Assembly (NCBI RefSeq): GCF_001904745.1
Contig: NZ_MRCD01000098.1
Location: 1 to 33,031, forward strand
Length of the DNA: 33,031 bases
Origin: Calothrix sp. HK-06
Lineage (GTDB): Bacteria; Cyanobacteriota; Cyanobacteriia; Cyanobacteriales; Nostocaceae
Direction of reading: 5' to 3'
Below are positions 1 through 33,031 of this stretch, one piece after another. Within the stretch, counting starts at the first letter, position 1; each line of letters begins with the position of its first letter. The position numbers and the translations under genes were made by a program. Under the pieces are notes generated by a model. The model saw only the letters and a list, made by a program, of their open reading frames with translations. It made no database searches and had not been told where the DNA came from.

Positions 1-244
1 TTTAATTTTAACAAAACTTATACATATAGTAAAGTATATAAAACTACATGAATGAAGATATATGAGTATTAAAACTTATTGTATCAAAATACCATAGCAG
101 TTTAAGTTACTGATGAATACCGTAACAACACTGTAATTAATTACTCTTTCATAAAGATTTCAAGAAATTATCAACGATTATACGTAAATAACGGTCACGA
201 TTTGTTAAGCTGATAGCGCTGGTAGGAGGAGTAAGGTTAACCTT

Positions 245-1078
245 ATGCGCGTGTTGTTTTCTGGACCGTTAAGCGTTGAGAGAATAACGGTTAATATTGC
301 AAATCTGCCGACATCGTTAGATGGAACTATATTAGTACATCTGTCTGATTTGCATTATGACGGTTTGCGCTTGTCAGATGAAATGCTTGAACAGGCGATT
401 AAAATTAGTAATGAAGCAGAACCTGACTTGGTTGTGCTTACAGGCGATTATGTCACCGATGACCCATCACCAGTTCATCAATTAGTACAGCACCTCAAGC
501 ATTTACAAACGCGCGCTGGAATTTGCGCTTGTTTAGGAAACCACGATTTGTACTACAAAAACTCACGCTCTACAGTAACCGATGCTTTTACTAGTATCGG
601 TATTCAAGTTTTATGGGACGAAATTGGTTATCCCTTGGGAGCAGAGTTACCTTTTGTTGGTCTTGCTGATTATTGGTCAGGCAAATTTGACCCAACAATA
701 CTCGACCAACTCGACCCGAATACACCCCGCATTGTTCTCTCCCACAATCCAGATACGTTTGAATTTGTACAAAAGTGGCGCGTAGATTTACAGCTTAGTG
801 GTCATACCCACGGTTCACAAATCGTAATTCCTGGGGTTGGACCTTTGGTTGTGTACTACAACAAGGTTATTCGCAAAATACCACGCAAAATCCGTAAGTA
901 TATACCTTTTCTACGTGGTGGTTGTGCTAAAGTTGTACGACATTGGGAATGGGCACAAGGTTTCCACCAAGTTGGAAACAATCAACTTTACGTCAATCGT
1001 GGTTTAGGAACTTATCCTCCTGGGCGCCTGTTTTGCCCACCCGAAGTAACTATTATTACTCTTAAAAGCGCTTCGTAG
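245..1078 (+). CDS. Calcineurin-like metallophosphoesterase
   Basis: A 277-residue protein with the full metallophosphoesterase motif set: DLH at 35-37, GDY at 67-69, GNHD at 98-101, SHNPD at 166-170 and GHTHG at 186-190. These residues bind the dinuclear metal centre in this family. The arrangement most resembles the YaeI/YkuE type of phosphohydrolases, which often act on lipid head groups or related phosphoesters, but the substrate cannot be read from sequence. No clear signal peptide is seen. The ATG at 245 follows AGGAGG at 224-229 (rather distant) and AAGG at 233-236. No neighbour suggests an operon. The gene is followed directly by a strong hairpin (1087-1129). Family assignment is firm; substrate is unknown. 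Confidence 0.88.
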   Translation: MRVLFSGPLSVERITVNIANLPTSLDGTILVHLSDLHYDGLRLSDEMLEQAIKISNEAEPDLVVLTGDYVTDDPSPVHQLVQHLKHLQTRAGICACLGNHDLYYKNSRSTVTDAFTSIGIQVLWDEIGYPLGAELPFVGLADYWSGKFDPTILDQLDPNTPRIVLSHNPDTFEFVQKWRVDLQLSGHTHGSQIVIPGVGPLVVYYNKVIRKIPRKIRKYIPFLRGGCAKVVRHWEWAQGFHQVGNNQLYVNRGLGTYPPGRLFCPPEVTIITLKSAS

Positions 1079-1086
1079 GTTGGGGA

Positions 1087-1129
1087 GCCACTCGCTACAA
1101 CCAGGGGAACCCTGGTTGTAGCGAGTGGC
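1087..1129. repeat. Perfect 20-bp stem-loop, GAA loop
   Basis: Bases 1087-1106 are the exact reverse complement of 1110-1129, separated by GAA. A short outer stem (GTTGGG at 1079-1084 with CCCAAC at 1145-1150) may extend it past an internal bulge. It begins 8 bases after the stop codon of the phosphoesterase gene, so it could end transcription or protect the 3' end, but no T-run follows on either side. It looks like a member of a dispersed palindromic repeat family. Confidence 0.8.
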
Positions 1130-1367
1130 GTTGGAGGAACGGAACCCAACACAACCAATACTGCTCTATATCATTAATTTTGATAGCAAATATTTTTACC
1201 GTAGAGACTTATAGGACACAGAGTAGAGATGCAAGGAACCAGAACGTCGAATCAAGAGTTAAAGTGAGGCGCCTGTATCCTAAAATGAATGACATGGAGT
1301 AATAGTAGTTCGTGTCATAAGTTTTGGAGAGTACAAATATTGGCAACGGATGATGAACGGATGTAAC

Positions 1368-1450
1368 GGATGGTTGATTTTCAATAACTAGATTTTGTTT
1401 GTAACCAATAACTTATCCGCTACATCCGTTGCTAACTAACCGCTCAAAAT
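1368..1450. repeat. 82-bp dispersed repeat, copy 1
   Basis: This segment is nearly identical to 11632-11713, differing only near its right end. It is preceded by CAACGGATG-type units (1343-1367) that can pair with CATCCGTTGC at 1423-1432, making a foldback. It is noncoding here, whereas copy 2 runs through the end of a gene. Confidence 0.85.
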
Positions 1451-1548
1451 TAATGACACAGACTAATAGTGGGTTTTAGTTTTTATATAAGTAAATATGC
1501 TTGAATTATAGAAAAATATTAATATAGTTACCTATCAAACAAGCAATT

Positions 1549-2718
1549 ATGGGCAGCATCTCAAAAATCGGCTTGACTATCACCGCGTCAACTATACTGA
1601 GTCTTACCACAACCAGTTCAGCCATCGCTGCTTCGTTTTACTCTATTACTGATATTGGTGTTATTGGTCGTAACGAGCAAACTGGGCAAGAAAGCAGTCA
1701 AGCATTTGGAATTAACAATAAAAACCAAGTTGTCGGTGTTTCTACTATTGGTTTTACACCTCTGGGTGGTGGTGGGTTTGTTTGGGATAGCCAAAATGGA
1801 TTTCAAAATATTGCCATTAGTTCACTTGGTCCCTTCGGCAATACCAGAGCATACGGTATCAACGATAAAGGTATAGTTGTTGGCGATACTGTTACTGGTA
1901 GGCAAAGTCGAAGAGGGTTTGCCTGGGATAGCCAAACAGCACAGGAACTAAATAACTTAAATTTGACATTACCAACAAACCCTGTTGTTGCTTTTAGTCT
2001 GGCACGCGCGATTAACAACAATAACCAAGTTGTTGGTAGCTCTACCATCGAACAAGGAGAGCGCGCTTATATATCAGATAGCATCAACGGTATACGAAAT
2101 CTTGGAACATTAGGCGCCAATACAAACGATTCTAATTATGGCGCCAGTGCAGCTTATGCTATTAACGACAAAGGCGAGGTAGTTGGTAGCTCTGATGGTA
2201 AAGTTTTTTTATGGGATAGCACCAACGGTTTACAAGACCTGAAATTTACAGGCATCGGTTTTGGTATCAATGAAAAAACTCAAGTTGTAGGTGTCACAAG
2301 CTCTGGTCGTGAACTCGCTTTTTTATGGGATAGAGCAAACGGTATACAAAGTTTAGGCGCCTTACCTAACAATACCAACAACACCAGCCAAGCATTTAGT
2401 ATCAATGAAAATAGTCAAATAGTTGGTTTATCAAGCTCAGAACAAGGAAACAGAGCAGTAATTTGGCAAAACGGAATTATTTCTGACTTGAATAACCTAA
2501 TACCCAGTAATAGCGGTTGGGTTCTTAACGAGGCAAGAGGAATTAATGACGCTGGATATATTGTTGGGACTGGTGTTATTAACAATGTTCAGCACGCTTT
2601 TTTATTACAACCTGTATCACCAAGTACACAAATACCAGAATCGCGGACAACGTTAGGTTTATTAATATTTGCCACAGGCGCCATCGTTACATGGAAAAGA
2701 AAGTTCAAGGTAATATGA
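1549..2718 (+). CDS. HAF-repeat secreted protein with PEP-CTERM-like tail
   Basis: A 389-residue exported protein. The N-terminus (about 1-28) is a signal peptide ending near AIAAS. The body carries at least seven repeats of the pattern (A/G)xxIN(D/N/E)xxxxVVG, the hallmark of the HAF extracellular repeat family. The C-terminus has a PES motif at about 363, then a hydrophobic helix (about 367-380) and the basic tail WKRKFK, which is the layout of a PEP-CTERM exosortase sorting signal. The protein is therefore probably processed and anchored or released at the cell surface. The function of HAF repeats is not known. The ATG at 1549 directly precedes the signal peptide; no good Shine-Dalgarno is visible. 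Confidence 0.85.
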   Translation: MGSISKIGLTITASTILSLTTTSSAIAASFYSITDIGVIGRNEQTGQESSQAFGINNKNQVVGVSTIGFTPLGGGGFVWDSQNGFQNIAISSLGPFGNTRAYGINDKGIVVGDTVTGRQSRRGFAWDSQTAQELNNLNLTLPTNPVVAFSLARAINNNNQVVGSSTIEQGERAYISDSINGIRNLGTLGANTNDSNYGASAAYAINDKGEVVGSSDGKVFLWDSTNGLQDLKFTGIGFGINEKTQVVGVTSSGRELAFLWDRANGIQSLGALPNNTNNTSQAFSINENSQIVGLSSSEQGNRAVIWQNGIISDLNNLIPSNSGWVLNEARGINDAGYIVGTGVINNVQHAFLLQPVSPSTQIPESRTTLGLLIFATGAIVTWKRKFKVI

Positions 2719-2751
2719 TGTAAATTCTCGATTATTAAGGACAGCGGATTC

Positions 2752-3750
2752 GTGATAGTACGCTACGATTGGCAAGAAGCCGAAATACGCGAAATCTACA
2801 ATACATCAATACTAGAGCTAGTTTATCAAGCAGCTAGCGTCCATCGCCAGTATCATAACCCTAAGCAAATTCAAGTTTGTAAGCTTATATCTATTAAAAC
2901 AGGCGCCTGTCCTGAAGATTGTGGTTATTGTGCCCAGTCATCTCGCTACAAAACAGAAGTAACACCCCAAGCACTTCTAGAAAAAGAAACAGTTCTTAAT
3001 ATTGCAAAACAAGCAAAAGCTAGTGGTATTAGTCGCGTTTGTATGGGCGCCGCTTGGCGTGAAGTACGCGATAATAAACAATTTGAGGAAGTCCTTGACA
3101 TGGTTAAAGATGTCACCTCAATGGGGTTAGAGGTTTGCTGCACGTTGGGAATGCTTACCGAAAACCAAGCAAAGCGTTTAGATGAAGCAGGACTTTACGC
3201 TTATAACCATAATCTTGATACTTCGCGCGATTATTACAGCACAATTATTACCACACGAACCTACGACGACCGTCTCAATACAATAAATAACGTTCGTCAA
3301 ACCAATGTAACCGTCTGTTCGGGTGGTATTTTAGGTTTGGGTGAAACTGCTGAAGACCGAGTATCAATGCTACATACTCTTTCAACGTTAAACCCTCATC
3401 CCGAATCGGTACCAATTAATATTCTTTCACAAGTTAAAGGCACACCCCTCGAAAATCAACCCGATGTCCCATTTTGGGATGTAATACGGATGATTTCCAC
3501 TGCTCGTATTATTATGCCTACATCTGACGTGCGCTTAAGTGCAGGCAGAGCCAGACTATCTCAAGTCGAACAGGCATTTTGTTTTATGGCAGGCGCCAAT
3601 TCTATCTTTTCCAGCGACGATGGACACATGCTCACCGTCACCACACCCTGTCCTGGTTATGATGCCGACAGCGAATTACTAAACCTACTAGGATTATCCA
3701 TGCGGGCGCCATTCGTCAAGAAAAATCAAACCATACCCCAAGCCATCTAA
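2752..3750 (+). CDS. bioB: Biotin synthase
   Basis: Biotin synthase is a radical-SAM enzyme that inserts sulfur into dethiobiotin in the last step of biotin synthesis. The 332-residue length fits the family. The radical-SAM cysteines are C53, C57 and C60 (CPEDCGYC). Conserved segments such as [26 protein letters not shown] and RLSAGR are all present, and the last supplies the conserved arginine near the [2Fe-2S] site. The start is a GTG at 2752 with AAGGA about 10 bases upstream. It lies 33 bases after the HAF gene with no terminator between, so cotranscription is possible, though a functional link is not obvious. No other bio gene is in the window. Confidence 0.96.
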
Positions 3751-3755
3751 ATCAT

Positions 3756-3820
3756 GTAGAGACGCGAGATATTCCCTGCGGGACACTACGTGAACGCTTC
3801 TTTATATATCGCGTCTTTAC
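3756..3820. repeat. GTAGAGACG-family inverted repeat
   Basis: GTAGAGACGCGA at 3756-3767 pairs with TCGCGTCTTTAC at 3809-3820 (one mismatch). The loop contains the short palindrome CCCTGCGGG. It lies between the convergent bioB and petL genes and could serve as a two-way terminator. Relatives are at 6234-6263 and 30488-30519. Confidence 0.8.
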
Positions 3821-3824
3821 AAAA

Positions 3825-3917
3825 TTAAATAATTTTAGCCGCGCGTAGCCCAAACAGCAGACCTACAGCCAAAGCAAAGAAGGCGCCAATATAAAGAACA
3901 AAGAAAATTGTACCCAT
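3825..3917 (-). CDS. petL: Cytochrome b6f subunit PetL (30 residues)
   Basis: A 30-codon gene that short-ORF filters miss. The product is one hydrophobic helix ending in GLLFGLRAAKII, which matches the ending I recall for cyanobacterial PetL (GLLFGLRxAKI). PetL is a one-helix small subunit at the periphery of the cytochrome b6f complex in the thylakoid membrane, where it helps stabilise the dimer. The ATG at 3917 (minus strand) is preceded by GGAG with suitable spacing, supporting real translation. It is convergent with bioB. A symmetrical site at 4009-4025 lies about 90 bases upstream. Other one-helix proteins (PetM, PsbX-like) are less likely given the C-terminal motif. Confidence 0.75.
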   Translation of the reverse strand: MGTIFFVLYIGAFFALAVGLLFGLRAAKII

Positions 3918-4226
3918 TTTAAGTTTCTCCACAAATATTCATCATTCTATATTCAATCATCCCGCACTACACTTGTAAAACCGAGTTTTTTGGTAGCTCG
4001 CGTAAAACTACGTAAAGTTTACGTAAACTTCTTAAAATTTTTAACAGGATTTCGTAATTACTTTATAGTTATAGATTGTATTTAAACGATATTGACGCGA
4101 AAATCGGAATCTGGAAAGATTTGAGTCCCATCCGGAATATTGTTCAGTACACACGTATATCAAAGAAATAACCAGCACTTGCTGTACTCTTATTAGATTA
4201 AATACACCTACACAAACGAGTTATAG
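3918..4226. other. Divergent intergenic region, petL / CAP gene
   Basis: This AT-rich divergent region must hold the promoters of petL (minus) and the CAP gene at 4227 (plus). The only clear structure is the symmetrical site at 4009-4025. No further short gene could be supported. Confidence 0.5.
4009..4025. promoter_or_regulatory. 17-bp palindrome with CGTAAA repeats
   Basis: TACGTAAAGTTTACGTA is perfectly symmetrical around base 4017. CGTAAA recurs at 4001, 4011 and 4022, about one helical turn apart. Spacing and symmetry suit a protein-binding site in the petL / CAP-gene divergent region. Which protein would bind is unknown. Confidence 0.4.
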
Positions 4227-4766
4227 ATGATTCGACAAACTGCTTTTGGCATAGCTCTAAGTACGATTGTCCTTGCTAGCGGGTTAACAAATGCCATACC
4301 AACCCAGACTTCAGCAAAAAAAGTTAATCAAGTAAAGTCAGTGCCAATTACTAGCCAAGCTTTACTAACTGGTAATTTCAATACCAGCGAGTTAGAGAAA
4401 TCTGTTTTTGAGCAAATCAATAGCTATCGAGCTTCTAAAGGTTTATCGAGACTCACACTCAGCAGCAGAATTTCAAAGCAAGCAAGGGTTCACAGTCAAA
4501 ATATGGCTAGTGGCAAAGTTCCTTTTAGCCACAATGGCTTTGAAAAGCGCGTCAAATCTACAGCAGTTCGTTACCAAAGCGCTGCTGAAAACGTAGCTTT
4601 TAATCAAGGATACGATGACCCTGTTGCTGAAGCGATTCGCGGTTGGATTAAAAGTCCTGGTCACTTAAAAAATCTTAAGGGCAATTACAACCTGACTGGT
4701 ATCGGAGTTGCCACCAATAAACAAGGACAGGTCTATCTCACTCAAATTTTTATTCTTAATCGATGA
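4227..4766 (+). CDS. Secreted CAP-domain (SCP/PR-1) protein
   Basis: A 179-residue protein with a signal peptide (about 1-24, cleavage near TNA) followed by one CAP domain (about 55-178). Typical CAP elements are visible: INSYRASKGL, the histidine segment HSQNMASGK with PFSHNGF, AAENVAFNQGY, the GWIKSPGH segment and the final strand. Bacterial CAP proteins are small extracellular proteins, often cell-wall or matrix associated; their biochemical activity is mostly unsettled. The next gene is a close paralogue, so this is a tandem duplication. The gap between them (152 bases) is large enough for a separate promoter. Confidence 0.87.
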   Translation: MIRQTAFGIALSTIVLASGLTNAIPTQTSAKKVNQVKSVPITSQALLTGNFNTSELEKSVFEQINSYRASKGLSRLTLSSRISKQARVHSQNMASGKVPFSHNGFEKRVKSTAVRYQSAAENVAFNQGYDDPVAEAIRGWIKSPGHLKNLKGNYNLTGIGVATNKQGQVYLTQIFILNR

Positions 4767-4918
4767 CTAACTTTAAATAATAAGTGCAAACACTTAATAA
4801 ATATCTTTGTGTGTGTCAATTTAAAAACTGTCCTCAAACCGATTTTTACGTAAGCAGATAAAAAATAATCGGTGTAGATTAAAACAGTGTTCCCTATTAA
4901 TTGACGAGCTAGATATTT

Positions 4919-5446
4919 ATGAACCGACATGTTATTACTATCGGTGCTATTTTACTCGCAAGCGGATTCATTTCGCTGCCAAACAGCACTTCCGCAAACA
5001 CGCGGCTATCTTCTAGACAGGCGCCGCGTGTTATCCAGGTTGCACAATCTACCACTGTCAATACTAATACTCTCGAACAGTCAATTCTTGACAAAATCAA
5101 TCAGTACCGCGCATCAAAAGGACTGTCTAAATTAACACGCAATACTAAAATAGATAATCAGGCTAGAATGCATAGTCAAAATATGGCTAACGGCAAAATT
5201 CCATTTAGCCACCAAGATTTTAGTAATCGCGTAAAGTCTATAGGCATGGCTTATAATGGCGCCGCTGAAAATATAGCATACAACCAAGGTTATAAAGACC
5301 CAGCAACTCAAGCTGTTCAAGGTTGGCTTAAAAGTCAGGGTCATAAACAAAACATCGAAGGCAATTACAGCCAAACTGGAATTGGTGTAGCAGCTAATAG
5401 TAAGGGAGAAATCTACTTCACAGAGATTTTCATCAATAACAAGTAG
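4919..5446 (+). CDS. Secreted CAP-domain protein, tandem paralogue
   Basis: A 175-residue protein with a signal peptide (about 1-27) and one CAP domain. It shares the segments ASKGL, HSQNMA, PFSH, AAEN and NQGY with its upstream neighbour and is alignable without large gaps, so the two arose by tandem duplication. The linker between signal peptide and domain has diverged most. The start ATG at 4919 is chosen because it opens a standard signal peptide; no convincing Shine-Dalgarno is seen. Function is as uncertain as for other bacterial CAP proteins. Confidence 0.87.
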   Translation: MNRHVITIGAILLASGFISLPNSTSANTRLSSRQAPRVIQVAQSTTVNTNTLEQSILDKINQYRASKGLSKLTRNTKIDNQARMHSQNMANGKIPFSHQDFSNRVKSIGMAYNGAAENIAYNQGYKDPATQAVQGWLKSQGHKQNIEGNYSQTGIGVAANSKGEIYFTEIFINNK

Positions 5447-5452
5447 ATTAAT

Positions 5453-5528
5453 AGTGCTGAGTTGAAAGTGCTGAGTGCTGAGTAGATAATATAGTGTACT
5501 CTTTACTCAGCACTCAGCACTCAGCACT
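5453..5528. repeat. CAGCACT heptamer array folded as inverted repeat
   Basis: Three exact CAGCACT units (5508-5528) follow inverted copies AGTGCTG at 5453-5459, 5467-5473 and 5474-5480, so the arms can pair. Heptamer tandem repeats (STRR-type) are known in heterocystous cyanobacteria. The array ends 10 bases before the start codon of the next gene, where a Shine-Dalgarno would be expected. The same heptamer recurs at 24602-24636. Confidence 0.88.
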
Positions 5529-5538
5529 CATTACTTCT

Positions 5539-6168
5539 ATGACACTACCTGATTTTCAAGTTTGCGACAGCGATATTGATGAAGCGACTCTATCGACTTA
5601 TTTAAAAAGTGATGCGATTGCTGTTGATACAGAAACAATGGGACTACTACCACAACGTGACCGTTTGTGCTTAGTTCAATTATGTAATAGTGACGGTCAA
5701 GTTACGGCAATTCGGATTTTACGTGGACAAACCGAAGCCAAAAACTTAAAAAAACTGCTTGAAGCGACAAATACCGTTAAAATCTTCCACTTCGCGCGTT
5801 TTGACCTCGCTGCACTGCGCTACAATCTTGACATTAATGTCCAGCCTCTTTTTTGCACTAAAATAGCCAGTAAGCTCGCGCGTACCTACACAAACCGTCA
5901 CGGACTCAAAGAATTAATCCTCGAACTCGAAAAAGTAGAACTTGACAAAAGCGCACAAAGTTCTGACTGGGGAAACGCAGTTAATCTAAGTGAAGCTCAG
6001 TTAAGTTATGCTGCCAACGATGTTCGGTACCTAATTAGCGCACGGCAAAAACTAATAGATATGCTGAAACGCGAAGAACGCTACGATATCGCAGAGCAGT
6101 GTTTTCAATGTTTGCCCACAATCGTAACGTTAGATTTAATGCAGTTCAAAGATTTATTTGAACACTAA
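5539..6168 (+). CDS. RNase D-like 3'-5' exonuclease (DEDDy)
   Basis: A 209-residue stand-alone DEDDy exonuclease domain of the RNase D type. Metal ligands visible are D30 and E32 (DTETMG), D89 in HFARFDLAAL, and Y157/D161 in YAANDVRYL. It lacks the HRDC domains of E. coli RNase D, as is common for short cyanobacterial versions, so it probably trims RNA 3' ends. The reading frame is open back to a GTG at 5494, but that extra N-terminus is simply translation of the heptamer repeat. ATG 5539, giving MTLPDFQVCD, is the natural start. A second DEDDy gene begins at 32227. Confidence 0.88.
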   Translation: MTLPDFQVCDSDIDEATLSTYLKSDAIAVDTETMGLLPQRDRLCLVQLCNSDGQVTAIRILRGQTEAKNLKKLLEATNTVKIFHFARFDLAALRYNLDINVQPLFCTKIASKLARTYTNRHGLKELILELEKVELDKSAQSSDWGNAVNLSEAQLSYAANDVRYLISARQKLIDMLKREERYDIAEQCFQCLPTIVTLDLMQFKDLFEH

Positions 6169-6175
6169 CTTAAAT

Positions 6176-6232
6176 AGTTATGAGTTGTGAGTTATGAGTT
6201 ACAAATTTATGCCTAACTCCTAACTGCTAACT
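6176..6232. repeat. AGTTATG / CTAACT heptamer foldback
   Basis: Three heptamers of the AGTT(A/G)TG type (6176-6196) face three of the (C/G)CTAACT type (6212-6232), which are their near inverse, so the array can fold. It lies between convergent genes, 8 bases after the exonuclease stop. Confidence 0.8.
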
Positions 6233-6233
6233 C

Positions 6234-6263
6234 GTACAGACGCGAGGAACATCGCGTCTCTAC
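6234..6263. repeat. GTAGAGACG-family hairpin
   Basis: GTACAGACGCGA at 6234-6245 pairs with TCGCGTCTCTAC at 6252-6263 (one mismatch), with a 6-base loop. It lies 4 bases beyond the stop codon of the minus-strand rhodanese gene and may terminate both convergent transcripts. Confidence 0.8.
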
Positions 6264-6267
6264 ATAT

Positions 6268-6720
6268 TTACACTTCTTTATTTTGGGTTTCTGTATGATT
6301 CTTAAGGCGTGCTACAACGTTGTAATCATCGGCGCCAGCAGGAGTCATGGATTCAACAATACCTTCGGTTGGTCCACCGATGGCTTTCCATGCAGCTAAA
6401 CCACCTCTTAGTTCTGATATGCTTTCATATCCAGCACTTCTAAGATGTTGTGCTGCTTGTGCAGTTTGTTGTTCACCTTCACCATAAAGGTAGATGTCAC
6501 GACTTTTTTGGATTGTAGCTGCCATTCTTTCCAAATCTTCTAATGGCATTGACATGGCGCCCATGATATGACCTTCATTAAATGCTCTACGCTCACGCAC
6601 GTCAATAATTGTGAAAGCTGGCTCACCCCATTCAAGACGTGATTTTAATGCATGAACATCAGAACGGTCATTAGTAGGCGGCTCTTGAGGAATGATATTA
6701 TCGAAAAGTTTGTTAGCCAT
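6268..6720 (-). CDS. Rhodanese-like domain protein lacking the catalytic Cys
   Basis: A 150-residue single rhodanese domain: IIDVRERRAFNEGHI (CH2A-like) at about 38-52, the active-site loop YLYGEGEQQT at about 77-86, and GGLAAWKAIGGP near the end. In active rhodaneses the loop begins with a catalytic cysteine; here that position is glycine, so sulfur transfer by persulfide is not possible. Such inactive versions usually act as binding or regulatory modules. The C-terminal 35 residues extend beyond the domain. The ATG at 6720 has GGGGAG upstream with good spacing. Confidence 0.85.
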   Translation of the reverse strand: MANKLFDNIIPQEPPTNDRSDVHALKSRLEWGEPAFTIIDVRERRAFNEGHIMGAMSMPLEDLERMAATIQKSRDIYLYGEGEQQTAQAAQHLRSAGYESISELRGGLAAWKAIGGPTEGIVESMTPAGADDYNVVARLKNHTETQNKEV

Positions 6721-6822
6721 ATAATTTTCTCCCCGACATTTAAAGATGCCAGATATTTTTCAGAAATTTGATTACTAAAAAGAATTTATCTAAAACTAAT
6801 CAGGATTTAATCTTTCCATAGA

Positions 6823-6870
6823 GTGAAGCGTGGAGATATATATCTTTGGTTATAATATCTCCCCGTTCAC
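6823..6870. terminator. Imperfect stem-loop between two minus genes
   Basis: Bases 6823-6839 pair imperfectly with 6855-6870, with an uninterrupted GGAGATAT / ATATCTCC core. It lies downstream of the 6924-7433 gene and upstream of the rhodanese gene, both minus strand. It may end or attenuate the first transcript. There is no T-run, so the role is uncertain. Confidence 0.4.
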
Positions 6871-6923
6871 TAGATATACCTGAAAGAAAACTTTAGGTTG
6901 ACAATCGAGATTCTCAATTTCTC

Positions 6924-7433
6924 TTACGCAAGCACAAAGTCAACATCATTAGTTCCAGCAGCTTGTGACTGACCAGAAGTTAATAATTGTCCATTGACAT
7001 CAACGGCAAAAGGTGTTCCTGCTAAATTAAGGTTGTAATCAGTTTTATTACCTGTGTACCCAACACTGGCAATCATTTTACGTCCAGCATCTGTATACTG
7101 GAACGCCATCATTTGGTTTTTATTTTGCTTATTATCTTGTGCCCAAATAACCATGTACTGCTGACCCTGGTAGTCAAAAATTTTGGGTGGACGGTTAGGG
7201 ACATATCGACCTGGGTCTCCAAAACTGGCATCTAAAAATGACTGTACAGAACTTGGTTCTACAGTAGCATAAGCAACTTCTTCAGGTGATGTTGGTTCCG
7301 CATCACCTTGACTCTCGTCAACTACTTCTTCTTCTCCACGATTTTTAAAATAATCTACTGCTGCCTTCGTTCCAATTGCACCAACGGTAGCGATACCTGC
7401 ACCAACTAATACATTACGAAGTAAATTATTCAT
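6924..7433 (-). CDS. Conserved hypothetical protein
   Basis: A 169-residue protein I cannot assign to a named family. The first 27 residues contain a hydrophobic glycine/alanine-rich segment (VLVGAGIATVGAIGTKAAV) that could be a membrane anchor or export signal. An acidic linker follows (about 33-55, EEEVVDESQGD). The rest is a compact, probably beta-rich domain with YQGQQYMVIWAQD and FQYTDAGRKMIASVGYTG. The ATG at 7433 has AGGAG upstream, so it is a real translated gene. No functional neighbour helps. Confidence 0.6.
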   Translation of the reverse strand: MNNLLRNVLVGAGIATVGAIGTKAAVDYFKNRGEEEVVDESQGDAEPTSPEEVAYATVEPSSVQSFLDASFGDPGRYVPNRPPKIFDYQGQQYMVIWAQDNKQNKNQMMAFQYTDAGRKMIASVGYTGNKTDYNLNLAGTPFAVDVNGQLLTSGQSQAAGTNDVDFVLA

Positions 7434-7535
7434 CGTTTCTCCTGATGGATTAAAAGCATCGTGGATAATACTATCACCAACTGTCTAATATCATTAATAT
7501 ATACATTTTTTTTATACATTTGATAATCTAAAATC

Positions 7536-7602
7536 AGAAACCCGGTTTCTTTGTTGATATATTGTAATAAAAACGATAATTTGCGTATAAACCCGGTTTC
7601 TT
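7536..7602. repeat. Pair of AGAAACCCGGTTTCT palindromes
   Basis: AGAAACCCGGTTTCT at 7536-7550 recurs, slightly shortened, at 7589-7602. Each is self-complementary and the two lie about 40 bases apart. The arrangement is repeated at 30537-30618 beside another minus-strand gene end. The second unit lies 10 bases past the pdxA stop codon. Confidence 0.85.
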
Positions 7603-7611
7603 TTATTAAAG

Positions 7612-8664
7612 TTATACAAAAAGAGATTTTTGCTCTTTGCGCTGAACTGATAAAGATTGGGCTAATTCAATCGCTGCTTTCATACTTGTAGCATCGGCAA
7701 TACCCTTAAGGGCAATATCAAATGCAGTACCGTGGTCTGGAGAAGTACGCACAAAAGGTAAACCAATAGAAGTATTAACTGCACGGTCAAACGCCATTAA
7801 TTTAACAGGTATTAAACCTTGGTCATGATAGAGTGCCAGGTAAGCATCAGCAGGATTAGAGTTTTGAGAGTTTCCATACCAAGCTAAACCAGGTTTTACC
7901 CACATGGTATCTGGTGGAATCGGACCTAATAGTTGTAAGTTGCCATGATTTTGTTCTTCTAGCCAAGGAATTAACCAGTCACGTTCCTCAGTTCCTAGTT
8001 GTCCTTGTTCACCGCTATGAGGATTTAATCCAGAAACAGTAATTCTCGGACGTTCAATACCAAAATCATTTTTTAAGCACTCTACTAATAAATCAAGTTT
8101 TTGCGTCATTAACTCTGGAGTTAATACTTTAGATACTTGACATAACGGGATATGTGTAGTTACTAATAATGTTCTAAGTATCCAACCTGTGTGAGGAGAA
8201 CGCGCAACGAATAACATACCCACACGTTTGGCACCAGATTTTTCTGCCAAAAGTTCAGTTTGTCCTGGATAATTATATCCTGCTGCTTTCCATGCTGACT
8301 TTGCTATTGGCGCCGTGACAATAGCATCAAACTCTCCAGTAGTAGCACGGACAATAGCTTGTTCTAAAAAAGCAAAACTCGCTCTTCCGCTTGCAGCCGA
8401 ACCTTCTCCAGGAGTAATATTAGCTATAGTGGCGGCGCCTATCTCAACATCTAAGATTTTTAATTCCGAAGGTTCGACTAGCTTACCTATACCGTCAACA
8501 GATTTAAGTTTGGTGTACGTGTCAACAAGTAAACTGCGGGTACCTACAACAGTAATATCAAATTCCCGAAATTGTGAATCTGATAAAGCTTTCAAAACTA
8601 CCTCCGACCCTATCCCCGCAGGGTCTCCCAAAGTAATTGCTAAACGAGGACGATATTGAAACAT
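7612..8664 (-). CDS. pdxA: 4-Hydroxythreonine-4-phosphate dehydrogenase
   Basis: PdxA oxidises 4-phosphohydroxy-L-threonine in the DXP-dependent pyridoxal phosphate pathway. The N-terminal [12 protein letters not shown] is the family signature. The three metal-binding histidines are visible at H171 (THIPL), H216 (NPHSGEQG) and H280 ([11 protein letters not shown]). The frame is open from a TTG at 8679, but the ATG at 8664 is preferred: it has GGGAAG upstream and gives a normal 350-residue protein. The same precursor, DXP, is made by dxs at 12968-14875; the two are not adjacent. No terminator with a T-run is seen, only the palindrome pair downstream. Confidence 0.95.
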
Positions 8665-8695
8665 AAAAGAGCTTCCCAATAAAAAAATATGTAAA

Positions 8696-8725
8696 ATTAT
8701 CTTGTGGAATATTATCTTGTGGAAT
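8696..8725. repeat. 15-bp exact tandem duplication
   Basis: ATTATCTTGTGGAAT occurs twice in direct succession (8696-8710 and 8711-8725) in the pdxA leader or promoter region, about 32 bases upstream of the start codon. It may be a slippage product or a duplicated control site. Confidence 0.85.
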
Positions 8726-8979
8726 GGGCATCCTTGCCATTGGTGTCAACTTAAGGTTTAAAACCATTTGTCAACGAGAGGTTTTGTTATTAACGAAGTA
8801 TAAAGACGAACTTATTCCTTACCCTTATACGGGATTTCAGAACGATGCTGATAAACAAAGTATTTAAGGTGCCATTCAAAGTTCGTTTTTTGTCCGTTTA
8901 GAACTTATTTTTAAGCATAAATACTTATTGACGTAGTAAGTTTTAGCTTAACTTGACACTAATGGCATCCTTGCCCGTT
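8723..8979. mobile_element. Possible MITE-like element, 257 bp
   Basis: Arms at 8723-8755 and 8947-8979 are inverted copies with about 26 of 33 positions matching. The inner 20 bp (8736-8755 against 8947-8966) match at 18 positions. Within the arms the hairpin GGCATCCTTGCC has kept its stem and has its loop in opposite orientation. The interior has no open frame of note. This is the layout of a miniature inverted-repeat element or IS remnant; flanking target duplications were not identified. Confidence 0.45.
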
Positions 8980-9032
8980 CCCAACTTAATTCATCAAATT
9001 AGTTTACTAGTACTATAAAAATAATTTATGAT

Positions 9033-9437
9033 TTATTCTGTGAATAAACTTGGCTCTACGTGAAAAAAGGCGCCAAGTTTTTTAGCTTGTTCTGGAGTAA
9101 TATTTTGTCTACCATCTAAAATATCATCTACCGAAGTTTCTAACCCTAAAAATGCCTGTAAATCATCTTTATTTTTGTTTGATTGTTCAAAAAGAAATGA
9201 TAATAAAGATTCCGTGCAACTTGATGTCATATCAAAATGATAATTTTCTTGTTCAAACTTTTCGATTAATGTAATTAGCAATTGATATAACTCATTTTCT
9301 TCAGGAGTTCGTTCGCGATGCATTAAATTCTCTACAATAGCTAAAGCTTGTTCGTTTTCAGCTTCAGTTTTAATAAGTTTGGGAAGATAAGTTATTAATA
9401 ATTGTCTGTATTTTTCTTGATTAAAAGTGAGGGTCAT
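9033..9437 (-). CDS. HigA-like antitoxin
   Basis: A 134-residue protein. The C-terminal third (about 80-130) reads as an XRE-type helix-turn-helix: LSFLFEQSNKNKDDLQAFLG, then VDDILDGRQNITPEQAKKLGAFFHV. The N-terminal half is helical and rich in glutamate and leucine (ERTPEENELYQLLITLIEKFE), as in cyanobacterial HigA-type antitoxins. Its start overlaps the end of the toxin gene by 17 bases, so the two are translated from one mRNA. Antitoxins of this class bind the toxin and repress their own promoter. Confidence 0.85.
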   Translation of the reverse strand: MTLTFNQEKYRQLLITYLPKLIKTEAENEQALAIVENLMHRERTPEENELYQLLITLIEKFEQENYHFDMTSSCTESLLSFLFEQSNKNKDDLQAFLGLETSVDDILDGRQNITPEQAKKLGAFFHVEPSLFTE

Positions 9438-9720
9438 TTTTCCAATAATCCTTATCGTACTCAGAGTGTGTGAGGATATATTTAACGTAAATTAATTGCT
9501 CTTTATAATCTATACTAACAATCAATCGGTATTTGTTCCCTTTAATATTAAAGATAGTAAAATTACCGACTGCTTCAGCTTTATAAAAAATCTCCTGGAC
9601 TTCAACTAGATTCGACCATTTGGCTTTGCTAGCAACTTTATACCAGTAAATAAGAGCTTCGCGACAATCTGCATGAATTTCAGCATACTCTCTTAAGGCT
9701 TTAAAGCTAATTACGTGCAT
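9421..9720 (-). CDS. HigB/RelE-fold toxin
   Basis: A 99-residue protein with HigB-family features: SKAKWSNLVEVQEIF near the middle, NFTIFNIKGNKYRLIVSIDY (the central sheet with the conserved arginine in YRLI), and the end YVKYILTHSEYDKDYW. HigB toxins cut mRNA on the ribosome. The gene order, toxin first, is typical for higBA and opposite to relBE. The ATG at 9720 has AGGGAAG directly upstream. No island or transposase surrounds the pair, so it may be a solitary chromosomal module. Confidence 0.88.
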   Translation of the reverse strand: MHVISFKALREYAEIHADCREALIYWYKVASKAKWSNLVEVQEIFYKAEAVGNFTIFNIKGNKYRLIVSIDYKEQLIYVKYILTHSEYDKDYWKNDPHF

Positions 9721-9816
9721 CTTCCCTGATTATGATTATATGTTAGAACAGGCGAGACACCTATCCTGCGGTTTTACATTACAATTTAATGGTTATGAGA
9801 GAAGACTGACAAATAA

Positions 9817-10896
9817 ATGGCAAACGTTCGTCTTGAAAACATCAAACGCCGTTTTAACAATGTGACGGCTATAGAGGATATTACCTTTGAGATACCCGAT
9901 GGTGAGTTTTGGGTACTAGTTGGCCCAAGTGGATGCGGAAAGTCTACAATACTGCGAACGATAGCAGGGTTGGAAAATGCCACTTCCGGAAATCTCTACA
10001 TCGGGGAAACTTTAGTTAATAATGTCCCAGCACGACAACGGGACGTGGCAATGGTATTTCAGAATTATGCCCTATATCCCCATATGTCGGTAGGTGAGAA
10101 TATTGCCTTTGGGATGAAGATGCGGAAGATGGAACCTAGAGTGATTCAACAGCGTGTTGCAGAAGTTGCCGCTTCTTTATCGTTAGAACATTTGCTCGAC
10201 CGTAAACCTAAGCAGCTTTCTGGTGGACAGCAACAGCGAGTCGCGTTAGGAAGAGCTATTGCCAGACAAGCACAAGTATTTTTACTAGACGAACCACTAT
10301 CTAACTTAGACGCACAACTGCGTGATGACACACGCGCAGAGTTAAAACAATTACATCAAAATTTACGTAACACCACAGTATATGTCACCCACGACCAAGT
10401 AGAGGCAATGACTCTAGCAGATAAAATCGTGGTATTAAGCCAAGGACATATCCAACAAATCGGAGACCCACAAACAATTTACAACCAGCCAGCAAATCGG
10501 ATGGTAGCAACTTTTATTGGTAATCCACCGATGAATATTTTACCAGCGAAGTTTACAGGTAACGGGTTTGATATTTCAGGTCAAACACTACCCCTACCTG
10601 CTTCCATGAAAAAATTCAATTTTTCAACAGCACAACAACTTGACTTAGGCATTCGACCCGAACATATAAATATTTCTCCTGAACCATCAGCTTTAACTGT
10701 TGATGTCAAAGTTGTCGAACCATTAGGAAGAGAAACATTAATACGCGCGACCATACCCGGTTCATTACAAACCCTAAGCATCCAAGCTCCTGGAAACATA
10801 CGTCCTCGTCCCGGTGACAAGTTAAATTTAAACCTCGACTTAGACTATTTATTCGTATTCGATGCCACCACAGGCAACAAATTATACCCCTTGTAG
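9817..10896 (+). CDS. ABC transporter ATP-binding protein (MalK/UgpC type)
   Basis: A 359-residue cytoplasmic ATPase of the carbohydrate-uptake ABC class. Walker A is GPSGCGKST (36-44); the Q-loop is in FQNYALYPHM, the signature is LSGGQQQR, Walker B is VFLLDEP and the switch histidine is in VTHDQ. After about residue 235 comes the OB-fold regulatory domain of the MalK/UgpC group (GIRPEH). No permease or binding-protein gene is nearby, so it probably energises one or more transporters encoded elsewhere, as shared MsmK-type ATPases do (inference). The ATG at 9817 fits the family N-terminus, although its Shine-Dalgarno is weak. Confidence 0.92.
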   Translation: MANVRLENIKRRFNNVTAIEDITFEIPDGEFWVLVGPSGCGKSTILRTIAGLENATSGNLYIGETLVNNVPARQRDVAMVFQNYALYPHMSVGENIAFGMKMRKMEPRVIQQRVAEVAASLSLEHLLDRKPKQLSGGQQQRVALGRAIARQAQVFLLDEPLSNLDAQLRDDTRAELKQLHQNLRNTTVYVTHDQVEAMTLADKIVVLSQGHIQQIGDPQTIYNQPANRMVATFIGNPPMNILPAKFTGNGFDISGQTLPLPASMKKFNFSTAQQLDLGIRPEHINISPEPSALTVDVKVVEPLGRETLIRATIPGSLQTLSIQAPGNIRPRPGDKLNLNLDLDYLFVFDATTGNKLYPL

Positions 10897-10916
10897 CACA
10901 GGCATCTTGCCTGTGC
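10896..10916 (+). terminator. GCACAGGCA hairpin after the ABC gene
   Basis: GCACAGGCA (10896-10904) and TGCCTGTGC (10908-10916) form a 9-bp perfect stem with a TCT loop. The first base is the last base of the stop codon. No U-run follows, so it may be a repeat element acting as an mRNA 3' end rather than a classical terminator. Confidence 0.55.
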
Positions 10917-11082
10917 AGTCTAAAACCCTCACGCCAAATATGTAAACAATTATTACGATTCCCAATAAACGTACTAATGTTCTTGTTATTTTTATTTAAA
11001 AAAGAATATTACTCCAAATAATTGCGTTATCCTCAGCAATATGAAGTCAATATTGAATCTATATTGACGCTTAAAGCCAGAG

Positions 11083-11349
11083 GTGTGTATAAGTAAAAAA
11101 TCAAAGAAGAATTTTCGCTCCGAGTGGAGAACACTAACCGAACTAGGCGCCGAATTTGGAAAATCAGCAATCGCCTTCGGTAAGATATTAAAAGAAAATG
11201 CGTTACGCGATGCAGAAGGTACGCCCACAGAAGTAGCAAGTGGATTATTTCAAAAGATTGAACCAAATCAAGGTAAACCTTATTACCTATGGAATCATCA
11301 AGGAGTTGTAAGTTTCATCCCAGGTAAAGATGGAGATGATGCTCCATGA
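11083..11349 (+). CDS. Small unknown protein, frame interrupted by TGA and TAA
   Basis: An 88-codon frame with a GTG start, encoding a basic N-terminus (ISKKSKKNFR), then WRTLTELGAEFGKSAIAFGKILKENAL, which looks like a small helix-turn-helix or winged-helix segment, and PYYLWNHQGVVSF. After the TGA at 11347-11349 the same frame continues coding-like for 18 codons (YLEKNIERVLKKLEEIKE), meets TAA at 11404-11406, and goes on (QEQEKKEGEE) to a TGA at 11437-11439. That last stop overlaps the ATG of the HicB-like gene as ATGA. The natural gene was therefore probably about 118 codons long and translationally coupled to the next, and this copy appears damaged. Confidence 0.6.
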   Translation: MCISKKSKKNFRSEWRTLTELGAEFGKSAIAFGKILKENALRDAEGTPTEVASGLFQKIEPNQGKPYYLWNHQGVVSFIPGKDGDDAP

Positions 11350-11435
11350 TATTTAGAAAAGAATATTGAAAGGGTGTTGAAAAAGCTAGAAGAAATCAAA
11401 GAATAACAAGAACAAGAAAAAAAGGAAGGTGAAGA

Positions 11436-11651
11436 ATGAGCTATCGCTACAGCATGGTGATTCAATGGTCGGAAGAAGACCAACTTTTCTTAGTCCACCT
11501 GCCTGAATTTCCTTGGCAAGAGTTTCATACGCACGGCAGAACTTATGAAGAAGCAGCCAAAAATGCTCAAGAGGTTATTGAAGCTTTCGTTGAAATGCTG
11601 AGTCAGGAAAATCAACCACTACCTGAACCTAGGATGGTTGATTTTCAATAA
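11436..11651 (+). CDS. HicB-family antitoxin-like protein
   Basis: A 71-residue protein of the HicB fold: YSMVIQWSEEDQLFLVHLPEF (first strands), FHTHGRTYEEAAKNAQEVIEAFVE (helix), QPLPEP. No DNA-binding extension is present and no HicA toxin gene is adjacent, so this is a lone HicB-like module, common in cyanobacteria. A good Shine-Dalgarno (AAGGAAGG) lies upstream. It was probably coupled to the interrupted gene before it. The last residues (MVDFQ) and the stop codon lie inside a copy of the 82-bp dispersed repeat, so the present C-terminus may be repeat-derived. Confidence 0.82.
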   Translation: MSYRYSMVIQWSEEDQLFLVHLPEFPWQEFHTHGRTYEEAAKNAQEVIEAFVEMLSQENQPLPEPRMVDFQ

Positions 11652-11713
11652 CTAGATTTTGTTTGTAACCAATAACTTATCCGCTACATCCGTTGCTAAC
11701 CAACCATCAAAAT
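11632..11713. repeat. 82-bp dispersed repeat, copy 2
   Basis: Nearly identical to 1368-1450. Here its ends are a perfect 8-bp inverted repeat, GATGGTTG (11633-11640) and CAACCATC (11701-11708). It supplies the last six codons and the stop of the HicB-like gene and ends 8 bases before the mtnA stop codon. It contains ATCCGCTACATCCGTTGC, which links it to the hairpin at 28101-28167. Confidence 0.87.
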
Positions 11714-11721
11714 AGATCTTT

Positions 11722-12786
11722 CTATACAGGTTGTAGTTGTTTTGACTTTACTAGGTCTTTAGGGGCGAATACACCGTTTTCTGTGATGATTGCTTCTACT
11801 AATTCGGCAGGTGTAACATCGAAGGCGGGGTTATAGTAGTCTACACCGATGGTTGGCGTGATGATGGTTTCACCTATTTGAGAAATTTCTGTTGGGTCGC
11901 GTTCTTCGATGGGTATTCCGCTGCCGTCTGTTAGGTCAAAATCTATTGTTGAAAGCGGCGCCGCTACAAAGAAAGGTACATTATGTGCTTTTGCTACTAG
12001 TGCTAAACTATACGTACCTATTTTATTTGCTGTGTCACCATTCGCTGCTATTCTGTCGGCGCCTACTACTACAGCGTGTATTAAGCCTTGTTTCATACAA
12101 TGTGCTGCCATGCTATCAGTAATTACCGTAACAGGTATACCTTCTTGGGCACATTCCCACGCTGTTAATTTGGCGCCTTGTAATCTAGGACGGGTTTCGT
12201 CGGCAAATACTCTTGTTAATCTACCTTCGCGCCATGCTGAACGTACTACACCTAATGCTGTACCATACCCGGCAGTAGCTAAAGCGCCTGCGTTGCAATG
12301 AGTAAGTAAAGTTAATTGATGCGGATTAGCAGGTAATGCTTTTAATCCATTGTCCCCGATAGCTTGACAAGTTTGTAAGTCTTCTACTTGAATGGTTTGA
12401 GCGGTTTCTAGTAAGGCTTTTCTAATATCGTCAACAGTGCCTAATATTTCATATGCTACTTTCATTGACCGCGATATTGCCCAAAATAAATTCACTGCGG
12501 TAGGACGAGTTGCACGTAGCATTGCGGCAACTTTTTCTAACTCAGTTAAAAAGATATCGCGCTTGTCGGTTTTTATTTCTCTTGCACCCAAATACATACC
12601 ATATGCCGCAGCAACTCCAATCGCTGGGGCGCCTCGAACTATCATAGTTTTGATAGCACGCGCCATATCGTCGCAACGGTGAATCTCAACAAGTGCGTAT
12701 TCGTATGGTATACGGGTTTGATCGATAAGTGAAACGGCATCGTTATGCCATATAACAGAATATACTTGGCTGTTGGAAAGATTCAT
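11722..12786 (-). CDS. mtnA: Methylthioribose-1-phosphate isomerase
   Basis: MtnA isomerises 5-methylthioribose-1-phosphate to 5-methylthioribulose-1-phosphate in methionine salvage. The family signature [13 protein letters not shown] begins at residue 51. The catalytic cysteine is C164 in [11 protein letters not shown], and the catalytic aspartate is D244 in [17 protein letters not shown]. The frame is open to 12858, but the extra 24 residues are translation of a repeat. The ATG at 12786 gives the usual length of 354. Related eIF2B-alpha-like proteins are excluded by the C/D pair. No other salvage gene is nearby. Confidence 0.93.
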
Positions 12787-12827
12787 AGTTAAAAACTTGG
12801 GCTTGCGGCGTAAAAATAATATATTAG

Positions 12828-12966
12828 CGAATTGGTGGGCAGTGAGACCAGTTGCCACGTCTCGGTTTCCGTGCGTGGTGAGGCAGTTGGCGGGTGTGGT
12901 TTCCGACCGTCAAACTGCCGAACCCAAAGGGCAAACTGGCGAACCCAAAGGGCGCCCACCAAAATT
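12828..12966. repeat. Composite repeat with inverted ends
   Basis: AATTGGTGGGC at the left end and GCCCACCAAAATT at the right form imperfect inverted ends. Inside, (C/G)CGAACCCAAAGGG occurs twice in tandem (about 12918-12952), and GGCAGTTGGCGGG-type segments face CAAACTGCC. It lies between dxs and mtnA (both minus) and is more GC-rich than its surroundings. It may be a repeat insertion; a frame running through it on the plus strand is not a gene. Confidence 0.6.
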
Positions 12967-12967
12967 G

Positions 12968-14875
12968 TTAACTGACGACTGAAAGTTCTTTCTTAAAGAA
13001 AGCCTGCATAATAGTCTCAGCCATTTGCGGACTAGTTAAACCTATTTCGGCTTTAGATTCGTTTGGCTCTGCGTGTTCCACTAAAATATCGGGAACGCCA
13101 ATACGTTTAACCGGAACTACAATATCCGCATCTAAAAGCGCTTCAGCAACAGCAGTCCCGAAACCACCCATTGTACAACCTTCTTCAAGGGTTACAACAC
13201 GCTTGATTTTTTTAGCTAATGGCAATATCAACTCTGTATCTAACGGTTTGGCAAAACGCGCATTAATTACAGTCGCTTGAATACCGTGTTCACTGAGAAC
13301 TTCGGCGGTTTGCATGGCTGGGTAAACCATTGTACCGTATGCCACAAGCAATACATCATCGCCGTTGCGAAGAATTTCACCTTTACCAATTTCTAACGGT
13401 TCCCAACCTTCTTCCATTAAAGGTACGCCATAACCGCTACCACGAGGGAATCGCATTGCAATTGGTCCGCTGGTATGATTTACACCAGTGACAATCATGC
13501 GCTGCATTTCGGCTTCATCTTTAGGCGCCATCAATACTATATTAGGAATACAGCGTAGGTAAGCGATGTCATACATACCTTGGTGTGTAGGACCATCTGA
13601 ACCTACAATTCCTGCCCGGTCAAGACAGAAGAACACAGGTAAGTTTTGGATACATACGTCGTGAACAATTTGGTCGTATGCTCGTTGCAGGAAAGTTGAG
13701 TAGATGCAACATACAGGACGTATTCCCTCAGTCGCAAGTCCTGCTGCTAAAGTTACCGCATGTTGTTCAGCAATACCCACATCTATATATTGATTTGGGA
13801 GTTTTTGTTGAAGTTTATCTAATCCCGTACCAGTTGCCATTGCCGCAGTAATACCAATAATTTGTGGATTTTGCTCGGCAAGCTTAACAAGGGTATGAGC
13901 AAATACTTTGTTATAACCAGGTGGTTTAGGTTTGGTGGAGGGAATCGCTTTACCCGTACTTAAGTTAAATGGAGTTTGGGCGTGATATCCTACTTGATCT
14001 TTTTCTGCTAGTTCATAACCTTTACCCTTAATTGTGGCGACATGAACTAAAACAGGCCCAGGAATTTGATGCGCACGATTAAACGTCGATATTAATTCTT
14101 CCAAATTGTGTCCATCGACAGGTCCCACATAAGTAAAGCCCAGTTCTTCAAACACTGCTCCAACTTTAGGCACCGCTAACCGCTTCATCCCTTCTTTGAT
14201 GCGTTCAAATTCTGGGGAGAGGGACTCACCTACAAACGGTAAGTTTTTAACCTGTTCCTCAAAGTTATCAGTAATGAACTGCATCGGAGGTGAAAGGCGC
14301 ATTTTGTTTAAGTAGCGGGGAATGGCGCCAACGTTTGGAGAAATAGACATTTCGTTGTCGTTGAGAACAACCAGCAAATTGGTTTTGGGCAAATGTCCAG
14401 CATGGTTAATGGCTTCGAGTGCCATACCCCCAGTAAGGGCGCCATCGCCGATGATAGCAGCAACTTTGAATTTTTCGCCCTTCATATCGCGCGCTAACGC
14501 CATACCCAAAGCAGCGGAGATCGAAGTCGAAGCATGTCCGGCGCCGAAATGGTCAAATTTATTTTCGCAGCGTTTGAGATAACCTGCGATACCGTCTTTT
14601 TGCCGCAACGTATCAAAATTGCTGTAACGCCCTGTAATCAGTTTATGAGGGTAGGCTTGATGTCCAACGTCCCAAATAACTTTATCGCAGTCTAAATCAA
14701 GTGTTTGATAAAGCCCAAGCGTTAATTCAACAACACCCAGTCCAGGTCCCAAATGCCCACCAATTGCCGCCACTGTTTGGAGGTGCTTGTCACGAATTTG
14801 GCGAGCAATTTGTTGCAACTGTCGAATTGATAAACCGTGCAACTGGTTAGGATGGGTGATATCACTCAGGTGCAT
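12968..14875 (-). CDS. dxs: 1-Deoxy-D-xylulose-5-phosphate synthase
   Basis: DXS joins pyruvate and glyceraldehyde-3-phosphate using thiamine diphosphate, giving the first intermediate of the MEP isoprenoid pathway and a precursor of thiamine and pyridoxal phosphate. The protein has 635 residues, as usual. Visible signatures are [15 protein letters not shown], the ThDP/Mg site [45 protein letters not shown] and the [15 protein letters not shown] loop. The ATG at 14875 begins the standard [10 protein letters not shown]-terminus. It is followed by a repeat region and mtnA on the same strand. Confidence 0.97.
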
Positions 14876-15214
14876 ACTATACGGTTTTCCTCTCTAATAT
14901 TTCTTTGTTTGATTTTCCCACGCCCAGGTAGCTTACCGTATCGGTTGTGTCACAACTGTTTTCGTAGGTAAATGTATTCTATCTTACATCAACAATATTA
15001 AAGACGTGTCGATTATATAAATTGATTATCACTTGCAAAATAAACGACACAAGCCATTTAATTCACTGTGGACTTTTTAAGTATTATTATGGTTTTTCTT
15101 TTTAGTAAAGTAATAATATTTACACAAAAAAATATTTCAAAATGCAAAAAATATATTAATAGTTAATAAATATTTTATCTATATGTAGGGTTTAAGGGGA
15201 AGTCTCCCCTACCA
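14876..15214. other. AT-rich dxs upstream region
   Basis: No gene is seen. The dxs-proximal part should contain its promoter, but no motif could be picked with confidence. The far end carries a short stem (AGGGGA 15195-15200 with TCCCCT 15205-15210) just past the stop of the 15215 gene, which may mark its 3' end; it lacks a T-run. Confidence 0.5.
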
Positions 15215-15487
15215 TCACTTGACCTTTAGTGGTTGAGGTTGAATACTTTGACCTTCGGGAGGACTAAACCAGAATGCTAAGTCTGAACCTTCTACCACAA
15301 TTTCCCCTTCAATCGTTTGGATGTAAAGTCTTCCTTGGTCAATACTCAAAACATTTCCAGCAGTTTTTGAACTATTTTTTGTACTCGTCGAAACAAAAGG
15401 TTGTTGTACTTGTTCAACTTTTTTAGTAATCTGAGCTTGACTGCATAGCATATTTTGGACAACAAGCTGCAAGTTTTCATGCGCCAT
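15215..15487 (-). CDS. Hypothetical protein, 90 residues
   Basis: I do not recognise this gene. The frame opens at a GTG (15511), but the ATG at 15487 is more likely, with AGAAGAAGA just upstream. The product begins MAHENLQLVVQNMLC, has a polar, variable middle (about 25-45, VSTSTKNSSK), and ends with a conserved-looking part: LSIDQGRLYIQTIEGEIVVE, then DLAFWFSPPEGQ. The C-terminal part looks like a small beta-structured domain. No neighbour helps with function. Confidence 0.5.
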   Translation of the reverse strand: MAHENLQLVVQNMLCSQAQITKKVEQVQQPFVSTSTKNSSKTAGNVLSIDQGRLYIQTIEGEIVVEGSDLAFWFSPPEGQSIQPQPLKVK

Positions 15488-15750
15488 ATCTTCTTCTACA
15501 ATCGCTGGCACGGGTAGCTTGACAAAATTAGTATTTTGTGGTTATAAATCAAAATACTCGCGTGTTGGCACCAGCCAAGCGATTCGGGAACAATATTAGA
15601 ACGGCGCCGCATCTATTTAACCGTTACAAAATTTCTTTTTTACATCAGAAAAAAATATGTATAAATTTTGAATTTAAAAAACTAGTATATTTACGTGTCA
15701 AAGAATTATTTTTAATATTTATATCAGTATAATTCCCTCCTAAGTAGGGG

Positions 15751-16704
15751 TTAGGCAAAATCAAAATATAATTTTCTCACCCAATTCCAAGGTTGCTCAT
15801 TCGGCAACCGCATTTTTGACTCAAATCTAGGATAAAGATTCTCAATTACATGAGCATCTTGCTTTAATATGTCATTGCCTGCATTAATTAATAATTTATC
15901 CAGTATTAAGTTAAATACACCAAATGATTTAGGTCGATAAATCAGCATAAATGTATGAGTTTTATTCTCAGATTCAGGATATATAACGAAAACATCACAT
16001 ACATTTCCAAACGGTGTAACAGTATTAAATGCAACAATAGAAGGAAAATAGCTTTTAGCAACTGCCTGAATTGATTTTGGATAAGATAACAGCAATGGGT
16101 TTTGAAGGTATTCAGCAAATGTGTTATCTTCCCGTATCTGATGTAAATTAACTACAGAGAAATAATCTTTGTGAGAAAACGAATCGATTTCAATATCTTT
16201 AAACTTGAATAAATCACGATGTGTTGCTTTTGCATGATTGTAATCGTGATTGACTTCTAATGCATAAAGTAACGGCGCCGTCAGGGTAAAATCACCAGAT
16301 ACACCCGCAAAGAAACCTTCACTTTCTATTTCTTCCATCGCGTTGGGAATTGAGATTCTTGGTTCAGCATTAGCATAAGTCCAAATCCAGTTGCCCTGTA
16401 CTATTATGTCTAATTTATTGGCAAGCGGTTTAGAAATTTTTTCATTACTAATAATTGCCCTTCCTTCACCGTCAAACTCTACACCATGATAAGGACATGC
16501 GATAGTATTAGTTTTATTACAAATCCACCCATCCGAAAGTTTGGCGCCTAGATGAGGGCAAATATTATCTAACGCCGAAACTTCACCTTTCTCATTTTTC
16601 CATAAAACATAATCTTGCCCACAAACTGTAAACATTTTTGGCTTATTTACAGGCAGCATCGATTTGTGAGCAATTAACCAAGGGGCGCCGGGTAAATTCC
16701 ACAT
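15751..16704 (-). CDS. Rieske-type ring-hydroxylating oxygenase
   Basis: A 317-residue Rieske non-haem iron oxygenase. The [2Fe-2S] ligands are C49/H51 (CPHLGAKL) and C70/H73 (CPYHGVEF). The mononuclear iron histidines are H157 and H162 in DYNHAKATHRD, with D154 as the bridging acid. It has no C-terminal membrane segment, unlike the chlorophyll-pathway enzymes PAO and CAO, so it is probably a soluble oxygenase acting on a small aromatic or isoprenoid compound; the substrate is unknown. It follows a TetR gene on the same strand after 97 bases that contain a repeat, suggesting TetR-controlled expression (inference). The electron donor is not encoded nearby. Confidence 0.88.
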   Translation of the reverse strand: MWNLPGAPWLIAHKSMLPVNKPKMFTVCGQDYVLWKNEKGEVSALDNICPHLGAKLSDGWICNKTNTIACPYHGVEFDGEGRAIISNEKISKPLANKLDIIVQGNWIWTYANAEPRISIPNAMEEIESEGFFAGVSGDFTLTAPLLYALEVNHDYNHAKATHRDLFKFKDIEIDSFSHKDYFSVVNLHQIREDNTFAEYLQNPLLLSYPKSIQAVAKSYFPSIVAFNTVTPFGNVCDVFVIYPESENKTHTFMLIYRPKSFGVFNLILDKLLINAGNDILKQDAHVIENLYPRFESKMRLPNEQPWNWVRKLYFDFA

Positions 16705-16745
16705 ATGATTTTATATTTTGGGTATTGGATGTTGGATATTGTTGG

Positions 16746-16813
16746 GGGGCGGGTTTATGGGGCAGGTTTACAAATACCTGAGTTGATATTGAGAATTATG
16801 GTTAACCCGCCCC
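16746..16813. repeat. GGGGCGGGTT inverted repeat
   Basis: GGGGCGGGTT at 16746-16755 and AACCCGCCCC at 16804-16813 are exact inverses about 48 bases apart. The right arm overlaps the stop codon and last codons (GAG) of the TetR gene. The same motif recurs at 26878-26950. Confidence 0.82.
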
Positions 16814-17386
16814 TACTACATCAATCGCGTTAATTAATGTTTCGACTATCCACTCGAAACTATCGTCTACTGATTGTGAAAACAAAAATAATCCTGCTTT
16901 GTCTGCCAAAACAAATCCGTGCAGCATTGTGTTAAACATTCGCGCAGCATGAATGGTTTCATCTTGACTCAAAGCAAATCCCCCAAACACTTTGGCGTAA
17001 AATGCTATAAGTCGTTGAATAATAGGTGCAAACTCTGGGTCTTCTAACTGTAATGGGTGATTGGTTACCACTTTATATAGTGCTGGACTTTCACGCGCGC
17101 AACTTCTATAGGTATAAGCAGCAGTTTTTAACAACTCCCTTTTATCCTCTATACCTTCAGTATTCTGAAAGTACACATCTAAAAATCGGCGCCAACCTTC
17201 CAACACCACCGCGCGCCGCAATGCTTCGTTTCCAGAAAAGTGATTATATATAGATGGCGCCTGAATTCCTAGCTCTCTAGCAACCCGGTTTACCCCTAAT
17301 GCTAATTCACCTTCTTTATGTAGACAAGCAATGGCAGCTTCTACGATATCTTTTTGTGTTAGCGTTTGCCCTTTTGGACGTGGCAT
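16802..17386 (-). CDS. TetR-family transcriptional regulator
   Basis: A 194-residue TetR regulator. The N-terminal helix-turn-helix spans about 28-50 (GVNRVARELGIQAPSIYNHF). The ligand domain contains YRSCARESPALYKVV, typical of the TetR C-terminal WHG-like group. The frame opens at a TTG (17401), but MPRPKGQTLTQ from the ATG at 17386 is the natural start. A perfect 40-bp palindrome lies just upstream and is the obvious candidate operator for autoregulation. The Rieske oxygenase follows and is the probable target. The last codons are repeat-derived. Confidence 0.88.
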   Translation of the reverse strand: MPRPKGQTLTQKDIVEAAIACLHKEGELALGVNRVARELGIQAPSIYNHFSGNEALRRAVVLEGWRRFLDVYFQNTEGIEDKRELLKTAAYTYRSCARESPALYKVVTNHPLQLEDPEFAPIIQRLIAFYAKVFGGFALSQDETIHAARMFNTMLHGFVLADKAGLFLFSQSVDDSFEWIVETLINAIDVVGAG

Positions 17387-17404
17387 ATTGTAATTTGGCA
17401 ATAA

Positions 17405-17444
17405 AAAACTAACACCATTAGTTTAAACTAATGGTGTTAGTTTT
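17405..17444. promoter_or_regulatory. Perfect 40-bp palindrome, likely TetR operator
   Basis: Every base from 17405 to 17424 pairs with its mirror in 17425-17444; the centre is GTTTAAAC and each half carries CTAACACCATTAG. It is 18 bases upstream of the tetR start and 21 bases past the stop of the 17466 gene. On the minus strand it is followed by a T-rich stretch, so it might also terminate the upstream gene. Length and symmetry favour an operator for the TetR protein. Confidence 0.6.
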
Positions 17445-17465
17445 GTCGAGCCATAAATTTGTTAA

Positions 17466-17882
17466 TTAGTCAAACACGTACTTTTCAGCAACTTTCCAGT
17501 AACGTGAGAAGCGCTTGAGGTCGATGTAACCGTCGTAGTCAAAGAAGGGGTCTACCTCAAACACTTCTAGTTCAAGGCTTTTTTCAATTTCATCACAAAT
17601 CTTGTTAAACCGAGGACTGGGACTATCTGTGGTGACAACTTGAGTAGCGTTGTTTTCTTTGGCAAATGCTAAAACTTCTTTTGCTACGTCACCACGCCGA
17701 ATAGTAACAGGTAATTCCAGCAAGCATTCGTAAATAAACGTAATACGCTTGAGACTAATTTGCCATTCATCAAGTAAAGCATCATCCCATACCCAGATAG
17801 CAGGGGCGCCTGGGTATTCTTCGAGTGCAGGGTTTTTGGGACTGAGACAGTCACCGTTTACCCAGATTATTGGTTTTGCCAT
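17466..17882 (-). CDS. Stand-alone photolyase N-terminal-domain protein
   Basis: A 138-residue protein resembling the alpha/beta N-terminal domain of photolyases and cryptochromes: IIWVNGDCLSPKNPAL at the start, AIWVWDDALLDEW, then the diagnostic LPVTIRRGDVAKEVLAFAKE and ATQVVTTDSPSPR. The FAD-binding domain is absent from this protein. A separate gene with only the FAD-binding domain lies at 22968-23819 on the same strand, so the two may form a split photolyase or cryptochrome-like pair, now separated by the 18191-22866 block (inference). The ATG at 17882 matches the domain start. Confidence 0.78.
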   Translation of the reverse strand: MAKPIIWVNGDCLSPKNPALEEYPGAPAIWVWDDALLDEWQISLKRITFIYECLLELPVTIRRGDVAKEVLAFAKENNATQVVTTDSPSPRFNKICDEIEKSLELEVFEVDPFFDYDGYIDLKRFSRYWKVAEKYVFD

Positions 17883-18190
17883 GAGGTCAGTTGAATAATT
17901 GCTACCAGGGTGTTATTGAATTTTAAGCTTAGTGAAAATAAAGTTCAACGGCGCCTAAAAGTGATTATTAAGCAATTATAAAAATTATGTAATTTTTCGG
18001 ATTCAATTTGTATTTGATACTCGTTATGATGTAACTATAAGAAATGTAAAGAGTCAAATATTAAATTTAAATTTAATTTAGTACAAAATAACTTATTTTA
18101 CATTAAATTTTCTGGTTTAGAGAATAATAAATTCGATATTTTAGTAGCATCAATTAATTCATATGTATTACAAAAACAAAAATTAAGGGT
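17883..18190. other. AT-rich left flank of the defence block
   Basis: No gene is seen. One GGCGCC at about 17950 marks native-looking DNA; from about 17990 on the sequence is very AT-rich, like the operon that follows. It should carry the promoter of that operon. I looked for att-like direct repeats shared with 22867-22967 and found only a short AATTTGTAT match, which is not convincing. Confidence 0.5.
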
Positions 18191-20194
18191 ATGGCATCTA
18201 TCAAAAATTTTTCTGGTCAAGATATTATTAGCCAAATAAATAGTAATTACTGAAGTGGAAAATCAGATTTAGGTAAAGATTTTTTTTCTTCTTGCTTGAA
18301 GTACTGTAATAGATACAGACGCGCAGTTGGTTATTTTTCAAGTGGAGCTTTAATTGTTTGGTCAGGGGCGCTCGAAGAAATATTAGCAGATGATGTTAAA
18401 ATTCAGTTAATTATATCTCCTAATTTATCAATTGAAGATAAAGAAGCTTTACAGCGAGCTTTGGATGAAGCCGAAAGGCAAAAGTTGCAACAGACTATTG
18501 CTGATAAAATTATTACAGATGCTTTAAATAGCCCAGAAAAGCTTAATACTGCTGATGTGAGATTAGAGTTATTAGCTTGGTTAGTAGCTAACGAACGGTT
18601 GATTATTCGCTTCGCATTTCCTGAGCATGTGGAAGATGCTGGTATTTTCCATGAGAAAATAGGTATTTTTGATTTTCCTTGGGGAGACACTATTGCATTT
18701 ACTGGTTCTGCAAATGAGTCAAGCATGGGTCACAGTAGAAATTATGAATCAATTGATGTTTACCGTAGCTGGTTGAGTGCAGATAAAGAACGAGTCAAAA
18801 CAAAAGAAGATGAGTTTGAAGAAGCTTGGGCAGGTCAAGCACAAGGGCTAAAAGTTATACCTCTTTCAGAAGAGACAATTCAATTAATAAAAATCAATGC
18901 TCCTACTAAAAAACCAGCTATTTCATCGAAGAATAAAACCATTACTCCCCCGAACTCTAGAAATAAAGTATTAGAGCCAAAAGTTCATGAAGAAAAGTGG
19001 CACCATCAAGACGAAGCGGTAGAAAACTTTTTGCAGGTAGGACATGGTGTTTTAGAAATGGCTACTGGTACAGGTAAAACACGTACTACAACTAAAATAC
19101 TAAGTCGCCTAAATGATGAGGGAAAGCTAGATGCAATTATTATTAGTACTGAAGGAACAGACTTACTTGAACAGTGGACTAGAGAAATTGAACCTTGGTC
19201 TATTAGGTGCCCTAAGCCATTTCGAGTTTTAAAGCATTATGCTGCACATCATCAATTAGAAAGCTTTGTTAATAATTGCAAAGGAGCAGTGCTTATTGTC
19301 TCAAGAGAAAAGCTTGCATCTTTATTTAAAAGGCTTGCAATTGAAAAACGAAAACGAATAATTATTGTACATGATGAAGTACATGGCTTAGGTAGTCCAG
19401 CACTTCGCCAATCTCTAGCTGGTCAACATCAAACTTTTGGGTATCGATTAGGGTTAAGTGCAACTCCTGAAAGAGAATACGATATAGAAGGAACCCAGTT
19501 TATTTTTCAAGAATTAGGAAATGTAGTTTTTCAATTTGGATTAGAAGATGCAATAAAACAAGGTATACTTTGTGAGTTTGATTATATTCCTCTATATTAC
19601 CAATTAAGAGAGAACGACAAGCAAAGGCTTAGGCAAGTTTACAATAAACAAAGTGCGCGCGCACAAGCAGAAAATCCAATGAGCCAAACAGAAATTTGGA
19701 TAGAACTTGCACGTGTTTACAAAACTGCTGAACAAAAGCCAGATATATTCGCTAGTTTCTTGCGTGACTACTCTCAATATGTTCGTTCGACAATTATTTT
19801 TGTTGACAATCAAGAATATGGCTTTAAACTCTTAGAAACTATTCATAATTATACATATAAATATCGTACCTATTATGCTGAAGACGACAGAGCAAATCTA
19901 GTAGAATTCGCGAATGGTAATATCGATTGTTTAATAACTTGTCATAGAATTTCACAGGGTATCGATATTCAAAACCTTCAAAATGTTATACTGTTCTCAT
20001 CATCTCGTGCCAGATTAGAAACGATTCAGCGAATAGATCGTTGTTTGCGCGTTAATCCAAATTTTCCAGAAAAAAAGGCTACGGTTATTGACTTTGTTTT
20101 ACAATCAGAACCTAATGAAGATAAGGATATAATTAGCGCTGACGAAGAACGTTATCTCTGGTTATCAGAACTTTCAAATACTAGGAGAAAATAA
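18191..20194 (+). CDS. PLD-nuclease / SF2 helicase fusion, in-frame TGA at codon 21
   Basis: First gene of the putative defence operon. From the ATG at 18191 (AAGGG just upstream) the frame runs 20 codons to a TGA at 18251, then continues SGKSDLGKDFFSSCLKYC with no break into the main protein. The uninterrupted part from a TTG at 18296 encodes 632 residues; positions below count from it. A phospholipase D-type nuclease domain comes first, with H119-x-K121 and GSAN at 137-140. A superfamily 2 helicase follows: Walker A ATGTGKT (256-262), DEVH box (360-363), SAT (388-390) and a late QRIDRCLR motif. This architecture is known from several prokaryotic defence loci. Either the TGA inactivates the gene, or translation restarts or reads through. 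TTG 18296 has no Shine-Dalgarno. Confidence 0.85.
18251..18253 (+). other. In-frame TGA inside the helicase frame
   Basis: The TGA separates 20 codons that begin at a good ATG/Shine-Dalgarno from a segment that is plainly protein-like and in the same frame. No in-frame ATG or GTG follows before the conserved YRRAVGYFSSGAL region, only a TTG at 18296. Confidence 0.75.
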
Positions 20195-20199
20195 TACCA

Positions 20200-20391
20200 A
20201 TGTCACTAGACCCAGAAGTTATTCAAGCTATTAAAGATACGGTTAGAGAAGAAAAACAACCGGAAACTGTTGCCAATAGGTTAATAGCTTGGTTGAGAGA
20301 AATGTGTAATTCATCATTAAGTTTAGAGGAACACAGTGTATACATTGAAACAGTTCGTAAAGCAATTATTGTAAATGATACTGAGGATTAG
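20200..20391 (+). CDS. Small protein associated with the CxC ATPase
   Basis: A 63-residue acidic, helical protein (MSLDPEVIQAIKDTVREEKQ ... VANRLIAWLREM ... SVYIETVRKAI). It begins 5 bases after the helicase stop and ends 2 bases before the ATPase start, so all three are cotranscribed. Its size and place suggest an adaptor or assembly subunit for the ATPase. From memory, and unverified, public databases carry a family name for small proteins tied to CxC-motif ATPases in DNA-modification-type systems, which would fit. No catalytic motif is seen. Confidence 0.72.
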   Translation: MSLDPEVIQAIKDTVREEKQPETVANRLIAWLREMCNSSLSLEEHSVYIETVRKAIIVNDTED

Positions 20392-20393
20392 TT

Positions 20394-22370
20394 ATGAAAA
20401 TAGAAATTATTGGTTGGAGAAGTGAAGGTTTACGATGTCCAGATGTAGAAATTAACCTTCTAAAAGCAAATAATAAACCTGCTCGTGTTACGTTGATCCA
20501 AATGCCAAATGGTACTGGCAAAACTACTACGTTAACAATGATACGAGCAGCTTTAACAGGTGAAGCAAGAACTTGGACTAAAAATCAAATTCTAGATTTG
20601 CGTAGACCCGGTGATGATAACTCAAAAGCTTTTTTTATATTAAACCTAAGAATTGACGATAAACCTTTAACCTTTGAAGTGGAACTTGATTTTGAAACAT
20701 GTACAGCAAAGTACCGTACTACGGCGCCTGGAAGTGGTGGTATTAAAGAAGGTTGGAAACCACCAAGCAGCGTTATGATGTTCTTAAGTGATAAATTTAT
20801 ACCACTATTTATCTTTGATGGAGAATATGCGAATGATTTATTAGACCATAACAAATCAGAAGCTTCGCAAGCGATAGATGCCCTATTTCAATTATATTTA
20901 CTAGAAGAAATCAAGAATATAGCTCAAAAGGGCTGGGATGAAAGCACAAAAAATAAATCCAATTCTAGTATAGCTTTGACAAAAAGGGAAAACAGAGTTA
21001 CTAGCCTGAAAAGAAGGATTATAGCAGTTGAGACTGAAAAAAATCAATTAGAAAAAAAATTAACAAACCTGGAGTCAGAAATTCTTAATTTAGAACAAAA
21101 AATTAATGATAATATTAGTAAGACTACAGAAGTGAGCGACAAATACCAAATTGCAAGAGATAAAGAATCGGAAGCGACAAATAGCGTTCGTAATTCTGCT
21201 AATAACTTGATGAATTTACTTCGTAAACCTCATGCTTTACATGAAGCATTTTCAAATTCTCTTTTAGAATTAAGAAATCAGTTAGACAAGTTAAAACTCC
21301 CAGCAAGTACATCTCGACAGTTTTTTTTAGAATTATTAGAAGAACCAGACTGTATTTGTGGGCGCCCACTTAACGAAATCACTCGCAACATCATAAATAA
21401 ACGCGCAAGTTCATATCTTGCGGAAGATACTTCCGGTTTCTTAAATGCTCTTAAAACTAATATTGCGAATCAGTTAACAGATACTTCTAAAGATTATAAT
21501 AAACAGTTGATTAATTCAGTAGAAAAACTCAAAAATAACATCATCTCAAGAGATTTAGCAATTACCGAAGTCAATACTTTAAAAAGAATATTAATTGAAC
21601 AAGGTAATGAGGAACTTAAACAATGGCAGCAATCTATAGATGAAAAAAAGCAAGAATTTGACAAGGTATCAAGTAAATTAAAGGAAATTAAACGTCCTCA
21701 GAGTGTAGTAGATAGAGATTCAGATACTCAAATATGTTTACAAGCATTGAACAAGTTTCTTAGAGATGCAGAAATAGATCTGGCAGATATTACTAAAACC
21801 AGAGATTTGTATAAAAGAACAGAGATACTTAAAAGTATAATTGATAAATCTTTACAAAAATCTCGTGAAAATTTACGTATATCAATTGTTAAAGATTGTA
21901 ATAAGAGGTTGGAAAAAGTTTTATATCAAGACCCTATTCGGATTAAAGAAGTAGACCGTTCATTAAAATTACTTAATCAAACTAGTGGAAGTGCAGGACA
22001 AGTACTATCTGTAGGTTACATATTTTTAACAACACTTTTGAATAGAGGGCAACATCAATTTCCGTTAGTAGTAGATAGCCCTGCAAACCCTATTTCTATT
22101 GCAGTAAGAAGGCAGATTGGGAGATTAATTCCTTCTCTTTGTAACCAGTTTGTTGCTTTTACTATTTCTTCTGAAAGACAAGGTTTTACAGAATCTATAT
22201 ATACTAATTGCCCAGATGATATTAAGCTCATAACTTTATTTAGGAAAACAAATGGAACAAATAATTTAATAAATACACTACCAAAACATGGTGTCACTAT
22301 CAATGCAAATGCAGTACTTGTAGAAGGTAAAGAATATTTTGATAGTTTTGATTTAAAAGAAGATATTTGA
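20394..22370 (+). CDS. SMC/DndD-like ATPase with CxC hook
   Basis: A 658-residue ATPase of the Rad50/SMC/DndD type. Walker A is PNGTGKTT (38-45). FIFDGEYANDLL follows at about 139-150, in the region where DndD proteins have a similar FDGE segment. A coiled coil runs from about 190 to 300; at its tip is C320-I-C322-GRPL, a reduced zinc-hook-like CxC motif. A second coiled coil runs about 360-520. The signature helix is SGSAGQVLSVGY (531-542) and Walker B is PLVVDSP (557-563), with serine where many ABC ATPases have the catalytic glutamate. Such ATPases usually sense or bridge DNA and license a partner nuclease, here presumably the PLD-helicase. Confidence 0.85.
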   Translation: MKIEIIGWRSEGLRCPDVEINLLKANNKPARVTLIQMPNGTGKTTTLTMIRAALTGEARTWTKNQILDLRRPGDDNSKAFFILNLRIDDKPLTFEVELDFETCTAKYRTTAPGSGGIKEGWKPPSSVMMFLSDKFIPLFIFDGEYANDLLDHNKSEASQAIDALFQLYLLEEIKNIAQKGWDESTKNKSNSSIALTKRENRVTSLKRRIIAVETEKNQLEKKLTNLESEILNLEQKINDNISKTTEVSDKYQIARDKESEATNSVRNSANNLMNLLRKPHALHEAFSNSLLELRNQLDKLKLPASTSRQFFLELLEEPDCICGRPLNEITRNIINKRASSYLAEDTSGFLNALKTNIANQLTDTSKDYNKQLINSVEKLKNNIISRDLAITEVNTLKRILIEQGNEELKQWQQSIDEKKQEFDKVSSKLKEIKRPQSVVDRDSDTQICLQALNKFLRDAEIDLADITKTRDLYKRTEILKSIIDKSLQKSRENLRISIVKDCNKRLEKVLYQDPIRIKEVDRSLKLLNQTSGSAGQVLSVGYIFLTTLLNRGQHQFPLVVDSPANPISIAVRRQIGRLIPSLCNQFVAFTISSERQGFTESIYTNCPDDIKLITLFRKTNGTNNLINTLPKHGVTINANAVLVEGKEYFDSFDLKEDI

Positions 22371-22383
22371 TAACTGGGTAAAC

Positions 22384-22866
22384 ATGTCTAGATTTTTTAG
22401 ATTACGTCAAGATGCGGAAAGCTGGTTCTCTAATATATTTGAAAAACCAATTGAGACTAAGTTTGATATTTATTATTTTTGTTTGATGCTAGGTTTAGCA
22501 ACAGGCAGATATAGTAAGAATAAAGAAGGCACAGAGTTCATAGATTACTTTATTGCTGATTATGCTTCTTACCAAACCTTAATTATTGGACTGCTTGTTA
22601 TAACAGAATTAAATAAAAGAGGAATTGGTATCAAAGAAAGAAATGAAATCAGTAGCCTTTTTAAAGAGTTTATTGATACAGCAACAAGGACTAATCTTAC
22701 TGATGAGGCTATAGATAAGTTGAATGGATATGCTAGCGGTGGTTATGAATACCTTACAGAGAAAATTGATACTAAACCGTATCATGTTGAAGAGTTTCTA
22801 ATTACATACTACAATTTATTCAATGAAGCTATAGAAAATAATCCACAATGGTTATCTAGCGTTTAA
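22384..22866 (+). CDS. Unknown protein, last gene of the defence operon
   Basis: A 160-residue protein I cannot assign. It begins 13 bases after the ATPase stop and shares the AT-rich codon use of the operon. It is predicted mostly helical, with FDIYYFCLMLGLATGRYSKNKEG as the most distinctive stretch, IADYASYQTLIIGLLVITEL (hydrophobic but probably a buried helix), and a C-terminal half rich in Tyr and acidic residues. No enzyme motif is visible. By position it is a core component of the system. Possible roles are DNA binding, target recognition or toxin/effector control. Confidence 0.65.
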   Translation: MSRFFRLRQDAESWFSNIFEKPIETKFDIYYFCLMLGLATGRYSKNKEGTEFIDYFIADYASYQTLIIGLLVITELNKRGIGIKERNEISSLFKEFIDTATRTNLTDEAIDKLNGYASGGYEYLTEKIDTKPYHVEEFLITYYNLFNEAIENNPQWLSSV

Positions 22867-22883
22867 GATTATTTTCAAGCTCT

Positions 22884-22909
22884 AAATTTGTATGTATTAT
22901 TACAAATTT
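22884..22909 (+). terminator. AT-rich stem-loop after the defence operon
   Basis: AAATTTGTA (22884-22892) pairs exactly with TACAAATTT (22901-22909) across an 8-base loop, 17 bases past the last stop of the operon. The stem is weak and the downstream T-rich run is poor. A GC-rich palindromic repeat at about 22934-22955 follows, before the convergent minus gene, and may do the actual terminating. Confidence 0.4.
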
Positions 22910-22967
22910 ACGAATGAGATAATTATTTTGAAGGACAGGCAGGCCGCCTATCCTACAAGAATTTGAT

Positions 22968-23819
22968 TTACTTTCTGCGTTTGCCTTTTTGCCAGCTTTG
23001 GCTGTTGTCTTTTTTGACGAATTCACCTTTGGGAAATAGTTTGGCTTCTAGTTTTTCGTAGCTGCCTTCAAAGTCGCATTTTCCGTAGAGTGGGCATTTT
23101 TTGCAGTAGACTCCTTCGGTGTAGCGCTCTAGGTTTTCGCGGTTGAAGAAGTAGGGTTTGTGGCTGAAGGTGCTGGCTACCCATTGCCAGGACATGTTAT
23201 TACTTGCTGGGTCGCCATCTAATAGGTGTTCGAGGAACCATTTTGTGCCTTCTTGCCAACGAACTCGGCGCCAGTGAACGATATAGGCAGCTAACCACAT
23301 TCGCATATGGTTATGTAAATAGCCAATTTCTCGGAGGTCACGACTAAAACTATCTATACATACGAGTCCAGTTGTACCTTCGCGGATGTCTTGAGGTAAT
23401 TCTGTGGCGTATTCCGAAGCACTATATCCGGTTTTATATTCTTCTTGGTCTTTCCAGATACCGTCACCTAGTTTCATGTAAAGTCTTTGCCAGTAGTCAC
23501 GCCAGCCTAATTCGTTGACAAATTTAGCCGCTTCGTCTTGGTTGCGAATTTTACTAAAAGCAAAATCTCTGGCTTCGCGTAACCCTAATACGCCGTAGCG
23601 AATGTAAGGGGACAAACGAGTTACGGCGCCTGTTAAAAAGTTACGTGATTTTGCGTACTTAACGGGGTCAACTTTTTGAAGTGCTGCCACTGCTGCTTGG
23701 CGCCCACCAATAATTTGACTAATATGGTCGTCGCGTTCTGCTGCTTCAGGAAATTGCTTTTTTAAATATGTCCCCAACTCTTCGCGGTTAGCAAAGTCGC
23801 GTCGCATGTCGTTAGTCAT
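22968..23819 (-). CDS. Photolyase/cryptochrome FAD-binding-domain protein
   Basis: A 283-residue protein matching only the helical FAD-binding half of photolyases: LSPYIRYGVLGLREA, FVNELGWRDYWQRLY, the flavin-contact region YLHNHMRMWLAAYIVHWRRV, and LDGDPASNNMSWQWVASTFS with PYFFNREN. These are the most conserved parts of the domain. The N-terminal antenna-binding domain is missing and may be supplied by the 17466-17882 protein. A C-terminal CKKCPLYGKC cluster (three cysteines) could bind a metal, but falls one short of a standard FeS set. Repair activity cannot be judged from this. Confidence 0.85.
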   Translation of the reverse strand: MTNDMRRDFANREELGTYLKKQFPEAAERDDHISQIIGGRQAAVAALQKVDPVKYAKSRNFLTGAVTRLSPYIRYGVLGLREARDFAFSKIRNQDEAAKFVNELGWRDYWQRLYMKLGDGIWKDQEEYKTGYSASEYATELPQDIREGTTGLVCIDSFSRDLREIGYLHNHMRMWLAAYIVHWRRVRWQEGTKWFLEHLLDGDPASNNMSWQWVASTFSHKPYFFNRENLERYTEGVYCKKCPLYGKCDFEGSYEKLEAKLFPKGEFVKKDNSQSWQKGKRRK

Positions 23820-23913
23820 TAGTTAGTAGATTGGTGTGTAAGTCGTATTTAGAGTAAACTATAAGTATTGTTCGGCTAAGTTAGTTATATTTTTTACCAA
23901 TAATGATAAAAAT

Positions 23914-24594
23914 GTGAATAATTACTTTGCGAAAAGTTTTATACTTCATGTTCTCCTAGTTTTTTCTCCGGTTCCCTTATTATATTTACTGCTATCGAGA
24001 TTTGGTTACGTCATTCCAATTACTGATTTGCCAGGGATGTTATGTATTAGCGGTTGTGCTTCGCAGTCTTTTGTTCATACACCAGTAAGAGGGTATGAAT
24101 TGCTTAATATGGATAAACCTTTAAATAAGCTAGTTAACGAAACGATAGATAAGAGTAAAACTTCAATTTTGATTGAAAAATCAAAGTACCGTTTGACGCT
24201 TTATTATAACCAGATACCGATTAAATCTTATCCTGTGGTGTTTGGCGCCAATCCTGTAGGGGATAAATTACACGAAGGAGATAATCGTACTCCCGAAGGA
24301 TTACTTAAAATTAAGGACTTGTACCCCCATCCACAATGGTCAAAGTTTATGTGGTTGGACTACCCAAACAGGGAATCTTGGAAAAAACACCTACTCGCAA
24401 AGTCAGAAGGGGAGTTTGATTGGTTTTTGCCTGTTGGTGGACAAGTTGGAATTCACGGTATTCCTCTAGGTAGTGACGGAATTATAGATAAACGGCAAAA
24501 CTGGACTTTGGGATGTCTTTCGTTAAAGAATAAAGATGTTGATGAATTATACGAAGTTGTGCAGCGAGGTACTGTAGTAGAAATATTACCCTAA
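23914..24594 (+). CDS. L,D-transpeptidase (YkuD) lipoprotein-like
   Basis: A 226-residue exported protein. An N-terminal membrane helix (about 9-28) is followed by ISGC at 45-48, which resembles a lipobox but lies unusually far from the N-terminus. The YkuD catalytic domain covers about 84-226 (ILIEKSKYRLTLYYN at its start); catalytic residues are H181 in IHGIPLGS and C201 in TLGCLSLKN. L,D-transpeptidases cross-link peptidoglycan or attach proteins to it in the periplasm. The start is a GTG at 23914, because the nearby ATG is followed at once by a stop in its own frame. It lies 45 bases before the pseudokinase gene, separated by the heptamer array. Confidence 0.86.
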   Translation: MNNYFAKSFILHVLLVFSPVPLLYLLLSRFGYVIPITDLPGMLCISGCASQSFVHTPVRGYELLNMDKPLNKLVNETIDKSKTSILIEKSKYRLTLYYNQIPIKSYPVVFGANPVGDKLHEGDNRTPEGLLKIKDLYPHPQWSKFMWLDYPNRESWKKHLLAKSEGEFDWFLPVGGQVGIHGIPLGSDGIIDKRQNWTLGCLSLKNKDVDELYEVVQRGTVVEILP

Positions 24595-24601
24595 AATTAT
24601 T

Positions 24602-24636
24602 CTGCACTCAGTACTCTGCACTCAGCACTCAGTACT
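24602..24636. repeat. Five tandem heptamers, C(A/T)G(C/T)ACT
   Basis: Five exact-length 7-base units run without gaps: CTGCACT, CAGTACT, CTGCACT, CAGCACT, CAGTACT. The array ends 3 bases before the ATG of the next gene and fills the site where its Shine-Dalgarno would be. The unit matches the CAGCACT array at 5508-5528. Confidence 0.9.
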
Positions 24637-24639
24637 ATT

Positions 24640-26121
24640 ATGAATTTGTGTATTAACCTGAATTGTGATAAACCGCAAAATTCTGATTCTAATCGCTTTT
24701 GTGCGAACTGTGGTTCGGAACTGCTACTTGCTGGACGTTTCCGAGTATTGAGGCAATTTGATAGCTGTACTTCTGGTAATACATATGAAGTTCGTGAGGT
24801 TGGCAGTGATGTATGTAAGGTTTTGCAGGTGTTGACTGTTGACAAACCTCAAGTTGTAGAGTTGTTTGAGAAAACAGCAACAGCACTCAAAGCTATAGAT
24901 TATCCTGGTATCCCAAAAGTTGAGGCAAACGATTATTTTATTTATTTCCCGCGCGATAAAGCTACTCGGTTACACTGTTTGATAATGGAGAAAATCGAGG
25001 GTTTGAATCTATATGAATATTTAGCGCAGTCAAATAATAAACATATAAACGAACAGCTAGCAGTTAAATGGTTACAACAAGCTGTAAATATTATCCAACA
25101 ACTTCATAATCACAATTTACTTCACCTGCGTATCAATCCATCGAACTTTATAGTTAAACCCGATGATGGAAATTTGGCATTAATTGGTTTTGGTCAACCT
25201 TATATACAATCTGAAAATGTAACTTATAAACCGATTATTGCTTACACTCCACCTGAACAGTTTTATGGTAATGTTGTTCCACAATCTGATATTTTTGCCG
25301 TTGCGCGCGTTTTTGCTTTCCTTATTACAGGTAAAGATCCTAGCAAAAACCTTGATATTTACGAATCAAGCTCAAATGAAAAAACTTGGCGCCATTATGC
25401 ATCACAAATATCACCAAAATTATTAGACTTACTCGATACGATGATGGACGAAGTGCCTAAGCAGCGTCCAGATACGCACTCAATATTAAAAATATTAACA
25501 TCGCAACAGGCGCCATATATAGAATTACCCAACTCTGTTAAACCATTTTTGTCAATAAAATGGAGAAAGTTTGAAATTAGCTTTTTACTTTCTTGGATAT
25601 TGGCAACTATTACAGGTGTAATGATTGGTGGTCTAATTGGTTTTATAAGTGGCTTTGCGACAGAATTTATGGTTGGCGCCATAACTAAAAATGTAACTAT
25701 TGGGTATATATCTGGTGGCGCCATATTTGGTTTAATAACAGGAATATTAGTAGGAGCAGCACAAAGTTTAGTATTGCATCAGCATGACTATAAATATAAG
25801 TGGTGGATGCTAGCAACAATATTAGGATTTACAGCTGAAGGAGTATTGAGTGTGCTGACTGGATATGGCGCCAAAGGTGAAATGATAATCATACCAAGTT
25901 TTGCAGTTGGATTATTTCAGTGGTTAATACTGCGTCAACATGTGAGACGCGCATATTGGTGGGTATTAGTAAGTAGCGTTAGCGGTGCTGTTGGAATTGC
26001 TGCTTATAAAGGTGTACAGTATTTTCTGGGTAATGCTTACAGTATATTTGGTGGTATTCTAGGCTTAGTTACCTTTGGCTTAATAACAGGAATTTTTATT
26101 CTCCTGTGGTGGAAACCTTAA
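24640..26121 (+). CDS. Zinc-ribbon pseudokinase with membrane domain
   Basis: A 493-residue three-part protein. Residues 1-30 form a zinc ribbon (C4, C10, C21, C24). Residues 31-290 are a Ser/Thr kinase fold: ATP lysine K60 in VCKVLQV, catalytic-loop position LHLRINPSNF (161-170), DFG position GFG (183-185) and the activation-segment end YTPPEQ. The catalytic HRD aspartate is replaced by R164 and the metal-binding DFG aspartate by G183, so kinase activity is very unlikely. From about 311 on, several glycine-rich hydrophobic helices form a membrane domain. It probably acts as a membrane-bound scaffold or sensor. Cyanobacteria have many zinc-ribbon kinases, of which this is an inactivated version. 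It has no Shine-Dalgarno; the heptamer array precedes the ATG. Confidence 0.82.
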   Translation: MNLCINLNCDKPQNSDSNRFCANCGSELLLAGRFRVLRQFDSCTSGNTYEVREVGSDVCKVLQVLTVDKPQVVELFEKTATALKAIDYPGIPKVEANDYFIYFPRDKATRLHCLIMEKIEGLNLYEYLAQSNNKHINEQLAVKWLQQAVNIIQQLHNHNLLHLRINPSNFIVKPDDGNLALIGFGQPYIQSENVTYKPIIAYTPPEQFYGNVVPQSDIFAVARVFAFLITGKDPSKNLDIYESSSNEKTWRHYASQISPKLLDLLDTMMDEVPKQRPDTHSILKILTSQQAPYIELPNSVKPFLSIKWRKFEISFLLSWILATITGVMIGGLIGFISGFATEFMVGAITKNVTIGYISGGAIFGLITGILVGAAQSLVLHQHDYKYKWWMLATILGFTAEGVLSVLTGYGAKGEMIIIPSFAVGLFQWLILRQHVRRAYWWVLVSSVSGAVGIAAYKGVQYFLGNAYSIFGGILGLVTFGLITGIFILLWWKP

Positions 26122-26155
26122 CAAAGAATTTTCAACGTAGCCTAATTTCCAGTAA

Positions 26156-26172
26156 GGTGGGCACTGCCCACC
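26156..26172. terminator. GGTGGGC hairpin between convergent genes
   Basis: GGTGGGC and GCCCACC form a 7-bp stem with an ACT loop, between the stop codons at 26121 and 26179 of convergent genes. It belongs to a widespread cyanobacterial palindrome type and is well placed to end both transcripts. Confidence 0.55.
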
Positions 26173-26178
26173 CTACAA

Positions 26179-26766
26179 TTATTTAAACCGCTGTACCATG
26201 TTAGCTACGCGCGTTCCAAGTTTGTGTGCTGTCAACCTATCACCTGGGTCAAGTTCGGCAGGTTTACCACTCATATCTAATGCGCTTTGTCCCATTACTC
26301 CCATATAAGAACCTAAGCGGTTAATACCATCATCTTTACCTAAGAGAAAACTAGATAATTCGCCAGGATTAATCCATGTCATGCTATGTTGTGCAGCATT
26401 AACTGTCATATATAATAAAGTGCTTTGCTTATCACCACTTGGCGAACTCGAATGTGTAAAACCAGCAGCAAGTTTATCTTTCCAACCTTGTTGAAACCAA
26501 ATAGAACTTGCCGCATCAACAAAAGCTTTAAATTGTGCTGCTACACCTCCCATATAAGTTGGTGAGCCAAAAATAATAGCATCGGCGCCATTTAACTTCG
26601 CTATCATCGCATCATCTTGCCAGCGACCTTCTTTTATTTGTTCACCTGTAATTCGTAGTAACTCAACACTTGTTCCACCAACTTGACTGGCACCTTCTGC
26701 AACAGCTTCTGCCATCAAATGTGTATGACCACTACCTGAAAAATAAATAATTGCGACGGTTCCCAT
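26179..26766 (-). CDS. Flavodoxin-fold NAD(P)H reductase-like protein
   Basis: A 195-residue flavodoxin-like protein. FMN-phosphate loop FSGSGHTHLMAEA is at about 8-20; further cofactor-contact segments are GSPTYMGGVAAQFKAF and THSSSPSGDKQSTL. It resembles WrbA and NAD(P)H:quinone reductase-like proteins, which use FMN to reduce quinones by two electrons, but is not close enough for a firm name. The frame is open to 26817, but the ATG at 26766, giving MGTVAIIYFSGSG, fits the fold start. Confidence 0.83.
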   Translation of the reverse strand: MGTVAIIYFSGSGHTHLMAEAVAEGASQVGGTSVELLRITGEQIKEGRWQDDAMIAKLNGADAIIFGSPTYMGGVAAQFKAFVDAASSIWFQQGWKDKLAAGFTHSSSPSGDKQSTLLYMTVNAAQHSMTWINPGELSSFLLGKDDGINRLGSYMGVMGQSALDMSGKPAELDPGDRLTAHKLGTRVANMVQRFK

Positions 26767-26877
26767 ACAATCCTCGTAACATTTTCTTGAGATAGCCGAA
26801 ACCGATAATAAAAGCAAATATCAATCAAAGTAAAGTAGTTACCAAAAAGTAAGTGCCCCCTATCCCGTATACCGTAA

Positions 26878-26950
26878 GGGCGGGTTCACGACAATTTAAA
26901 TTAGTTTTACAATACTTATAAACCCGCCCCCATTCTAAACCCGCCCCCAT
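26878..26950. repeat. AACCCGCCCC repeats upstream of the desulfurase
   Basis: GGGCGGGTT (26878-26886) faces two direct copies of TAAACCCGCCCCCAT (26919-26933 and 26936-26950). The first pair can form a hairpin. The second copy ends 11 bases before the cysteine desulfurase ATG, so it forms the 5' leader. The motif is shared with 16746-16813. Confidence 0.82.
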
Positions 26951-26961
26951 CACCATCCAAA

Positions 26962-28113
26962 ATGCACCGCCCTATCTACCTAGACAACCACGCCACAACA
27001 CCCGTAGACAAACGTGTAGTAGAAGCCATGATACCCTACTTCACCGAACACTTCGGCAACCCATCCAGCATCAACCATCAATATGGATGGGAAGCAGAAG
27101 CAGCAGTAAAACAAACACGTGACATTCTATCCAAAACAATAAATGCATCAGCAGAAGAAATAATTTTTACAAGCGGCGCCACCGAAGCGAATAATTTAGC
27201 AATCAAAGGAGTAGCAGAAGCTTACTTTCAAAAAGGGCAACATATTATAACAGTTGCCACAGAACACAACGCAGTAATAGACCCATGTAAATATTTAGAA
27301 ACACTAGGCTTTGAAATTACCATATTACCAGTTCAGAAAGACGGACTAATTAACTTAGAAGAACTAGAAAAAGCCATACGACCCGACACAATATTAGTCT
27401 CAATAATGGCAGCAAATAATGAAATAGGAGTAATTCAACCATTAGCAAAAATAGGAAAAATCTGCCGCGAACACGATATTATCTTCCATACCGATGCTGC
27501 TCAAGCAATTGGTAAAATACCCCTCGACGTACAAACATCCCAAATAGACTTAATGTCATTAACAGCACACAAAGTGTATGGACCCAAAGGAATCGGCGCC
27601 TTATATGTCCGGCGCCGCAACCCTCGCGTTAAACTAGCAGCACAGCAACACGGTGGTGGACACGAACGAGGAATGCGTAGTGGTACTTTATATACACCAC
27701 AAATAGTAGGATTTGGGAAAGCCGTAGAAATAGCTTTATCTGAACTTGAACAAGAAAATAGGCGCCTCACGCAATTACGCAACCAATTATGGGAACCATT
27801 ATCAAAAATAGAAGGTATTCATTTAAACGGACATCCCACCCAAAGATTACCAGGCAACCTCAATATAAGTATTGAAGGAGTTGATGGCGCCGCATTACTT
27901 TTAGGACTGCAATCTATAATGGCAGTATCTTCAGGTTCAGCATGTTCATCAACAACAACGGCGCCTTCTCATGTTCTCACAGCATTAGGACACTCAGAAA
28001 AGTTAGCTTATGCGTCAATAAGATTTGGGATAGGAAGATTTAATACCGCAGAAGAAATTGATACAGTCGCACAACAAGTAATTTCAACAGTGCTTTCCTT
28101 GCAACGGATATAG
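26962..28113 (+). CDS. Cysteine desulfurase (NifS/IscS family)
   Basis: A 383-residue PLP enzyme that removes sulfur from cysteine for Fe-S cluster and thio-cofactor assembly. The N-terminal YLDNHATTPVD, the PLP-phosphate segment TSGATEANNLAI, HTDAAQ, the PLP lysine K204 in SLTAHKVYGPKG and the persulfide cysteine C328 in SSGSACSS are all visible. The loop sequence is that of the class I NifS/IscS group, not SufS. No nif or isc gene is adjacent, so a housekeeping IscS role is more likely than nitrogen fixation. The last codons (QRI) and the TAG lie inside a palindromic repeat. Confidence 0.93.
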   Translation: MHRPIYLDNHATTPVDKRVVEAMIPYFTEHFGNPSSINHQYGWEAEAAVKQTRDILSKTINASAEEIIFTSGATEANNLAIKGVAEAYFQKGQHIITVATEHNAVIDPCKYLETLGFEITILPVQKDGLINLEELEKAIRPDTILVSIMAANNEIGVIQPLAKIGKICREHDIIFHTDAAQAIGKIPLDVQTSQIDLMSLTAHKVYGPKGIGALYVRRRNPRVKLAAQQHGGGHERGMRSGTLYTPQIVGFGKAVEIALSELEQENRRLTQLRNQLWEPLSKIEGIHLNGHPTQRLPGNLNISIEGVDGAALLLGLQSIMAVSSGSACSSTTTAPSHVLTALGHSEKLAYASIRFGIGRFNTAEEIDTVAQQVISTVLSLQRI

Positions 28114-28167
28114 CGGATGTAACGGATAATTTATGGGAGCATCCGTTACATCCGTTGCATCCGTTGC
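28101..28167. repeat. CAACGGAT-family hairpin spanning two stop codons
   Basis: Arms at 28101-28127 and 28141-28167 match at 24 of 27 positions and consist of 9-base units (GCAACGGAT, GTAACGGAT types). The loop has 13 bases. The left arm contains the stop codon of the desulfurase gene and the right arm ends exactly at the stop codon of the convergent regulator gene. It is a likely two-way terminator and is related to the repeats at 1343-1450 and 11632-11713. Confidence 0.87.
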
Positions 28168-29412
28168 CTATTTTTGGTCGAGACGAGTAGCTTGTTCGAT
28201 GGCAGCTTTTTCTTTTGCCCTACGTGCGAGTGGTTGTAGTTGTGTAATAGTACAAGCTGTTAGAATGCTCAAATTTTCTAAACTCATACCCCGCATTAAC
28301 ATTTCAATGCGCCAAGTTTGCTGTGCTTGATTAATTAATGGCGCCCCTTCGGGTGTTAAAATTTCTTGCGTCCATTTTTCCCACCGTTGTTGTATATTTA
28401 ATTGTGATGCAGGCGCCCCAGTTTCATTTAAAAACATTGCAGTTTCATCATCTTTACGACTTTTGAGCCATTTAGTTAAAGGATTGTTATTATACGAACC
28501 GTAGCGTTTACCCATTATCCATTGATTAACAGGTACTTGACGGGTAGATTCGTGAGTAATGATTTGGAGTATATGAGCTTGGGTATCATAGATTTCGTGT
28601 ATACGTTGCAAGCTGACTATTTCATCAACAGATAAACCCGCTGCGAATAGTAGATATGCCAAAGCATAATCTTGTAATCCTGTTTTTTTGGCTTGCTGTA
28701 AAATTTGGTGGACTAAGTTTGCTGGTAAGTCCGCGATTTCTCTACTCATAGCTCCAGTTGAGCTAGTCTTAACAATACTCATGGAAACACTATTAACAGA
28801 AGTCGTTGATTTGGACATGGCGCCATTTAAAAATAGATTTACCGCATTATCTATAAATGTGTCTCGCTCCCAAAGTTCGCTTTGTTCAGTTGTAATAGTG
28901 AATTTTGTAACGGCATATCCCAAAATAACTACATTGAGTAAACAAGCAATAGTTTCTGGTGAGAAATTTGTACTTAAATTTTCTTGCTCGATTAGACTAG
29001 CTAAATACTGTCCCATAGTTTGATTAACGTGCGCTAAACCGTGCCCTAATGCGCGACGATTTTCAATTGGGTACTGACTTGCTTCCCCCACCAATGACCG
29101 TATCAGCTCTGGTACACGTTCCAATGCAAGTAACACTTTATTCACATATTCTCTGAGAACTTGATAAGTATCCTCAGAAGGACTTGTGGGCAGTACAAGC
29201 GATTCTCCCAAACTTTCAAAGGCGCCAGATTCCTCAATTAACGCCAAAACTAGCCCGTGTTTATTCCCAAACTGCCGAAATAGCGTCACCTCATTAACTT
29301 CCGCTAACTCAGCTATTTGTCGAGTCGTAGTATTCGTTACTCCTTGAGCAACAAACAATTCAAGTGCTGCTTGCACAATCCGCCGACGGGTAGAACTAGT
29401 GTGAGACACCAT
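28168..29412 (-). CDS. TetR regulator fused to dead tyrosine-recombinase domain
   Basis: A 414-residue protein. Residues 8-55 are a TetR helix-turn-helix (TTTRQIAELAEVNEVTLFRQFG) and about 56-200 its helical ligand domain. After a linker, 225-400 follow the pattern of a tyrosine-recombinase catalytic domain: LQDYALAYLLFAAGLSVDEI, RQVPVNQW, NPLTKWL, MFLNETGAP, then TWRIEMLMRGMSLENLSIL. The catalytic residues appear lost: the first arginine is S (AAGLSVDEI), the HxxR position is NQAQ, and no tyrosine ends the domain. So it probably binds DNA or dimerises without recombining. It is divergent from desC, with two TGCAAGT-type palindromes between, and likely represses desC and itself. Confidence 0.8.
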   Translation of the reverse strand: MVSHTSSTRRRIVQAALELFVAQGVTNTTTRQIAELAEVNEVTLFRQFGNKHGLVLALIEESGAFESLGESLVLPTSPSEDTYQVLREYVNKVLLALERVPELIRSLVGEASQYPIENRRALGHGLAHVNQTMGQYLASLIEQENLSTNFSPETIACLLNVVILGYAVTKFTITTEQSELWERDTFIDNAVNLFLNGAMSKSTTSVNSVSMSIVKTSSTGAMSREIADLPANLVHQILQQAKKTGLQDYALAYLLFAAGLSVDEIVSLQRIHEIYDTQAHILQIITHESTRQVPVNQWIMGKRYGSYNNNPLTKWLKSRKDDETAMFLNETGAPASQLNIQQRWEKWTQEILTPEGAPLINQAQQTWRIEMLMRGMSLENLSILTACTITQLQPLARRAKEKAAIEQATRLDQK

Positions 29413-29487
29413 AAATTATCGCATTATAGATAAACATAATCGTAGTAAGCACGGAGAGTGCTTCCCCTAAAAATATTCCCAAAATTA

Positions 29488-29504
29488 TGCAAGTAGCACT
29501 TGCA
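29488..29504. promoter_or_regulatory. Operator palindrome 1, TGCAAGT-agc-ACTTGCA
   Basis: TGCAAGTAGCACTTGCA has perfect 7-base inverted half-sites around AGC. It overlaps the proposed -35 box of desC. A 17-bp site with this symmetry fits TetR-family binding; the adjacent regulator gene is the natural candidate. Confidence 0.7.
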
Positions 29505-29528
29505 AAAAATCGAAAGCATTGTTAGCAT
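29500..29528 (+). promoter_or_regulatory. Candidate desC promoter
   Basis: TTGCAA (29500-29505) and TAGCAT (29523-29528) are 17 bases apart, giving a plausible sigma-70-type promoter facing desC. One operator overlaps the -35 box and the other begins 5 bases after the -10 box, so binding at either would block transcription. Confidence 0.4.
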
Positions 29529-29533
29529 AAAAA

Positions 29534-29550
29534 TGTAAGTAGCACTTGCA
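29534..29550. promoter_or_regulatory. Operator palindrome 2, TGTAAGT-agc-ACTTGCA
   Basis: This site repeats operator 1 with one changed base in the left half. The two centres are 46 bases apart. Two near-identical palindromes in one divergent promoter region strongly suggest a real regulator site. Confidence 0.7.
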
Positions 29551-29619
29551 TCTCTCTACTGTAGCCTAAAGCGCAAAATTTCGAGAGTAATTTGCTACAT
29601 AACCTACCAAAAGAATTTT

Positions 29620-30462
29620 ATGACAACATCATCTCCTACCGTCCTACAAGATGGAAAATCTACCACACCAAGTATTACATACGTACTATTCTTCGCAGCA
29701 TTTCACGGACTAGCATTACTAGCTCCTTGGTTCTTCTCCTGGCCAGCACTATTTACAGCAATATTTCTACACTGGTTGTTTGGCAGTATTGGTATTTGTT
29801 TGGGATATCACCGACTATTAACGCATCGAAGCTTTCAAGTACCCAAATGGTTAGAATATATAATTGCGACTATCGGTGCCTTAGCACTACAAGGAGGGCC
29901 AATGTTCTGGGTCAGCGGTCACCGTCTGCACCATGCTCATACAGAAGACGTTGATAAAGACCCATATTCTGCAAAAAAAGGATTTTGGTGGAGTCACATG
30001 ATATGGCTTTTCTACCCACGTCCAGAATTTTTCAGCCGTGAAATTTATACTAAAGCGGCGCCTGACTTAGCCCGTCAACCTTTTTATCAATGGCTTGACC
30101 GTAATTTCTTGTTATTACAAATTCCCTTAACATTAGCACTATATTTAATCGGTGGTTGGTCTTTCGTAATTTACGGAGTGTTCGTAAGAGCCGTCGTATT
30201 ATGGCATTCAACTTGGTTTGTAAACTCAGCAACACACACCTGGGGATATCGCACTTTTGACGATGCCGACGATAACGCACGTAACTTATGGTGGGTATCA
30301 GTATTAACCTACGGTGAAGGATGGCACAACAACCACCACGCTTATCCAAACGTCGCAAAAGCAGGGTTCCGTTGGTGGGAAATAGACGTTACCTGGTGGA
30401 GTATTAAAGCCTTAAAGAGTTTAGGTTTAGCCAAAAAAGTTGTAATGCCCCCACAATTGTAA
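29620..30462 (+). CDS. desC: Acyl-lipid delta-9 desaturase
   Basis: A 280-residue membrane di-iron desaturase. The three histidine boxes are HRLLTH (64-69), HRLHH (101-105) and HNNHH (236-240), in the arrangement of the delta-9 group. Hydrophobic stretches fit four membrane helices. In cyanobacteria DesC introduces the first double bond into acyl chains of membrane lipids, needed for membrane fluidity. It is transcribed away from the TetR-recombinase regulator, with paired operators between, which suggests repression that responds to lipid state (inference, by analogy with TetR-type desaturase regulators such as DesT). A strong palindromic terminator follows. Confidence 0.93.
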   Translation: MTTSSPTVLQDGKSTTPSITYVLFFAAFHGLALLAPWFFSWPALFTAIFLHWLFGSIGICLGYHRLLTHRSFQVPKWLEYIIATIGALALQGGPMFWVSGHRLHHAHTEDVDKDPYSAKKGFWWSHMIWLFYPRPEFFSREIYTKAAPDLARQPFYQWLDRNFLLLQIPLTLALYLIGGWSFVIYGVFVRAVVLWHSTWFVNSATHTWGYRTFDDADDNARNLWWVSVLTYGEGWHNNHHAYPNVAKAGFRWWEIDVTWWSIKALKSLGLAKKVVMPPQL

Positions 30463-30487
30463 AAATCTACCTTTAATATTTAAACTA

Positions 30488-30519
30488 CTGTAGAGACGTA
30501 ACATGTTACGTCTCTACAG
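30488..30519 (+). terminator. Perfect 32-bp palindrome plus T-run after desC
   Basis: Bases 30488-30503 are the exact inverse of 30504-30519 (CTGTAGAGACGTAACA arm), followed by AATTTTTTATT. It lies 25 bases after the desC stop, so it fits an intrinsic terminator. It belongs to the GTAGAGACG repeat family seen at 3756 and 6234. Confidence 0.75.
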
Positions 30520-30536
30520 AATTTTTTATTACATAA

Positions 30537-30618
30537 AGAAACCGGGTTTCTACACATTCATTGTCGCAGACAAATCGTCGTTTTAATTACAGTATTTCAA
30601 CCAAGAAACCCGGTTTCT
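30537..30618. repeat. Second pair of AGAAACCCGGTTTCT palindromes
   Basis: AGAAACCGGGTTTCT (30537-30551) and AGAAACCCGGTTTCT (30604-30618) flank 52 bases. The right unit overlaps the stop codon (30617-30619) of the minus-strand Uma2 gene. The pair matches the one at 7536-7602. Confidence 0.85.
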
Positions 30619-31455
30619 AGTTACTCATTTGTTGCACTTCTTCCACAGATAGTGATAAAGTTTGGGCGACTTGTTCCACGCTCAACCCCATTTGTAACAA
30701 CTGACATACTGCGTTTAACCTTGCTTGCCGTTCAGCATCAGCACGTTGTTGTTCCGCATCAGCACGTTGTTGTTCCGCTTCTTCTGGTAGCAACACAAGA
30801 TTTCCAGCTTCGTCGTAAAACCTTAGCCAAATTCCATCATCATCTTCAATTACTCCTTGCCAGGTTCCTAACCACAGCTTTAAAGTCTCACACCATAGCC
30901 ATCCGGAGGGATTTTCTTCAATTGGCTGATAACCTTTGTAATTATCTAGGCGCCATCCTTGTAATGAGTTGGCTTTGTAGGGATGGAAGACAAAATAATC
31001 TTTGGTCTTAAATACTTTTTCGTACAAGTCTTTTTTGCTTCCAAGGTCTGCAACTTCTATTGTGTCAGAAAGTAACTCAACAATCATGTCTGGATAACGT
31101 CCGTTTTCCTCCCAAGATACCCAACCTAAACGTGATGGGTCTGGTGGCACATCTAACACTACAAAAAAGTCGGGACCTTTAAAGTCTTTGTTCTTGACTT
31201 GTTGACTACTATAGTAAAAAACATATTGCCACCAACAAAATAGTCGTTTCTTTCTGCAAAGTGATGCCTGATAGAACGAATTAACGCATTGATGGCGACA
31301 CGGTGACGACTGCTTTCCAAGGGTTCTCCATCATCAAATATTAAATCAGTTGGTGGCATCGAAGGTTGCCATTCCTCGGCGCCTGAATCTTTTACTAAGT
31401 CTTGAGTATCACTGACTAAGTTTTGAGGTATGGAAGCAACTTGTTGTGGTGTCAT
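30617..31455 (-). pseudogene. Uma2-family endonuclease-like gene, frameshifted
   Basis: One Uma2-family (PD-(D/E)XK-like, DUF820) gene split in two frames. The first part (31455 down to 31159) encodes MTPQQVASIPQ through NDYFVGGNMFF and then leaves frame. The second part (from about 31217 down) continues YSSQQVKNKDFKGPDFFVVL, then DVPPDPSRLGW with the conserved PDMIVELLS. The break is at a run of six T on the minus strand (31216-31221); one more T would restore a single protein. The C-terminal tail has the AEQQRADAE repeats typical of cyanobacterial Uma2 proteins. The function of the family is unsettled. This may be true decay, phase variation in the homopolymer, or a sequencing error. Confidence 0.82.
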
Positions 31456-31804
31456 AAAATTTTACTTTGGGTAACGGCGCCACCGTGTCATATTTTAAAA
31501 ACTTATGTACTATTATATTATCTGTAAGTTGAGTTGGATAAGATAACTCAAAGGCGCCTGTTTGATTGGATAACTCGGTTAAGCAAACAAGCGATATACA
31601 GGGTTTTATGCAGCACCTGGACATAATTTTAGATTATTTAGAAATGGAATACTTCTCAAGCCGAAGCTAGTAATAAAATATTTAAAAGAACTTTATTACT
31701 AAAGTACAGATGTTATGTGACAGAAATTTGACTGTCACTTGAATCATGACGGATATTACTCCCTAAAATTTATCGTAACTAGTGGTCAAGTTGGATGTCG
31801 CAAG
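31456..31804. other. Noncoding stretch with small hairpins
   Basis: No credible gene is seen. It holds two perfect small stem-loops: AGTAATAAA (31669-31677) with TTTATTACT (31692-31700), and GTGACA (31717-31722) with TGTCAC (31733-31738). Lying next to a truncated gene, it could contain remains of an insertion, but no transposase fragment is recognisable. Confidence 0.5.
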
Positions 31805-32126
31805 TCAACGGTTATTTACTTTACCAGCACAATTCATAACGTGAGGCACTACTGGTACTCCAACGCACGTAATACCATGAACCAGATTGTGAGAAAAGTA
31901 ATTATATACCCGTATAAGCACGGCGCCGTTTTCTGCTACAACATAATCAAATAAATCGAGTTCTGGAAATGTGCGCTGCAAGTCATCGAGTTCTCTACCC
32001 GTCACCAAAATTAATTTTCTACCAGAAGTACGTAGACGTTTGAGGGCATCCTTAGTAGCATCATGAACGTGACCATCAGTGGCTAACGTGCCATCATAGT
32101 CAGTGGCACTCGACAAAGTAACGCAT
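31805..32126 (-). pseudogene. HAD-superfamily hydrolase, broken N-terminal fragment
   Basis: The fragment contains the HAD nucleophile motif as TDYDGTLATDG and then DALKRLRTSGRKLILVTGRE and DYVVAENGAVL, typical of Cof-type HAD phosphatases. A natural ATG at 32126 gives MRYFV, but one extra base before TDYDGT puts the motif in another frame. After AENGAVL the sequence no longer resembles the family and ends after about 40 residues, so the cap and the rest of the catalytic domain are missing. The gene is a remnant with two lesions. Confidence 0.72.
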
Positions 32127-32226
32127 GATTTAAGTCAATATTCACAGGATGTTAATTAAGATTTAATCTTTATCTACAATCACTGTAGTTTTTCCATAAA
32201 TTTATCCAGCTTGAGATATAATCCAA

Positions 32227-33031
32227 ATGCCATACTTAGATTCTCTATCAGAAATCCGTAAATTTATTACAGAATGCACGAAAGCCAAAATTCTGTGGTT
32301 AGATACTGAAGTTGCAGATTTTAGAACAAAAACTCCTAAACTATCATTAATTCAGGTTCTTGATGACCCTGCTGATATGAGTGGTAAGAGAATATTTCTT
32401 TTGGACGTACTCGAACAACCTGATGCAGTGAAAGATTTTGTTAATAGCATCATGATAAACGAGAATATCGAAAAGGTATTTCATAATGCCAGCTATGACT
32501 TAAAGTATCTTGGTAGTAGCAAAAAGGCAAAGAATGTTACCTGCACTTTAGAAATGGCGAAAAAAATTCCTTATCATATTTTGCCGTTACGCGATTATAA
32601 ATTACAAACTTTAGCCAGTACACTTTGTAATTTTGATGACATTGATAAAGAGCAGCAAACAAGTGACTGGGGAAGGCGCCCTTTAAAGGTTGAACAAACC
32701 GAGTATGCTATTCTTGATTGTATTTATCTCGCTCAGGTTCACCAAAAATTATTAGAGTTAAATAAAAAAATAAGTCCTGACCCTCAAACGGATGATATTG
32801 TGTCTTTAACAACAAGATACAAACAAATAGAAGACCAGTATAAAATTTTAAATTCAGAGTATGAGCATTTGCAAGAACGTCTCAAAAAGGCAATGCAAGC
32901 ACAAAATATAACAGAAACTTCAGATTTTAAGTTAAGCAGTTACGAACGCACAACAGTCAAAGTACCACTAGGAGAACTAGTCAAGTTAGTTGAACAAGGT
33001 ATAGAGATAGACTTTCCTATAACTCTTACGA
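32227..33031 (+). CDS. DEDDy 3'-5' exonuclease-like protein, 3' end beyond window
   Basis: The start of a gene that runs off the window (268 codons visible). The N-terminal part is a DEDDy exonuclease domain of the RNase D class: WLDTEVADF (first D and E), VFHNASYDLKYLG, TSDWGRRPL and YAILDCIYLAQ (Y and D). It differs from the 5539 gene by an added C-terminal region: about 185-235 looks like a coiled coil (YKQIEDQYKILNSEYEHLQE), then a new domain begins (SYERTTVKVPLGEL). Related cyanobacterial proteins are larger RNase D-like ribonucleases. The ATG at 32227 is the first in frame; its Shine-Dalgarno is weak. Confidence 0.82.
   Translation, partial: MPYLDSLSEIRKFITECTKAKILWLDTEVADFRTKTPKLSLIQVLDDPADMSGKRIFLLDVLEQPDAVKDFVNSIMINENIEKVFHNASYDLKYLGSSKKAKNVTCTLEMAKKIPYHILPLRDYKLQTLASTLCNFDDIDKEQQTSDWGRRPLKVEQTEYAILDCIYLAQVHQKLLELNKKISPDPQTDDIVSLTTRYKQIEDQYKILNSEYEHLQERLKKAMQAQNITETSDFKLSSYERTTVKVPLGELVKLVEQGIEIDFPITLT

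What the first reader, a model, noticed from the sequence alone, without database searches (positions are those of the whole stretch)
18191..22866. Four-gene PLD-helicase / small protein / CxC SMC-ATPase / unknown operon, a candidate defence system
Four plus-strand genes with gaps of 5, 2 and 13 bases encode a PLD nuclease-SF2 helicase, a 63-residue protein, a DndD/Rad50-like ATPase with CxC at its coiled-coil tip, and a 160-residue unknown. Nuclease/helicase plus SMC-like ATPase is a recurring theme of anti-phage systems (DISARM, Dnd-type restriction, Lamassu), but this exact set is not one I can name with confidence. No modification enzyme lies in the operon, so self/non-self discrimination must come from DNA ends, structure or a distant partner.
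Basis: partly seen in the sequence, partly recalled or inferred. Interest (0 to 1): 0.88.

Follow-up and report, generated by a model that had tools for sequence, protein, structure and literature searches.

The report
Accessory PbeABCD anti-virus operon in cyanobacterium
The four genes are a member of an already described anti-virus system (PbeABCD) that works with sulfur marks on DNA; here it sits alone in a variable genome site, its likely mark-making genes lie elsewhere in the same genome, and its first gene looks damaged.

Summary
The operon is real and nameable. Gene 1 is PbeA (PADLOC, 830 bits), the 63-residue protein is Pfam Sp-CxC (PbeB), the ATPase is a CxC-type PbeC (70 bits), and the 160-residue protein is PbeD by position and homology. 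PbeABCD gave PT-dependent virus resistance in haloarchaea (Xiong 2019) and was re-read as the CxC ABC-ATPase system (Rakesh 2024). So: a new member of a known kind.

What the tools add:
(1) PT genes dndC, D, E lie on another contig of the same genome; but dndC is in 93 of 105 sampled genomes of the order, so a partner is available, not proven.
(2) The operon is an insert in 2 of 7 genomes of the genus, at a variable site between two photolyase-like genes.
(3) pbeA has an in-frame TGA at codon 21 and Asp in helicase motif VI where 23 of 23 other aligned sequences have Gly; a congener's copy is uninterrupted.
(4) The genome's dnd locus has its own Pbe-like cassette whose helicase lacks the PLD nuclease, as in 89 of 91 family members over cut-off in the phylum sample.

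Novel reading left open: nuclease-bearing Pbe islands plug into a resident, nuclease-stripped PT system.

The parts
18191..20194 (+). pbeA: PLD (HKD) nuclease + SF2 helicase; interrupted by an in-frame TGA at codon 21; remaining open frame 18296-20194 (TTG start, 632 aa)
   Evidence: PADLOC PbeA PDLC02703 829.8 bits; Pfam PLDc_2, ResIII, Helicase_C; stop; uninterrupted relative of 669 aa in G431
18251..18253 (+). in-frame TGA, codon 21 of pbeA, in a segment conserved in relatives
18650..18658 (+). HxK (HEK) of the single HKD (PLD) active site
   Evidence: HxK in 18 of 18 PLD-bearing PbeA aligned, window included; codons checked
20036..20038 (+). Asp codon in helicase motif VI, where 23 of 23 other aligned sequences have Gly
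20200..20391 (+). pbeB: 63-aa small protein, Pfam Sp-CxC PF20304
   Evidence: 43.5 bits, cut-off 27.5; 81% identical in G431
20394..22370 (+). pbeC: CxC-type ABC ATPase, 658 aa
   Evidence: PADLOC PbeC 70.5 bits, DndD 46.9 bits; CxC in 17 of 17 PbeC-type and 0 of 3 DndD proteins aligned
21351..21359 (+). CxC (CIC) of PbeC, residues 320-322
22384..22866 (+). pbeD: 160-aa protein, fourth gene of the cassette
   Evidence: no PADLOC or Pfam hit and only a below-cut-off NCBIfam hit; homologous to the fourth gene of other Pbe cassettes; DndE relationship not confirmed here
17957..22975 (.). extent of the insert relative to the congener with the shortest site (G434, 46 bases between the aligned flanks)
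17466..17882 (-). left flanking gene: photolyase N-domain-like, 138 aa
   Evidence: Pfam DNA_photolyase 23.0 bits, below the 26.6 cut-off
22968..23819 (-). right flanking gene: photolyase FAD-binding domain protein, 283 aa
   Evidence: Pfam FAD_binding_7 87.8 bits; present in 7 of 7 genomes of the genus

Best explanation
It is a PbeABCD (CxC ABC-ATPase) cassette that arrived as an accessory insert. It most likely depends on phosphorothioate marks that the host's own dnd genes, on another contig, put on its DNA. PbeC with PbeD and PbeB would form the DNA-engaging ATPase complex that checks sites for the mark, and PbeA would be the motor with an HKD nuclease domain that blocks or cuts incoming unmarked DNA. 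The copy in this genome is probably inactive or weakened because pbeA carries a stop codon and a change in helicase motif VI; a congener has an uninterrupted version at the same site. Shown here: family identity, gene order, the insertion, the presence of dnd genes, the lesions in the assembled sequence. Inferred: PT dependence in this organism, complex formation, self/non-self logic, loss of activity.
For: PADLOC PbeA 829.8 bits over almost the whole model, and PbeC. Pfam Sp-CxC. CxC in 17 of 17 PbeC-type against 0 of 3 DndD. The five plasmid relatives of the same subtype (PbeA 38-48% identical, H1-H5) all lie beside dndC, dndD and dndE (annotation; H3 by blastp), and the same five records are the only plasmids with a PbeC match at E <= 1e-10. 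Own genome: DndC 694 bits, DndD 683 and DndE 129 bits over their cut-offs, DndB-like only 72 bits (cut-off 328). Insert present in G000 and G431, absent from the five other genomes of the genus. dN/dS between G000 and G431: 0.15-0.39 for the four genes, so selected for most of their shared history. PT dependence of PbeABCD in haloarchaea: PMC6459918 (passages).
Against: dndC is in 93 of 105 sampled genomes of the order (42 of 43 of the family; counted), so its presence together with an unlinked Pbe is expected anyway and does not prove pairing. PbeC scores are modest and PbeD has no family hit. A DndE relationship of PbeD was not seen by profile comparison (probability 0.3%), and its structure prediction was too poor to use (pLDDT 50.5). 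G070 has a PLD-bearing PbeA and no dndC found. Pseudanabaena plasmid H6, a more distant relative, shows no dndC in the stretch opened. Xiong 2019 saw no cleavage of viral DNA and some residual resistance without pbeA, whereas Rakesh 2024 argues that cleavage occurs, so the effector step is disputed.
Confidence: 0.68

Rival explanations
1. PbeABCD here works independently of phosphorothioation, pairing with a methylation mark or with no mark at all.
For: Xiong 2019 found 320 of 553 PbeAC without dndCD within 10 kb, 155 of them near base-modifying genes (passages). Of 13 genomes of the phylum sample with a full-length PLD-bearing PbeA, G070 had no dndC found and G170 only a broken one. A dnd-associated methyltransferase-like gene does lie at the dnd locus on C67.
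Against: No methyltransferase among the 20 window proteins outside the operon that were scanned with Pfam (not every frame was scanned). Relatives of the same subtype lie beside dnd genes in 5 of 5 plasmid records and in G197 and G367.
Confidence: 0.15
2. The pbeA lesions are assembly errors, or the protein from the TTG at 18296 still works, so the system is fully active in this strain.
For: The rest of the frame is open for 632 codons with dN/dS 0.17 against G431, so any lesion is recent. The part lost with a TTG start is about 35 residues ahead of the conserved PLD core.
Against: Two unusual features in one gene, a stop and a non-Gly residue in motif VI against 23 of 23, make error less likely (inference; no reads were available).
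Confidence: 0.3
3. It is a DNA repair or chromosome maintenance operon rather than defence.
For: The helicase part has XPB/Rad25 structures as nearest solved relatives, and the ATPase resembles Rad50/SMC in layout.
Against: Patchy distribution (2 of 7 genomes of the genus), low G+C (0.33 against 0.39), variable site, and membership in a tested antiviral family.
Confidence: 0.03

Closest known systems
DndCDEA-PbeABCD antiviral system of haloarchaea (Xiong et al. 2019, PMC6459918, passages)
   Same: Four genes: PLD-helicase, small protein, ATPase, ~150-aa protein (there 66 and 152 aa for B and D, here 63 and 160)
   Different: Here not beside dnd genes; dnd is on another contig; first gene interrupted
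CxC ABC-ATPase-DndE systems (Rakesh et al. 2024, PMC10853773, passages)
   Same: CxC motif, HKD+SF2 PbeA, small protein SP
   Different: The DndE identity of the fourth protein was not recovered here by profile comparison
Resident dnd-linked cassette: TIGR04095 helicase, small protein, CxC ATPase, dnd_assoc_4 (same genome, contigs C27/C67)
   Same: Same four-part logic, CxC ATPase
   Different: Helicase has no PLD domain (503 aa); near dndC-D-E; different subclade
DndFGH (DptFGH) PT-dependent restriction
   Same: Would also use a PT mark
   Different: Different proteins; none of the four matches it in PADLOC
Lamassu (LmuB)
   Same: Weak coiled-coil ATPase similarity (43 bits)
   Different: No LmuA among the hits; PbeA present

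Membership tests
PbeABCD | PbeA: PLD/HKD nuclease domain fused to SF2 helicase, family-level match | tested here: met
   PADLOC PbeA 829.8 bits, Pfam PLDc_2 + ResIII + Helicase_C; gene interrupted at codon 21 in this copy
PbeABCD | PbeB: small protein between A and C | tested here: met
   Pfam Sp-CxC above cut-off; position
PbeABCD | PbeC: ABC ATPase with coiled coil and CxC | tested here: met
   PADLOC PbeC 70.5 bits; CxC aligned with 16 other PbeC-type proteins
PbeABCD | PbeD: fourth protein, proposed DndE cognate | tested here: inconclusive
   Homologous to the fourth gene of other cassettes (29-48% identity in the five plasmid relatives), but hhalign to DndE 0.3% and no usable fold
PbeABCD | Gene order A-B-C-D in one operon | tested here: met
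   same order in G431, G367 (A cut by contig end) and four annotated plasmid records
PbeABCD | PT modification genes in the genome | tested here: met
   DndC, DndD, DndE over cut-off on contig C67
PbeABCD | PT modification genes adjacent | tested here: not met
   none of the 20 other window proteins scanned is a dnd gene, and the genome's single DndC match is on contig C67; adjacency is not required by Xiong 2019, where 320 of 553 are solitary
PbeABCD | PT-dependent virus resistance | not testable with these tools
   needs a phage challenge
DndFGH restriction module | DptF/G/H proteins | tested here: not met
   no such hit among the four proteins; a DptF search of G000 and G431 found nothing but its controls were silent too, so absence from the genome is not shown
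Lamassu | LmuA effector with LmuB | tested here: not met
   weak LmuB similarity of the ATPase only; no LmuA among the hits of the four proteins
DISARM | Drm proteins | tested here: not met
   no Drm family among the PADLOC hits of the four proteins

The most novel reading that the evidence does not exclude
In this order of cyanobacteria the inherited phosphorothioation genes travel with a Pbe-like cassette whose helicase lost its HKD nuclease, probably once, turning it into a mark-reading motor without a cutter. Nuclease-bearing PbeABCD islands such as this one then act as exchangeable effectors that plug into the resident marks in trans, so that modification is ancestral and restriction is acquired and lost.
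Probability: 0.3. Interest if true: 0.62.

Novelty: new member of a known kind. Interest (0 to 1): 0.4.

Why it matters
Xiong 2019 left open whether "solitary" PbeABCD cassettes are dead or paired with another mark. Here six nuclease-bearing cassettes not seen beside dndC (G000, G431, G387, G312, G253, G357) lie in genomes that encode dndC elsewhere (in G387 the contig ends 4.7 kb from pbeA on one side), so a 10-kb neighbourhood rule can call systems solitary that need not be. Also, the protein that NCBIfam names "DNA phosphorothioation system restriction enzyme" (TIGR04095) has no room for the PLD nuclease domain in 89 of 91 genomes over its cut-off in this phylum sample. If the novel reading held, it would help explain how an old, vertically inherited modification system (Jian 2021, PMC8569181, passages) persists in lineages reported to lack dndFGH.

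Tried and rejected
Genome-contig scan with PbeA: only two weak Bacteroidales matches, no use. Viral-contig scan: no relative. Structure of PbeD from a single sequence: pLDDT 50.5, so no fold search was run. Profile comparisons: PbeD against DndE, no; PbeD against dnd_assoc_4, weak, probability 17.9%; dnd_assoc_4 against DndE, no. PDB sequence search with the PbeD profile: nothing; with PbeC: nothing. DptF search of G000 and G431: nothing, but no control rang, so not counted as absence. Promoter and terminator scan: 20 promoter-like sites against 22.5 in shuffles, 3 terminator-like against 1.9; not used.

Considered and dropped: that the insert substitutes for an HNH nuclease which some congeners have in their dnd locus. 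In the genus the HNH gene lies about 3 kb from dndC in G433, G434 and G436, and not near dndC in G000, G431, G432 and G435; the Pbe insert is in 2 of these 4 and 0 of those 3. But G197, G116, G193, G312 and G170 have an HNH-like gene near dndC (broken in G170) and a PLD-bearing PbeA, so there is no exclusion. Also dropped: the Fisher test of PLD-bearing PbeA against dndC (7 of 13 against 87 of 373, p = 0.019), because both are concentrated in one order. The Fisher test of TIGR04095 against dndC suffers from the same shared ancestry.

Rows left out before counts: from the PbeA hits, "full-length PLD-bearing" kept 13 genomes (set named by hand) and left out fragments (G367, G296, G105, G255 contig C4), hits to other long frames matched only over the PLD part (G280, G368, G093, G064, G072, G048, G155, G153), and all helicase-only hits. 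From, seven genomes matched below the cut-off (G094, G365, G081, G349, G159, G054, G385) and are not in the 91. The phylum searches scored only the best 3 or 4 candidates a genome.
Full report
1. Observation. One search lists four plus-strand frames at 18296..20194, 20200..20391, 20394..22370 and 22384..22866, with gaps of 5, 2 and 13 bases, as stated. The stated start of gene 1, 18191, is an ATG, but its frame is broken by a TGA at 18251-18253, codon 21. The first in-frame start codon after it is TTG 18296. In congener G431 the same gene is one open frame of 669 codons. G+C is 0.33 in 18191-22866 against 0.39 in the rest of the window.

2. Identity. PADLOC gives gene 1 as PbeA at 829.8 bits, residues 2-610 of the open part, and gene 3 as PbeC (70.5 bits) ahead of DndD (46.9) and LmuB (43.0). 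Pfam gives the 63-residue protein as PF20304 Sp-CxC, [quoted passage not shown], above cut-off. Gene 4 has no PADLOC or Pfam hit and only a far-below-cut-off NCBIfam hit. HxK of the single HKD site is present in 18 of 18 PLD-bearing PbeA sequences aligned, GSxN in 17 of 18 (G197 differs). CxC is in 17 of 17 PbeC-type ATPases and 0 of 3 DndD aligned.

3. Literature (passages only). Xiong et al. 2019 (PMC6459918) describe pbeABCD beside dndCDEA in Haloterrigena jeotgali A29: about 10^4-fold protection against virus SNJ1, all four pbe genes needed (with low-level resistance left without pbeA), loss of protection without PT, replication block without visible cleavage, PbeB and PbeD of 66 and 152 aa, and 320 of 553 PbeAC without dndCD within 10 kb. 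Rakesh et al. 2024 (PMC10853773) identify PbeA as HKD nuclease + SF2 helicase, PbeB as a small disordered protein, PbeC as the CxC ABC ATPase and PbeD as a DndE cognate, argue for cleavage, and note independent occurrence of these systems and diverse nucleases (HNH among them) at dnd loci. A 2025 review (PMC12707154) reports both views. The window operon is thus a known kind of system.

4. Relatives. Among plasmids, 13 records match PbeA at E <= 1e-40; I opened 6 of 13. The five closest (Rhizobium twice, Methylobacterium, Halorubrum, Priestia; 38-48% identity) carry the cassette beside dndC, dndD and dndE (annotation; own blastp for the unannotated Methylobacterium record). The sixth, Pseudanabaena (29%), has no dndC in the stretch shown. 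The same five records, and no others, match PbeC at E <= 1e-10. RefSeq names the small protein "CxC ATPase DNA modification system associated small protein" in three of them. In the phylum, G197 (L056) has PbeA of this subtype, a PbeC frame matching only the C-terminal part, and PbeD within about 7 kb of dndC; G367 (L068) has PbeA (cut by the contig end), B, C, D beside DndD- and DndE-like genes, though no dndC was found in that genome.

5. Insertion site. The flanking minus-strand genes are a photolyase-like N-domain protein (Pfam below cut-off) and an FAD_binding_7 protein; the latter is in 7 of 7 genomes of the genus. In G431 the window region 17461-23832 aligns as one piece at 87.6% DNA identity, cassette included. 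The five other genomes have no pbeA at E <= 1e-40, and between the aligned flanks they hold 46 (G434), 512 (G432), 1114 (G436), 1317 (G435) and 2724 (G433) bases, with a ParE-like protein above cut-off in G435, a PIN-like protein below cut-off in G433, and unknowns in G436. The left boundary falls at window base 17955 or 17956 in four of the five and at 17983 in the fifth; the right boundary varies from 22924 to 22976. This is a variable site; no integrase or target duplication was identified.

6. Decay. Besides the TGA, the window PbeA has Asp in motif VI where all 23 other aligned sequences (18 Pbe-type, 5 resident-type) have Gly. dN/dS against G431 is 0.17 (pbeA, from 18296), 0.39 (pbeB, 63 codons), 0.22 (pbeC), 0.15 (pbeD); seven flanking genes give 0.04-0.25. 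The cassette has thus been under selection for most of the time since the lineages split, and the lesions are recent, unless they are sequencing errors, which cannot be told here.

7. Self/non-self partner. The genome has one DndC match (694 bits), on contig C67, with DndD (683 bits), DndE (129), two DGQHR proteins (one DndB-like, 72 bits, far below the DndB cut-off) and a dnd-associated methyltransferase-like protein (688 bits). In front of them on C67 lie a 72-aa small protein, a second CxC ATPase and dnd_assoc_4; near the end of contig C27 lies a 503-aa helicase (TIGR04095, 674 bits). G431 has all these in one continuous locus, proteins 89-98% identical, so C27 and C67 are most likely neighbours. 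dndC is in 7 of 7 genomes of the genus, the window-type cassette in 2 of 7.

8. The resident cassette lacks the nuclease. In 386 genomes of the phylum TIGR04095 passes its cut-off in 91; in 89 of 91 the open frame is 550 aa or less, which leaves no room for the PLD domain, and in 2 of 91 (G193, G170) it is over 700 aa. dndC passes in 94 of 386; 88 genomes have both, 3 only the helicase, 6 only dndC. Against a simple "one locus" view: helicase and dndC lie within 25 kb in only 27 of the 87 short-frame genomes with dndC; in 26 they are on one contig but further apart, in 34 on different contigs. In the six loci opened where they are linked (L084-L087, L098, L099) small protein, CxC ATPase and dnd_assoc_4 stand between them; L088 (G312) has dndC without them. 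In the genus the PLD-less helicase is in 7 of 7. On a helicase-domain tree of 24 sequences the five PLD-less ones included form one clade (99/100) nested among PLD-bearing ones, next to the PLD-bearing G387 (86/93); one change suffices (the tool warned of long branches elsewhere in the tree). Some dnd loci have an HNH_2 endonuclease gene (L086, L087, L088); G000 has no match to it at E <= 1e-10. ProPhylo (PMC3226654; passages) had named TIGR04095 a second PT-dependent restriction enzyme. Jian et al. 2021 (PMC8569181; passages) reported vertical inheritance of dnd in Cyanobacteriales and absence of dndFGH in Nostocales; 'pbe' does not occur in its main text. The searches (listings, plus the passages named) showed no mention of the missing nuclease domain, which is not proof that it is unreported.

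9. Pairing in trans. Of 13 of 386 genomes with a full-length PLD-bearing PbeA, 7 have dndC over cut-off. G094, G081 and G349 have beside it a cysteine desulfurase, a 1214-aa protein, a DUF4007 protein and a PAPS reductase, an Ssp-like set by my recall; G365 shows only the desulfurase and part of the long protein before its contig ends, with a PAPS reductase-like match on another contig. G170 has only a broken dndC, and G070 none found. These four Ssp-like genomes and G367 showed no PF00124 match. Outside that sample G431 and G387 also have PbeA and dndC. In G000, G431, G387, G312, G253 and G357 the cassette is not seen beside dndC. Because 93 of 105 sampled genomes of the order have dndC, this shows that a partner is available, not that it is used.

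10. Mechanism. Most likely: PbeC/PbeD/PbeB load on DNA and test sites for PT; PbeA, recruited or triggered on unmarked DNA, translocates and cuts or stalls replication. Known from the tested member: need for all genes, PT dependence, replication block. Inferred here: that the Dnd proteins of C67 make the mark, that the complex forms in this organism, and that the present copy is weak or inactive.

11. Verdict. A member of a known system, interesting for its unlinked state, its site, its recent damage, and for the nuclease-less resident cassette that came to light beside it.

Noticed in passing
L077:379-1890 and L034:173-11037 (G000 contigs C27, C67); L084-L087, L098, L099: Resident dnd-linked cassette whose TIGR04095 helicase lacks room for the PLD nuclease domain in 89 of 91 genomes over cut-off, although NCBIfam calls it a restriction enzyme.
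   Followed up: partly
L064:5840-18305, L066:5733-18187, L071:5245-17794, partly L065: In small genomes of the phylum without PF00124 a Pbe cassette lies beside a cysteine desulfurase, a 1214-aa protein, a DUF4007 protein and a PAPS reductase, which looks like the Ssp modification set (Ssp naming recalled): Pbe with a non-Dnd PT system.
   Followed up: partly
window 17466-17882 and 22968-23819: Photolyase-like protein encoded as two separate genes, FAD-binding part upstream and N-domain-like part downstream; the site between them is variable in the genus.
   Followed up: partly
L086:9595-10572, L087:7185-8126, L088:9113-10063, L099:7930-8868: HNH_2 endonuclease gene (the L099 copy by 58% identity only) present in some dnd loci and absent from others of the same genus.
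   Followed up: partly
L080:16425-18263: A GmrSD-type protein (GmrSD_N and GmrSD_C) directly downstream of pbeD in the Methylobacterium record, between Pbe and Dnd genes.
   Followed up: no
window 28168-29412: Protein with a TetR_N domain and a phage integrase domain (the latter below its cut-off) in one frame.
   Followed up: no
H14, H15 (MT835506.1, MT835493.1): Two unannotated phage records from faecal samples match PbeA over 94-97% of its length at 27-28% identity.
   Followed up: no
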